Source: a bacterium CG_4_9_14_3_um_filter_65_15
Lineage (GTDB): Bacteria; Krumholzibacteriota; Krumholzibacteriia; LZORAL124-64-63
Assembly: GCA_002790835.1 (NCBI GenBank)
Contig: PFVX01000017.1
Coordinates: forward strand, 1 to 53,367
Length of the DNA: 53,367 nucleotides
Direction: 5' to 3'
How positions within the stretch are numbered: position 1 is the stretch's first letter; every line of letters begins with the position of its first letter. The position numbers and the translations under genes were made by a program. Positions 1 to 53,367 of the stretch are shown here, piece after piece. The notes under the pieces are model-generated. The model was not told the DNA's origin and did not search any database. It saw only the letters and a list, made by a program, of their open reading frames with translations.

Positions 1-107
1 CAACATGATCGCCGGCGGGCGAAAGACCGCTGCGCCGGCAAAACTGACAAGCTTGTCCTGATGTTCTACGGCGCAGGCTCCTAGCTGAAAACGCGGCGAA
101 AAGGTGA

Positions 108-236
108 GGCGGAACTCGTAGACACAATTTACGAGGCACAACTAAAGGTATCAACGGGAAACTCGATCTCGACACCGGCAGCGGCGATGCCGAGGTCATC
201 CTGGACGCCGGCAGCGGCTCCATCATCATCGAGTGA
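108..236 (+). pseudogene. Truncated 3' end of a possible DUF4097-like (beta-helical adhesin-type) protein
   Basis: A reading frame ending in TGA at 234-236 encodes a short Gly/Asp/Ser-rich stretch with the repeated pattern LDTGSGDAEV and LDAGSGSI. This pattern is typical of the beta-strand repeats of DUF4097 putative adhesins. The frame has an in-frame TGA at 105-107 and no ATG after it. The other two forward frames also close within the first 85 bases. What is visible is therefore either a decayed 3' remnant or a region with sequence errors at the edge. The family link rests only on the repeat look. Confidence 0.3.
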
Positions 237-244
237 CCGAGCCA

Positions 245-1033
245 TCAACGCCGCGTGAGAACCTCGAGTTGATAGGGCAACAGCCGGCCGTCCAGGGGAC
301 GGCCGGCTGCGTCGTAGGAGGCCACGATGCGCAGGGATGTGCCGTCGATCAGGTCGGCCCACTGGCGCGCGTCGTAGGTTCGCAGGTCGTATCGGTGATC
401 CAGGTGCTTGGTCCCGCGCGGTCGCTCGATGGTCAGGTGGCTGATCACGGTTTCGCTGCGGGCGCGCTCGGTGCCCGGCTCCGGTGGCAGGTAGTTGACC
501 AGCTGGCTGACCCGGATTCTTCCGCGTGCCCCTGTCCACAGATCCTCTTCCGCTTCCAGCCACCGGTAGTCGGCCAGGCTGAGCCCCACGATCGAAATGC
601 CTCGTGGCTTCAGGAGTCGGGCCATTCCGTCCAGGTGGGAAATCACCGCGTCGTCGCCGGCCAGGTGTCGGAGGGAATTGACGGGGTTGAAGGCGACGTC
701 CACGCTGCGGGGGGCAATGCCGGCCTTGCGGGCTTGCCCGAGAAAATCGGTCATATCCGCCTGGAACAGGACCGCGCCGTCCATGTCGCGCCGCCGGCGG
801 GCGTAGTCCAGCATGGCGCTGTCGAGGTCGAACCCGGCCACACGATGCCCCCGCCTCAAGAGTGAGCGAAGGTAGCGGCCGGTGCCGCAGGCCGGCTCCA
901 ACCAGAGTGCGGGGCCGTCGGCGTCCAGGCAGCCGTGGAGTCCGGCAATTCGTTCCAGGATATCCACTTCCCGGCCTGTCCCAGGGCTGTTGAGGACATC
1001 GAAGATCGCCGGTGCGGGGTACGTGGGGACCAT
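245..1033 (-). CDS. Class I SAM-dependent methyltransferase
   Basis: A 262-residue cytoplasmic protein with the class I methyltransferase fold. Glycine-rich motif I is EPACGTGR at residues 46-53. The acidic end of strand 2 (GFDLDSAML, about 68-75) would bind the SAM ribose. A motif-II-like ADMTDF follows at 92-97. Downstream the family pattern continues with a post-motif region (FNPVNSLRHL) and an ARLLKPRG segment. The start chosen is ATG at 1031-1033, which gives a usual-length enzyme; the open frame runs much further upstream but is antisense to the protease gene. It is divergent from the S41 protease with a 114-base gap that must hold both promoters. The substrate cannot be told; small molecule or protein are both possible. 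Confidence 0.85.
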   Translation of the reverse strand: MVPTYPAPAIFDVLNSPGTGREVDILERIAGLHGCLDADGPALWLEPACGTGRYLRSLLRRGHRVAGFDLDSAMLDYARRRRDMDGAVLFQADMTDFLGQARKAGIAPRSVDVAFNPVNSLRHLAGDDAVISHLDGMARLLKPRGISIVGLSLADYRWLEAEEDLWTGARGRIRVSQLVNYLPPEPGTERARSETVISHLTIERPRGTKHLDHRYDLRTYDARQWADLIDGTSLRIVASYDAAGRPLDGRLLPYQLEVLTRR

Positions 1034-1147
1034 GTTCCACTCCTGGTTGGGGTTAACCTTGCCCCCAAACCCGCTTCCGTGCAACATTTCGCCTGGATTT
1101 TCGTTATCAGCTTGTTTCCCCAAAACCTGATCCTGGGAGGTCGTGTC

Positions 1148-4100
1148 GTGAATCGCTTGCGCGTTGCCCTTGTCTTGACGGTCCTGTTGGCTGGACCGGC
1201 CCTTGCCGCTGTTGCTTCCACCGGAGACCAGACACCTGGCTACGTCATGCGATACGCGGACATCGGCCAGGGTCGGATCGTGTTCACCTACGAAGACGAC
1301 CTGTGGCTGGTCTTTGATCAGGGTGGCCAGGCCCACCGCATCACCACCAACCCGGGGTTTGAAGCGGAGGCAAAAATCTCTCCCGACGGAACCAAGATCG
1401 CCTTCTCGGGTGATTACGACGGCGGCTTCGACGTGTACGTCATGGACATCGACGGCGGTGTGCCCCAGCGTCTGACTTACCACCCCTCGGCCGATCTGGT
1501 GACCGGATGGACTCCGGACGGCAAAGCGGTGGTTTTTTCGTCCAACCGCGAAGCTCCCCGCTACTCCAACGAACTCTATCGCGTTTCCCTGGACGGCGGC
1601 ATGCCCGTCAAGCTGCCGGTGGATCGCGGTTCGTTGGCCTCCATGTCTCCGGACGGCAAGGGTATGGCCTACAACCGCTACGGGCGTCACACGCGCACCT
1701 GGAAGCGTTACCAGGGCGGAAACGCCCAGGACATCTGGGTCAAGGATTTCACCAGCGGCGACATCACCCGGATCACCGACTGGTCCGGCAGCGATCAGTT
1801 CCCCATGTGGGGAGCCGACGGCCAAATTTATTTCAACAGTGACCGCCAGGACGGCACCCTGAACATCTACGCCTACGACACGGCCACCAAGGCCACTCGC
1901 CGCCTGACCTTCTTCACGGATTACGACGTGAAGTTCCCCAGTCTGGGTGAAGGCAAGATCGTATACCAGCAGGGCCCGGGGCTGAGCGTTTTGGATCTGG
2001 CCACGGGTAAGGCGGCCCAGGTACCCATCACCATTCCCTCGGACCGCCGCCTGCTGCGGACCGAACTCGTCACGCCTTCGCCCCGGACCGGATCGTTCAA
2101 CCTTTCGCCGGAGGGCAAGCGCGCCCTGATCGAGGCGCGCGGCGAGATCCTCAACCTGCCCACCGACGAGGGGGACCCCCTGGTGCTGACCCGCACCCCC
2201 GGCAGCCGCGAGAAGAATGCCGTCTGGAGCCCGGACGGCCGTTGGGTCGCTCTGGTGTCGGATCGCACCGGCGAGGAGCAGGTCTACCTGGTGGACCAGC
2301 ACGGTCGCCGCGAATGGAAGCAGCTGACCGACGGGGAATTCGGGTTCATCCGGGAACTGGTCTGGTCCCCGGACAGCAAATCCCTGCTGTTCTCCGACAA
2401 GTGCCTGAAGCTGAACCTCGTCGATGCCGCCTCCGGCAAGACGCGCATGATCGCGCAGAGCGGCTACGACGACGCGTGGGAACGCTGGGGTATCACGGAA
2501 TATGTCTGGTCGCCCGACAGTCGCTGGGTGGCCTACTCGTCCCAGACCGAGAACATGAACGAGGCCATCTGGCTGTATGATACCGCCGCGGGCAAGAACA
2601 CCAAGCTGACCGACGATATGACCGAGGACTGGTCGCCAGCTTTTTCCCGCGACGGAAAGTATCTGTACTTCCTCTCCAACCGCACCTTCCAGCCCACCAT
2701 GGGCCGGCAGGATCAGAACCACATCTTCCTGAAGCTAGGCAGGCCCTACATGGTGCTGCTGCAGGACGGCGTGCGTTCTCCCTTCTACACCGAAGACACG
2801 GCGGCCGAGGTCAAGGCGGACGACTCGGCAAAGAAGGACAAGAAGGAAGACGGCAAGAAGGACAAGGATTCCGGCAAGGATAAGGTCGCGACCCGCATCG
2901 ACCTGGCCGGTATCCAGGGACGCATCCTGGCCTGTGAGGACGTGTCGGCGGGCAACTACTTCCGTCTGGAGGCCGTCGATGACGGCTTCGTCATGCTGCG
3001 CAAGAACGACTACGAGTTTCTCAAGTACCAGGACGTGAACGACGGAACCAGGGACGAACTGGACCTGGTGGGCTACAAGCTCGAGGACCACGAGATCTCC
3101 GACCTGATGACGGGAATCGCCAACTACCACCTCAGCGCCGACGGGAAGAAACTGATCTACCGGGCCGGATCGCAGTACGGTATGGTGGACGCCGGCAAGG
3201 CGGCCAAGGCCGGTGACGGCAAGATCGATCCCGGTGCCGTCAAGTTGACCGTGGACCGCATGCAGGAATTCCCCCAGATCTTCCGCCAGGCCTGGCGGAT
3301 CCAGCGCAGCTGGTTCTACGACAAGAACATGCACGGAGTGGACTGGCCGGGCATGTACGAGAAGTATGCGCCGTTCGTGGCCGGCTGCGGTACGCGCGGC
3401 GACCTGAACTACCTGATCGGGGAGATGATCTCCGAGCTGAACATCGGGCACACCTACGTGTACGGCGGGGATATGGGGAATGACGGCCCGAATGTTCCCA
3501 CGGGGATGCTCGGCTGTGGTTTCAAGTCCGAAAAGGGCCGCGAGCACTACCGGATCACCGACATCATCCCGGGGGTGCCCTGGGATTCCCGTTACCGCTC
3601 GCCTTTGCAGGAACCCGGAGTGGATGTGAAGGAGGGTGACTACCTGCTGGCCATCGACGGTGAGGACGTGACCGTCGCCGGCAACGTCTTTGCTCACCTG
3701 CAGGATCGCGCCGGCAAGATGGTGACCTTGACCGTTAGCAGCCGCGACGACGGCAAGGAGCCCCGCGAGGTGCGTCTGGAGACCCTGCGGGGCGAGGGCG
3801 GCCTGCGCTATCGCGCCTGGGTCGATGCCAACCTGGCCCACGTGACCGGCCTGAGCGACGGGAAGGTGGCCTACCTCCACCTGCCCAACATGGGCGAAAC
3901 CGGCCTGGTGGAATTCGGGCGCTCCTACTATCCCCAGACCGGCAAGAAGGCCATGATCATCGATGACCGCTACAACGGCGGCGGGTTCGTGGGGGACATG
4001 ATCATCGATCGACTCGAGCGCACGTTGTGGGCGGTCACCCAACCCCGCGAGGGCGGCAACGGCCTCAACCCCGAGCGTGTGTTCAACGGGCCGCTGGTGG

Positions 4101-4498
4101 TGCTCATCAACGGCTACACCTACAGCAACGGCGAGTTCTTCGCCGAGACCATCAAACGCAAGGGCTTGGCGACGCTCATCGGCGAGCGGACCTGGGGTGG
4201 TTCGACGGGTATCGAGGCCCACGAGGACCTGGTCGACGGCGGCGGCGTCACTCCGCCCCAGTTCGGTCTCTACGCCCTGGACGGCACCTGGCCCATCGAG
4301 GGTTGGGGCGTGGTGCCGGATATCGTGGTGGTCAACGTGCCCAACGACGTCGTGGCCGGTAAGGATGCCCAGCTCGACTTCGCGGTGCAGTACCTGCTGC
4401 AGCAGCTCGAGGAAAATCCGCACAAGTGGGACATCCCGGGCCCGCCGGCCTATCCGGTGAAGGCTCGCCCGCACATGAGTGCGGGACAGGAGAAGTAG
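1148..4498 (+). CDS. Exported tricorn-like S41 serine protease with beta-propeller and PDZ domain
   Basis: A 1116-residue protein starting at GTG 1148 behind a good GGGAGG site. An N-terminal signal peptide (MNRLRVALVLTVLLAGPALA) points to the periplasm. Residues about 30-550 carry TolB/WD40-like propeller repeats (SPDGTKIAFSG, TPDGKAVVFSS and similar). A charged Lys/Asp linker follows (about 550-580), then the tricorn core, a PDZ domain (about 795-885) and the S41 catalytic domain. Catalytic candidates by analogy to tricorn protease are His about 768 in IGHTYVYGG, Ser about 993 in YTYSNGEFF and Glu about 1051 in PIEGWGVVPD. The Ser that precedes the His in archaeal tricorn is Gly here. The likely role is trimming of peptides in the envelope. 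It stands alone, followed by a strong terminator. Confidence 0.93.
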   Translation: MNRLRVALVLTVLLAGPALAAVASTGDQTPGYVMRYADIGQGRIVFTYEDDLWLVFDQGGQAHRITTNPGFEAEAKISPDGTKIAFSGDYDGGFDVYVMDIDGGVPQRLTYHPSADLVTGWTPDGKAVVFSSNREAPRYSNELYRVSLDGGMPVKLPVDRGSLASMSPDGKGMAYNRYGRHTRTWKRYQGGNAQDIWVKDFTSGDITRITDWSGSDQFPMWGADGQIYFNSDRQDGTLNIYAYDTATKATRRLTFFTDYDVKFPSLGEGKIVYQQGPGLSVLDLATGKAAQVPITIPSDRRLLRTELVTPSPRTGSFNLSPEGKRALIEARGEILNLPTDEGDPLVLTRTPGSREKNAVWSPDGRWVALVSDRTGEEQVYLVDQHGRREWKQLTDGEFGFIRELVWSPDSKSLLFSDKCLKLNLVDAASGKTRMIAQSGYDDAWERWGITEYVWSPDSRWVAYSSQTENMNEAIWLYDTAAGKNTKLTDDMTEDWSPAFSRDGKYLYFLSNRTFQPTMGRQDQNHIFLKLGRPYMVLLQDGVRSPFYTEDTAAEVKADDSAKKDKKEDGKKDKDSGKDKVATRIDLAGIQGRILACEDVSAGNYFRLEAVDDGFVMLRKNDYEFLKYQDVNDGTRDELDLVGYKLEDHEISDLMTGIANYHLSADGKKLIYRAGSQYGMVDAGKAAKAGDGKIDPGAVKLTVDRMQEFPQIFRQAWRIQRSWFYDKNMHGVDWPGMYEKYAPFVAGCGTRGDLNYLIGEMISELNIGHTYVYGGDMGNDGPNVPTGMLGCGFKSEKGREHYRITDIIPGVPWDSRYRSPLQEPGVDVKEGDYLLAIDGEDVTVAGNVFAHLQDRAGKMVTLTVSSRDDGKEPREVRLETLRGEGGLRYRAWVDANLAHVTGLSDGKVAYLHLPNMGETGLVEFGRSYYPQTGKKAMIIDDRYNGGGFVGDMIIDRLERTLWAVTQPREGGNGLNPERVFNGPLVVLINGYTYSNGEFFAETIKRKGLATLIGERTWGGSTGIEAHEDLVDGGGVTPPQFGLYALDGTWPIEGWGVVPDIVVVNVPNDVVAGKDAQLDFAVQYLLQQLEENPHKWDIPGPPAYPVKARPHMSAGQEK

Positions 4499-4521
4499 GC
4501 GTCGTCGCGTCCAGATGAAGG

Positions 4522-4551
4522 CGGCCCCCGGCGAGAGTCGGGGGCCGTTTT
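4522..4551 (+). terminator. Rho-independent terminator after the S41 protease
   Basis: A perfect 9-bp GC stem (4522-4530 with 4539-4547), 8-base loop, then TTTT at 4548-4551. It lies 23 bases after the protease stop codon. Confidence 0.85.
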
Positions 4552-4695
4552 CCATTCCGCCATACGCCGGACCCACAGGCTCCCCGGGGTTGCACCGGCT
4601 GCCTGCTGGAAATTCCCGGGGGATTCGGATAGATTCGCCAGGCGATTGCCCGGATCCCCGGATCGCCGGACCCCAATAGAGGAATTGATTCCACC

Positions 4696-5676
4696 ATGGG
4701 CGAGCCCAACGTCAGCATCATCATGGCCGTATACAATACGGCGGAGTTCCTGCCGGAGACCCTGGAGTCCATCCTCGCCCAGACTTTCGGCGAATTCGAG
4801 GTCGTCTGTGTCAACGACGGGTCCACGGACGGCAGTGCGGAAATCCTCAGGGAGTATGCAGCCAAGGACCCCCGGGTTGTCGTCATCGACCAAGAAAACT
4901 TGGGCGGGACGAGGGCCCGGGAGGTGGGCCTGGGCCTCGCCCGGTCGGAGTACGTGTGGTTCGTCGATTCGGATGACGTTATCCCGGCGAGCAGTCTTGC
5001 GGCGCTCCACACCTCCCTGGTCGAGGCGGGGGCGGATATCGCCATCGGAAACTACGCCAAGATCGACGCCGACGGAGCGGTGTTCTCGGAGAACGTCTAC
5101 CCCAGGCAATCCGCCAAGGGCGAGGTGTCCTTCGCGCAGATTCTGCGCCTGAATGCCCCGCAGCTGTGGAACAAGGTCTTCCGGCGCGGATTGTTCACGG
5201 GGGTCGACTTTTCGCCGGTGCGGATCGGACAGGATCTGGCCCTTTCCCTGCAGGCGGCCATGGCCTCGAGGAAATCCATCATGGTGGATCACGATGTGTA
5301 CCATTACCGGGTCTACCGGGGTTCGATTTCCCAGACTTTCCGGACGGACACGCTGCTGGATATCACCCGATCATTGGGAATCCTGATTGCCCGGGCCAAA
5401 AATACCGGCCTTTATGAGAGCCTGGAAGGCGACTGGAACGAGTTGTTGTTGCGACACTGCCTCCATCAATTGAGGAAACTGGTCTACCTGGGGGTGGGCG
5501 ATGCGCGACACCTGCAGAGGGGGATCCGGGATTTCCTCGCGGAAAACCTGGGCCCCGCAAATTCCGCCGAAGCCGATATCCTGGCTGAGGACGTGCAGCG
5601 ATACCTGTCGAGCAGGATTTTTTTGACTCCGAAATATTGGCGACACTTCCTGGGCTCCAGGCGGAAACGAGCATAG
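4696..5676 (+). CDS. Family 2 glycosyltransferase (GT-A fold)
   Basis: A 326-residue GT2 enzyme. The N-terminal nucleotide-sugar domain is clear: VSIIMAVYNT near the start, NDGSTD at 40-45 binding the UDP/uracil part, and the metal-binding acidic motif VDSDD at 90-94. The remaining 200 residues hold the acceptor side (LWNKVFRRGLF, then a helical C-terminus) typical of capsule or LPS glycosyltransferases with a WcaA/SpsA-like core. It lacks membrane segments. The upstream AGAGGA site is 12 bases from the ATG. It is followed after 44 bases by the DUF2264 gene on the same strand, suggesting a two-gene operon for surface polysaccharide. Donor and acceptor are unknown. Confidence 0.9.
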   Translation: MGEPNVSIIMAVYNTAEFLPETLESILAQTFGEFEVVCVNDGSTDGSAEILREYAAKDPRVVVIDQENLGGTRAREVGLGLARSEYVWFVDSDDVIPASSLAALHTSLVEAGADIAIGNYAKIDADGAVFSENVYPRQSAKGEVSFAQILRLNAPQLWNKVFRRGLFTGVDFSPVRIGQDLALSLQAAMASRKSIMVDHDVYHYRVYRGSISQTFRTDTLLDITRSLGILIARAKNTGLYESLEGDWNELLLRHCLHQLRKLVYLGVGDARHLQRGIRDFLAENLGPANSAEADILAEDVQRYLSSRIFLTPKYWRHFLGSRRKRA

Positions 5677-5720
5677 ATTGCAGGGGGCGGAAATCCCACC
5701 GGAAGGGGTACAGGTTGGCC

Positions 5721-7802
5721 ATGCTCGCGAGAATCAAGCGACGCCTGAAGAAACAATTCCGCAGGCCGCTCGACCCGGACCTTTTGACCCCCGTCCGGGC
5801 GAAGCTCACTAGTCCCCTGGACCACGACCTTTCCCCTCACACCGGTTGGACGCGGCAACATTGGGATGAGTTGGCCGGTATCATCTTGGCCGGGGCGGCC
5901 GGCTTCTTCTCGCCCGGTCGCGCCTATGTGAAAGTCCCGGGCCACGACACATTGCGGGATCCGCGCATCGACGGCTTGGAGGGGTTTGCGCGGAGCCTGA
6001 CCATCGCCGCTCCTTGGTTTCACCGGGAAGGCGGCACCCATGTTTCCCCTGAGGGGGAATCGGTCGACCTGCTTGAATTCTATCGGACCGGGCTGCGGAA
6101 CGGAACGAATCCCCAGCACCCGGAATTCTGGGGCAGCGCGGGGGATTTCGACCAGCGCATCCTGGAAGCTGCGGATATCGCCTGGTCGCTCTTCGTGGCG
6201 CGGAAACATCTGTGGGATCCCCTGTCGAATGACGAGAAGGAGAGCTTGACCGCTTGGCTGACCGGTGCCAACGGCAAATCCGTGAAGATCAACAACTGGG
6301 TTCTGGCCAAGGTCATGATCAATGTCGTCCTGCGTGCGCTGGACCAGCCGCATTCCGAGGAGGAGATCGGGGATGGGCTCGCTCTGGTCGACGAGTTCTA
6401 CGTGGGGGACGGTTGGTATCAGGACGGGCTGACTGAGGGTTACGACTATTACAATGCCTGGATGTTCCACGACTACCTGCTGAAGTTCACCCTGATCGAT
6501 GGCGCCCTGGGTTCCAAACGCAATGCCTACATCCGGAAGCGATCTGCACGCTTCCTCGAGGATTACCGTCATTTCTTCGCCGCCAACGGGAGCCAAGTCT
6601 CCTTCGGCCGATCGCAGACCTACCGTTCCGCTGCCTTGGGGCCGGTGGTGATGGGCGCCATGGCGGGTGGCCTGGGATTGGAGCCGGGTCTGGCGAGGCG
6701 TCTGGCCAGCGGCAACCTGAAATTTTTCCTGGATGGCGGAATGCTGGCGAAGCGGGGAAACCTGACCCTCGGTTTCACACGCCCCCTGTTGCCGTTGATC
6801 GAGGGTTATTCGTGCGGTGGTTCGCCGTACCTGCTGGGGCGGGCGTTCAGCGCCTTGTTGATGCCGGCGGAGCACCCGTTCTGGTCGGCGACCGAAGAGC
6901 CGTTGCCCGTCGAGCGAGGAGATTACTCGCTTGCTGTGTCCGTGGCGGGGCTGATCCTGGATGGGGAAAAACAGGGCGGCCACGTCCAACTGGTGAACCA
7001 CAAATCCACCAGTTTGGTGGATGGCCGGCAGGAGAAGTACGGCCAATTCACCTACAGTTCACACTTCGGATACAGGGTTGCCACGGAGCAAAGTGGGCAC
7101 CCGCCCGATTCTTCCCTGCTGGTTTCCCGTGACGGGAAATCCTATTCCGGTCGGGACAAGCCGTTCCATCTGCAGGCTTCCCCGGGATTCGGCAGCTCCT
7201 TTTTTCTCCCCTTCGGCGGAGACAAGACCGTGGTGTTCACCAACACCATTTTTTGCGACCACTTCCAGCTTCGCATCCACCAGATCGTATCGACGGCCCC
7301 CTTCTCCGTCATCGAGGGCGGGTACGCCCTGGGCTATGACCAGGGAGCCCCATCGGCGCAAAGCGGTCCGGACTGGGAATTCGTCGGCGACGGCAAACGG
7401 GGCTCCTTCATCCGGCGCTTGGTCGGTTTCGACCATGGTCGTCCGGCCTCCGTCCCGGATGGCGATGGAGATGCCCATCTCTTGGCTCCACATTCGGCAA
7501 CCCCGGGTGTGGGTCTTCGCCTGGGAAACCACCGCCAAATCCTGCTGGTTTCCCTGGTCCGCGGTTGCCTGAACGGGGAGACTCCCGAAGATCTGGCGTC
7601 GTTTGTGGGAAAAGTTGAAAGCGGCCACAACTGGATGACGGTGACCTTGGCGAACGGGGATGCCTTGTTCACGCAGATCGGTACGGTCAGCGAGCGGGAG
7701 GTGGCGGTCAACGGCGTCCGCCTATCCGGCCGGACTGTCTACGCCAGGGTTTTCGCCGACGGGACCATCGCCGCCCATTATCTCGATCACTCCGTTTCCT
7801 GA
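5721..7802 (+). CDS. DUF2264 family protein, probable polysaccharide-active enzyme
   Basis: A 693-residue protein recognised as DUF2264 from the N-terminal pattern WTRQHWDELAGIILAG, RIDGLEGFARSL and the later DGWYQDGLTEGYDYYNAWMF block. Members have an all-helical N-terminal half, thought to form an (alpha/alpha)6-type toroid as in polysaccharide lyases and glycosidases, and a beta-rich C-terminal half. Here residues about 1-400 look helical and 400-693 beta-rich. There is no signal peptide, and the first 15 residues are strongly basic (MLARIKRRLKKQFRR). A TTG six bases upstream (5715) sits nearer the GGAAGGGG site and is an alternative start. It follows the GT2 gene and probably works on the same glycan. 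The reaction is not established for this family. Confidence 0.8.
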   Translation: MLARIKRRLKKQFRRPLDPDLLTPVRAKLTSPLDHDLSPHTGWTRQHWDELAGIILAGAAGFFSPGRAYVKVPGHDTLRDPRIDGLEGFARSLTIAAPWFHREGGTHVSPEGESVDLLEFYRTGLRNGTNPQHPEFWGSAGDFDQRILEAADIAWSLFVARKHLWDPLSNDEKESLTAWLTGANGKSVKINNWVLAKVMINVVLRALDQPHSEEEIGDGLALVDEFYVGDGWYQDGLTEGYDYYNAWMFHDYLLKFTLIDGALGSKRNAYIRKRSARFLEDYRHFFAANGSQVSFGRSQTYRSAALGPVVMGAMAGGLGLEPGLARRLASGNLKFFLDGGMLAKRGNLTLGFTRPLLPLIEGYSCGGSPYLLGRAFSALLMPAEHPFWSATEEPLPVERGDYSLAVSVAGLILDGEKQGGHVQLVNHKSTSLVDGRQEKYGQFTYSSHFGYRVATEQSGHPPDSSLLVSRDGKSYSGRDKPFHLQASPGFGSSFFLPFGGDKTVVFTNTIFCDHFQLRIHQIVSTAPFSVIEGGYALGYDQGAPSAQSGPDWEFVGDGKRGSFIRRLVGFDHGRPASVPDGDGDAHLLAPHSATPGVGLRLGNHRQILLVSLVRGCLNGETPEDLASFVGKVESGHNWMTVTLANGDALFTQIGTVSEREVAVNGVRLSGRTVYARVFADGTIAAHYLDHSVS

Positions 7803-7813
7803 GCCCGTCGGGT

Positions 7814-7844
7814 CCGGCCTCGCTGGGATTTCCAGCGAGGCCGG
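7814..7844. terminator. Hairpin between convergent genes
   Basis: A perfect 13-bp inverted repeat (7814-7826 with 7832-7844) with a 5-base loop, between the stop codons of the DUF2264 gene and the minus-strand regulator. Neither side has a T-run, so termination efficiency is uncertain. Confidence 0.6.
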
Positions 7845-7857
7845 CCGAAGAAACGCT

Positions 7858-10311
7858 TCACTCCGGACTCAACTGCTCCAGCCACCGGTACAGGGTGACC
7901 CGGGAGATGCCGAGGTTGCGCGCCACCTGGGCCTTGTTCCCACCGGCCCGCCGGATGAGGGCGTTGATGGAGGTCCAGGTCATCCCGGAGTGGTGATCGC
8001 CTTCGGCAGAGGCGGCGCGAGCTTCGGCCCCGATCAACTCCAGGGTTCCGCCCAGAGCCGTGTGCCGCAGGCGCAACCGGAAGGGCCGTCCCTGTTCGCG
8101 GTACAGCCAGATCTGCTGGGCAACGGTCTCCAGTTCGGCGGCGTTGCCGGGCCACCGGTGCTCCACCAAGGCCTCCAGGCCCTGCAGGTCCAGGACCTCC
8201 CGCGCATGGTGAACGGCGCCGCCCAGCCGGGCCAGGAAATGGTCGAGCAATAGAACGATGGCCTCACTCCGGTCACGCAGAGGCGGGACGACCACGTGCA
8301 TCTGCTTGAGGCGGAAATAGAGATCCTGGCGGAAGAATCCCTGGTCGGTCTGTCGGGCCAGGTCCGTTTCGCAAGTGGCCAGGATGCGGACATTCGCCAT
8401 GTGCTCCCGCCCGTCGCCCACGGGCCGGTAAACGCCTTCCTGGATCAACCGCAGGAGGCGGCCCTGCAACTCACGGGGCAGATCTTCCACGCCATGCAGG
8501 AGAATTGCGCCGCCTTCGGCCTGGACCAACAGGCCGGGCATATTGCGGCGCACGTGGGGCGCCCCGCCGGGTGCGGTGCCGAATATCTCTCGTGCCAGGG
8601 CTTCCGGCGACGACGAGGCGCAGTTGACTTGCACCAGAGGGCGGGATCCGCGGGGACTGGTCTCGTGGATGCGCCGGGCCAGCAGGTGTTTGCCGGTTCC
8701 GCTTTCTCCTTCCAGCATGACGGGGTTCTTGTAGCGGGAGAACCCGTCGCACCGCTGAAGGATCCGCCGGAAGGCGTCCGAAACCGCAACGACCCGTGTG
8801 GCCGGCACACTGCGCGAGGTGAAGGCCGGAGGGCAGGGAAGGATATCCTTTCGCCTGCTTCGTCGCCGGACGATGTCTTCGATGAGCTCGCCGATGTTCA
8901 CGCCGACGTCGGTGGCGGATAATTCCTGACCCCACTGCTGGGCCTGCAGGGCCGTCAACCAAGCTGTTTCCAGCAGTTGTGCGGCGGCCGTCGATCCGGC
9001 CTGTCCGGCGTCGATCCGTCGCACCAGGATGGTCGCCAGGTGGTAGGCGCTCAGCAGGGCCTCGTGGCGGGCGCGCATTTCCCGCAATTCGGCAAGTGAC
9101 GCACCCAGGTGGTCGCACGCCAGTTGCCAACGGCCCAGGTGGGCGGCGTTGACGCCCAGGCAGCGTCGGATGGCGGCAATCTCGAAGCGATCGTTGACGG
9201 CGTTGCCGATCTCCAACGCCTCGGTCAGCACCGCTTGGGCTTCCACGTGACTGCCTTCCCGGTCCAGGCACTCGCCCTGTCGGCGTTTGAGTTCCATGAC
9301 CAGGTCACCACGCGGGGCCAGGGTGCGGGCCAGCCCCATGGCTCGTTGGTAGTAACGACGCGCTTCGGCGGGATTGCCTTCGTCACGCAGGACATCACCC
9401 AGGAATTCCAGGCTCAGGACCTGCTCGCGAACCAGATCCCTCTCGGTGGCCAGGGAGTAGGCCTCCAGCAGGCTGCTGCGGGCGGGTAGGGGGGCGCCCT
9501 GGAGGCGCAACACGTTGCCCAGGGCGATGTGGGCGCGGCAGATCATGTCCGGGTGATCGGTCACCAGTTTCAGCTCGCGCCTCAGGAGTTCTTCGGAAAG
9601 GGCGTAGTCACCCTGCTTGTAGCAGACGATGGCCAGATTCTGGTAAGTCTGGGCCATGCGCAGTTCGCACCCCAGTTCCTCGTGGACCGCCAGGCTCTTC
9701 TCGAACCAGCGTCGCGCTTCGTCCAGCCGTCCGGCCGAAAGCTGGGTCCAGCCCATGAAGTTGGCTGCCACGGCGGCACGGGCGGGATCTCCCAGTACCG
9801 TGAAGGCTGCGTGGGCGAACTCGACCTGGACCAGGGCTTCGGACAGTTCGCCCTGCCAGCGCAGGGCCGCGCCCAGCAGGAGCCGCAGCTCGGCATGCCG
9901 GGGATCGGCCTGGTCGGTGATTTCCGCCAGAAGTGAGGTCGTCCCGTTTTGGACGGCGGCGTACTCCTCGGCAAAAAGCAACAGATGCATGTCCGCGATC
10001 TGCACGGCGGGTCGGTCGGAGGCTATCCATCCGCGGCCGATGACACCGTCGAGGAACCGACGGCAGGCGACGTGGCGCTTCTGATCAATCAGGCAGCGAC
10101 ATTTCAGGGCGACGGCCATCTCCAGCTTGCCACCCGTGGGTGCCTCGGGGCCGGCGGCATCTTCCGCCAAAAGGGCATCGAGAATCGCCAGGGCCTGGTC
10201 GGGCCGACCTTGGGTGGCCTCCCGCCGGGCCTCGGCCAGAGGGTCGTGCAGCGGCAACCGAACGCGTCCGGTTTCCCTGGGCTTGGGGGACAGGTATTCC
10301 TTAGCGCACAT
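7858..10311 (-). CDS. TPR / sigma-54-activator-like AAA+ / Fis-type HTH regulator with degenerate ATPase
   Basis: An 817-residue protein. Residues about 20-440 are helical TPR-like repeats (AQTYQNLAIVCYKQGDYALSE and others). About 505-740 form an AAA+ domain of the NtrC type, and 780-815 a Fis-like helix-turn-helix (GGNKAQVARNLGISRVTLYR). Walker A is intact (GESGTGKH, about 537), and FRQDLYFRL and PPLRDR are kept. The sigma-54-contacting GAFTGA loop is absent: the segment after EIFG reads TAPGGAPHVRRN. The Walker B acidic pair is lost, with GGAILLHGVEDLP in place of GG..FLDE..DLP. I infer that it regulates without normal sigma-54 remodelling, with the TPR part as sensor or docking surface. 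Its start overlaps the upstream small ORF by 11 bases. Confidence 0.88.
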   Translation of the reverse strand: MCAKEYLSPKPRETGRVRLPLHDPLAEARREATQGRPDQALAILDALLAEDAAGPEAPTGGKLEMAVALKCRCLIDQKRHVACRRFLDGVIGRGWIASDRPAVQIADMHLLLFAEEYAAVQNGTTSLLAEITDQADPRHAELRLLLGAALRWQGELSEALVQVEFAHAAFTVLGDPARAAVAANFMGWTQLSAGRLDEARRWFEKSLAVHEELGCELRMAQTYQNLAIVCYKQGDYALSEELLRRELKLVTDHPDMICRAHIALGNVLRLQGAPLPARSSLLEAYSLATERDLVREQVLSLEFLGDVLRDEGNPAEARRYYQRAMGLARTLAPRGDLVMELKRRQGECLDREGSHVEAQAVLTEALEIGNAVNDRFEIAAIRRCLGVNAAHLGRWQLACDHLGASLAELREMRARHEALLSAYHLATILVRRIDAGQAGSTAAAQLLETAWLTALQAQQWGQELSATDVGVNIGELIEDIVRRRSRRKDILPCPPAFTSRSVPATRVVAVSDAFRRILQRCDGFSRYKNPVMLEGESGTGKHLLARRIHETSPRGSRPLVQVNCASSSPEALAREIFGTAPGGAPHVRRNMPGLLVQAEGGAILLHGVEDLPRELQGRLLRLIQEGVYRPVGDGREHMANVRILATCETDLARQTDQGFFRQDLYFRLKQMHVVVPPLRDRSEAIVLLLDHFLARLGGAVHHAREVLDLQGLEALVEHRWPGNAAELETVAQQIWLYREQGRPFRLRLRHTALGGTLELIGAEARAASAEGDHHSGMTWTSINALIRRAGGNKAQVARNLGISRVTLYRWLEQLSPE

Positions 10312-10681
10312 GCCTGGACCCCCCTTCCCACCGCAGGATGTGTTGGACCATGCTTAGGGAGTCGCGGGTAAACCAGAAAGGTGGCAGGCCGCTTCCCGGA
10401 TAGGATCCGGCCAGGGGCATCGCCCAGAAAATCACACGCGTGCTTATTCCGAATGACACATCGGCGGTCTTGGCGGCCGTGTCGGCACTGTCCGAAGGCA
10501 AGCCGGGATGGGCGGCGGCGGCATCTTCGCGGGGGCTCAGGTTGCCATCCCCTGGGTCGCCCGCGGTTGCGGACAACTTTTGCCTGAAGGCCCACGCGGG
10601 ACTGGTCAGGAAAGTGAAGATCAGAAAGGCCGTCAGCATCAGGGCCAGGCCCCGGCGAGGAGGGTAGGCTCGGTGGTTCAT
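10301..10681 (-). CDS. Small exported or membrane-anchored hypothetical protein coupled to the regulator
   Basis: A 126-residue ORF behind a clear AGGAG site 6-7 bases from ATG 10679-10681. Residues about 8-32 form a signal peptide or anchor (LALMLTAFLIFTFLTSPAWA, likely cut after AWA). The mature part is about 95 residues, rich in Ser, Gly, Asp and Pro, with an aromatic C-terminal segment (VIFWAMPLAGSYPGSGLPPF). I do not recognise a family. Its stop lies inside the start of the TPR/AAA+ regulator, so the two are co-transcribed and probably translationally coupled. An envelope partner or signal for the regulator is a possibility only. Confidence 0.6.
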   Translation of the reverse strand: MNHRAYPPRRGLALMLTAFLIFTFLTSPAWAFRQKLSATAGDPGDGNLSPREDAAAAHPGLPSDSADTAAKTADVSFGISTRVIFWAMPLAGSYPGSGLPPFWFTRDSLSMVQHILRWEGGSRHVR

Positions 10682-11221
10682 TTCCGCTCCTGGGAGGATG
10701 AAGCAGTGATGAAATCATTAGAGGATCCATCCTAGCAAGTCCCTGACGATCCCGTCAAGAATTTTTTCTTTTTACTATTTATGCTGAATATTTATGCCAA
10801 AAGGAACAGGTGTTGTGTGGTGTTGATTTGATGAATTATTATAAATATGTAACACCCCAGGTGTAACATTGGCACACTGGGACAGGGGGGAAAGAATTTC
10901 CTGGTCCTGAATAATCCTGTATGGTGCGGAGTCTTATTGCGCGCCGGCAGAGGCAAAATTGAGCGCCCGCGGGGCAGGGAAGGGTGGCGAGTCTGACAAT
11001 AGGGAAATTCTCGCTGAAGCTTGAATATCGGGAAATCGCGGCGGGAAAATGAAGATCGGATCGACCCGGTCACTTCCGGCAGGGTTCGAGGAAACCTGGA
11101 ATTCGGGAACATTAATTGGGCGTTCCCCGGCGACGTGGTTATATTTGTCCCACTGAATTGCTCGCCTAAACGTGCGACGACTCCGGCCCGACAACCACAC
11201 AGCAACCCCCGGGTGGTCACC
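10682..11221. other. 540-bp divergent control region, AT-rich in its left half
   Basis: There is no convincing gene. Bases 10735-10850 are far more AT-rich than the rest of the window and hold T-runs (TTTTTTCTTTTTACTATTTA) that could carry promoters for both the minus-strand pair and CcsBA. A near-perfect palindrome sits at 10848-10868. From about 10930 the composition returns to the coding average. An open frame in phase with CcsBA reaches back to 11021 but has no ribosome site or family-like sequence. Confidence 0.55.
10848..10868. promoter_or_regulatory. Candidate operator: interrupted palindrome TGTAACACC-N3-GGTGTAACA
   Basis: Two 9-base arms (TGTAACACC and GGTGTAACA) match as an inverted repeat at 8 of 9 positions, with a 3-base spacer, inside the AT-rich divergent region. 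The size and symmetry suit a dimeric helix-turn-helix protein. The adjacent Fis-type regulator is a possible binder, but this is inference. Confidence 0.4.
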
Positions 11222-14200
11222 GTGAAATCCTTCTGGAAAAATCCCGTCATCGCTTTTTTTTCTTCCCTGAAGCTCAGCGCGACGATCATGGCCCTGGTGG
11301 CCATCTCCGCCGGCAAGGCGACCTTCATCGAATCGTCGTATGGTCGGGAGGCGTCCTACGACCTGGTCTACGGTTCGCGGTGGTTCGAGGGCCTGCTGAT
11401 CCTGTTGACCATCAGCCTGATCCTGTTGTTCATCAAACGCTGGCCCTACAAACCCCGCCATTTCGGGTTTGCCCTGGTCCACATGTCCATGGTGGTGATT
11501 CTGGTGGGAGCGGGCATGACCCGCTACCTGGGTTACGAGGGCACCATGCACATCCGTGAGGGAAGCACGGTCGACTACATCTTTTCCGGCAAGACCTTCA
11601 TGCAGGCCACCATCGGCGACGAGACCGGATCTTTCCCGGTGCGCCTGTGGAAACCAGGAAAAAACAACGTGGGACACAAGGTCACCATCGGCGGCAAGGA
11701 CTATCAGCTGTCCGCTACCGAATACTGGCCCCACTTCGGCCAGTCCTGGCAGGAGGGGCCGGACGGTGTCCCGGTCATCCAGTATGGCGTGAGCATGGGT
11801 GGCGAGATCCAGTCGCACACCCTGGCCCTGGGTGACAAGACCACCATCAAGGGCACCGGAGTCCGGTTCCTGGAGAGTCCTTTCAGCGGTGAGATGAGTG
11901 ACTCCCCCTACGGCGATCTGCGGTTGCACATCGCCGAAGAGCTTTGCGACATCCCGGTGGGCCTGCCCGACGGGAAGCCGCATTCCTGCGGCGGGTATAC
12001 GTTTGAGATCACCGAATTCCAGACCGATTTCAAGGTGGGTGCGGAATCCTCGGCCACCGGTCCCATGACCAATCCGATGATCCGGGTAGCCATCACCGCC
12101 CCCGACGGAAAATCCGGCGATCGCATCCTCTTCGCCTTCCACCCCGACTTCTCCATGGGGCACGGCGGCGGCGAAGCGCAGTTCGAGAGCCTGGACATGA
12201 TCTACCAGGTCAATCGCGGGGTGGAATTCACCCGCGGCGGCGAGTCCGGCGTGCAGGGACGGGCGTCCTTCCCGCTGTCGGTCATGGACATGAACACGAA
12301 CACCCAGGAGGAAACCTCCATCCCCGCCGGAGAGGTGTTTCCCCTCCTCGAATCCTCCCTCTACGTCGGTGACGATGTCGACTTTTCGCTGGCCATCGTG
12401 AGCATCATGGCTTCCGCCTCGCTGCAGCCGTCCACGGTCGATGACGACAACGCCCGCGCCGCCGCGCGCCTGGTCATCCGCGACTCCGGCGGCAACCAGG
12501 CCGAGGCGATCTGCCTCAAGGAGGATCCGGGCGTGTCGGTCGACCTGGCGGGAACGCCGGTGAAGCTGGAATTCGGATCCGTGGTCAAGAAGCTCCCGTA
12601 CAAGGTGCGGCTTGACGATTTCGTGCTGCAGACCTATCCCGGCAGCAACAATCCCGCCACTTACGAAAGCTACGTCTCCCTGGAGGATCCCGGCCAGGGG
12701 ATCTCGGGGGAGAAGGTCCATGTCTACATGAACCACCCCATGGTTCACCGCGGATCCAAACACTTCCAGTCCTCGTACGACCAGGACCGGCACGGGACCA
12801 TCCTTTCGGTGAACCACGATCCGGGCAAGACCCCGACCTACATCGGCTACGCCCTGATCTCGATGGGATTCCTGTTGATCCTGGGTAAGGAACTTTCCCG
12901 GCTGCTGAAGGATCTGGTAGCCGTCGACAAGGAGGACAAGAGCGTGCCGAACAAGAGCAACAAGGCCACGCGCGCCGGTCTGGTGGCCCTGTTCGCCCTG
13001 GGCGCCTCCGGCGTTCTGGGGTTATTTCAGCCCGCCCGGGCTCAGGATCCTTCCGACGGTCACAACCATCCGGTCCAGAGCGGATTCGTGACCCTGTCCG
13101 ACCCCGTGCGCGAGGCGGCCTCGCGTCTCATCATCCAGGATTTCCGGGGGCGCATGAAGCCTCTGGACACCCTGGCCCGTGAGACGGTGATGAAGGTGGC
13201 CAAGCGATCGAAGTACGAGGGTCGGGAACCCGTGGACCAGTACCTGAGCTGGACCACCAACGCGAACTTCTGGTGGGACAAGGACCTGGTCGGCGTGCGG
13301 TTTCCCGGACTGAAGGATCTGCTGGGCGTAGACAAGGCCACGACCCACGTCTCGGCCGCCAGCCTGTTCGATGCCTCCGGGAGTTACCGGCTGGCCGACC
13401 CGGCCGCGGAGGCCCACCGCACCCCGGATCCCGAGCGGACCAAGACCCAGCGCAAGCTCATCAGCTTCGACGAACGTTTCCAGATTCTGTACATGACCTT
13501 CCAGGGCACGGAGCTGCGCCTGTTCCCCGTGCCGGGCGATCCCAACCACTCCTGGAATTCCTATCAGAAGGTGGAATCCCAGCTCGACGAGGCCCAGCAC
13601 GCGGCCTACTCCGCGGCCTACACCGCCCTGGTCGGCGGATTTCAGAGCGGCAACCAGACCCAGATCGCCGACGGGGTGAGGCAGATCGCCGCCATCCAGG
13701 AGCAGTACGGCCATGAGGTTTTTCCTTCCGAGGCGCGCATCAACGCCGAACTGATCTACAATCGGGGCCACATCTTCTCGTGGATGATGGTCCCCCTGTT
13801 GCTGGCCTCGCTGATTCTCATGGCGGTGTTCTTCTGGAACCTGTTCCGGGGCAACAAGCTGCGTTCGAGCTACCGCAACCCCTTCTTCAGCCTGGGGATG
13901 TTCCTGTACTCGGCGGCCTTCGTCGGGATGATCTACGCCTACGTGCTGCGCTGGATCGCCTCGGGCCGCGCGCCCCTGAGCAACGGCCACGAGTCGCTGC
14001 TGTTCATCAGCCTGGCCATCGCGCTGGCCGGATTGATCTGCGAGTTCAGCTTCCGCATGGCTGCGCCGGGAAGCCTGGGGTCCCTGCTGACGGTGGTGAT
14101 CCTGGGAGTCTCCATGCTCTCGACCTTTGATCCGGCCATCGGGCCCCTGGTCCCGGTGCTGGTCTCGTACTGGCTGAACATCCATGTGAGCATCATCACC

Positions 14201-14713
14201 GCGAGCTACGGATTTCTGGGGTTGTCGGCCTTGCTCGGCTCCTTGATCCTGATCCTGTTCCTGGCCAAGGGCTCACGAAACCCCAACGTGCATGCGGCCG
14301 TGGAGATCCTGGACCGGATCAACCGCTTCGTGCTGATCTGTGGTCTGGGCCTGCTCACGGTGGGTACCCTGCTGGGTGGCGTGTGGGCCAACGAGTCCTG
14401 GGGCCGCTACTGGGGTTGGGACCCCAAGGAGACCTGGGCGTTCATCACCATCATGGTTTACGCCGTGGTGCTGCACTTCCGCTGGATTCCCGCCCTGCGT
14501 TCCATCTGGCTCAACAGCGCCGCCAGCATGGTCGCCATCAGTTCGGTGGTCATGACCTACTTCGGGGTGAACTACTTCCTGAGCGGCCTGCACAGTTACG
14601 CCCAGGGTGACGCCGCACGGGTTCCCGATTGGGTTTACATCTTCGCCGCGGGGATGCTGTTGCTGGTCGTCGCTTCGGGCCTGGTCAACCGGCGGCGGCC
14701 GTGGCGGGCCTGA
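11222..14713 (+). CDS. ccsBA: Fused ResB-CcsA cytochrome c assembly protein (System II haem lyase)
   Basis: A 1163-residue integral membrane protein that exports haem and attaches it to CxxCH apocytochromes. The ResB half covers about residues 1-560: N-terminal membrane segments, a large periplasmic domain, and the typical HVYMNHPMVHRG and HFQSSYD motifs. A long periplasmic middle contains FRGRMKPLDTLA, as in Bacteroidetes-type fusions. The CcsA half has the Trp-rich WWD motif (WGRYWGWDPKETW, about 1061-1073), external His candidates in NIHVSIITASYG and GLHSYA, and several membrane helices. The chosen GTG 11222 follows a weak GGGTGG site; GTG 11213 is an alternative. It overlaps the next gene by 13 bases. 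It implies that the organism makes c-type cytochromes. Confidence 0.93.
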   Translation: MKSFWKNPVIAFFSSLKLSATIMALVAISAGKATFIESSYGREASYDLVYGSRWFEGLLILLTISLILLFIKRWPYKPRHFGFALVHMSMVVILVGAGMTRYLGYEGTMHIREGSTVDYIFSGKTFMQATIGDETGSFPVRLWKPGKNNVGHKVTIGGKDYQLSATEYWPHFGQSWQEGPDGVPVIQYGVSMGGEIQSHTLALGDKTTIKGTGVRFLESPFSGEMSDSPYGDLRLHIAEELCDIPVGLPDGKPHSCGGYTFEITEFQTDFKVGAESSATGPMTNPMIRVAITAPDGKSGDRILFAFHPDFSMGHGGGEAQFESLDMIYQVNRGVEFTRGGESGVQGRASFPLSVMDMNTNTQEETSIPAGEVFPLLESSLYVGDDVDFSLAIVSIMASASLQPSTVDDDNARAAARLVIRDSGGNQAEAICLKEDPGVSVDLAGTPVKLEFGSVVKKLPYKVRLDDFVLQTYPGSNNPATYESYVSLEDPGQGISGEKVHVYMNHPMVHRGSKHFQSSYDQDRHGTILSVNHDPGKTPTYIGYALISMGFLLILGKELSRLLKDLVAVDKEDKSVPNKSNKATRAGLVALFALGASGVLGLFQPARAQDPSDGHNHPVQSGFVTLSDPVREAASRLIIQDFRGRMKPLDTLARETVMKVAKRSKYEGREPVDQYLSWTTNANFWWDKDLVGVRFPGLKDLLGVDKATTHVSAASLFDASGSYRLADPAAEAHRTPDPERTKTQRKLISFDERFQILYMTFQGTELRLFPVPGDPNHSWNSYQKVESQLDEAQHAAYSAAYTALVGGFQSGNQTQIADGVRQIAAIQEQYGHEVFPSEARINAELIYNRGHIFSWMMVPLLLASLILMAVFFWNLFRGNKLRSSYRNPFFSLGMFLYSAAFVGMIYAYVLRWIASGRAPLSNGHESLLFISLAIALAGLICEFSFRMAAPGSLGSLLTVVILGVSMLSTFDPAIGPLVPVLVSYWLNIHVSIITASYGFLGLSALLGSLILILFLAKGSRNPNVHAAVEILDRINRFVLICGLGLLTVGTLLGGVWANESWGRYWGWDPKETWAFITIMVYAVVLHFRWIPALRSIWLNSAASMVAISSVVMTYFGVNYFLSGLHSYAQGDAARVPDWVYIFAAGMLLLVVASGLVNRRRPWRA

Positions 14714-16554
14714 GCCCGACCCTTCGCCGGCCTTGGGCCCTTTTCGCGGGCGTGACACTGACCGCACTCGCCGTGCGGTCAGTGTATATCTGGCAACTGG
14801 CCGACCCGACCCAAAACTCCCTTTTCGCCCACCCCATCCTCGATGCCGCCCTGCATCGGCGCTGGGCGTTGGGGATCCTGGACGGGACCTGGCCTCCGTC
14901 CGAACCGTTCTTTCGCGCCCCCCTGTATCCCTACTTTCTCGCCTTGCTTTACCGGATCTTCGGGGCCGACAACGCCTTGGTTGTCCAGTTGGCTCACGGG
15001 CTGGTCTCGGCTCTGGGGGCCGGGCTGGCCGGGTTGTGCGCCCGCCGCATCTGGGGCCGGGCCGCGGGATGGTGGGCCGGGATGGGCTTCGCCCTGCTGT
15101 GGCCCAGCATCTTCTACGCGGGGGAACTGCTGGACGTCACCCTGGGCGTCACCCTCAACCTGCTGTTGTGGTGGCTCCTGGTGGGGAAACTTTCCGGCCG
15201 CAGCCTGTTCGCCGCGGGACTGGCCTTTGGTCTGTCCATCATCTGCCGGCCCTTGGTGTTGGTCATCACCCCGGTGGTGGGGTGGTATCTCGTGCGTCAA
15301 GGCGTCCGTTTGCGTGGTCGCGGGGGGTTGTTGCTGGCAGTGGGGCTTGGCATCGCCATCCTGCCGGTCACGGCGCGCAACCTGCTGGTCGGCGGGGAAC
15401 CGGTGCTGGTGGCCGCTTCGGGCGGGGTGAACTTCTTCATCGGGAACAACGCATACGCCGATGGAAACATGGCCTTCCTGCCCGGCGCGCCGGTGGATTG
15501 GCAGGGAGAGATGTCGGAAGTGCGCAAGCTGGCGGCTCAGGAATCGGGCCGGCCCCAGAGTGCCTTGGGAGCGGATCGATATTTCCTGGGCAAGGGCCTG
15601 GATTTCTGGGCTCACGACACGGGTTCGGCCCTATCTCTTTTCGGGCGCAAGCTGTGGCTTCTGGTCGCCGCGGACGAGCGATCCAACAACAAGAACCTGG
15701 AGTTCTGGCGGTCCCGATCTCCATTGTTGCGCCGGCCGATCTGGCTGGGGTGGGCGCCGGTGCTGGCGTTGGCCCTGGTGGGATTGTGGCGGCGGGATAT
15801 GGATCCCAACCACCGGCTGCTGCTGATCGGATCGCTCCTGCTGTACGCGGCCGGCCTGTCGTTTTTCTTCATCAACGCCCGCTTTCGCCTTCCCCTTTTG
15901 GTTTGGTTGGTTGTCCCCGCCGGAGCGGGCGCCGACCAACTGGTATGCGCGATTCGCGAACGGAGCAGGGATCGTCGGTTGTGGCGCAACTTCGCTCTGG
16001 CCTGCACGGTGTTGCTGGTGGTGTGGATCCCCGACCTAGTGAACCACCGTCGCGACCCGGGAAGGGATCTCGAGAGCTGGCGCCTGTTGGGCGACGGCTA
16101 CGAGAAGGCCGGCGATCTGGATCGGGCCCGCACGTCCTATCGCCGGGCCCTGGACACCTATGAGCGCTACCCGTACCCGCGCTACAAGCGGATCATCCCG
16201 GCTCTGCACATGCGCCTGGGCGGGCTCTATCTCGGTGAGGGAAAACCCCGGGAAGCGCTGCCCGAATACCGCGCCGCCGAGAAACTGTCCGGCGATGGGG
16301 GGGCGAAGTTCGGTGTGGGGATGTGTCTGGTGCAGCTGGGACGCTGGCAGGAGGCCGCCCCGATCTTCCGGGAAATCGTCCGCAGTCAACCCGAGAACTG
16401 GCAGGCCTGGGGCAATCTGGCCATCTGCAGCGAGCAGGCCGGTCGTAGCGGGGACGCGCAGGAATTGTGGCGCAAGGTGCTGTCCCTGAACCCCGGTGAC
16501 GCCATGGCGCGGCAGCGGCTTCGGGAACTCGAGAACGCGGTCTCGGGGCAATAA
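14701..16554 (+). CDS. PMT/ArnT-like membrane glycosyltransferase with C-terminal TPR repeats
   Basis: A 617-residue protein from GTG 14701, overlapping the CcsBA stop. Residues about 1-450 hold ten or so membrane helices of the GT-C kind. An early acidic loop region after helix 1 (LADPTQNSLFAHPILDA) and FFRAPLYPYFLALLYRIFG resemble dolichyl-phosphate-mannose mannosyltransferase-like enzymes (PMT_2, GT39/GT83). The C-terminal 150 residues are TPR repeats (GDGYEKAGDLDRARTSYRRA, LGGLYLGEGKPREALPEY, LGRWQEAAPIFREI). This enzyme plus TPR layout is common in uncharacterised FCB-group proteins. It would use a polyprenyl-phosphate sugar to modify lipid or protein at the outer face of the inner membrane. 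Which face the TPRs occupy cannot be decided here. Confidence 0.8.
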   Translation: MAGLSPTLRRPWALFAGVTLTALAVRSVYIWQLADPTQNSLFAHPILDAALHRRWALGILDGTWPPSEPFFRAPLYPYFLALLYRIFGADNALVVQLAHGLVSALGAGLAGLCARRIWGRAAGWWAGMGFALLWPSIFYAGELLDVTLGVTLNLLLWWLLVGKLSGRSLFAAGLAFGLSIICRPLVLVITPVVGWYLVRQGVRLRGRGGLLLAVGLGIAILPVTARNLLVGGEPVLVAASGGVNFFIGNNAYADGNMAFLPGAPVDWQGEMSEVRKLAAQESGRPQSALGADRYFLGKGLDFWAHDTGSALSLFGRKLWLLVAADERSNNKNLEFWRSRSPLLRRPIWLGWAPVLALALVGLWRRDMDPNHRLLLIGSLLLYAAGLSFFFINARFRLPLLVWLVVPAGAGADQLVCAIRERSRDRRLWRNFALACTVLLVVWIPDLVNHRRDPGRDLESWRLLGDGYEKAGDLDRARTSYRRALDTYERYPYPRYKRIIPALHMRLGGLYLGEGKPREALPEYRAAEKLSGDGGAKFGVGMCLVQLGRWQEAAPIFREIVRSQPENWQAWGNLAICSEQAGRSGDAQELWRKVLSLNPGDAMARQRLRELENAVSGQ

Positions 16555-16567
16555 ACCCGTCGACCGG

Positions 16568-17998
16568 TCAGGACGCCTCCCCGGCTTTTTCCCGCAGTTC
16601 TTCCCACGCCTCCGCAACGTGCCTTCTCTGGGTCCCGGTCTGGCCGACGGCCAGCCGCAGGGCGAAGCATCCGTCCAGGACCGTGTGGGTCAGGTAGGTG
16701 CGCCCGGCTGCGTTGACCCGGTCCATGAGGTCCTTGTTCAGGCGGTTCAGCTCCTCGTCCGCCCCGGCGAAGCCCGTCGGGTGGAAACGGAAGCAGACGG
16801 TGTTCAGCGGCACCGGCGCCAACAATTCCCAATCCGCATCCCCCTCGATCCAGTCCCGGAACTCCACGGCCATGGCGATGTGTTCGGCCAGCATGGCCCG
16901 CAACCTGTCGGCGCCGTAGCTGCGCAAAACGAACCACACCTTCAAGGCTCGGAAACGGCGGCCCAGTTGGATGCCCCAATCGCGGTAGTTGGTGACCTGG
17001 CTGTCGCGGTCGGTTTGCAGGTAGGCCGGGTCGATGGCCATGACCCGCTCCAGGTGGCCGGGGTCGCGAACGAAGAAGGCCGAGCAGTCGAAGTTGACGA
17101 ACAGCCATTTGTGGGGGTTGAAGACCAGCGAATCGGCGTGTTCGACCCCGTCGAGAATCCAGCGCTTCTCCGGCAGGATGGCGGCCGAACCGGCCAGTGC
17201 GGCATCCACGTGGAGCCACAGATCGAACTTTCGCGCGAGAGGACCGATCTTTTGCAACGGATCGATGGCGGTGGTGCTGGTGGTGCCCACCGTCGCCACG
17301 ATGCAGCACGGGAGGCGGCCGGCGGCCAGATCGGTCTCGATGGCTTGGGCCAGGGCGTCGGGCGCCATGGCGCGGTCCTTGTCCACGGCAACCTGGACGA
17401 TGTTCTCGTCGCCGAAACCGGCGATGCGCGCCCCCTTGATCACCGAGGAGTGGGCTTCGCTGGAACAGTAGATGCGCAACGGGCGCCCGACTTCCAGGGA
17501 GGCCGATCCTTTGGCGTTGAATTCGTACCCGGTGGATTTTTCCCGCGCGCAGAGCAGGGCGCACAGGGTGGCGGTGCTGGCTGTGTCCTGGATGACGCCG
17601 TGGAATCCCGCCGGCAGGTCGATGAGGTCGTCCAGCCATTCCATCATGCGCTGCTCGAGTTCGGTGGCCGCGGGACTTGTCTGCCACAGCATGGCGTTGA
17701 CGCCCAGGCCGGCCGAGAGCAATTCACCCAGGATGGAGGGAGCGCTGTTGTTGGCCGGAAAGTAGGCGAAGAACCGGGGATGGTTCCAGTGCGTCACCCC
17801 GGGCAGGATCAGTTTCTCGAAGTCGGCCATGACCTGGTCAAACGGCTCCGCGTGCGCCGGGGCCGCCGCAGGAAGGGCGTCGTGGATCGTTCCGGGCTGG
17901 GATCGGGACAGCACGGGGAAGTCTTCGGCATGATCGAGGTAGTCGGCGATCCAGTCGATGAGGTTGTAGCCCTCGTTGCGGAAGGTCTTGCTGTCCAT
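16568..17998 (-). CDS. PLP-dependent aromatic-L-amino-acid decarboxylase family
   Basis: A 476-residue group II decarboxylase, the usual length for bacterial AADC-type enzymes. The PLP Schiff-base lysine is K297 in FNPHKWLF. H183 (SSEAHSSV) stacks on the ring and D265 (LHVDAALAG) pairs with the pyridine nitrogen. The catalytic-loop tyrosine that marks true decarboxylases (Tyr332 in human DDC) is present as Y338 in VTNYRDWGIQLGRRFR, so decarboxylation rather than aldehyde synthesis is expected. Probable substrates are Phe, Tyr, Trp or DOPA; the exact one is not readable. ATG 17998 follows GGGGAG. It lies downstream of a strong terminator and converges on the glycosyltransferase with a 13-base gap, so it needs its own promoter in the roughly 80 bases upstream or read-through. 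Confidence 0.92.
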   Translation of the reverse strand: MDSKTFRNEGYNLIDWIADYLDHAEDFPVLSRSQPGTIHDALPAAAPAHAEPFDQVMADFEKLILPGVTHWNHPRFFAYFPANNSAPSILGELLSAGLGVNAMLWQTSPAATELEQRMMEWLDDLIDLPAGFHGVIQDTASTATLCALLCAREKSTGYEFNAKGSASLEVGRPLRIYCSSEAHSSVIKGARIAGFGDENIVQVAVDKDRAMAPDALAQAIETDLAAGRLPCCIVATVGTTSTTAIDPLQKIGPLARKFDLWLHVDAALAGSAAILPEKRWILDGVEHADSLVFNPHKWLFVNFDCSAFFVRDPGHLERVMAIDPAYLQTDRDSQVTNYRDWGIQLGRRFRALKVWFVLRSYGADRLRAMLAEHIAMAVEFRDWIEGDADWELLAPVPLNTVCFRFHPTGFAGADEELNRLNKDLMDRVNAAGRTYLTHTVLDGCFALRLAVGQTGTQRRHVAEAWEELREKAGEAS

Positions 17999-18030
17999 GG
18001 CGGCTCCCCAACCCGGGTGAAGGGAAAAAG

Positions 18031-18060
18031 AAAACGGGCCAAGCAAGCCTGGCCCGTTTT
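18031..18060 (-). terminator. Rho-independent terminator after the MCP-like gene
   Basis: A perfect 11-bp stem (18031-18041 with 18050-18060) with an 8-base loop. The A/T ends give a T-run in either direction. It lies 20 bases past the stop of the MCP-like gene and separates it from the decarboxylase. Confidence 0.85.
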
Positions 18061-18079
18061 TCCCCTAGTGTCAACGGCC

Positions 18080-20272
18080 TCAGTCGGTTTTCTTCGACTT
18101 GTCCAGCCGGATAACCGTCGGTTTGGGCCCGTCGTTCCCTCCCTCGAAAGGAACCGATTCCAGGATGGGTTCGGGTTTTCCCTCAACAGGCAAGTCGTTC
18201 GTGGCGTCTTCACCCACCGAAGTGCCTAGGATATTTTTCGGCTTGTTGAGCATGAACACATTGCCGTTGCTGCCGATCGGCGATTTCAGTTGCGGTGCCT
18301 TGAGCGTCGCTTCGGGGGCGGGCTGCAGTGCCGCCTCGACCTCCGGGGCGGGAGCCGGTTCCGCCGCCGTCGCGTCCGCCGGGTCGGCGATTGCATCGGC
18401 CTCCGCGTCGGTCTTCCCCTCGACCGTCGGCGGCGGGGCTTCCTCTTCATCAGCCGGGTCGTCCTGCTCGCTGGTCGGGGTCGCGGCATCCTCTGCGGAG
18501 CCGGCCAGGAGTGAATCGACGGCGCGTCCGACCGCAGCAGAGGTGTTCAATTCCGGCTCGGGCGTCGGTTCGGGTTCCGGATCAGCCAGCCCCAATTCCT
18601 CGATCACCTTCCGGGTCTCGTCCGTTACCTCTTCCAGATCCGGGAGTGGGGGATCCTCGTCATCCAGGGAGAAGACATGCCGGGTCGCTTCGGGTTGAGG
18701 CGCCGGTTCTTCCTCCATCACCGGGTCCGCGGCCGCGGGAACCGGCTCCTCGTCGGCTGCGAGGGAAAATGGATCGGGCGCCTGGACCGGAGGCTCGGGG
18801 AGATTCCGATCTTCAGCTTCTCCGGTGTCCGTCATCTCCGGTTCCGGATCTGCCGCCGGCGGGGTCAGGGCGTTGTTGGGGAGTTCCGCAGGCACCACCA
18901 CGGGAGGCGGTGCGAGCATCAACTCGCCCAGGTGTTGGCTGACCCGGTTGATGGCGCTGATGTTCTTGATGATCTGCCCGATGGATTCCTCGTACTGTCG
19001 GGAGATCGCCAGGATCTCGGCCACCGTGTCCTCGATTTCCCGGGTGGCCCGGGAGGTCTGGGTGGCCAGAGCCTTGACCTCGGCCGCGACCACCGAGGTG
19101 AAAGCCTTTCCGGTCTGTCCTGTGGCCACGGCCTCGGCGTCGATCTGGCCGGCGACCTGGCGGGTCTTCATGGCCAGCTGGGTGACCCGGCCCACGACCC
19201 CACTCATTTCCCGGGCGGTGGCGACCAGGTCGGAAGCGGCTTCGGCGGTGAAACTGGCGGCGTTGTTGGCCCCACGCACGATCTTGTGTCCCTCATCGCT
19301 ATCCTGGGCCATCTCGTTCAAGCTGGAGAGCATGCCCTGCAGGGCGTGTCCCACCGAGTCGATGGCCGAGCGCATCTTGTCCGTGCTGCTGGCGATGGTG
19401 TCCATGTCCACGGTCATGCGGTCCACGGTGGCGTTGATGGACTCGAAATCCACCGCAGGGGTGTAGGCACTGCCGGGCGTGGCCTGTTGCCGGCCGGGTT
19501 TTCGCGTGGCGGCCGCCGGTGGAGTCAGCGAGCGGGGACGGGCATCCCTTTGCAGTCCGGGTGTGGTCAGGGCATCGGCGATCTGGGCGGCCTGATCCCG
19601 CGAATCCTGCTCAGGGGCGACGGGTTCGGCGATCTCATTTTGTTCAAAGCGACTGACCTTGGCCCGGAACCAGGCCAGCACGACCAGAAGCAGCACGAAA
19701 ATGCCGGTGGCCCACCTGGCCAGACCGGCCAGGGCCTGTCGAGCCACGACTCCGGCGCTCAGGGCGTTGGCGATGGCGCCCATTTGCTCCATGAGTACGA
19801 TGGTATTGTCTTCGAGTCCTTGCACAGCATCTTGCCCGGCGGCGCTGTAGACGGAATATTCTCCTGCCGACAGGTCGGCCAGGGGTGCGCCGGTCAAGCG
19901 CCAGGTCTGCAGGGCGTCCTCGATGGTCTGCCGGGCCTTCCCCCCTTTGACCTTCACAATGGCGGTTTCGCTTCCGTCTTCCCCGGTCAGCATTCCCCCT
20001 TGGGCCATGACGGCGAGGTTGCGGTCGAATGCGAGTACGGCACGTCCCACCTGCCGGCGGGCTGCGGCCACCTCTTCGCGCAGTTCGGCCTGCTGCAGGG
20101 ATGCGACCTGCCGGCCCAGATCCTGGATGATGACCTGCTGCTTCTGGGCCAGATCGATCTGTTGCTCGGCGCTGGCGCTGCTTTGGCCCTGGTTCCAGAC
20201 CAGGGTTCCCGAAGCGATCAGCAACAGGGCCACGGCGCCCAAGGCGAGATTCAACAACTGCCGTGTTGACAT
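18080..20272 (-). CDS. Membrane MCP-like signalling protein with degenerate tip and long acidic tail
   Basis: A 730-residue protein; ATG 20272 follows a good GGAGGA site. Membrane helix 1 is at about 6-25. An external helical sensor region covers about 30-175 and helix 2 lies at about 178-198 (GIFVLLLVVLAWF). Residues about 275-430 form an MCP-type coiled coil with the family landmark GKAFTSVVAAEVKALATQTS. The hairpin tip, which in chemoreceptors reads like NLLALNAAIEAARAGE, is replaced by MKTRQVAGQIDAEAVATGQT, so standard CheA/CheW binding is unlikely. The last 285 residues are a Pro/Glu/Ala-rich, probably disordered acidic tail ending in a basic segment. No che gene is nearby. It may act as a structural or alternative signalling scaffold. 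Confidence 0.8.
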   Translation of the reverse strand: MSTRQLLNLALGAVALLLIASGTLVWNQGQSSASAEQQIDLAQKQQVIIQDLGRQVASLQQAELREEVAAARRQVGRAVLAFDRNLAVMAQGGMLTGEDGSETAIVKVKGGKARQTIEDALQTWRLTGAPLADLSAGEYSVYSAAGQDAVQGLEDNTIVLMEQMGAIANALSAGVVARQALAGLARWATGIFVLLLVVLAWFRAKVSRFEQNEIAEPVAPEQDSRDQAAQIADALTTPGLQRDARPRSLTPPAAATRKPGRQQATPGSAYTPAVDFESINATVDRMTVDMDTIASSTDKMRSAIDSVGHALQGMLSSLNEMAQDSDEGHKIVRGANNAASFTAEAASDLVATAREMSGVVGRVTQLAMKTRQVAGQIDAEAVATGQTGKAFTSVVAAEVKALATQTSRATREIEDTVAEILAISRQYEESIGQIIKNISAINRVSQHLGELMLAPPPVVVPAELPNNALTPPAADPEPEMTDTGEAEDRNLPEPPVQAPDPFSLAADEEPVPAAADPVMEEEPAPQPEATRHVFSLDDEDPPLPDLEEVTDETRKVIEELGLADPEPEPTPEPELNTSAAVGRAVDSLLAGSAEDAATPTSEQDDPADEEEAPPPTVEGKTDAEADAIADPADATAAEPAPAPEVEAALQPAPEATLKAPQLKSPIGSNGNVFMLNKPKNILGTSVGEDATNDLPVEGKPEPILESVPFEGGNDGPKPTVIRLDKSKKTD

Positions 20273-20439
20273 GCGATTCCTCCGATGACGACCACGATGG
20301 GGGACGGATTTCCCCGGATCCATGCCCCCTGTTCGGCAAAAAGGTGTCTGGGTTTAGGTTTTTACGGGGTATTGGGGTATTTGGGGTGTTAGAATCCCGG
20401 CCGGAGAATTCCCTGGACGGTCCACGAAAGAGGAGAACC

Positions 20440-22344
20440 ATGTTGCGCGTTTCGACCCTGGCGATTGCCCTGTTCCTGCTGGCCGGATGTGCGTCCGGAC
20501 CCCAGCCTGCTCCCGAGCCGCCTGTCGCTCCCGCTCCCGCCATGCCGGCGAAGGTCGCCATCGACAGTCTCGACGACCTGCCCACCCACAGCTACCCGCT
20601 CAACGGAACCATTGCCGACCTCATGCAGGACCCGGCCGCCATGGGTTCCCTGCGGGAAGACTACCGTCGGGACCTGGAATCGGACCTGGCGACCTATGAG
20701 ATTACCGACCAAGCCACCCTGAAGGCCAAGTACGGCAGGCTGGTCACCTTGGATCTGCTGGACGGGAACGAAACCGCAGCCCTGGAATATCTCGATCGCA
20801 TCAAGGCGTTGGAGGACAAGGAAGCCGCCCGCCTCATGAACGGCTTGACCACCCGCTCGCTCATCGAGGCCCGTGTTGTGGCCGGCGGGGATGAATCCAC
20901 ACCCGCCTTCCAGGACGCCTTTCGCATGGCCTTGGCCGCGCGGGTGGAGAAGCTGCCCTGGGACATCTGCCAGGACATGGTCAAGAGCAACAAGGGCCGG
21001 GCCGGGTTCATGACCGAGAACCTGCTGATGGGAATGGTCCAGTCGCGCATGGAACCGGCCGCCGCGGCCATGGGAGCCCTGAGCGCCGATCTGGCGGGCC
21101 AGGTCATCGGGATCCGGTTCGCCCTGGACCACATCCTGCCTCTGAACCCCATCGCCGCCGAGGTCTACGGCGCGTATATCGATGGGCACAAGCAGGAGAA
21201 GACAAACATCTGGCCGGAGCGTGAGGTCACCCTCGCTGCGGACGCCGGCCTGCAGCCGGTGATGATCGGAATCTGGGATTCGGGCGTGGACGTGGACGTG
21301 TACAAGGATTTCATGTTCACCAACCCCGGCGAGAAGATGGACGGCAAGGATGACGACGGCAACGGTTTCGTCGACGACGTGCACGGCATCGCCTTCGACC
21401 TGGACGGCCGCTACAACACCGATCTGCTGCATCCGCTGGGCGACCAGGCGGGCAAGCTGGATCTGATGTTCGAGTCCATGCAGGGCTTCCAGGATCTGAC
21501 CGCGGCCATCGACAGCCCCGAGGCTGCCGCGGTGCGCAAGAAGCTGGGCGAAATGGCCCCCGAACAGGTGGGTGACTATCTGACCACCCTGAGTTTCGGC
21601 GGGCTGTACAGCCACGGCAGCCACGTGGCGGGTATCGCCTCGCACGGCAACCCCTTTGCGCGCCTGCTCGTGGCCCGCATCACCTTCGATTACCACTCCA
21701 CACCCCAGGCCATGACCGTGGAGACGGCCAAGCGCCTGGCCGACGACTACCGGCGCACGACACGGTACTTCGCCGACCACGGGGTGCGTGTGGTGAACAT
21801 GAGCTGGGGCTGGACCTTCAAGGAGATCGAAGGCGGCCTGGAGGCCAACGGCGTGGGTAAGGACGCCGAGGACCGCGCCGCCATGGCCAGGGAAATGATC
21901 GGGATCCTGAGCGACGGCCTGCGGGAATCCATGGCCGCCACCCCGGGCATCCTCTATGTGGCCGCAGCCGGCAACGACGACAACGACGTCGAATTCAACG
22001 TGGTGATCCCCTCGAGCTTCGACCTGACCAACCTGATGGTGGTCGGCGCGGTGGATCAGGCGGGCGACCCCACCAGTTTCACCAGCGGGGGCCGCAACGT
22101 GAAGGTCTACGCCGACGGTTTCCAGGTCGAGAGCACGGTACCGGGCGGCCGCAGCATGAAGATGAGCGGCACGTCCATGTCTTCGCCCAACGTGTGCAAC
22201 CTGGCCGCCAAGCTCGTGGCCCTCAAGCCGGGCCTGACACCGCCGGAAGTCATCGGCCTGATCGAAAAGGGCGCGGACCCGCACGCGGAACATCCGGAGA
22301 TCCTGCTGATGAACCCGAAGGCGTCGGCGGCCTTGCTGGACTGA
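20440..22344 (+). CDS. Subtilisin-like (S8) serine protease, predicted lipoprotein
   Basis: A 634-residue lipoprotein. The signal ends in a lipobox (LFLLAGC, Cys at about 17), followed by a Pro/Ala-rich spacer. An N-terminal helical region (about 40-265) is unlike a normal inhibitor propeptide. The catalytic triad is complete: D280 (IGIWDSGVD), H395 (SHGSHVAGI) and S579 (SGTSMSSP). An oxyanion Asn lies in YVAAAGNDDND. A calcium-loop-like DGKDDDGNGFVDD follows the Asp motif. The Asp and His are 115 residues apart, so an insertion separates the usual elements. ATG 20440 follows AGGAGA. It is divergent from the MCP-like gene with a 167-base gap. It is probably anchored in the envelope and digests protein outside. 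Confidence 0.92.
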   Translation: MLRVSTLAIALFLLAGCASGPQPAPEPPVAPAPAMPAKVAIDSLDDLPTHSYPLNGTIADLMQDPAAMGSLREDYRRDLESDLATYEITDQATLKAKYGRLVTLDLLDGNETAALEYLDRIKALEDKEAARLMNGLTTRSLIEARVVAGGDESTPAFQDAFRMALAARVEKLPWDICQDMVKSNKGRAGFMTENLLMGMVQSRMEPAAAAMGALSADLAGQVIGIRFALDHILPLNPIAAEVYGAYIDGHKQEKTNIWPEREVTLAADAGLQPVMIGIWDSGVDVDVYKDFMFTNPGEKMDGKDDDGNGFVDDVHGIAFDLDGRYNTDLLHPLGDQAGKLDLMFESMQGFQDLTAAIDSPEAAAVRKKLGEMAPEQVGDYLTTLSFGGLYSHGSHVAGIASHGNPFARLLVARITFDYHSTPQAMTVETAKRLADDYRRTTRYFADHGVRVVNMSWGWTFKEIEGGLEANGVGKDAEDRAAMAREMIGILSDGLRESMAATPGILYVAAAGNDDNDVEFNVVIPSSFDLTNLMVVGAVDQAGDPTSFTSGGRNVKVYADGFQVESTVPGGRSMKMSGTSMSSPNVCNLAAKLVALKPGLTPPEVIGLIEKGADPHAEHPEILLMNPKASAALLD

Positions 22345-22367
22345 GGCCCGGCCGACAATCGAAAACG

Positions 22368-22389
22368 GGGCGCCCCACAAGGGGCGCCC
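22368..22389. terminator. Hairpin between convergent subtilase and YeiH genes
   Basis: A perfect 9-bp GC stem (22368-22376 with 22381-22389) with a 4-base loop. On the minus strand it is followed by CGTTTTC, on the plus strand by only a weak T-rich stretch, so it probably serves the minus-strand gene better. Confidence 0.65.
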
Positions 22390-22453
22390 TGACTTTATTC
22401 CCGGCCATCCGGCTCGTCTCCACCCGGCAGGAGTAGCGAAACTCCTCGCCGAT

Positions 22454-23443
22454 TCAGAAGAACAGCCTGACCATCAGGGTGCTGAACAGGATCTGCACGA
22501 CGAACACAAGGGAGCCGGCGGCCAGGGCCGATCGTCCCTGGCGCAGAATGCTGTCGAGGGTGATGCGCAGGCCGATCCCGGCCATGGCCACGATCAGGGC
22601 GTCGTGGCTGAGGATCTTAAGGGCCGCAACCCAGGCGCCGGGCAGCAGGCCGAACGTCGGCACCAGGGAAAACAGGACGAACCCGACGATGAACAGCGGC
22701 ATCCGGGGCCGGTTGCTTTTGGCGCCGGCGCCCTCCCGCTTCCGGTTCGCGAAGGCCAGCAGCAGGATGAACACCAGGGGAAAGAGCATGAGGATGCGGG
22801 ACATCTTGATGATGGTGGCGGTCTGACCGGCCGCCTCGCTGACCGAGAAGCCCGCCGCGACCACCTGACCCACCGCCTGCAACGTGTTGCCGATCACCAG
22901 GCCCGCTTCCAGGTCGGTCAGCCGGAGCAGGGTGTGGGCCAGCAGGGGAAGCAGGAAGATGCCGAGGGTGCCCAGGCCGTTGACGATGGCCACCGACAGA
23001 CCCACCTCTTCCTTGTCGGCGCCGATGATCTGCTCGGTGGCCGCGATGGCCGAACTGCCACAGACTCCGTTGCCGATTCCCAGCAACCAGGCGAACCTCC
23101 GGTTCAACCGCATGAGCGAGCCGAACACCAGGGCCGCGCAGATGGTCACCATCACTCCGGCCATCACCAGCAACAGGGAACGCAGGCCCAGGGAACGCAG
23201 GATGGAGAAGTCCATATTGAGGCCCATCAGGGCGATGGCCACGGACAGCAGGTGCTTTTCGCTGATGACGATGCCGGGTTCGAATCTCACGCCGGGCCGA
23301 GCGAGGTTGCCCAAGGCGATGCCCAGGACGATGGCGATGGCCACCGATCCGATGGGGATCCAACCGGAAAGCCAGACCGCGGCCGCCCCAATGGCGAGGC
23401 ACGGGAAGAGCCCCGGCAGATAGCGACCCGATGGCAGAGACAT
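22454..23443 (-). CDS. YeiH/UPF0324 family putative sulfate exporter
   Basis: A 329-residue protein of about ten membrane helices matching the YeiH (UPF0324, conserved hypothetical 698) family. Family landmarks are GIALGN near helix 2, the central LLGIGNGVCGSSAIAATEQIIGA block, and IVNGLGTLGIFLLPLL. Membership implies anion export (sulfate by annotation in the family), but the substrate is poorly proven. ATG 23443 follows GGGAG by 8 bases. It lies 82 bases after the pirin gene on the same strand; the short AT-rich gap may carry a promoter or simply link an operon. Confidence 0.88.
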   Translation of the reverse strand: MSLPSGRYLPGLFPCLAIGAAAVWLSGWIPIGSVAIAIVLGIALGNLARPGVRFEPGIVISEKHLLSVAIALMGLNMDFSILRSLGLRSLLLVMAGVMVTICAALVFGSLMRLNRRFAWLLGIGNGVCGSSAIAATEQIIGADKEEVGLSVAIVNGLGTLGIFLLPLLAHTLLRLTDLEAGLVIGNTLQAVGQVVAAGFSVSEAAGQTATIIKMSRILMLFPLVFILLLAFANRKREGAGAKSNRPRMPLFIVGFVLFSLVPTFGLLPGAWVAALKILSHDALIVAMAGIGLRITLDSILRQGRSALAAGSLVFVVQILFSTLMVRLFF

Positions 23444-23525
23444 GCTGCAGCTCCCAAGGAACAGTTAACAAGGATCGAAATAAGCTAATTAATGATCGTT
23501 CAGGGTCCAAGGGGAAAACGGCCCG

Positions 23526-24239
23526 TCAACTCATGGGTGTCTCGATGAGCAGCACGTCGGCTCCCGGGGCTCCCGCTGTCACGTTTCCCGAAGCGACTCC
23601 CGTGATCGCGAGGCCGTCCCGCGAGCGGAGCTCCACACCCGCGGTCTCCGCTTCGCCTGCGATGACGAAGAGGTAGAGGCCGTGGTTCGCCGAGGCCGCT
23701 GCGAAGGAGAGCTCGGAGCCCGGGGAAAGGTTTGCGCGGAAGAACCGGGCATCCTGGTTGATGATCAGGCTCCCGTCGGCACCGTCCGGTGAGACGAGCA
23801 GTTGCCACCGGTCCCGGCGCTCGACCTCGGGGAAGACGGCCTGGTCGTAGCGCGGCGTGAGTCCCTTTTCCCGCGGCATGATCCAGATCTGCAACAGGCT
23901 GACCTCATGCTGGTCCGAATCGTTGTGTTCGGAGTGGGTGATGCCCGTGCCCGCGGTCATCGCCTGCACTTCGCCTGCGGTGATGACCTGGCGGTGGCCC
24001 ATGCTGTCTGCGTGGCGCAACGCCCCGGCCAGGGGGATGGTAACGATCTCCATATCCCGATGGGGATGGGTGCCGAAGACCCCCGACGGCGCGATGACGT
24101 CGTTGTTGAGGACGCGCAACGCACCGAAACCCATCCGCTTGGGGTCGTAGTAATCCGCGAAGCTGAAGGTGTGGCGGGTCTGCAGCCAGCCGTGGTCGGC
24201 CCGGCCGCGGGTTGCGGCCTGATGGAGGACGGTTTTCAT
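23526..24239 (-). CDS. Pirin family protein (bicupin)
   Basis: A 237-residue pirin/YhhW-type protein of usual length. The metal ligands of the N-terminal cupin are all present: H58 and H60 in GTHPHRDME, H102 and E104 in GITHSEHN. An iron-binding site is therefore expected. Some bacterial pirins oxidise quercetin, others bind metabolic enzymes; the sequence does not choose between these. ATG 24239 follows GGGAG. It faces the truncated haemoglobin gene across a 216-base divergent gap and is followed by the YeiH-type transporter. Confidence 0.93.
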   Translation of the reverse strand: MKTVLHQAATRGRADHGWLQTRHTFSFADYYDPKRMGFGALRVLNNDVIAPSGVFGTHPHRDMEIVTIPLAGALRHADSMGHRQVITAGEVQAMTAGTGITHSEHNDSDQHEVSLLQIWIMPREKGLTPRYDQAVFPEVERRDRWQLLVSPDGADGSLIINQDARFFRANLSPGSELSFAAASANHGLYLFVIAGEAETAGVELRSRDGLAITGVASGNVTAGAPGADVLLIETPMS

Positions 24240-24455
24240 GAAATCTCCCGTTCCGAATGACGAGCGATGGGGGTGATGGGCCAAATTTCGGGCAAATCAT
24301 CGGGTTTCGCCAGCCATGCCCGAGCCCGGGGACGACCGGCCCATTCAATCATTGTAAATTGGTGGGAATTAGTCCAGAATCACCTGCTCATCTGAAGAAT
24401 CCCTGACACCCGCATCTTCCTGTGCGGATTTCCCCTCAAAAGACCTGGAGAAGAG

Positions 24456-24962
24456 ATGAAGAAGCTCACCATGACCATAACCCTGTCTCTGGCCCTCGGC
24501 ATGATCGTTGTCCCGGGGGCCATGGCCCAGACGGTTGCCGAACAGATGACCGGCCTGCAGAACATGTGCACCCAGTCCGCGGATGCCCGCATGGCTCGGC
24601 AGTCCGAATCCTCTCTCTACGAGCGGCTGGGGGGATACGACAAGATCCTCGAATTTTGCAACGAGATCGTCCGCTTGCACCGGATCAATCCCGACTTCGA
24701 GGTGATGTTCCGGCACGTCGACGGGGATAAACTGGCCCACGAAGTGGCCGACTTCATTTCGGCCGGCACCGGTGGCGACGCCACCTACAGCGGCCGCAGC
24801 CTACCCGCGTCCCATTCGCTGCTCCGCCTGACCGATGCCGATTTCCTGTCCGCAGGCGGGGATATCATGACAGCGATGAAGAACAAGGGCCATGGCCAGA
24901 ACGAGATCGACGAAATGGTCTGCATTCTGGTGTCGTTGAAGGACCAGGTTGTCCTGAAGTAG
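24456..24962 (+). CDS. Exported group 1 truncated haemoglobin-like protein
   Basis: A 168-residue protein with a signal peptide (residues 1-24, ending in GAMA) before a globin domain at about 52-165. The group 1 pattern is visible: SLYERLGG, ISAGTGG, TYSGRSLPASHSLLRLTDADF. H120 fits the proximal F8 haem ligand. The distal B10 Tyr common in the family is not seen; the helix reads ILEFCNEIVRLH. An N-terminal extension of about 25 residues after the signal carries one Cys. Export of a truncated globin is unusual and suggests oxygen, NO or redox sensing in the periplasm. ATG 24456 has GGAGAA close by. It converges on the gamma-glutamyltransferase with a 10-base gap. Confidence 0.85.
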   Translation: MKKLTMTITLSLALGMIVVPGAMAQTVAEQMTGLQNMCTQSADARMARQSESSLYERLGGYDKILEFCNEIVRLHRINPDFEVMFRHVDGDKLAHEVADFISAGTGGDATYSGRSLPASHSLLRLTDADFLSAGGDIMTAMKNKGHGQNEIDEMVCILVSLKDQVVLK

Positions 24963-24972
24963 CCGCTGACCA

Positions 24973-26727
24973 TTACTTGCCCGCCGGCCGGCCCCCCTTG
25001 CGGGGGTCGCTGGCGGCGGTGATGCGCCCGCCTTGGACCACGATGGCCTGAACCACCCCCACGGACTTGGGATAATCCACCACATGGTGGCCTCGCGCCT
25101 GCAAACCCTTCAGCGCTTGCAGGTCGGTCCACCCGCTTTCGACCCGCACCTCGTCCGGCAGCCATTGGTGATGCAGGCGCGGCCGGTCGACCGCCTGGCC
25201 GGCATCGTTCCCGAACACCAGCGCCGCCAGCAGGACCTGCAGGGTACCGCTGATGATGCGCGGTCCGCCCGAAGCCCCGGCCACGGCCGCCACCCGGCCG
25301 TTTTCCAGCACGATGGTGGGGCTCATGGACGACAAGGGGCGCTTGCCGGGTTCTGGTCGGTTGCGGTTCGACTGGACGAGCCCGTACGCGTTCGCACCCT
25401 CGCTGGTGGTAAAATCGTCCATCTCGTCATTGAGGAAGAAGCCCCAACCCGGCACATCCACCGCCGAACCCCATTCCAGGTTGATGGTCTCGGTGCAGCC
25501 GACAGCCATGCCGTCCTGGTCCAGAACCGAGATGTGGCTGGTGCCGGAATCGTCTGCCGGGGAAGAAGCCGTGCCGTAGGCCTCAGGGCCGAAGGTGTGC
25601 AGGGGATCGAAACGCGCAGCCAGGGAATCGAGATAGCCGGGCGCGGTCAAGGCCGCCACGGGCACCGGAACAAAGGCGTCGTCGGCCAGCCAGCGGGCCC
25701 GGTCGGCAAAGGCGTGCTTGAAGGCTTCGATCTGCATGTGGCGCCATGTGGGCGAATCCATGTCCAGGCCGGGCTTCAGTCCGCCCAGCCGTTCCAGGAT
25801 GCCGAAGACCTGCTGCGTCGCCACCCCGCCACTGGAGGGCGGCGGCATGGTGATGATGCGCCAAGGTCCGACATCGCCCGTCAGGGCGGGAGTTTCCCTC
25901 ACGGTAAAGGCCGCCAGATCCTCGGCGGTCAGGACGCCTCCGCCCGCGGTCACGGCCTGGACGATGGCCTCGGCGATGGGGCCGCGGTAGAAGGCGTCGG
26001 CCCCGTCGCGGGCGATGAGTTCCAGGGCTCGGGCGTGGGCTTCGTTGCGGACCTCGTCGAGGGGGCCGAGGGAACCTCCATGGAAAAGGGACCCGAAGAT
26101 CGCCCCGGAGGAGCGGAGCTCGGGATGCCGGAGCCAGACCTCGAGCATGGTGGCGTTGGCGGCCAGGTACGCCGCATCGACCGGGAAACCCTTGCGGGCG
26201 GCCTCGATGGCCGGTGCCAGGACCGTGGCCCGATCCAGCGTGCCGTATTTCTCCAGGGCGTAGAGCAGCCCGGCCACCGTGCCCGGCACGGCTACGGCAT
26301 GGGCGCCGCGCTCGCTGGCGTCCTCGGGAAGGCCGTCGTAATAGTCCGGGCCCACGGCCCCGGGGGAGGTTTCGCGATAGTCGAGGGCAACGGCGCATGG
26401 CTCGGGATGCCCGGGAGACGGCGGCAGGCTGATGACCATGAAACCGCCGCCACCGATCCCGCAGCTGAAGGGTCGGACCACAGAGAGACAGAACGATGCG
26501 GCCACGGCGGCGTCCACCGCGTTGCCGCCCATCGCCAGCATCCGGTCCCCGGCCTGGGAGGCGATCGCGTGGTCACAGGCCACGGCCCGCTGATGGTAGA
26601 CCGCTGTGTGATCGGAGGAGGAGATCCGCTGCCCGTGGTCGGCGCACCCGGCGAGGCAAAGCAGCATCAGGACCGCAGCGACGGCGCGCTTGGACCGGTA
26701 GGTGGATCGGTGCGGCAGCCCGTTCAT
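24973..26727 (-). CDS. ggt: Gamma-glutamyltransferase, predicted lipoprotein
   Basis: A 584-residue gamma-glutamyltranspeptidase that would cleave glutathione and other gamma-glutamyl peptides in the envelope. A lipobox (CLAGC, Cys 28) predicts lipid anchoring, unlike the soluble periplasmic E. coli enzyme. Family blocks include GGNAVDAAVAASFCLSV, GGGGFMVI, PGTVAGLLYALEKYG and LSSMSPTIV. The autoprocessing and catalytic Thr is T396 in GTSHISVLDQDG, giving large and small subunits after cleavage. Its ATG overlaps the stop of the EamA transporter gene in ATGA, so the two are coupled. Context (GntR, transporter, GGT) suggests use of the released amino acids or peptides. Confidence 0.94.
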   Translation of the reverse strand: MNGLPHRSTYRSKRAVAAVLMLLCLAGCADHGQRISSSDHTAVYHQRAVACDHAIASQAGDRMLAMGGNAVDAAVAASFCLSVVRPFSCGIGGGGFMVISLPPSPGHPEPCAVALDYRETSPGAVGPDYYDGLPEDASERGAHAVAVPGTVAGLLYALEKYGTLDRATVLAPAIEAARKGFPVDAAYLAANATMLEVWLRHPELRSSGAIFGSLFHGGSLGPLDEVRNEAHARALELIARDGADAFYRGPIAEAIVQAVTAGGGVLTAEDLAAFTVRETPALTGDVGPWRIITMPPPSSGGVATQQVFGILERLGGLKPGLDMDSPTWRHMQIEAFKHAFADRARWLADDAFVPVPVAALTAPGYLDSLAARFDPLHTFGPEAYGTASSPADDSGTSHISVLDQDGMAVGCTETINLEWGSAVDVPGWGFFLNDEMDDFTTSEGANAYGLVQSNRNRPEPGKRPLSSMSPTIVLENGRVAAVAGASGGPRIISGTLQVLLAALVFGNDAGQAVDRPRLHHQWLPDEVRVESGWTDLQALKGLQARGHHVVDYPKSVGVVQAIVVQGGRITAASDPRKGGRPAGK

Positions 26728-27611
26728 GTCTGTCTCCGTTCCCGGTTGATCCGTTGTGACCCCACCGCCGCGGCGATGATCAAGAGACCACCGAAGATGC
26801 TGGCGAGGTCGGGCCTTTCCCCGAACAGGGCAAATCCGCCGGCCACAGCAAACAGCACGTGCAGGTAGGTGTAGATGGAGATGCGGGAGGCCGGCGCGTG
26901 ATGGTAGGCGAAGGTCAGCCCGTACTGACCACCGGCCGCGAAGACCCCGGTGCCGATCAAGGCCAGCCATTGGCCGGCATCGACATGGAGCGGGTGCCAC
27001 AGGACGAAGGGCAGGGTCACCAGGGTGCTGACCAGGGAGAAATGGAAGATGATCTGGTTGGGGTCGGCCCTTCCCTTGAGCTTGCGCACCAGGGTGTAGG
27101 CCAAGCCCGCAAAGGCCCCCGAGCCCAGGCCGGCCAGAGCCGGTAACATCTGATAATTGAAACCCGGCTTGATGATCAGCAGGGCGCCCCCGAAGGCCAG
27201 CAGGAGAATAGGGGCCATGGTCCGATGCCAGGGCTCATGCAGGATCAACACGGCGAAGGCCACCACGAAGAAGGGCGAGGTCTTGTTCAGCAACGAGGCA
27301 TCGGCGAGGGTCAGGCGGCTGAGGGCCACGAAATAGAGGAAGACCCCCGCCAGTCCACAGAAGGCCCGCAGGAGCAAGAGCCCGCGGTGGGGCGTTCGGG
27401 CCAGGGGGTTGTGCCCGCTCCGCCAGGCCACTGCGGTGGTGATGACCAGGGTCACGAGGTTGCGAAAGAAGACCTTGGCCGGCACGGAAGCCTCGGTGGC
27501 AAGCTTCACCATGGCGCCCATGAGGGCGAAACTCGCCCCGGACAGGATCATCCAAGCCACGGCACGGCCCAGACTATCGGGTCGGGGAGCCCTATCGGCC
27601 AGGTGCGGCAT
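26724..27611 (-). CDS. EamA/DMT family transporter
   Basis: A 295-residue protein with ten predicted membrane helices in two EamA repeats, the usual DMT length. Typical features are the loop VFFRNLVTLVI, LLLLRAFCGLAGVFLYFVALSRLTLADA at the end of the first repeat, and SIYTYLHVLFAVAGGFALFGE in the second. The substrate is probably an amino acid or small metabolite moved outward or inward; this family cannot be read for substrate. The start overlaps the end of the GntR gene by 20 bases and the stop overlaps ggt by 4, so it is the middle of a tight operon. No clear Shine-Dalgarno is seen, in keeping with coupled translation. Confidence 0.92.
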   Translation of the reverse strand: MPHLADRAPRPDSLGRAVAWMILSGASFALMGAMVKLATEASVPAKVFFRNLVTLVITTAVAWRSGHNPLARTPHRGLLLLRAFCGLAGVFLYFVALSRLTLADASLLNKTSPFFVVAFAVLILHEPWHRTMAPILLLAFGGALLIIKPGFNYQMLPALAGLGSGAFAGLAYTLVRKLKGRADPNQIIFHFSLVSTLVTLPFVLWHPLHVDAGQWLALIGTGVFAAGGQYGLTFAYHHAPASRISIYTYLHVLFAVAGGFALFGERPDLASIFGGLLIIAAAVGSQRINRERRQT

Positions 27612-28269
27612 GGGGCAGGGGAGATGTCAGACAGGGGGCCGCTTCGGGGCTGAACCGCAGGGTGTGCTCGCTCCAATGGGATGCTGCGCGCGCGGATTGC
27701 CCGGTCCGCACCAGTTCGTACATTCCTTCCAGCGAGGTGACCAGGGCGCTGGGGTCAAAGCCGCCGATCGCCACCCGGAACCAGTACCGCCGGCTGAGGG
27801 CTTCCAATCGCAGGATGTCCTGGCGCACGAGGGTGTTGGGGCAGGATTCCAGCAGCAGCCCGGCCCAGCCGTCGATCAATTCGCAGAGGGTCGGAGCGGT
27901 TTGAGGGCCCGGGCCGCCAAGCCTCAATTTGCTGCGCACCAACAGATTGTTCAATTCCATCACCCGCTGACCGGGGTAGGGCATGGTCAGGCCCAGGGCG
28001 AAGGGCTCCAAGCGCGCCAGGACCGCCTGGATGTCCTGGAAGCGACCCGGCAGCAGGTCGGGTATCAGGAAACCCCGCCCCATGTCGCTGTCCAGGAATC
28101 CGGTTGCTTCGAGCTGAAGCAGGGCTTCCCGCAAAGGGGTGCGGCTGATGCCCAGGTCGGCCGACAGGTGGGTCTCGTTGACGCGGGTCCCGGCGGCCAG
28201 GCGGCCGTCGGACAGGCGGGCTCGGATTTCCTTGTCGACCTGGTCACGCAAAGGGTGGCGGTGCAGCAT
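27592..28269 (-). CDS. GntR family transcriptional regulator (FadR-like)
   Basis: A 225-residue regulator. The winged helix-turn-helix is at about 5-70, with the GntR signature RVNETHLSADLGISRTPLREAL and the wing residues in LEATGFLD..MGRGFLIPD. The rest is a helical ligand-binding domain of the FCD type (FQDIQAVLARLEPFALGL). ATG 28269 follows AGGGAA. It heads the GntR-EamA-ggt run, so it probably controls those genes and its own transcription in response to a small acid or amino acid. The CBM48 gene lies 17 bases upstream on the same strand and may share the transcript. Confidence 0.9.
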   Translation of the reverse strand: MLHRHPLRDQVDKEIRARLSDGRLAAGTRVNETHLSADLGISRTPLREALLQLEATGFLDSDMGRGFLIPDLLPGRFQDIQAVLARLEPFALGLTMPYPGQRVMELNNLLVRSKLRLGGPGPQTAPTLCELIDGWAGLLLESCPNTLVRQDILRLEALSRRYWFRVAIGGFDPSALVTSLEGMYELVRTGQSARAASHWSEHTLRFSPEAAPCLTSPLPHAAPGR

Positions 28270-28286
28270 GGTATTCCCTGTTTGGC

Positions 28287-28595
28287 TCAAACCATAACGA
28301 CGCAATTTTCGCAATTTCCGACATCGCTGGCCACGTAATCGTCGGCTTCCCAATCGTTTTCCCAGACCATGTCCTCGATGAGGTAGCGAAACTGGTACTT
28401 CCGGCCGCGCTCGAGATCCAGGGTGGCCTTGAATTCACCGCTGGAGAGACGCTGCATGGGAGTGGCCTGGGGGTCCCAGTTGTTGAAATCACCCACCAGG
28501 GTGACCTTGTCGGCCTCGCCGGCGGCTTCCGGAGGTAGGCGGAAGGTGACCTTGCTGACAGGACGGGTTTTCAAAGGTTTCTTCTGCAGACTCAT
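28287..28595 (-). CDS. Stand-alone CBM48 / AMPK-type glycogen-binding domain protein
   Basis: A 102-residue protein with a strong AGGAGG site. After a basic N-terminus, residues about 15-95 form one early-set/CBM48 beta-sandwich: VTFRLPPEA, VTLVGDFNNWDPQATPM, FKATLDLERGRKYQFRYLI and a final WENDWEADDYV segment. The W in FNNWDP and the KYQFRYLI strand are the usual carbohydrate-contact region. No catalytic domain is attached. Such single-domain proteins are common in FCB-type bacteria. A role in glycogen binding or as an adaptor is inferred. It is divergent from the S9 peptidase with a 192-base gap. Confidence 0.9.
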   Translation of the reverse strand: MSLQKKPLKTRPVSKVTFRLPPEAAGEADKVTLVGDFNNWDPQATPMQRLSSGEFKATLDLERGRKYQFRYLIEDMVWENDWEADDYVASDVGNCENCVVMV

Positions 28596-28787
28596 GATTT
28601 TTCCTCCTTGGCTGGCCGCGGAGAAGCGGCCGCATCCTCGATCTTGTTCGCCGCTGGGAATATCATCATACCGCTCGGAAGCGCAACCGGAACCCCAAAG
28701 TTTTGTCCGCCGGGGGTTCCCGCCCCGCCGGATGTGGGGCATAATGGGCCAACCCCCGCCTCCGTCCCGAACCTGGAGATCGCGATC

Positions 28788-31331
28788 ATGTTCAAGCGCA
28801 TCCTTCCGTTCGTCTTGCTGCCCATCCTGATTTCGTTGTCCGGCGTCGCCATGGCGGCCGACGCGGCCCGGGATACCGTTTCTTGCCGGCAGGCGTTCCT
28901 GCTGGGCCCTTTGCCCTCCGGGCCGGAGGTTCCCTCCGACCAGGGTGTCCTGCGCGGATCCCAACAAATGGTCCCGGAAATCGCGCCGGACGGGAACCTG
29001 CCCTCCGCCGACCGGGGCGGGTGGAGAAAGAGCAAGGCCAATGGGCAAGGGCGATTCACGGTAGCGGAGCCGGGGATCTACTGGGTCGCCGCGCGACTGC
29101 GCACCGCGGAGGGCTCCGCTGTGGGTTTGAGCCTGGATCACGGCACGGCTCTTTTTCGCGCTGGGGATGAACTGGCCGCGCAGAAACCGGGGGAGGTCGC
29201 CGACCCCCTGACGGCTTCGACGACCGTGACCCGCGGCTGGGTGTTGTTCTGGGGACGGGTCGAGGTGTCGGATGATGACCTGGCGTTCGGGTTGAGCGCC
29301 GCCGCCGATTCGGTGGCCGCGGCGGTTTGGACCCTGACGCCCCGCGTGGCGGTGACCCGGTTTGCCGACACGGACCAGGTGGCTTCCATCAGTTCCCTGG
29401 CCGTGGCGGACGATGGCCGCCTGGTGGCCCGCTACCTTTCCCGCCGCAGCGATGGCACCGGACGCCTGGACCTCCTGGACGATCAGGGCAACATCGTGGC
29501 CGCCGACCTCGCCGGAGGCAAGGCCCGGCCGGTGGGCTTTTTGCCGGACAGCCACCGGCTGCTGCTGCGGCTCGGCAAGGACCTGGTGCTGTATGATGTT
29601 GATGACGGCACCCAGCGGAAGATCCTGGACGATGAACCCGGCCTGGGCTTTATCCGCATCGGTCGCCGGGGCCGGACCCTCCTGTTCGCTTCCGATCGCG
29701 GTTTCGAGGACAAGGATCCCGCCGACGGCCCGGGTCGCCGCTACACCCGCTTCCGGGAGCGTATCAGCGACTATGCTCCCTCCGCCCACCTGCACTTTCT
29801 GGACCTCGAATCGGGTGTGCGCCGGCTGCTCACCCGTCCTGGCGATTTCGTGCTGGACGACGCGGTCTTCGGCGCCAAGGGCAAGACGGTCGTCTACGGG
29901 CGCACCCTGCCCACTGCGGACCGACCCTGGTTCAGCAGTGAGATCCGGCGCATCGACCTGACCACCGGCGCCGACGAGTTTCTCGCTTCCTTCACCTCCG
30001 GCTGGGAGGTTCGTCCCCAGGCTTTCGCCGCCGGCGCCAACGGCCGCATACTGGCTTTCATCGGCCCGCCCGACGAGATCGGTCCCGACCGCCGGGCAGC
30101 CCCCCAGCACAACGTCTACCACAAGCAGGTCTGGATGCTGGATCTGCAGAGCGGAAAATACGAGCGCGCCTCCCAGGGAGGAAGCTTCGCCTTCGAGGGT
30201 GGCGGCGGTTTTCCGGCTTTCTCGAGCGATGGAAATCTGTTGATCCGGATCACCGACGGTTCCTCCGACCGGTTGGCCAGTCTGGTCCATTACCGCTCGA
30301 ACTGGAGGCCCCAGGCCCTGCCGCAGACCGGCACCACCCTGGGCTCGGTCGCTCTCAGCACCAACGGCGAGTATGTGGTCTGCACCGCTTCGGATCCCGC
30401 GCTGCCGGCCCGCCTCTATCTGGCCGAAACCGGCCAGGCCGGCCATCTGCTGGAGGATCCCAACGCGGATCTCATGTCCCGCACCATCTGGGCCGAGGCC
30501 CGGGACATGAGTTTTTCCGGGCCGGGGGGCGAGACCATCGACGCCTGGTATTATCCGCCCTTGCAGATGGCTGCCGACGGCAGCGGGACTTTCGCCGCAC
30601 CGGCCGCCGGCCGGGCGCCGCTGATCGCCTACTACTACGGGGGCTCCAGTCCCACCATGAGATCCTTCAATACCACCTTCCAGTTCTTCGCCGCCGCCGG
30701 CTACGGATTGCTGGTGGTCAATTCGCGGGGTGCGGTGGGCTATGGCGAGGCGTTTGCCGATCATCACGCCGGCGACTGGGGCCCTGCGGCTGCGGGCGAC
30801 ATCATGGCGGCGACCGAACACGCCCTATCGGTGGTGCCTTACCTGGACCGGGAGGCCATGGGCATATACGGGGGTTCCTACGGCGGTTTCATGACCGACT
30901 ACCTCGTTACCCACACCGACATGTACGCCGCCGCCGTTTCCATGTACGGCATCAGCGATCTGGTGACCTACTTCGGGCAGGGCGCCTGGGGTGTGACCTA
31001 CGGCGACATGGCCCTGGGCGGTCGCAACCCCTGGTCCGATGCGGATTATTTCATCCAGCATTCCCCGGTTTTCCAGGCCGACAAGGTCACCACCCCGCTT
31101 TTGCTGCTGCACGGCCTGGCCGACGGCAATGTGACCACCGGCGAATCTATCCAGCTGTTCACCGAACTTTCGACGCTGGACAAGCCCGTGGAGATGGTCC
31201 TGTTCCCCGGCGAGGACCACGGCATCAGCGGGTCCTGGGACAACCGCGTCGCGCATCGCACCATGATGTTGGAGTGGTTCGACCGGTGGCTGCGACAACG
31301 TCCGCAGGCCTGGGAGGATCGTTGGCGCTGA
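28788..31331 (+). CDS. Exported S9 prolyl-oligopeptidase-like (DPP-IV / acylaminoacyl-type) peptidase
   Basis: An 847-residue protein with a signal peptide (residues 1-23, ending in VAMA). Residues about 60-180 form an extra N-terminal beta-rich region. A propeller with PD40-like blades follows (about 200-575), then an alpha/beta-hydrolase domain from about 585. The triad is S697 (YGGSYGGFMTD), D779 (LHGLADGNV) and H811 (GEDHGI), in the order of family S9. AYYYGGSSPT supplies the oxyanion region and VNSRGAVGYGEAF the family block. No double-Glu DPP-IV motif is clearly seen, so it may be an acylaminoacyl or oligopeptidase. A hairpin lies just after the stop. Confidence 0.93.
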   Translation: MFKRILPFVLLPILISLSGVAMAADAARDTVSCRQAFLLGPLPSGPEVPSDQGVLRGSQQMVPEIAPDGNLPSADRGGWRKSKANGQGRFTVAEPGIYWVAARLRTAEGSAVGLSLDHGTALFRAGDELAAQKPGEVADPLTASTTVTRGWVLFWGRVEVSDDDLAFGLSAAADSVAAAVWTLTPRVAVTRFADTDQVASISSLAVADDGRLVARYLSRRSDGTGRLDLLDDQGNIVAADLAGGKARPVGFLPDSHRLLLRLGKDLVLYDVDDGTQRKILDDEPGLGFIRIGRRGRTLLFASDRGFEDKDPADGPGRRYTRFRERISDYAPSAHLHFLDLESGVRRLLTRPGDFVLDDAVFGAKGKTVVYGRTLPTADRPWFSSEIRRIDLTTGADEFLASFTSGWEVRPQAFAAGANGRILAFIGPPDEIGPDRRAAPQHNVYHKQVWMLDLQSGKYERASQGGSFAFEGGGGFPAFSSDGNLLIRITDGSSDRLASLVHYRSNWRPQALPQTGTTLGSVALSTNGEYVVCTASDPALPARLYLAETGQAGHLLEDPNADLMSRTIWAEARDMSFSGPGGETIDAWYYPPLQMAADGSGTFAAPAAGRAPLIAYYYGGSSPTMRSFNTTFQFFAAAGYGLLVVNSRGAVGYGEAFADHHAGDWGPAAAGDIMAATEHALSVVPYLDREAMGIYGGSYGGFMTDYLVTHTDMYAAAVSMYGISDLVTYFGQGAWGVTYGDMALGGRNPWSDADYFIQHSPVFQADKVTTPLLLLHGLADGNVTTGESIQLFTELSTLDKPVEMVLFPGEDHGISGSWDNRVAHRTMMLEWFDRWLRQRPQAWEDRWR

Positions 31332-31357
31332 TTCCCTGGCGAAAATCCTGCGTTTTG

Positions 31358-31390
31358 GTGCCGGAGGGATCGTGCAGGTCCCTCCGGCAC
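31358..31390 (+). terminator. Hairpin after the S9 peptidase
   Basis: A perfect 12-bp stem (31358-31369 with 31379-31390) with a 9-base loop, 26 bases after the stop. There is no following T-run, so it may be a transcript-end stabiliser rather than a full terminator. Confidence 0.5.
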
Positions 31391-31515
31391 TGTCCCTGCA
31401 GGATATTTCCGTAGAGGTCACGGGGGAAAGCACAAGGAACGATAGGACACAGGGGGCCGGGCAAAATGAAATCAGCGTCGACTGCACAAGGATTTTTGCC
31501 CACCGAGGAAACGCC

Positions 31516-32076
31516 ATGAGTGAACTTCGCCATCTTTTGGAGTACCGGGGAGAGCACATTTTCACCACCCTGGGGGCTTGCCCTTCGGTTTGCGCGGCCT
31601 ACAAGCTGTTGCTCGATGGGGACCACGAAGGCGCCGAGAATCGGTTCCGTCGGATTCTCAAGGACGATCCCAAGGACAACGAGTCCCTGGCGGGGTTGGC
31701 AATCTGTCTGGCCGAAGAAGGAGGCCGGTTCCTGACCGCAGAGAAGTTGGCCAAACAGGCGGTCCGGCTGGACAAGACTTCGGCGGCGGGCTACATCGGA
31801 CTGGGCTACATCTACCTGCTGGGTGGTCGCATCGATGAGGGGTTCAAGCATCTGATGAAGGCCAAGCATCTGGCCCCTCGGGACCCCCGCCTACACCGGG
31901 GCTTTGCCCTGTATGACCGCGAGAGGCCTCCGGTCCTTTCCGGGATGTCGCGCAAGCACCCGGTCAACCAGGTGCTGAACGAGGTGCGCAACATCAAGCG
32001 CAACCCGCGAGCCCTTGCGCTGTTGTTTGTCGGGGTCGTCGGCGGGCTCTACCTCGCGGGAAATCTGGTCATCTGA
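31516..32076 (+). CDS. TPR protein with C-terminal membrane anchor
   Basis: A 186-residue protein. Residues about 25-140 hold three tetratricopeptide repeats (YKLLLDGDHEGAENRFRRIL, LAICLAEEGGRFLTAEKLAK, YIGLGYIYLLGGRIDEGFKH). The last 20 residues (ALALLFVGVVGGLYLAGNLVI) form a membrane anchor, so the TPRs face the cytoplasm. There is no signal peptide. ATG 31516 has GAGGAA nearby. It stands between the S9 gene hairpin and the shared terminator with the deacetylase gene. Likely a scaffold for a membrane complex; the partner is unknown. Confidence 0.8.
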   Translation: MSELRHLLEYRGEHIFTTLGACPSVCAAYKLLLDGDHEGAENRFRRILKDDPKDNESLAGLAICLAEEGGRFLTAEKLAKQAVRLDKTSAAGYIGLGYIYLLGGRIDEGFKHLMKAKHLAPRDPRLHRGFALYDRERPPVLSGMSRKHPVNQVLNEVRNIKRNPRALALLFVGVVGGLYLAGNLVI

Positions 32077-32107
32077 ACCATTCGGGAAGCGGCCATGCCT
32101 GTGGTCG

Positions 32108-32135
32108 AGGGGCGGAGCCGAAGGGCTCCGCCCCT
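32108..32135. terminator. Shared terminator of convergent TPR and deacetylase genes
   Basis: A perfect 12-bp GC-rich stem (32108-32119 with 32124-32135) with a GAAG tetraloop. Its right end touches the TAA of the minus-strand deacetylase gene. It is bidirectional with a weak T-content. Confidence 0.65.
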
Positions 32136-33997
32136 TACTGTTCCAGGCTGAAGGTCGGGACGCCCGCTGCGGAGACGCGGCTCAGGTATTCATCACCAAC
32201 GAAGTATTCCTTCAGGTCCTGGCTGACGGGCAGAACCATGACGCCCGGGACCCAGGGTACGGCCTCGCCGCCCGGGTGCTCGCGGATCAGGCCTGCGGCC
32301 AGGGCTGCAGCGGCTTCGGCCGGGCGCAGGTTTGTAGTGGCCAGCAAGAGGGATTTGAAACGGGCCTGCAGCGCCGGGTCCAAAAATGAGGATTGGGGAT
32401 CGGACAGACAAGCCAGGTGGAAGTGGCTGGGGGTGAAGGCCAGACCGTCCAGTTCCAGATGCTCGCAGAGCACGATCAACACCGCGGCGGTATCCCGCAG
32501 CAAACCCAATCCGGGATATTCCTGGCCGGGCAGGAGCGGGTGCGAGATTTCGAAACTGGCCCGGGCGTCCTGGATCAGCAGCCATTCGACCATCAGCAGG
32601 CTGCGACCCGGCAGGGCGCTGCGGTCGATGCGCAGGCGGATTTCCATGACCGTCAGGGGCGGCTCATCGCGGGTGGTGATGCGCAGGGTGTGCCCCAGGG
32701 GATCGTCCAGGTCCGTATCGACAGCCAGCCTTGCGAATCCCATTCCCCGCAAGCGGTCCAGGAGCCCGATCTCTTCCAGGGACATTTCGAGGCCGTGCCG
32801 GCTGAACAACCCCAGGAACCGCTCATTCCCAATGGGCAGGGTGCCGCTGAATTCTTCTTCCTGCAGGCCCCAGTCCTGGTCGGCGGAATCGGAACCGGTC
32901 TCGCCGATCAGGCGGGGGTTCTGCATGAAGCGCCCCAGGCGACGATAGTGGTCCACCGGCAACTCCATTTCGGGGGGAATCTCCAGACCGGAAGACTTTC
33001 CGGTCAGCCAGGACATGAACGCGGCCCCGTGGCGCCAGGCGTTGGGTCCGTAGCCACCCGCCAGCAGGATGACGACGGGCAGTGCGTCGGCGCTATGGTG
33101 CGGTCGCGCCAGATTCATGACGAACTGGTCCCGCTCGAGGAGGCCCTCCAGGGACACCCGCCAATCGCCCAGCCGGTCATCCACGCAGGGGTCGCTGCCG
33201 GCCAGGTAGAACACCAATCCGGGCTTGGTCTGCGCGAATGCGTCAGGCAGGTGTTGGCGGATGGCGGCGAGGTAGGCTGCATCGTCCACATCCGTGCCCA
33301 TGGCGATGGCCGTCGAGGCGACCGCTTCGGTGGAACCCAGATCCCGGTTGTGAATGGAGAAGGTATGGACCGAAGGGTCGTCGGCGAAAATTGCGCGGGT
33401 GCCGTCACCGTCGTGCAGATCCAGGTCGACCACCAGGATGGGCTGGTCGAAGTCCCGCTTCCGCAAGGATGCGATCGCCACCGCAACGTCGTTGAAGGCA
33501 CAGAACCCTGATCCGTGGTTGCGGTTCGCGTGATGCAATCCGCCGCCCAGATTCACCATCACCGAGCCGCGCCGAACGGCCCCGCGGGCGGCCCGCAGGG
33601 TGCCGCCGCACATCAGGCGCTGGAAGCACAGGAAACGATCCTGGGCGGAAGCGTCCAACCTGATTCCCAGGACCTCTTCCATCGCCCCGGGCTCATCGAG
33701 CGATTTCAGGTACTGGCGATCGTGGACCAGTTCCATGCGCCGCAGGGAGATCGGTCGTGGCCGAACCAGCATGCCCCGGTGCAACAGCTTTTGTCCGCGG
33801 AGGTACTGGAGGATTCGAAACGGCCGACGGGCGTCGTATTGGGGGAAGGGAATGTCCACCTGATAACCGCGGTGGATGACCAGCCGCAGGCCGCTGCGGG
33901 GGTCCCGCCGTTTCAGGAACTCCTTGATCCAGCGCCACATCCGCACATACCGTCCCTTGCAGAAAATTCGCACCGATCGGTTCACGATTCCCATCAT
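32135..33997 (-). CDS. Histone-deacetylase-like amidohydrolase with extra C-terminal domain
   Basis: A 620-residue protein. The arginase-fold deacetylase core spans about 40-345. Zinc ligands by analogy to HDAC8 are D193 and H195 (VDLDLHDGDGT) and D269 (AGSDPCVDDRLG). The charge-relay pair is H155-H156 in GGGLHHA, and the catalytic Tyr is in LLAGGYGPNA. FCAFNDVAVAI is also conserved. The core should be active on acetylated polyamines, small amides or protein lysines. Residues about 350-620 form an additional domain, with the pattern LPGQEYPGLGLLRDTAAV, that I cannot place. ATG at 33997 or 33994 is used, with a weak ribosome site. It is divergent from the ECF sigma gene. Confidence 0.9.
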   Translation of the reverse strand: MMGIVNRSVRIFCKGRYVRMWRWIKEFLKRRDPRSGLRLVIHRGYQVDIPFPQYDARRPFRILQYLRGQKLLHRGMLVRPRPISLRRMELVHDRQYLKSLDEPGAMEEVLGIRLDASAQDRFLCFQRLMCGGTLRAARGAVRRGSVMVNLGGGLHHANRNHGSGFCAFNDVAVAIASLRKRDFDQPILVVDLDLHDGDGTRAIFADDPSVHTFSIHNRDLGSTEAVASTAIAMGTDVDDAAYLAAIRQHLPDAFAQTKPGLVFYLAGSDPCVDDRLGDWRVSLEGLLERDQFVMNLARPHHSADALPVVILLAGGYGPNAWRHGAAFMSWLTGKSSGLEIPPEMELPVDHYRRLGRFMQNPRLIGETGSDSADQDWGLQEEEFSGTLPIGNERFLGLFSRHGLEMSLEEIGLLDRLRGMGFARLAVDTDLDDPLGHTLRITTRDEPPLTVMEIRLRIDRSALPGRSLLMVEWLLIQDARASFEISHPLLPGQEYPGLGLLRDTAAVLIVLCEHLELDGLAFTPSHFHLACLSDPQSSFLDPALQARFKSLLLATTNLRPAEAAAALAAGLIREHPGGEAVPWVPGVMVLPVSQDLKEYFVGDEYLSRVSAAGVPTFSLEQ

Positions 33998-34083
33998 AGC
34001 GGTCCCGGACGAGACTCCCCAGCAGGAAATCGGTCAGGGAAAGGGGACAACGCCGGTATCCGGATATTTTTTTCAACTCCACC

Positions 34084-34107
34084 GAACCCAATCCGGCCGG
34101 GTGCGTC
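34084..34107 (+). promoter_or_regulatory. Candidate ECF-type promoter (GAAC-N16-CGTC)
   Basis: GAAC at 34084-34087 and CGTC at 34104-34107 are 16 bases apart, the arrangement recognised by many ECF sigma factors. A start about 7 bases further on would give a leader of roughly 30 bases before the sigma gene ATG. This fits self-activation. Confidence 0.5.
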
Positions 34108-34146
34108 TATGATGCGACAGGAAGAAAGAACCTTGAAGCGAACGGG

Positions 34147-34743
34147 ATGGTGATGGACCAGACCGAACTTCTGAACCGTTGCCGCAAAGGTGACGAGCTA
34201 GCCTGGGAGATGCTGGTGAGACGGCAACAGGGACGAGTCTGCGCAATGGTCTTCGGATACCTCGGTGACCGCGAGGAGACCCTCGATGTCGCCCAGGACA
34301 TATTCGTCCGGTTGTATCGCAAGCTGGACCAGTGCACCGACGCCGACAAATTCCCCTCCTGGTTGATCAGCATCGTGCGCAACGCCTGTCTGGATCACCT
34401 GCGTCGGCGCAAGGCGCGCCCCCCCCGTCAGGACATACCCGCCGCGGAAATGACCTCCCTGGCTTCCTCCAGCCCCAACCCTGAGGAGCAATGGTATCGC
34501 ACCGCTCGGCGGCGCCTGGTGCACCGTGCCCTGCAGGATCTGAGCGAGATCAACAGGGAGGTCATCCTGCTCAAGGATATCCAGGGTTTGTCCCTGGAGC
34601 AGGTATCCGACGTTTTGCAGGTTCCCCTGGGCACCGTGAAGTCTCGGGCTTCGCGGGCCCGCCTGGAACTGGCGCAGGCCATCACGGCGCTGGAGAAGGG
34701 GCCCGACGGGGGCTTCCCCTCCGCCACGGAGGCGGTCTCATGA
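34147..34743 (+). CDS. ECF RNA polymerase sigma factor
   Basis: A 198-residue sigma-70 family ECF factor. Region 2 (about 10-80) includes YLGDREETLDVAQDIFVRLY and FPSWLISIVRNACLDHLRRR. Region 4 (about 125-180) includes LSEINREVILLKDIQGLSLEQ and the HTH VSDVLQVPLGTVKSRASRAR. Regions 1 and 3 are absent, as in ECF factors. The start is ATG 34147 with ATG 34153 as an alternative. The stop overlaps the next ATG in ATGA, so it is coupled to the putative anti-sigma. It is probably held inactive by that membrane protein until an envelope signal arrives. Confidence 0.93.
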   Translation: MVMDQTELLNRCRKGDELAWEMLVRRQQGRVCAMVFGYLGDREETLDVAQDIFVRLYRKLDQCTDADKFPSWLISIVRNACLDHLRRRKARPPRQDIPAAEMTSLASSSPNPEEQWYRTARRRLVHRALQDLSEINREVILLKDIQGLSLEQVSDVLQVPLGTVKSRASRARLELAQAITALEKGPDGGFPSATEAVS

Positions 34744-35558
34744 GACGCTTCGACGACAAGGACGACCGTAACGAGGATCTGGTGCGCAGCATCCTGGACC
34801 GCACCAGCGGACCGGCCTGCAGCAGGGCCCTGGAGCACCTGCCCGGCCTGGTGGACAACAATCTGGATTCCGGAGACCGCGTCCTGGTCCAGGCCCATCT
34901 GGAGAACTGCCCCGGGTGCCGGTCCGTGGCCGTGGTGCTCGGCTGGATGGGTACGGAGCTGCCCGCCATGGCGGAAATCGATCCGGGAGAGGAATTCACC
35001 GCCGCGGTCCTGGCCCGCACCGCCCGCCTGCCGTCACGCGCTGCTGCGGCCGGCCATTTGACCGGCGCGGCCGGGCTTGTGGACCGGCTGGGCAACTGGT
35101 GGGAAGAGCGGATTCAGCGGCCGCTGTTCGCCTGGCAAGTCGCCTACGCCCTGACCGTGCTTTTGACGGTGCTGACGATCGCGCCCGGCGCGCCCCTGCA
35201 CGGGGTGCCCCGCCAAATCCTGGCCGGCGTCGAGGCCGGTCCGGCCCGACTTTCGGTGCTGGGGGGGGCTTTCACGACCGTGGACCAGGGCGTGGCACAG
35301 GGCGCGGGGTTCTTGAAGGATTCCGTGTGGGGCGGGATCCGCTCCGATGTGGGGCGTCGGGTCCAAAGCACCGAGCTGGCCCGCGACCATCTGGGCCGGG
35401 ATGTCCAGGGCGCCTGGCGTGAAATTCGACACAAGCGAACCGGACCCGCCCTGATGCGTCTATCCGCGGCCGGTTCGGATTTTCAGGAGATCTGGCGCCT
35501 CTGGTGGCGCAGCAATTCGATCAATCAATCGTCAACCGCCGAAAGGAGTTCGTCATGA
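34740..35558 (+). CDS. Putative zinc-finger anti-sigma factor with one membrane segment
   Basis: A 272-residue protein. Near the N-terminus is a zf-HC2-like anti-sigma motif: Cys 27 in ACSRALEHLPGLVD, then VQAHLENCPGCRS with His and the CxxC pair (about 53-60). A membrane helix lies at about 137-157 (VAYALTVLLTVLTIAPGAPL). The outside portion (about 160-272) is of unknown family. Translational coupling to the ECF gene supports the assignment. The stop overlaps the following ATG in ATGA. The protein would bind the sigma factor inside the cell and sense through the outer part. Confidence 0.85.
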   Translation: MRRFDDKDDRNEDLVRSILDRTSGPACSRALEHLPGLVDNNLDSGDRVLVQAHLENCPGCRSVAVVLGWMGTELPAMAEIDPGEEFTAAVLARTARLPSRAAAAGHLTGAAGLVDRLGNWWEERIQRPLFAWQVAYALTVLLTVLTIAPGAPLHGVPRQILAGVEAGPARLSVLGGAFTTVDQGVAQGAGFLKDSVWGGIRSDVGRRVQSTELARDHLGRDVQGAWREIRHKRTGPALMRLSAAGSDFQEIWRLWWRSNSINQSSTAERSSS

Positions 35559-36109
35559 ACGACGTCAATCAGGAATATCCGTCCTATCCCAACAACCCCC
35601 ACCCCCAGGTCGGTCCGGCACCGCCGCAGCCGGCAATGGCCCCCTTGAGCGTCAATCGCAAGTCCCCGGCTTTGGCCACGGTGCTCTCGAGTCTGCCCGG
35701 GCTGGGCCAGATCTACGTGGGCTACTACCAGCAGGGGTTCATCAATATCATGATCGCCGCCTCGATCATTGCGATCCTCAGTTCGAGCGCCGGCAATGGT
35801 CTCGAGGCCTTTTTCGGGGTTTTCCTGGCCTTTTTCTGGTTGTTCAACATGATCGACGCCAACCGGCGCGCCATGCATTTCAACCGGGTGGCCGCGGGGC
35901 TCGGCGGCGAGGAAATCCCGGACGGATTTGCCATTCCCGGCACCGGCGGTTCCCTCGCCGGCGGCGCCCTACTCGTCGTGGTGGGCCTCTTGCTGTTCCT
36001 GAATTCCAAGTTCGACATGTCTTTGGCATGGCTCGAGGATTGGTGGCCCCTGGCGCTGGTGGCCGGAGGGGTCTGGCTCATGGCCAAAGCGCGGCAACAG
36101 CGCGATTAG
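35555..36109 (+). CDS. TM2 / LiaF-TM-like small membrane protein
   Basis: A 184-residue membrane protein with a Pro-rich cytoplasmic N-terminus (about 1-35). A TM2-type hairpin (LSSLPGLGQIYVGYYQQGFIN) follows, with about four helices in all, and a C-terminal segment resembling LiaF-TM/DUF5668 (ALLVVVGLLLFLNSKF, WWPLALVAGGVWLM). It is the third gene of the ECF operon, with a good AAGGAG site and an ATGA overlap. In other systems such proteins take part in envelope stress responses; here that is inferred. Its stop overlaps the stop of the convergent GT4 gene. Confidence 0.85.
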   Translation: MNDVNQEYPSYPNNPHPQVGPAPPQPAMAPLSVNRKSPALATVLSSLPGLGQIYVGYYQQGFINIMIAASIIAILSSSAGNGLEAFFGVFLAFFWLFNMIDANRRAMHFNRVAAGLGGEEIPDGFAIPGTGGSLAGGALLVVVGLLLFLNSKFDMSLAWLEDWWPLALVAGGVWLMAKARQQRD

Positions 36110-37332
36110 GGGTTCAACAACCGGCTCCAGATGTCCTGGATCCGGCCCGCGACACCGGACCAGGTGAAACGGGAAAGATCGGGCGCGCCGGCGGGATTTC
36201 CATCCAGGCTCCGGGCCAGGGCGGCGCGCAGATCAGAGACGAAACGGGGCAGGTCGGCGAGAGCCGGCCTGTCCACGTTTTCCAGGCGTGGCAGGGGAAC
36301 CGATTCGAGGATGGGCCCGAGCACGGGAGCCAGCTGCTGCCGCACGCCGGGCAGGTCGGTGGCCACGATGCGACAGCCGCACGCCGCGGCTTCGGCCAGC
36401 ACCAGCGGCACACCCTCGTAAAAAGACGGCAACACGCACACGGCGCAGCGGCGCAAAAGGTCGGCGAGTTCCGGCTGGGACAGTTGCCCGTGCCGCACGA
36501 CCAGTGGGCCCAGGTCGTCCATCCGTTTGGCCAGGGCTTCGGCCTCGGGCCCGGCGCCGCTTCCGGCGACGTGCAATCGCAACCCCGGTCGCAAACGGGC
36601 CAGCTCCTGCACCGCATCCAGCAACCAGGGAACGCCCTTGGCGGCGCTGTATTTTCCCACGTACACGACGCTATGGGGATTCCGCTGGGAGGACGGGCCC
36701 GGCCGGAAGACATCGTCCCGGAATCCGGCTCCGGTCACCGTGATCCGATCCGGCGAGATGCCCAGGGTAGCGGCCAGCCGCTCCCGATGTTCCCCGTACA
36801 ACACGCAGAAGTGGTCGATGCCGCGGCACCCGTCGATCACTTCCTCGGCGAGGTGGGGGCAGAGTTCGAGTTGTCGCAGGCCGGTGGCGTGGCAGGTCAT
36901 CACGACCGGAATGTCGGGAAAGACCCGTCGCGCCAGGGTGCTGACCAACCACAGATGATTGGTGTGCACCAGGTCCGGCCGGAAAGTCCGCGCCAGGACC
37001 TCGAGCCCGGCGGTCCAGACCCGGCGGTAATCAGCCAGCTGCCGCGGAGTCAAGCTTGCCCACACGGAACTGGAATAGGGCATGACATCGCTCATGCCCG
37101 GTACGGGGAAGTCGAGGTCAGGGATCGAGCCGGTCTCGACCGAAGCGAAGCGGATCGCGTGGATCTTATCCGCGTCCAGTCCTCCGACCTGTGGGTCGGT
37201 GCCGGCGGGCACCCCCACCAGGGCGGCCTGATCCCAACCTGCGCCATGGGATTCCCGCACCAGGGCGTCCAGGGAGACGCCGCTGCCGGTCAGCATGGGG
37301 CGCTGGGACAGGACATGGAGAATGCGAGCCAA
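36106..37332 (-). CDS. Family 4 (GT1-type) glycosyltransferase
   Basis: A 408-residue GT-B enzyme. TTG 37332 is chosen because GGAGG lies 6 bases upstream and the N-terminal strand ARILHVLSQRP then starts the fold. The donor half contains VYVGKYSAAKGVPWLLDAV, the Gly-rich LHVAGSGAGPEAE and the E-x7-E motif in FYEGVPLVLAEAAACG that binds the nucleotide sugar. Retaining chemistry with UDP- or GDP-sugar is expected. It would build surface glycan or glycolipid; the product cannot be named. An upstream open frame exists but lacks a ribosome site. It is divergent from the M14 peptidase. Confidence 0.9.
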   Translation of the reverse strand: MARILHVLSQRPMLTGSGVSLDALVRESHGAGWDQAALVGVPAGTDPQVGGLDADKIHAIRFASVETGSIPDLDFPVPGMSDVMPYSSSVWASLTPRQLADYRRVWTAGLEVLARTFRPDLVHTNHLWLVSTLARRVFPDIPVVMTCHATGLRQLELCPHLAEEVIDGCRGIDHFCVLYGEHRERLAATLGISPDRITVTGAGFRDDVFRPGPSSQRNPHSVVYVGKYSAAKGVPWLLDAVQELARLRPGLRLHVAGSGAGPEAEALAKRMDDLGPLVVRHGQLSQPELADLLRRCAVCVLPSFYEGVPLVLAEAAACGCRIVATDLPGVRQQLAPVLGPILESVPLPRLENVDRPALADLPRFVSDLRAALARSLDGNPAGAPDLSRFTWSGVAGRIQDIWSRLLNP

Positions 37333-37459
37333 GGTGGCCTCCGGGATTCGAGGAGACGAGCTTCCGAAGACAATATAACGGGCAACGCTGGCCTCAGGGG
37401 ATGGGAATTGGTAATCTGATTTCTTCCCGCGAGCACTATTCGACTGAAAGGACCGGGCC

Positions 37460-39253
37460 ATGCCTGCTTCCCGTATCATCCTGCTGGCCACCCTGACCAC
37501 GGTGTTGACCACCTCCCTGCCGTCGTCCGCCGTCACCACCCCCTTCGAGGACGGCCAGGGTCGGGTCACGCCGACCTACGACGAGACCGTGGCCTGGTGC
37601 CGCGACCTGGCGGCGACCTCGCCCATCCTGGAATACGGGACCTTCGGGACCAGCCCACAGGGCCGGGACCTGCCGCTGGTGGCGGCCTCGACCCGGGGCG
37701 CCTTCACGCCCGAGACCGCCCATGGCGCGGGTCCGGTGCTGCTGGTCCAGGCCTGCATCCACGCCGGCGAATCCTGTGGCAAGGACGCGGGGATGCTCCT
37801 GTTGCGGGACCTGGCCGAAGACCCCGATCTTGCCGCTCGCCTGCTCGGCCGGGTGACCCTGCTGTTCATTCCCATCTTCAACGTGGATGGTCACGAACGG
37901 TTCGGGCCCAACAACCGCATCAACCAGAACGGCCCCGAAAACATGGGATGGCGGGCCACGGCGCAGAACCTGAACCTCAATCGGGACTACCTCAAGGCGG
38001 ACACCCCCGAGATGCGGGCCTGGTTGCGGCTTTGGAATGCCTGGTCCCCGGACTTCTTCATCGACATCCATTCCACCGACGGCGCGGACTACCAGTATGC
38101 CGTGACCTACAGCCTGGAGACGGGTGGCAATCTCGACGCCGGACTGACCGACCTGGTGCGGGAGTACGAAAAGGACATGAACGACCGGATGGTGGCGGCC
38201 GGGGAACCCATGATCCGTTACGTGGCCTTTCGCGAGTGGCATGACCCCCGCAGCGGGCTGGTGGCCTGGGCTGCGGTGCCCCGTTTCAGCCAGGGCTATG
38301 CGGCGGTGCGCAACCGCCCGGGGCTGCTCATCGAAACCCACATGCTCAAGGACTATGCCACCAGGGTAAACGGCGCGGGGCAGCTCTGGCGCCTCACGCT
38401 GGGCTGGTTGGGTGATCACGCCGACGAACTGCTGGCCGAGAACGCGGCCGCAGATTCACGCACGGCAGCACCCGCCTTTCGCGATCTACCCCTGGCCCTG
38501 TCCTTCAAGGTGAACGATCGGCACCATCCGGTGGATTTCGCGGGCATCGCCTACACCACCGAAAAGAGCGCGGTGACCGGTGGCGGCTGGAGCCGCTTCA
38601 CCGGGGAGCCGCAGACCATGCAGGTCGAGTACTACGACACGCTGGTTCCCGATCAGTTGGTCGAGCTGCCGGCCGCGTACATCGTCCCGCCCCAGTGGCA
38701 GGAGGTCATCGCCCTGCTGAAGCGCCACGGCACCGCGCTTTCGCGGCTCGACGCGGCGGCGACCCTGCCGGTCCGCACCTATCGCTTCGCCGATGCGAAG
38801 TGGCAACAGCAGCCTTACGAGGGGCATCACCCGGTGGAGTTCCAGCTGCGGACGGACGTGGAGGAGCGCACCTTTCCCGCCGGTTCGGTCGTGGTTGCCG
38901 TGGACCAACCGGCTGCGCGGGCCATCGCCCACCTGCTGGAGCCCCTGGGGCCGGACAGCCTGGTGCGGTGGGGGTTCTTCGACGCCGTCTTCGCGCGTGT
39001 GGAGTACGCGGAGTCCTACGTCATCGAGCAGATGATTCCGGACTTGCTGGCCGCCGACCCGGCGCTGGCCGATTCCCTGGCCGCGGCCAAGGCGGCTGAC
39101 CCGCAATTCGCCGCCAACCCGGGCGCCATCCGCGACTGGTTCTACCGCCGCACGCCCTACTTCGACAGCCGGTATCTGGTTTATCCGGTGGGTCTGGTGG
39201 ATGAATCGGCAGCCAGGGAAAGGCTGCCGATGGTTTCGGATTCACCGGGCTAA
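37460..39253 (+). CDS. Exported M14 zinc carboxypeptidase
   Basis: A 597-residue protein with a signal peptide (residues 1-24). The M14 domain is at about 40-340. Zinc ligands are H101 and E104 (IHAGES) and H204 (IDIHSTD). R175 (LNLNRDY) fits the substrate carboxylate region, and E292 (LLIETHML) is the general base. The remaining 250 residues, including VNDRHHPVDFAGI and a Pro/Ala-rich part, form a C-terminal extension of the kind seen in large M14 enzymes of this group. It is longer than pancreatic-type enzymes. AAAGGA lies 8 bases before ATG 37460. It ends 4 bases before the stop of ettA. Confidence 0.93.
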   Translation: MPASRIILLATLTTVLTTSLPSSAVTTPFEDGQGRVTPTYDETVAWCRDLAATSPILEYGTFGTSPQGRDLPLVAASTRGAFTPETAHGAGPVLLVQACIHAGESCGKDAGMLLLRDLAEDPDLAARLLGRVTLLFIPIFNVDGHERFGPNNRINQNGPENMGWRATAQNLNLNRDYLKADTPEMRAWLRLWNAWSPDFFIDIHSTDGADYQYAVTYSLETGGNLDAGLTDLVREYEKDMNDRMVAAGEPMIRYVAFREWHDPRSGLVAWAAVPRFSQGYAAVRNRPGLLIETHMLKDYATRVNGAGQLWRLTLGWLGDHADELLAENAAADSRTAAPAFRDLPLALSFKVNDRHHPVDFAGIAYTTEKSAVTGGGWSRFTGEPQTMQVEYYDTLVPDQLVELPAAYIVPPQWQEVIALLKRHGTALSRLDAAATLPVRTYRFADAKWQQQPYEGHHPVEFQLRTDVEERTFPAGSVVVAVDQPAARAIAHLLEPLGPDSLVRWGFFDAVFARVEYAESYVIEQMIPDLLAADPALADSLAAAKAADPQFAANPGAIRDWFYRRTPYFDSRYLVYPVGLVDESAARERLPMVSDSPG

Positions 39254-39257
39254 ATCC

Positions 39258-40934
<1,677 letters not shown>

Positions 40935-41128
40935 GGAGTTACCTGGAGCCTTTCGCCGGCGCGGAGAGGTCGTTCGGTGGCTGGATTGGGGGTTACCGTC
41001 CCCTTTGATACCGGATATAGTCATGCGATGGGAATGATTCGGCAACCGGAATCGTCGGGAATAAGGACGTCGCCGACCGTGTACTGACGGCATTCGCGGC
41101 TTGTAATCCCCAGCAGAGGAGTCATGTC

Positions 41129-41995
41129 ATGTCGGGAGCGGGCAGGAAATGGGCGATGGGTTGCGGCATCGGTTGCGGCTTGATCCTGATCATCCTCGGT
41201 GGTCTCGGAACGTGTTCCTACTTCACCGTTAAGAAGTTCAAGACCCAGGCGGACGATCTGGAAGTCGTTCAGGCCAACCTCCAGGATCAGTTCGGAGAGG
41301 CCACTGAATTCGTTCCCGATCCCGACGGGGCCATCGACCCCGGGCGCATGGAGGTCTTCCTGGCCGTGCGCGACAGCTTGGCCTTGCCGCGCCGCGAGCT
41401 CGGCGAGCTCCTGACCACCCTGGATGGGGATGCCGGCTTCATCGACAAGGCCAAGGCCGGCCTCAATCTGGTGCCGTCGGTGCTGGGATTCGCCGGGCAG
41501 CGCAACCGGGTGCTGCTCAACCTCGGCATGGGTGTCGGCGAGTATCAGTACATCTACACCCTCTCCTATTATGTGTTTCTGGCCAAGGATCCTGGCGACG
41601 GGCCGGGCTTCGTCCTGGCCGGCGATGACCACGACGACGATGGGGGGGCGGTCCACATGAACTGGGGCGGCCATGGCGACACCAAGGATGTGCGCCGTGG
41701 ACGCTCCCGGCGGGTGCGCAGTTTCGTCAACCAGATGCAGACACCGATCCTGGCCAACCAGTGGCAGGCCTTCACGGCGACCCTACCCGGCGATTCGGAT
41801 CCCGAAGCCGATCCCTGGGGCGTGCAGCTCGCCGCCGAACTCGCCGCCATGCGGACTGACCCGCGCCGCATTCCCTGGCCGGACGAGTTGCCGGACCCGA
41901 TACGGGCTTCTCTGGAACCGTACCGGGATCGCCTGGACGCGAGTTACGATCCGGAAACGAGCATCGTGGAGATGGGTCTGGCGGAAGAGGATTAG
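41129..41995 (+). CDS. Hypothetical single-span membrane protein
   Basis: A 288-residue protein with one N-terminal membrane helix at about 10-33 (GCGIGCGLILIILGGLG) and a large soluble domain outside, rich in acidic residues and containing a His/Asp/Gly cluster (GDDHDDDGGAVHMNWGGHG, about 165-185). I do not recognise a family. ATG 41129 follows AGGAG by 8 bases; an ATG at 41124 is in another frame. The acidic cluster might bind metal, but no known motif is complete. It stands alone between the divergent ettA gene and the convergent fusion gene. Confidence 0.7.
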   Translation: MSGAGRKWAMGCGIGCGLILIILGGLGTCSYFTVKKFKTQADDLEVVQANLQDQFGEATEFVPDPDGAIDPGRMEVFLAVRDSLALPRRELGELLTTLDGDAGFIDKAKAGLNLVPSVLGFAGQRNRVLLNLGMGVGEYQYIYTLSYYVFLAKDPGDGPGFVLAGDDHDDDGGAVHMNWGGHGDTKDVRRGRSRRVRSFVNQMQTPILANQWQAFTATLPGDSDPEADPWGVQLAAELAAMRTDPRRIPWPDELPDPIRASLEPYRDRLDASYDPETSIVEMGLAEED

Positions 41996-42012
41996 GCGCG
42001 ACGGGCGCGCCT
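41994..42012. terminator. Short hairpin spanning two convergent stop codons
   Basis: A 7-bp stem (41994-42000 with 42006-42012) with a 5-base loop, between the stop of the membrane protein and the stop of the minus-strand fusion. It is short and without a T-run, so the call is weak. Confidence 0.35.
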
Positions 42013-43589
42013 CAGGTCTTCTCACACCAAAACGTCCTGACGTGAGGAGGACAGCCGGGCAGGACGGGGAAATCCAGGGGGGCCCGCAGATGGGTCACCT
42101 GCGCGAATTCTCCCTCCAGGGCCTTGCGGTAGTCCACATGGTCCCCGGTTCGATGGTTGTTCGCGAACACCGCCACTCCTCCCGGAGCCAACAAGCCGGC
42201 GCAGATTCTGGCCAACGGGCCCCATTCCCGCTCCACGGCAAAACTCCCCCCGTCGCGCGCCGAGGCGAAGACCGGCGGATCGCAGATGATCAGGTCCAGG
42301 CCCTGCCATTCATCGGAATCCCGGTCGCGTTTGCGCACTTGTCTTGCCAGCCACTTGCGAACATCCGATTGGATGAATTTTCCGATCCCGGTTTGGGTGA
42401 GGTGATTGAGTTCGAAGTTCTCCTTGCCGGTGTTCAGGCAGGGGCGGGCGGTATCCACCGAGAAAACCACTTCGGCGCGTTCGGCGGCCGCGGCCACGGA
42501 GAACGAGCACGTGTAGGCGAAGAGATTGGCCATGCGTCGCCCCGCTGCGATCTGGGCGACCCGGCGCCGCACATCCCGCTGGTCGGTGAAGAGTCCGGTA
42601 TGCTGGGTCGTCAGCAGATTGATGCGGTAGCGCAGGTCGTGTTCCTGCACCACGAAGGTGCGCGGGGGGCGCTCTCCGCGCACGATTCGTTCCCCCACCA
42701 GTTGCTGTTCATGAGGGTTGCGCCGGTGGTCGCGCAGCACGCCGCCGCGCAAGCCCCAGGCCTGGCCGGCCGCTTCCAGAACCGGTTCCAGGATGGGCAG
42801 GGCTTCCGGGAGAGGAACATCCTCATCGTACCAGACCAGGTTGAACCAGGGCCCGTAGACGTCCAGGGACGCGGGCAAGCCGTTGATTTCGTCGCGGTGG
42901 ACGGCGCGAAAAGCGTCGCAAACGGCGGCCGGCCAGAGGCCGCGACGGTCCCGGCAGAGGGCGAAACCCGGGTTGGGGTCTCCCGCCGACAGGGCTCCCA
43001 GGGAGGCCGGCAGGGGAGCGGTCACGGGTGTGGGAATCTCCGGCCAGCGCACGCTGTGGCAGTGTAGGCAGAGGCGCCCCCAGAGAGCGCCCCCATACAC
43101 GTCGTCCCCCAGGATGGGCAGGCCGGACAGGGAGGCGTGCCGCCGGATCTGATGGCGCCGCCCATGGGTGATCTCGGCCTGTCCGTGCACCAGCAGGGGC
43201 AGGCCCGGCGCGTCCACGTGCCCCAGGCAGCGGAATTCGGTGTGGGCGGTCTTGCCGTCGATGTCGTCGGTCCTGGTCCAGGTGGCGCCCGGTGCGGGAG
43301 CGTCGCCGCCGCATGTGGCCACGAAGGTGTAGGTCTTCAGGGCTCCGGCGTTTTCATGGATGTCCTGGGCGCGGGCGGAGGCCGCGGGATCCGCAGCCAG
43401 CAGCAGGGCGCCGCTGGTGGCGCGGTCCAGTCGCGAGACCACGTGGGCCTTGATGCCCAGATGAAGATCCAGCCACTCGACGACGCCCAGTTCGCCCGGG
43501 TTGCCGGCGTGAGTGGCCATTCCGGTGGGTTTGTCCACCACCAACCAAGATCGGTCGCGATACAGGATCAGCGACAGGGGCGTACTCAT
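42012..43589 (-). CDS. Fused RluA-type pseudouridine synthase and RlmI-like methyltransferase
   Basis: A 525-residue bifunctional RNA modification enzyme. Residues about 1-225 are an RluA-family synthase; catalytic Asp 55 is in VSRLDRATSGALLL, and RRHQIRRHAS and ILGDDVYGG are conserved. From about 270 to 525 is a class I methyltransferase like RlmI: NLFAYTCSFSVAAA, VDTARPCLNTGKENFELN and ICDPPVFA (motif IV). The usual RlmI N-terminal PUA domain is replaced by the synthase. Both substrates are probably ribosomal RNA. The start overlaps the stop of a 22-codon upstream ORF in ATGA. Similar fusions may exist elsewhere, but I cannot confirm the target positions. Confidence 0.88.
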   Translation of the reverse strand: MSTPLSLILYRDRSWLVVDKPTGMATHAGNPGELGVVEWLDLHLGIKAHVVSRLDRATSGALLLAADPAASARAQDIHENAGALKTYTFVATCGGDAPAPGATWTRTDDIDGKTAHTEFRCLGHVDAPGLPLLVHGQAEITHGRRHQIRRHASLSGLPILGDDVYGGALWGRLCLHCHSVRWPEIPTPVTAPLPASLGALSAGDPNPGFALCRDRRGLWPAAVCDAFRAVHRDEINGLPASLDVYGPWFNLVWYDEDVPLPEALPILEPVLEAAGQAWGLRGGVLRDHRRNPHEQQLVGERIVRGERPPRTFVVQEHDLRYRINLLTTQHTGLFTDQRDVRRRVAQIAAGRRMANLFAYTCSFSVAAAAERAEVVFSVDTARPCLNTGKENFELNHLTQTGIGKFIQSDVRKWLARQVRKRDRDSDEWQGLDLIICDPPVFASARDGGSFAVEREWGPLARICAGLLAPGGVAVFANNHRTGDHVDYRKALEGEFAQVTHLRAPLDFPVLPGCPPHVRTFWCEKT

Positions 43590-43654
43590 GGGTGCGCGGT
43601 GCGGAACAAGGTGATCAGTTCCGTACGGGCTCGATTCACCAGATCGTCGTTCAT
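43586..43654 (-). CDS. 22-residue leader ORF coupled to the RNA-modification fusion
   Basis: A small ORF (begins MNDDLVNRARTELI, ends FRTAHP) starts with ATG at 43652-43654 behind AAGGAGG at ideal spacing. Its TGA overlaps the ATG of the pseudouridine synthase-methyltransferase gene. The latter has no good ribosome site of its own, so the small ORF is likely translated to couple the large one. It may also be the remnant of a shortened gene. The peptide shows no attenuation-type amino acid run. Confidence 0.5.
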   Translation of the reverse strand: MNDDLVNRARTELITLFRTAHP

Positions 43655-43797
43655 GGTGGCCTCCTTGTTGCCGGGCTGCAGTATGGTCGATGGCCTGCCG
43701 CGGCTCAACCCCGAGGTTGCCGTGGCTCGCCGGGCTCCTTAGAATCAAGCCTGAAGGCTCACCCCAGCCGGGATCCGCCCGCGTGCCGAAAGGTCTC

Positions 43798-45981
43798 ATG
43801 GAAGATTTTGCTCCCTACCCGCCGCCGTTCCGCCTGGACGGACGGCTCGTGCAGCCGGATCTGAACCGGATCGACGGACCCGAGGGGCCGGTGCGGATGG
43901 AGCCGCGAATCATGCAGGTGCTTCTGGTGCTGGTGCAGCAGCCGGGGAAAGTGATTCCCCGCGAGGTGATCCTCGAGAGGGTCTGGTCGGACCAGATCGT
44001 GGGCGAGGAGAATCTGACGCGGGCCATCTCGGAGTTGCGTCGGATCTTTGGTGACGATCCCCGGCGGTCTCGCGTCATCGAAACCATCCGCAACCACGGC
44101 TATCGCATCATCGCGGACATCGAACCAGTGGCCGACCCAAGCGCGGGAGAAGCCGAACGCGACGCGCCGCCGGAAATGCCGGGCGGCGGTGAACCGGCGT
44201 CCAGGACATCCCGGGGCCCGGGTCGCGGCAAGTGGTTGATCCCCGCCGTGGCGGTCATGCTGGCTGTGGTCCTGTTCTGGAGGGTGCGATCGCCCCAGGC
44301 GCCGGAGCAGGGAGGACGGGAGTTCTGGTCCGGTCCCGCGGTGCCCTTGACATCGTTTCCCGGAGGGGAGCGACACCCCGCCCTGTCGCCCGACGGTCGC
44401 CGAGTGGCGTTCGTGTGGGTCGGCGCGGATATGCCACCCGGCTGCATCAGCGCCTTGTCCATCAAGCAGCGCGACGCCGAAGCATCCCTGCGTTTGACGG
44501 GGGAGTCCGGTTGGTGCGCCTGGCCCGTCTGGTCTCCCGACGGCCAGATGTTGGCCTACGTCCAGGGCGGCGAGGACGGCATCGCCCTGTGCAGCGTGGC
44601 CGCCCTGGGGGGCGCAGTGAGGATCCTGTATCGGAGCCGGGATTTGATCGAAGGGGTGGATTGGTCTCCCGATGGTGCCACGTTGGTTTTTTCCGCCCGG
44701 GAGGAGGAATCCGGCACCCACAAACTCATGAGCCTGGACTATCAAGCCATGACCATAGCGGAATTACAGGTTTCCCGGGAAATCGAAGGGGAGGATCTCC
44801 AGCCCCGTTTCGACCCGGTGGGAGCGGATCTGGCCTGGATCCACCGGGATCCCGGCGGGGGGTTTTCCCTGCGCCGCGGCAAACCGGATGGCCGTTCCTC
44901 GGTGGAGCTCGCGTCCGGTTTGGGCCCATTGAGCGGGTTGGCCTGGCTGCCCGACGGCGGGCATCTGGTGTTCGGCGCCGCCGGTGGTCCGGCTCGTTTG
45001 TGGACGGTCGCATCGGAAGGGCAAGACCTGAGACCCCTGGATACGGGTCCCGAGTACGCCATGACCCCATCGGTGGCCCGTCTTACCGGGGATCTGGCTT
45101 TCGCCCAGGTGAGGATGGACCGGGACCTGGTCCGGATTCAGGTGGTGAGCCGGGATCCCTGGAAACTGGAAACTCGATCCCTGGCTCCTTCCACCCGCGG
45201 GGAACTGACCGGGGAATTCAGCCCGGACGGAACCCGCATCGCCCTGGTTTCGGCGCGCTCCGGCCACCCGGAAATCTGGTTGGCCGGCGCGGACGGGTCG
45301 GATCTGATGCGTCTGACGGATTTGCAGGGGGCGGCGGTGAGTCGGCTGCGATGGTCGCCCGCCGGAGACAGAATCGCCTTTCAGGTAGCCGGGCAGGGAC
45401 AGGATTCGGTTCTGACCATCTCCACAGCGGGAGGAAGGCCTCGTTCGGTACCCTTGCCCGGTCCGCGGGCGGCCCTGTCGGGATGGATGCCGGGAGGCGA
45501 GGCCTTGATCGTGGCCGTGCGGACCGGGTCCGATTGGCGGCTTCAGCGGATCCCGCTTTCCGCGGAAAATCACCATGGATCCAAAGCGGTCTCCCTGCTC
45601 ACGCTTCCGGCCACTTCAGGAGCGATCGGGGGAGGGGGCCACATTCTCTACTTCACCCGGCCCGAACAGCCGGGCCTCTGGAAGACCCATCTGCCCGAGG
45701 GGGATCCCGAGCTGGTGATTCCCGACCTTTCTTTGCTGGACCAGGGACATTGGCGTCTGGTGGGGGACCATGTGGCCTGGGTGCAAAGGATTGCGGGCCG
45801 TCCCTTCCTGGTCTGGAAAAATATGGAAGGGGGTGGGGAGTCGATTGTGGCGGATTTGCCGGGCCTGGGGGTCGGCGGATTGGCCGTGGCACCCGGTGGC
45901 GCCGCCATTCTCTATCCCCGCGAGCGGATTGCGGCGGCGGATATCATGTTCATGGCGGCTTCAGACAAGAAAAACCAATAA
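43798..45981 (+). CDS. CadC-like transcriptional regulator: wHTH, membrane helix and external beta-propeller
   Basis: A 727-residue one-component membrane regulator. Residues about 10-107 are an OmpR/PhoB-type winged helix (RMEPRIMQVLLVLVQQPGKV, NLTRAISELRRIFGD, VIETIRNHGYRI). A Pro/Gly-rich linker leads to a membrane helix at about 145-161. The remaining 560 residues are a TolB/PD40-like propeller (HPALSPDGRRVAFVW, APSTRGELTGEFSPDGTRI and similar) facing the periplasm. DNA binding would therefore respond to an external ligand or protein. ATG 43798 has AAAGG upstream; GTG 43783 is possible. Two-domain relatives are frequent in FCB-type genomes. Targets are unknown. Confidence 0.9.
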   Translation: MEDFAPYPPPFRLDGRLVQPDLNRIDGPEGPVRMEPRIMQVLLVLVQQPGKVIPREVILERVWSDQIVGEENLTRAISELRRIFGDDPRRSRVIETIRNHGYRIIADIEPVADPSAGEAERDAPPEMPGGGEPASRTSRGPGRGKWLIPAVAVMLAVVLFWRVRSPQAPEQGGREFWSGPAVPLTSFPGGERHPALSPDGRRVAFVWVGADMPPGCISALSIKQRDAEASLRLTGESGWCAWPVWSPDGQMLAYVQGGEDGIALCSVAALGGAVRILYRSRDLIEGVDWSPDGATLVFSAREEESGTHKLMSLDYQAMTIAELQVSREIEGEDLQPRFDPVGADLAWIHRDPGGGFSLRRGKPDGRSSVELASGLGPLSGLAWLPDGGHLVFGAAGGPARLWTVASEGQDLRPLDTGPEYAMTPSVARLTGDLAFAQVRMDRDLVRIQVVSRDPWKLETRSLAPSTRGELTGEFSPDGTRIALVSARSGHPEIWLAGADGSDLMRLTDLQGAAVSRLRWSPAGDRIAFQVAGQGQDSVLTISTAGGRPRSVPLPGPRAALSGWMPGGEALIVAVRTGSDWRLQRIPLSAENHHGSKAVSLLTLPATSGAIGGGGHILYFTRPEQPGLWKTHLPEGDPELVIPDLSLLDQGHWRLVGDHVAWVQRIAGRPFLVWKNMEGGGESIVADLPGLGVGGLAVAPGGAAILYPRERIAAADIMFMAASDKKNQ

Positions 45982-46384
45982 ATTAAGTTATTGAATTAAT
46001 TACAGTTACTTATATCGCGGTAATCTTAAGGTTTTCCCAAGGTATTCCTCAGGCCCCCGATCCATGCAAAACCCTTACCTGCCTTCGACGAGCAGCCGGT
46101 TTACCCGCCGGCAAGCCCAAGAAGCTGGAGGTCGGTAGCGGTCTGGTTTCGGTTTCGGCAAACCCGGGGTTCCATCCACCTGGTCGCCAAGAGAATCCCG
46201 ATGCTGGATCCGGTCCGAATGGACCGAGAGAATTCCGGGAAACATGCCCCCCTGGATCCTTGAGGAAAATTCGGACAGACCGCCCGACCTCCGGTGGACC
46301 ATGCCCTCTTCCTGCCGGCTCGGGTGAAATCGCGTTTCCGATCCCCCTCGGCCAGCGATTCCGACCGGCAGGATTTCCTCCCCT
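45982..46384. other. 403-bp gap without a recognised gene
   Basis: It lies between two convergent genes. The first 60 bases are AT-rich with a weak inverted repeat near 45980-46001 that could end the CadC-like transcript. The rest is GC-rich; open frames in it lack ribosome sites and family features. No riboswitch or small RNA could be recognised. Confidence 0.4.
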
Positions 46385-47242
46385 TCACCCTCCCAGGTAT
46401 TCGGCGAGAACGGCCCCTTCGGCCCCGGCCCTGATTTTGGCGAAGGCGCGGTTGCGGATCTGGCGAACCCTTTCCCGCGACAGGCCGATTCGGGCGCCGA
46501 TGCCCTCCAGGGACAGGCTTTCGCCCGGGCCCAGGCCATAGTAGCGCTCGATGATGTTCCGCTCCCGGGGGTCGAGATCCCGGAGGGCCCGCCTCAGGTA
46601 TTCACCCAGGGTCTTTTGATCGAAGCCTTCAGCTTGGTTGATGGCCCGGGGATCGGCCAGGATTTCCACCAGTGAAGGTTGATCATCGCTGCCGTCATGG
46701 TGCAGATCCAGGCAGGGGCGATCGGTCGCGCGAATGCTTTCCACAATTTCCGGCTCGATATCCATCAGCCGGGCCAGTTCCTCGGTCGGCACCGGCCCCT
46801 GACGCTCCTGCGCCAGTTCGCGCTCGAGGCGGGCCATGCGGGAAGCCTCCCGGACGCGATTGGCGGGCAGGCGCACGGTCCGGGTCTTGTCCTGCAGGGC
46901 GGTCTGGATGGACTGCCTGATCCACCAGACGGCATAGGTCACGAAGCGGAACTCCCGGCGCTCATCGAAGCGTTTGGCGGCGGTGATCAGCCCCACATTG
47001 CCTTCGGCGATGAGGTCCATCATGGACAACCCGCGGCCCCGGAACCGTTTGGCCACGCTGACGACGAAGCGCAGGTTGGCGTTGATCAACCGGTCGAGGG
47101 CATCCTGGTCTCCACCCCGGATGAGGCGAGCCAGTTCCCATTCCTCCTGCGGAGCCAGCAGGTCGTAGTGCCCGATGGTGTGCAGATAGTGCTTGAGCGC
47201 GGGATCCTGGCGGCGGTCGTGGTTGAGTTCGGTTTCAAACAT
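46385..47242 (-). CDS. RNA polymerase sigma-70 factor, RpoD/RpoS-like (group 2 type)
   Basis: A 285-residue sigma factor of the primary-like class. Region 1.2 (DPALKHYLHTIGHYDLLAPQ) is at about 14-33. Region 2 carries ANLRFVVSVAKRFRGRGLSM and DLIAEGNVGLITAAKRFDER, with the promoter-melting core FVTYAVWWIRQSIQTAL. Region 3 (about 130-190) and region 4.2 (SLEGIGARIGLSRERVRQIRN) follow. It lacks region 1.1 and is short, so it is more likely an RpoS-like alternative than the housekeeping factor. ATG 47242 follows GAGGAA. It is divergent from the Cys-rich protein gene with a 274-base gap. Confidence 0.94.
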   Translation of the reverse strand: MFETELNHDRRQDPALKHYLHTIGHYDLLAPQEEWELARLIRGGDQDALDRLINANLRFVVSVAKRFRGRGLSMMDLIAEGNVGLITAAKRFDERREFRFVTYAVWWIRQSIQTALQDKTRTVRLPANRVREASRMARLERELAQERQGPVPTEELARLMDIEPEIVESIRATDRPCLDLHHDGSDDQPSLVEILADPRAINQAEGFDQKTLGEYLRRALRDLDPRERNIIERYYGLGPGESLSLEGIGARIGLSRERVRQIRNRAFAKIRAGAEGAVLAEYLGG

Positions 47243-47428
47243 GGTTCGTTCCTCACTTGGCCTGGCCCGATAATCCGGGCCCCGGTGTCCATCCCTTTCA
47301 GGGGATATATGCACGTCGGGTCTCGAGTGTGAGTGGCCGCGGGAGGGAGGTTATTACAATAAAAAGAGCGAGACTCTTGCCGATCAGGGAACTAAACGTA
47401 TTGTGAAATGGTAGGAATAAGTCTGGTC

Positions 47429-47452
47429 CCCCGAAATTGAACAAATTCGGGG
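47429..47452 (+). promoter_or_regulatory. Hairpin in the leader of the Cys-rich protein gene
   Basis: A 7-bp stem, CCCCGAA with TTCGGGG, and an AT-rich loop of 10 bases, about 65 bases before the ATG. It lies in the probable 5' leader and could control stability or translation; no known riboswitch fits. Confidence 0.35.
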
Positions 47453-47516
47453 CTGCTGCCTTGTCATCAACGAGTTGAACCTGTGGGTTTTGTCCCCAGG
47501 AGGAAAGGAAACCGCC

Positions 47517-48035
47517 ATGAAGCGCTTCTCCCTGATCATGCTGGCCCTGCTGGCAGCCCTGAGCCTGGCCTCGACTTCCGTCCTGGCCGGTGACGGCCAC
47601 TGTACCAAGGTCGCCGGCGACAAGTCGGCTTGCGCCGCTTCCGCCGGCGACAAAGCGGCATGCGCCGCATCCTGCAAAGACAAGGCGGCTTGCTCCGCCT
47701 CTTCCGCCTGCAAGGACAAGGAATCCTGCTCCGCGGCCGACCAGGCCGCCTGTAAGACCGCCATGGCCGGCATGGACAAATGCTGCGCCGCCGCCCTCAA
47801 GGACGGCAAGGGTTGCGGTGGCAAGGATGCCGCCGCCCTGAAGGCCGATTTCGGCAAGAAGGTCGATGAGGCCAAGGTCGGCATGGCCGTCAAGGCCGGC
47901 ATGGGCAAGTGCTGCGCCACCGCCGCCGTCGACGGCAAGGGTTGCTGCGGCAAGGACGCCGCCGCCACCAAGGCCGCCTTCGACAAGAAGGTGACCTCGG
48001 CTTCCAAGGAAGTGGCTTCCGCCGACGCCAAGTAG
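47517..48035 (+). CDS. Exported Cys/Ala/Lys-rich repeat protein
   Basis: A 172-residue protein with a signal peptide (residues 1-24, LASTSVLA). The mature part has 15 Cys. The first half repeats a short unit of the type AGDKAACAAS or CKDKAACSAS. The second half contains two copies of a longer unit: GMDKCCAAALKDGKGCGGKD and GMGKCCATAAVDGKGCCGKD, each followed by an A/K-rich helix ending near KK. No known family is recognised. Cys density and CC pairs suggest metal binding or disulfide-linked assembly in the envelope. AGGAGG lies 12 bases before ATG, with AAAGGAAA closer. A strong terminator follows. Confidence 0.85.
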   Translation: MKRFSLIMLALLAALSLASTSVLAGDGHCTKVAGDKSACAASAGDKAACAASCKDKAACSASSACKDKESCSAADQAACKTAMAGMDKCCAAALKDGKGCGGKDAAALKADFGKKVDEAKVGMAVKAGMGKCCATAAVDGKGCCGKDAAATKAAFDKKVTSASKEVASADAK

Positions 48036-48058
48036 TCGCAGCCATTCGGTCAGACCAG

Positions 48059-48089
48059 GGTCCCGGCTCACTGGGCCGGGACCTTTTTT
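48059..48089 (+). terminator. Rho-independent terminator after the Cys-rich protein gene
   Basis: A perfect 9-bp stem (48059-48067 with 48075-48083) with a 7-base loop, then six T (48084-48089). It is textbook in form. Confidence 0.92.
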
Positions 48090-48157
48090 GTACCCGACAG
48101 GCCAAAAGTCCTTGATACTCCGCCGGGGGACGGGATTCCAACAGCTGGAGGGCGAAG

Positions 48158-49558
48158 ATGCGACTGACATTCCACGGCGCGGCCGGCACGGTGACCGGCT
48201 CACGGCATCTCCTGGAAACCGGCGACCAGCGCGTCCTGGTCGATTGCGGGCTCTTCCAGGGTTTGAAATCATTGCGACGCCTGAACTGGGAGACGCCCGG
48301 CTTCGAGCCCGGTTTCCTGGACCGAGTGGTCCTGACCCATGCCCATATTGATCACACCGGCTTTGTGCCGCGTCTGATGCAATACGGTTTTCGGGGGCCG
48401 ATCCATTGCACCGAACCCACGGCGGAATTGCTGGAGCTCATGCTCATGGATTCGGCCCACCTGCAGGAGGAAGATGCGGCCTGGGCCAACAAGAAGGGGT
48501 TTTCGAAACACCACCCCGCCGAACCGCTCTACACCTCGTTGGATGCCCTGCATGCCTTGAAGCTGGTGCGCCCGGAACCCTATCGCAAATGGCTGGACCT
48601 GGGTCCGGGGCTGCGCATGAAGTACCATAACTCGGGACACATCCTGGGGGCGGCCTTCGTGGAGTTCCGCGTGCGCGAAGACGGGGCCGCAGGGGTCAAC
48701 CCCGGCGAAAAGACTATTGTCTTCAGCGGCGACGTAGGCCGCTACGCCGTGCCCTTGCATGTGGATCCCGAGCCGATGCCGGCGTGCGACGTCCTGGTCA
48801 TCGAGTCGACCTACGGCAACCGGCTGCACGATCACGAACCGGTCCAGGAGCAGATCGGCGAGGATTTCCGGCGCACGGTGCACAAGCGCGGGGTGGTCCT
48901 GATCCCCAGCTTCGCGGTCGGTCGCACCCAGCTGGTGGGCTTGATCCTGCGGCACCTGATGTCCGACGGGGAACTGGCCGAAGTGCCCATCCACATCGAC
49001 AGCCCCATGGCCATCGACGCGACGCTGATCTACTCGCGCCACCTCTACGACCAGAACCTGGACGAGGACATCACCGCCGACGGCCGCAACCGTCTGTTCC
49101 CCCGCAAGGTCCACCTGCACCGCACGGTCCACGAGTCCAAGCAGCTCAATCATCTGCCGGGTCCGCGCGTGATCATCGCGGCCAGCGGGATGATGACCGG
49201 TGGGCGCATCCTGCACCACCTGGTGCGCCGGCTTTCGGACCCCCACAACCTCGTGCTCCTCTCGGGATACCAGGCCGTCGGGACGCGCGGGCGGAGTCTG
49301 CAGGACGGGGCCGACCACCTGCGCATCCACGGGCAGGATGTTCCCGTGAAGGCTCAGGTCGGGACCATCCAGGGACTGAGCAGCCACGCGGACCGGGACG
49401 AGTTGATGCGCTGGGTTGCGTCGGCGCCCGAGCCCCCGCGCCGGATCTTCGTGGTGCACGGGGAGCCGGAGCAGGCGACTCACCTGGCCGGACTTCTGGA
49501 GCAGGCCACAGGAGCCGCGGTCACGGTCCCGGTTCTCAAGGAGAGCTTCACCTTATAA
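48158..49558 (+). CDS. Beta-CASP metallo-beta-lactamase-fold RNA-processing nuclease
   Basis: A 466-residue MBL-fold hydrolase with a beta-CASP insert and C-terminal RMMBL part. The metal motif is H61-x-H63-x-D65-H66 in THAHIDHTG. Further ligands are expected in YHNSGHILGAAFVEF and IVFSGDVGRY. The beta-CASP portion runs about 210-400 (VESTYGNRLH at its entry, SPMAIDATLIY, and the motif ASGMMTGGRILHHL). GLSSHADRDELMRW and FVVHGEPEQ complete the lactamase half. It resembles archaeal and bacterial CPSF-like enzymes that cut RNA. GGAGGG lies close to ATG 48158. It is probably independent of its neighbours. Confidence 0.93.
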   Translation: MRLTFHGAAGTVTGSRHLLETGDQRVLVDCGLFQGLKSLRRLNWETPGFEPGFLDRVVLTHAHIDHTGFVPRLMQYGFRGPIHCTEPTAELLELMLMDSAHLQEEDAAWANKKGFSKHHPAEPLYTSLDALHALKLVRPEPYRKWLDLGPGLRMKYHNSGHILGAAFVEFRVREDGAAGVNPGEKTIVFSGDVGRYAVPLHVDPEPMPACDVLVIESTYGNRLHDHEPVQEQIGEDFRRTVHKRGVVLIPSFAVGRTQLVGLILRHLMSDGELAEVPIHIDSPMAIDATLIYSRHLYDQNLDEDITADGRNRLFPRKVHLHRTVHESKQLNHLPGPRVIIAASGMMTGGRILHHLVRRLSDPHNLVLLSGYQAVGTRGRSLQDGADHLRIHGQDVPVKAQVGTIQGLSSHADRDELMRWVASAPEPPRRIFVVHGEPEQATHLAGLLEQATGAAVTVPVLKESFTL

Positions 49559-49613
49559 TCGGGTATTAACCCGGCGGGGTTGCGGCCGATAGATTGGCGG
49601 GAAAGGTGCCGTC

Positions 49614-50024
49614 ATGCCGCAAAGATTTTGCCACCATCTGGAAGAGTACGGGGTCCTGTTCACCCGGGCCGAAGCCGCCTACGAGGCGTTCAACGCCATG
49701 GTGGACCGGGCGGTATCCGAGGAGGACACCGCCGAACTGAAGCGGGCCCTGGATAAGGCTCTGGAGGATTGGCAGCGGGAAACCCGCACGCTGAGGACAG
49801 CCTTCCAGGAACTCCATGCACAAGGCAAGATCGTGTTGCCCCGCAACGCGTTGTCTGGTAATCGTCCCACTTCCGAACACCCGGGCCTTTCCAAATGCGC
49901 CGAGTGCCGGCACCCCGTACCCCGCCTGGAATTTTCCGAGTGGCAGATCGCCCACAACGGAGCCGTCAATTTCCGGGGTGAGGAACTCGATCTGGATAAC
50001 ACCGAACTGGCTCTCGTGAAATGA
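49614..50024 (+). CDS. Small hypothetical protein with one CxxC motif
   Basis: A 136-residue cytoplasmic protein. Residues about 10-75 look helical and charged (ELKRALDKALEDWQRETRTL). A CAECRHPVP motif at about 94-102 gives one CxxC pair, then a short beta-like tail. A full zinc ribbon would need a second pair, which I do not see, so it may bind metal as a dimer. The family is not recognised. It starts 55 bases after the beta-CASP gene on the same strand and may share its transcript. Confidence 0.6.
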   Translation: MPQRFCHHLEEYGVLFTRAEAAYEAFNAMVDRAVSEEDTAELKRALDKALEDWQRETRTLRTAFQELHAQGKIVLPRNALSGNRPTSEHPGLSKCAECRHPVPRLEFSEWQIAHNGAVNFRGEELDLDNTELALVK

Positions 50025-50089
50025 TGCCCCCTGCTGCTATTGAAATCGTATAAAAACCCCAGATTATAAGATTAATTTTGATGAATCAC

Positions 50090-50118
50090 TTGATGTTTCC
50101 CACAAAAACGAGTATAAT
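50090..50118 (+). promoter_or_regulatory. Sigma-70-type promoter of the first A/B unit
   Basis: TTGATG (50090-50095) and a perfect TATAAT (50113-50118) are separated by 17 bases, in an AT-rich gap after the CxxC protein. It would give a leader of about 180 bases to the first A-type gene. Confidence 0.7.
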
Positions 50119-50158
50119 CCATCCTGATTGAGATCCCGATGGGATTCGTCAATCGCCA

Positions 50159-50284
50159 TGGTTGGGTTCATTGGGGGATATACCCAACCACTTCTGGATC
50201 AACAAGAAAAGTGCAATAGTGGCGGAGAATTCCCTCTCTGCCCATCAGTCGGTTGCTGTGGCCCCACCACACAAATCCGCAACC
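50159..50284 (+). promoter_or_regulatory. Structured 5' leader of the first A/B unit
   Basis: Two stem-loops are visible between promoter and start. The first is a 9-bp perfect stem (50159-50167 with 50182-50190). The second is a two-part stem: GGTTGC 50251-50256 with GCAACC 50279-50284, continued inward by TGTGG with CCACA. The second ends at the AGAGGA ribosome-site candidate. Translational control or RNA stability is inferred; no known riboswitch class is recognised. Confidence 0.35.
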
Positions 50285-50305
50285 AGAGGAAAGACGGGGG
50301 CGAAC

Positions 50306-50971
50306 ATGACCAAATGGAAAATGACATCTGTGGTGCTCACGGGGCTGCTGGCCGGCCTTTTGGCCTTGCCGGTGGTTGCCCAGACCGCCCAGATCGACTA
50401 TGTCGGATTCGGTTTCGAGACCGGAGGAATCCTCCCCAGTAACCCGGGGGACGAACTGGTGATCGAAGCGGTCGCCGGCAATGCGGACACGAAATTCGCG
50501 GTTGATCTCGGTGTGACCGAGTTGACCTTCCACGTCAGCGGTCTGGTCAGCGCGGGCCAGGTGGTCAGTGGTGGCGTCACCAGCATCAACTACACCGGGG
50601 GCATGCTGGAGATTTATCGGGACGGGGCCAAGAACGCCGATTGGGGAATCAATCCCCCCAACCCTTCGGCGCCTTCAACCTTCACCGACGGGACCCTGTT
50701 CTTCCAGGGTGAGTTCACCAATTTCACCCTGTACTTCGCCTCCGGCGGCTACGGTTCCTTCGTGGGCGACCTCAACGGTCTCGGCGGGGACATGATCGAC
50801 GGCAGCTGCAGCAATTGCGTCTACACCTGGTCCGGTGCGTTCAGTCCCGAGTCGGGCGCCCAGATTCCTACCGGTTACAATCTTCAGATCGACGGCGTGT
50901 TTCAGATCGATTCCACCGTCGACGATGAAGTGACCAGCTGGGGTTCCGTGAAGGCTTTGTTCAATGACTGA
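50306..50971 (+). CDS. Exported A-type protein of the duplicated cassette (copy 1)
   Basis: A 221-residue protein with a signal peptide (1-25, ending LPVVAQ). The mature N-terminus, IDYVGFGFETGGILPS, is shared with copy 2. The centre holds NYTGGMLEIYRDG, NADWG and STFTDGTLFF. A CxxC motif (CSNCVYTW) follows, then YNLQIDGVFQIDS and the terminal tag SWGSVKALFND. It looks all-beta. No known family is recognised. Its structured leader and promoter lie upstream, and the B-type gene follows 48 bases on. Copy 2 (51908-52567) is similar over its whole length, including the CxxC. Function is unknown; an exported surface protein is likely. Confidence 0.85.
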   Translation: MTKWKMTSVVLTGLLAGLLALPVVAQTAQIDYVGFGFETGGILPSNPGDELVIEAVAGNADTKFAVDLGVTELTFHVSGLVSAGQVVSGGVTSINYTGGMLEIYRDGAKNADWGINPPNPSAPSTFTDGTLFFQGEFTNFTLYFASGGYGSFVGDLNGLGGDMIDGSCSNCVYTWSGAFSPESGAQIPTGYNLQIDGVFQIDSTVDDEVTSWGSVKALFND

Positions 50972-51019
50972 CAACCGGTTGGGCGCCTCGTTGCGATGCG
51001 CCCGGGAAGGGATAGACTC

Positions 51020-51637
51020 ATGAAGAACTTGTTGATGATCCTGCTGGTTGTCTCGGTCGCGGCGATGTCCGTGTCCGCGGGTGCCCAGCAACTGTTCGAC
51101 TTCAATGGCCAGGCCCTTTTGCCCGCCAGTGTGGGTGGTAGCTTGACCATGTACAGCGAGGTGTTCGACGCCTCGCCCGCCGTGACGCCGATTCCCCTGG
51201 ACTTCGCCAACTACCAGTACACCCTGGTGGTCCAAGGCCTGACCCTGGACGTCGATGGTTTCACGCAGGCTTACAGCGGCGGCACCATCACCCTGTACGA
51301 GGACGCCGGCACGGTGGCCGACTTCGGCAGTCCGGCGACGTTTACCGATGGTACGGCCATCCTGATCGGGACCTTCCCGACCCTGAGCCGGACGGTTTTC
51401 CCCGGCGGGATCGGTTCGGTTGCCGGAACGGTAGACTGGACCGGCGGCACGCACTTTGACGACATCGCGCCGGAAGACCAGCCGAACTGGACGTTCCTGA
51501 GCGGCACCCACAACGGTGTCGACCAGGCCGAGCCCGGTTACGACGAGATGTGGGATGGCAAGGTCGAACCCAAGGAGCCGATCGTGGCCGACACGGCCTC
51601 TTCGTTCGGCTCGGTCAAGGCTTTGTTCCGCGACTGA
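51020..51637 (+). CDS. Exported B-type protein of the duplicated cassette (copy 1)
   Basis: A 205-residue protein with a signal peptide (1-22, ending SVSAGA) and a mature start QQLFDFNGQALLP. The centre, AYSGGTITLYEDAG, VADFG and ATFTDGTAILIGTF, matches the A-type pattern. TPIPLDFANYQYTLVVQG is shared with copy 2. EPGYDEMWDGKVEPKEPIV leads to the terminal tag SFGSVKALFRD. There is no Cys pair. GGAAGGGA precedes ATG 51020. It follows the A-type gene in one transcript and ends before a strong terminator. A and B are diverged relatives, so an interacting pair or heteropolymer is possible. Confidence 0.85.
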   Translation: MKNLLMILLVVSVAAMSVSAGAQQLFDFNGQALLPASVGGSLTMYSEVFDASPAVTPIPLDFANYQYTLVVQGLTLDVDGFTQAYSGGTITLYEDAGTVADFGSPATFTDGTAILIGTFPTLSRTVFPGGIGSVAGTVDWTGGTHFDDIAPEDQPNWTFLSGTHNGVDQAEPGYDEMWDGKVEPKEPIVADTASSFGSVKALFRD

Positions 51638-51658
51638 ACAATCTGCACGGATGCAACG

Positions 51659-51692
51659 GAGAGGGGTTCGAAACAGGAACCCCTCTCTTTTT
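51659..51692 (+). terminator. Rho-independent terminator of the first A/B unit
   Basis: A perfect 11-bp stem (51659-51669 with 51677-51687) with a 7-base loop, then five T (51688-51692). It separates the two duplicated units. Confidence 0.92.
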
Positions 51693-51765
51693 GGACCCTT
51701 CACCATGTTTCGTCGGATATTCTGGGTCATTGTCCTGATTATTTGGGAATTATTCTTAAATGATG

Positions 51766-51794
51766 TTGATTATCGTCGGGTATGATGCTAATCT
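51766..51794 (+). promoter_or_regulatory. Candidate promoter of the second A/B unit
   Basis: TTGATT (51766-51771) and TAATCT (51789-51794) are 17 bases apart. A TGC just before the second box resembles an extended -10 element. It is in the AT-rich gap after the terminator. Confidence 0.5.
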
Positions 51795-51907
51795 GGAAAG
51801 GAATCTCGCCTGAAAAGACCTCACGGTCCCTGCAACTGTCGCCCGTGTCAACGAAGCGCGGGCCGGGGGACGATAATACTGGGATTGGAAGTTCCGGGGG
51901 TTTGACC

Positions 51908-52567
51908 ATGTGGAAATCTGTTACTGTTCGTCTTCTGGCCATCGGATTGGTGTTCTGTGCCGCACCCGTTTTGGGTCAGGTCTACACCGTTGACTACTAC
52001 GGGTTCGGCTGGGAAACCGGTGGCATCTTGCCCAGCGTTATGGGCGATGAGTTGGTGATCACCTGTTCCGCCGATAACGTGGACCCGGCCTTCGGGGTGG
52101 ACCTGGGCACCGCAGAACTGACCCTCCACATCCATGACCTGATCAGCGCGGGTCAGGTGGACATGGGCGGCTATTATGCCATCAATTTCACCGGCGGCAT
52201 GATGGACGTCTATGAGGACCAAGTGATGAATGCGGATTGGGGCACGAATCCGCCCAACGGGGTTTCGCCGAGCACGTTCGCCGACGGTTCCCTGTTTTTC
52301 AGCGGCCAGTTTACCAGCTTCACCATGTACTTCGACGGCTCCGGGTCCAGCGGTTCCTTCAGTGGTACCCTTGACGGTGTGGGTGGCTCCATCATCGACC
52401 AGATGTGCACCAGCTGTGTGTACACCTGGGGAGGGGCCTTTACCATGGGGGCCAGCGCACAGATTCCCGTGGGCTATGACCTGCAGATTGACGGCGTGTT
52501 CGAGATCGATTCCGCCGTGGACAACGAGCCGACGAGCTGGGGTTCGGTCAAGGCGCTTTTTCACTAG
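51908..52567 (+). CDS. Exported A-type protein of the duplicated cassette (copy 2)
   Basis: A 219-residue protein with a signal peptide (1-23, AAPVLG). YYGFGWETGGILPS, NFTGGMMDVYEDQV, NADWGTNPPNG, STFADGSLFFSGQF, CTSCVYTWGGAF and YDLQIDGVFEIDSAVDNE align with copy 1 throughout. It ends SWGSVKALFH. A Gly/Ser-rich insert (DGSGSSGSFSG) differs from copy 1. GGGGG lies 8-10 bases before ATG 51908. It has its own candidate promoter and is followed 36 bases on by the B-type copy 2. Divergence is large enough that the duplication is old or under selection; I did not compute an identity. Confidence 0.85.
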   Translation: MWKSVTVRLLAIGLVFCAAPVLGQVYTVDYYGFGWETGGILPSVMGDELVITCSADNVDPAFGVDLGTAELTLHIHDLISAGQVDMGGYYAINFTGGMMDVYEDQVMNADWGTNPPNGVSPSTFADGSLFFSGQFTSFTMYFDGSGSSGSFSGTLDGVGGSIIDQMCTSCVYTWGGAFTMGASAQIPVGYDLQIDGVFEIDSAVDNEPTSWGSVKALFH

Positions 52568-52603
52568 ACCAGTGAGGACATACTGGCATCCGGAGGTTGC
52601 ATC

Positions 52604-53224
52604 ATGAGGAAATTGCTTACGGGAACACTGATGGCTGGGGTGCTTGTCGCCCTGCCCCTGGCGGCAGGGGCCCAGCAGTTATTCGACTTTACCGGCCAGG
52701 CTCTGATTTCCAATTACGTGGGTGGATCGGCTGGCATGTTCGGCGAAGTTTTCGATCCCGCGCCCGCCACGACTCCCATCCCGCTGGATTTTGCCCACAA
52801 CCAGTACACCGTGGTGGTCCTTGCCACCATCGCGGGCATCAGCCCGTTTTCGCGGTCCTTCTCGGGCGGCACCATCACCATTTACGAGGATGCGGGAACC
52901 GCGGCCGACTACACGAATCCGGCCACGTTTTCCGACGGCACGGCCATCCTGTTGGGAAATTTGAAAAATTTCAGCCAGTTCCTGCCCCCTGCCGGACCCG
53001 GTTCGGTGAGCGGGTTAGTGGATTGGACCGGGGGATCTCGCCTGGACGATATTGCGCCCGGCGATCAGAGCGACTGGGCCTTCCTGAGCGGATCCAGCCC
53101 CGACAGCGGGCTTCTGGAACCCGGCTATGACGAAGTCTGGGACGGCAAGGTTGAGCCCCAGGAACCGATCGTGGCCGACGAAGCCTCGGCTTTCGGTTCG
53201 GTCAAGGCCCTGTTCCGCAACTGA
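52604..53224 (+). CDS. Exported B-type protein of the duplicated cassette (copy 2)
   Basis: A 206-residue protein with a signal peptide (1-22, LPLAAGA) and mature start QQLFDFTGQALIS. TPIPLDFAHNQYTVVV, SFSGGTITIYEDAGTAADY, ATFSDGTAILLGN and VDWTGGSRLDDIAPGDQSDW match copy 1 closely. EPGYDEVWDGKVEPQEPIVA leads to the tag AFGSVKALFRN. GGAGG precedes the ATG by 7 bases. It is the last gene of the window and is followed by a hairpin. The best conserved parts between copies are the mature N-terminus and the last 35 residues. Confidence 0.85.
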   Translation: MRKLLTGTLMAGVLVALPLAAGAQQLFDFTGQALISNYVGGSAGMFGEVFDPAPATTPIPLDFAHNQYTVVVLATIAGISPFSRSFSGGTITIYEDAGTAADYTNPATFSDGTAILLGNLKNFSQFLPPAGPGSVSGLVDWTGGSRLDDIAPGDQSDWAFLSGSSPDSGLLEPGYDEVWDGKVEPQEPIVADEASAFGSVKALFRN

Positions 53225-53249
53225 CCGGTTTTTGCTTTCTTTGGATGCC

Positions 53250-53274
53250 AGGGTCCCGGCTTTGCCGGGACCCT
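53250..53274 (+). terminator. Hairpin after the second A/B unit
   Basis: A perfect 11-bp stem (53250-53260 with 53264-53274) with a TTT loop, 25 bases after the last stop. It shares the core GGTCCCGGC/GCCGGGACC with the terminator at 48059. The T-run after it is weak. The remaining bases to 53367 show nothing. Confidence 0.7.
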
Positions 53275-53367
53275 CTCGTGTTTGGCTATGTTGCCGCGTA
53301 GAACACCGCACTTGCCGGGTCATCCAGGCAATTAACCGACTTCGCCAGGGCCTGCTGTCGTTTGGCG

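Follow-up and report, generated by a model that had tools for sequence, protein, structure and literature searches.

A short C-terminal tag on tandem A-B proteins and on many unrelated exported proteins of Krumholzibacteriota resembles a cell-surface sorting signal

The window analyzed here, a stretch of 53,367 nucleotides from Krumholzibacteriota contig PFVX01000017.1, carries near its end four consecutive genes for exported proteins, which raises the question of whether these genes form a system of their own or belong to something larger. An earlier reading of the sequence alone had proposed a duplicated, separately expressed pair of partner proteins that work together and belong to no known family.

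Two tandem A-B pairs and their expression signals

The genes lie at window positions 50306-53224 on the + strand and form two tandem A-B pairs in the order A1-B1-A2-B2:

50306..50971, + strand: A1, 221 aa, exported, tagged C-terminus; 8 predicted beta strands (fold taken from the model of its paralog A2)
51020..51637, + strand: B1, 205 aa, exported, paralog of A, distant floc_PepA relative, tagged C-terminus
51908..52567, + strand: A2, 219 aa, exported; AlphaFold2 model with 8 beta strands and a short low-confidence C-terminal helix
52604..53224, + strand: B2, 206 aa, exported; AlphaFold2 model with 8 beta strands and a low-confidence C-terminal helix

Typical Sec signal peptides at the N-termini of all four proteins (4/4), along with identities of 60% between A1 and A2 and 60% between B1 and B2, bear out the earlier view of a tandemly duplicated pair of exported proteins. 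The division into two distinct partner types did not hold: A and B are homologous to each other (∼30% identity, E down to 4e-16) and are ancient paralogs, a relationship that the sequence-only reading overlooked. Intergenic gaps are 48 nt (A1-B1) and 36 nt (A2-B2) within the pairs and 270 nt (B1-A2) between them.

Candidate expression signals around the pairs are as follows:

50090..50118, + strand: sigma70-like promoter match TTGATG-17-TATAAT, 10/12 matches, ∼190 nt upstream of A1
51658..51693, + strand: terminator-like hairpin downstream of B1, with a 12-bp stem and a T-run; segment 51655-51697 folds at -23.0 kcal/mol, z -4.0
53250..53274, + strand: terminator-like hairpin downstream of B2, with an 11-bp stem; segment 53244-53284 folds at -25.2 kcal/mol, z -5.0

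A hairpin had been noted downstream of each unit, and both are present. The associated claim of separate promoters is half supported, with a promoter match for A1 and no sigma70-like match upstream of A2 in a scan of the region, whose total of 2 matches versus 1.1 expected from shuffles is not significant. The single weak Rfam match at the locus is the B1 terminator hairpin, and no riboswitch was found.

The A-B family and its distant likeness to floc_PepA

Two further A-B pairs in the same order occur at other loci of the window's genome (C4 and C61), giving four pairs in total. Across the phylum, 34 of 80 Krumholzibacteriota genomes hold the family, and for 95 of its 101 members a second member lies no more than 2 kb away in the same orientation. 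This recurrence, at C4 and C61 and across the phylum, indicates that the pairing exceeds chance, and neighborhood analysis answers the objection that A and B might regularly occur apart, since they almost never do. The A and B trees agree (r 0.81, with 0 of 2,000 label shuffles as good), an agreement to which shared species history contributes, and they include one local B-B exchange. Recurrent gene order and largely congruent trees back the claim that a conserved A-B pair was duplicated as a unit.

Neither A nor B was assigned to a family in the Pfam search (the lone match, phage_tail_N, is noise), and the NCBIfam search returned only weak matches to floc_PepA (NF033554). All 14 of 14 B proteins match this model at E <= 0.1 (best, 7e-6, below the model cut-off), and B residues 24-145 align with model positions 60-174. 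The scores of B2 (23.4 bits) and B1 (20.7 bits) fall short of the curated cut-off of 80, and the B proteins are distant relatives of floc_PepA rather than members. The statement that no known family is involved is thus only nearly true, given the weak likeness common to all 14 B proteins. A fold search of the PDB with the A2 and B2 models found nothing below E 0.001; avidin-like and AbyU-like barrels gave only weak matches and were set aside as fold relatives. Although the body of B aligns with a flocculation-associated PEP-CTERM protein, B lacks PEP-CTERM, and A/B are two tandem paralogs. The flocculation role of PepA is known from Aquincola (PMC9850573) rather than from Krumholzibacteriota. 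The chances that A and B serve together as structural proteins of the matrix or surface seem to us evenly balanced.

A C-terminal tag on unrelated exported proteins

The interest of the locus is not the pair but a C-terminal tag that its proteins have in common with dozens of unrelated exported ones. A1, B1, A2, and B2 all end in [WF]-G-x-V-K-A-L-F-x:

50918..50968, + strand: tag of A1, VDDEVTSWGSVKALFND, C-terminal
51584..51634, + strand: tag of B1, VADTASSFGSVKALFRD, C-terminal
52517..52564, + strand: tag of A2, VDNEPTSWGSVKALFH, C-terminal; helix at residues 212-218, pLDDT <50 (AlphaFold2)
53171..53221, + strand: tag of B2, VADEASAFGSVKALFRN, C-terminal; helix at residues 193-204, pLDDT <50 from residue 196 (AlphaFold2)

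This common ending had also gone unnoticed in the sequence-only reading. The tag comprises ∼17 residues with the consensus V-x-x-E-x-x-[ST]-[WF]-G-[AS]-[VI]-K-[SA]-L-[FY]-R-COOH and ends at most 8 residues past the core G. Its G, K, L, and aromatic positions are nearly invariant, E(-5) is found in 35 of 52 clusters of tagged proteins, and the spacing to the C-terminus is exact; V(-8), E(-5), [ST](-2), and [WF](-1) are conserved, and none of them was part of the search pattern. With one protein taken per cluster, conservation stays at background upstream of about -10/-11 and then rises sharply. Hydrophobic positions -1, +2, +5, and +6 together with K(+3) and R(+7) fit one helix face, and there is no transmembrane stretch and no basic cluster after the motif. 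No NCBIfam or Pfam model matches the tag, and we found no description of it in the literature searched, which covers writings on Krumholzibacteria in small part.

In the window's own genome, for which counts rest on pattern searches rather than on a gene set, 15 of 17 matches to the core DNA pattern end within 2 codons of the stop on exported ORFs. The strict pattern followed by a stop codon yielded 530 matches in 65 of 80 genomes, compared to 2 for the reversed control; this total sums a per-genome table of Krumholzibacteriota, the only phylum scanned. Clades carry their own variants, ..TW.xVKALY-stop in family f3, ..SWTNVKSLF(D/N/E)-stop in genus g4, and ..SSWGAVKSMYK-stop in the one f6 genome inspected. 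An L[FY]-stop variant gave 28, 46, 41, and 18 matches in the four f3 genomes versus 1 control match. The impression from the strict pattern that f3 and g4 lack the tag is ruled out by the variant tags read in homologs.

The bodies of 116 tagged proteins fall into 52 clusters (the largest with 19 and 16 members), placing the tag on at least 52 unrelated proteins, mostly with a signal peptide; a strict signal-peptide test was passed by 94 of 108 tagged ORFs versus 6 of 34 untagged ORFs of the window. Tagged cargo includes a choice-of-anchor J protein (L075, above cut-off), a ScyF-like protein of a PEP-CTERM family (L035, below cut-off), and a protein resembling an exosortase-dependent family (L144, below cut-off). 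Overall, the tag looks like an undescribed cell-surface sorting signal, and we consider a sorting function very likely.

Possible sorting routes and rival explanations

Several observations would fit a link between the tag and the type IX secretion system (T9SS). Tag and T9SS C-terminal domain (CTD) substitute for each other on homologous bodies: in two genomes (G017 and G024), the A homolog terminates in a T9SS CTD next to a B that retains a tag-like end; in the largest tagged family, seven long members have a T9SS-type CTD at the C-terminus, most others are tagged, and some large proteins carry neither signal. Like the type A CTD (TIGR04183), the tag is a C-terminal signal on many kinds of Sec-exported proteins in the same genomes, and each finishes with a pair of hydrophobic residues followed by R or K (…MILLR in the CTD, …SLYR in the tag). 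Tagged proteins also combine a signal peptide with a T9SS machine in the genome, as expected of T9SS cargo. All 80 genomes contain SprA, the PorV family, PorU-like proteins, and type A CTDs (with nine PorV-family matches in the window's genome), and given this ubiquity a phylogenetic profile offers no way to link the tag to any of them. An NCBIfam scan of 20 tagged proteins gave no TIGR04183 match, although this model matches 57 other places in the window's genome. The type A CTD is a beta-sheet domain of 70-100 residues (PMC11285876), the short CTDs of Prevotella intermedia have 43-55 aa (PMC11969387), and the targeting signal of P. gingivalis HBP35 lies within the last 22 residues (PMC11285876). 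The tag, in contrast, has 17 residues versus 43-100, is predicted at low confidence to be a helix rather than a beta-sheet, and is near-invariant in sequence, whereas CTDs are conserved more in structure than in sequence. Being shorter than any known T9SS CTD and predicted helical rather than a beta domain counts against a T9SS route, to which we nonetheless give an even or slightly better chance.

At each of the 10 loci inspected, which come from several families and were selected for having both genes on one contig, a second PorU-like C25 protease is encoded immediately downstream of one to three tagged genes. This protease (PF01364, E 1e-42 to 1e-53) has conserved His and Cys, with motifs QGH.N and GMGCH in 8 of 8 aligned sequences. 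It resembles PorU and PorU2 in its C25 domain, conserved His and Cys, and C-terminal T9SS-like domain but scores below both cut-offs (138, 150, and 154 bits against 420 for PorU, NF033707, short of membership; 65-70 bits against 450 for PorU2, NF052324). It is encoded in addition to a better-scoring PorU, which in many genomes adjoins a PorV-family gene. The C25 protease may be no more than T9SS cargo, since it carries a T9SS-like CTD itself, and its processing of the tag is a tentative suggestion.

The best overall explanation, which we hold to be probable, is that A and B are tandem paralogous secreted beta-proteins, distantly related to the flocculation protein PepA, with a phylum-wide C-terminal sorting tag that the T9SS may read. 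Sec would export the tagged protein, whose body would fold in the periplasm; its C-terminal peptide, left free and probably forming a short helix, would then be read by the T9SS or a T9SS branch (one of many PorV-type shuttles), which would place the protein on the outer surface, with the divergent second PorU-like C25 protease as the leading candidate to cleave or transfer the tag. A more speculative extension, which we consider possible but doubtful, is a phylum-wide second minimal surface-sorting code, in which a free 17-residue helix is read by a dedicated T9SS branch (PorV-type shuttle plus second PorU-like C25 transpeptidase) and sorts mostly small surface or matrix proteins such as A-B, while the classical beta-domain signal operates alongside it within one cell.

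The tag might instead be a self-sufficient amphipathic helix that holds exported proteins at the membrane, with no sorting machine. Its hydrophobic and basic residues on one face would suit this role, as would the A2 and B2 models, which end in a short helix unpacked from the body. Lipid-binding helices tolerate substitution, however, and conservation of the near-invariant residues, E(-5), and C-terminal distance is far stricter than membrane binding requires; exchange with T9SS CTDs also points to a recognized signal, making the membrane helix unlikely. On the original proposal, A and B would themselves make up a new two-component surface system, which would leave the tag incidental; their adjacency, fixed order, largely congruent trees, and four pairs in one genome are consistent with this view. 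Against it, A and B are paralogs of one fold, and the sharing of the tag by dozens of unrelated proteins means that it is not a feature of the A-B system alone. We think this proposal rather improbable as an account of the locus, though for the pair itself, beside the tag, it may still be true.

Handling by an exosortase-type or other intramembrane sortase would fit the resemblance to PEP-CTERM (TIGR02595/PF09721), also a short C-terminal region that recurs many times within a genome on varied proteins with signal peptides. Cargo families partly overlap (PepA, ScyF), PepA relatives elsewhere carry PEP-CTERM, and EpsH is present in some tag-bearing genomes from other families of the phylum. MYXO-CTERM/myxosortase and GlyGly-CTERM/rhombosortase are likewise lineage-wide systems in which a C-terminal sorting tag is borne by dozens of exported proteins that are otherwise unrelated (PMC11980579, PMC3237569). 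PEP-CTERM, however, consists of a motif, a transmembrane helix, and a basic cluster (PMC1569441), and the other two tags are tripartite with a transmembrane helix, whereas this tag has no membrane-spanning helix or basic cluster. TIGR02595 matched none of the tagged proteins scanned, and exosortase (EpsH, PF09721) is missing from 38 of 38 genomes of the tag-richest family, the window's genome included, so that exosortase was rejected as the tag handler; the EpsH version is largely refuted and any intramembrane sortase very improbable. A role for the tag in targeting exported proteins to breakdown or to quality control in the periplasm is just as improbable: PDZ-type proteases do read free hydrophobic C-termini, but 17 conserved residues are rarely needed for such recognition, and a degradation mark makes little sense on many secreted families or where homologs swap in a secretion signal. 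Descent of all tagged proteins from one domain, as the two large clusters of related bodies might suggest, is refuted by the 52 unrelated clusters and the lack of conservation upstream of the tag, and we give it almost no credence.

The study of C-terminal sorting tags (LPXTG, PEP-CTERM, GlyGly-CTERM, MYXO-CTERM, and T9SS CTDs) has more than once uncovered unknown machines for secretion or anchoring. Krumholzibacteriota are an uncultured phylum for which, to our knowledge, there is no genetics. A 17-residue tag with neither a membrane helix nor a folded domain marks dozens of their proteins, and the simple pattern that recognizes it predicts an exported proteome and gives "hypothetical proteins" without function a common property. 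If read by the T9SS, the tag would indicate how little sequence a T9SS signal needs, a point that work on HBP35 (22 residues) and on the short CTDs of P. intermedia did not settle. Surface display could also make use of it as a very short fusion partner.

A C-terminal tag on exported proteins

The four exported proteins encoded at the end of the window, which form two A-B pairs, all terminate in [WF]-G-S-V-K-A-L-F-x.

Tagged genes at the window end
50306-50971, + strand, A1
51020-51637, + strand, B1
51908-52567, + strand, A2
52604-53224, + strand, B2

The core DNA pattern has 17 matches in the window's own genome, 15 of which are followed by a stop within one or two codons and belong to exported proteins whose bodies are unrelated. 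Extending the pattern by the stop codon gives 530 matches (our sum of the table), spread over 65 of the 80 phylum genomes; the reversed-pattern control gives 2. By our own strict signal-peptide rule (not SignalP), 94 of 108 complete tagged ORFs, from 125 collected tags, have a signal peptide, versus 6 of the 34 window ORFs that lack the tag. With the last 22 residues removed, 116 bodies fell into 52 unrelated clusters. When each cluster is represented by a single protein, information content is no higher than background through position -10 (relative to the core G) and rises sharply at -9; the tag therefore spans 17 residues, at the very end of the protein. Conserved positions outside the search pattern are V at -8 (36 of the 52 clusters), E at -5 (35), S/T at -2 (43), and W/F at -1 (49).

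Family f3, seemingly tag-free at first, carries a form of the tag that lacks the last R: ..TWTRVKGLY and ..STWGAVKALY are among the ends of its A/B homologues, and a pattern for this ending has 28, 46, 41, and 18 matches in four genomes (control, 1). Ends in genus g4 read ..SSWTNVKSLF or ..LFD/N/E, and genome G034 (family f6) has ..SSWGAVKSMYK. The tag probably occurs throughout the phylum, its last residues drifting, as would be expected if signal and reader co-evolve.

Sorting signals and candidate machinery

Exosortase, which handles PEP-CTERM signals, was not found in any of the 38 genomes of the tag-rich family, the window's included; among the 80 Krumholzibacteriota genomes it occurs only outside family f1. 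The tag itself contains no membrane helix. For type IX secretion (T9SS), SprA is present in 80/80 phylum genomes versus 0/14 control genomes, and PorV family (9 matches in the window's genome, up to 17 per genome), PorU-like, and type A C-terminal sorting domain (CTD; 57 matches in the window's genome) proteins are each found in all 80; because these parts are universal in the phylum, their phylogenetic profile is no proof of a link to the tag. T9SS CTDs comprise 70-100 beta-structured residues (PMC11285876), the shortest described, from Prevotella intermedia, having 43-55 residues in three strands (PMC11969387), while the signal of P. gingivalis HBP35 maps to its last 22 residues (PMC11285876) and separate shuttles serve separate CTD types in F. 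johnsoniae (PMC12618676). In contrast, the tag has 17 residues, is probably helical, and lies outside all those definitions, and the type A model TIGR04183 has no match in the 20 tagged proteins scanned; we therefore class it as a C-terminal sorting tag separate from the T9SS CTD. Similar protein ends may occur in related FCB-group phyla, a lead rather than evidence.

The tag and the T9SS CTD exchange places on homologous proteins. In genomes G017 and G024, the A homologue (743/750 aa) ends in a T9SS C-terminal domain, and the adjoining B has the tag or a decayed one (..STWGAIKALIK; ..TSWGEIKDLSGEK). In A5, the largest tagged family (46 genomes), the tag ends most members, seven have a T9SS-type CTD and no tag (L222, L224, L227, L228, L230, L231, L232), and about six large members lack both. 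Tagged cargo also overlaps families with PEP-CTERM or varied anchors elsewhere, namely floc_PepA (B), ScyF (L035), choice-of-anchor J (L075, over cut-off), and XDD4 (L144, weak). This swapping and overlap would be explained most simply if the tag were a sorting signal in its own right. Some members of the tagged GxYxD family sit behind other domains in fused ORFs (L220, L223, L225; 531, 443-485, and 446 aa) and end without tag or T9SS CTD (..CPVISTK, ..CGVIPGK).

In many genomes, the better-scoring PorU adjoins a PorV-family gene. Besides it there is a divergent second C25/PorU-like ORF (1378-1536 aa), which in 10/10 loci inspected across families f1, f5, and f6 shares its strand with one to three tagged genes and lies directly 3' of them. 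This is not a frequency, since loci were picked for having both genes on one contig (the L237 tag, missed by the relaxed script, was read by eye). All 8 aligned sequences keep the His (QGH.N) and the Cys (GMGCH) motif. The protease is a candidate tag-processing enzyme; it bears its own T9SS-like CTD and so may also be cargo. SpoIID-like lipoprotein and AnmK-like genes follow it in several loci. The tagged proteins in these loci (L237-L246; e.g., G000:C89, L237 1638-6149, + strand) are of GxYxD type, and their genes are often preceded (L239, L241, L242, L244, L245) by one for a small exported protein containing dockerin-like repeats (..LSDLVLF.., ..NLSDFALFGQ..).

The A-B pair

The sequence-only reading saw two units with separate expression signals. 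Sec-type signal peptides are borne out on each of A1, B1, A2, and B2, as are hairpins after B1 (z -4.0) and B2 (z -5.0); of the promoters, A1 has a match and A2 has none, and the match total is not above chance. Identity is 60% both for A1/A2 and for B1/B2, and A is homologous to B (about 30% identity, E down to 4e-16), so A and B arose by an old tandem duplication and were later doubled as a pair. At the right end of the window (53298-53355), at least 58 nt match the beginning of another contig of this genome, C89, without a difference (L237 16-73, - strand); this is a contig-end repeat on which the assembly probably broke. A small exported protein at 47517-48035 (+ strand), with repeats rich in Cys/Lys/Ala (CKDKAACSASSACKDKESCS...), is possibly metal-binding.

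Among the 80 genomes, all draft or metagenome assemblies, the A/B family is present in 34, and its members are rarely found alone: for 95 of 101 matches, another member lies no more than 2 kb away on the same strand. The six singles include a spurious cupredoxin-like match (G043), one adjoined by a weak B (G040:C233), and two partial matches. The window's genome has two more pairs (contigs C4 and C61), relatives among named genomes include Candidatus Krumholzibacteriia MAGs, and B lies 35-82 nt downstream of A on the same strand in every fetched relative with enough contig. A and B trees agree (r 0.81; 0/2000 shuffles), partly from shared species history, with one B-B exchange (L024).

AlphaFold2 models of A2 and B2 (mean pLDDT 77.5 and 81.8) each show eight beta strands and, at the C-terminus, a short helix that is poorly defined, and a fold search matched neither to a solved fold. 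By sequence, B is a distant relative of PepA, and over-expressing PepA in Aquincola causes exopolysaccharide to be bound to the cells in flocs (PMC9850573); by analogy, we infer that A and B, which likely act together, may be surface or matrix structural proteins.
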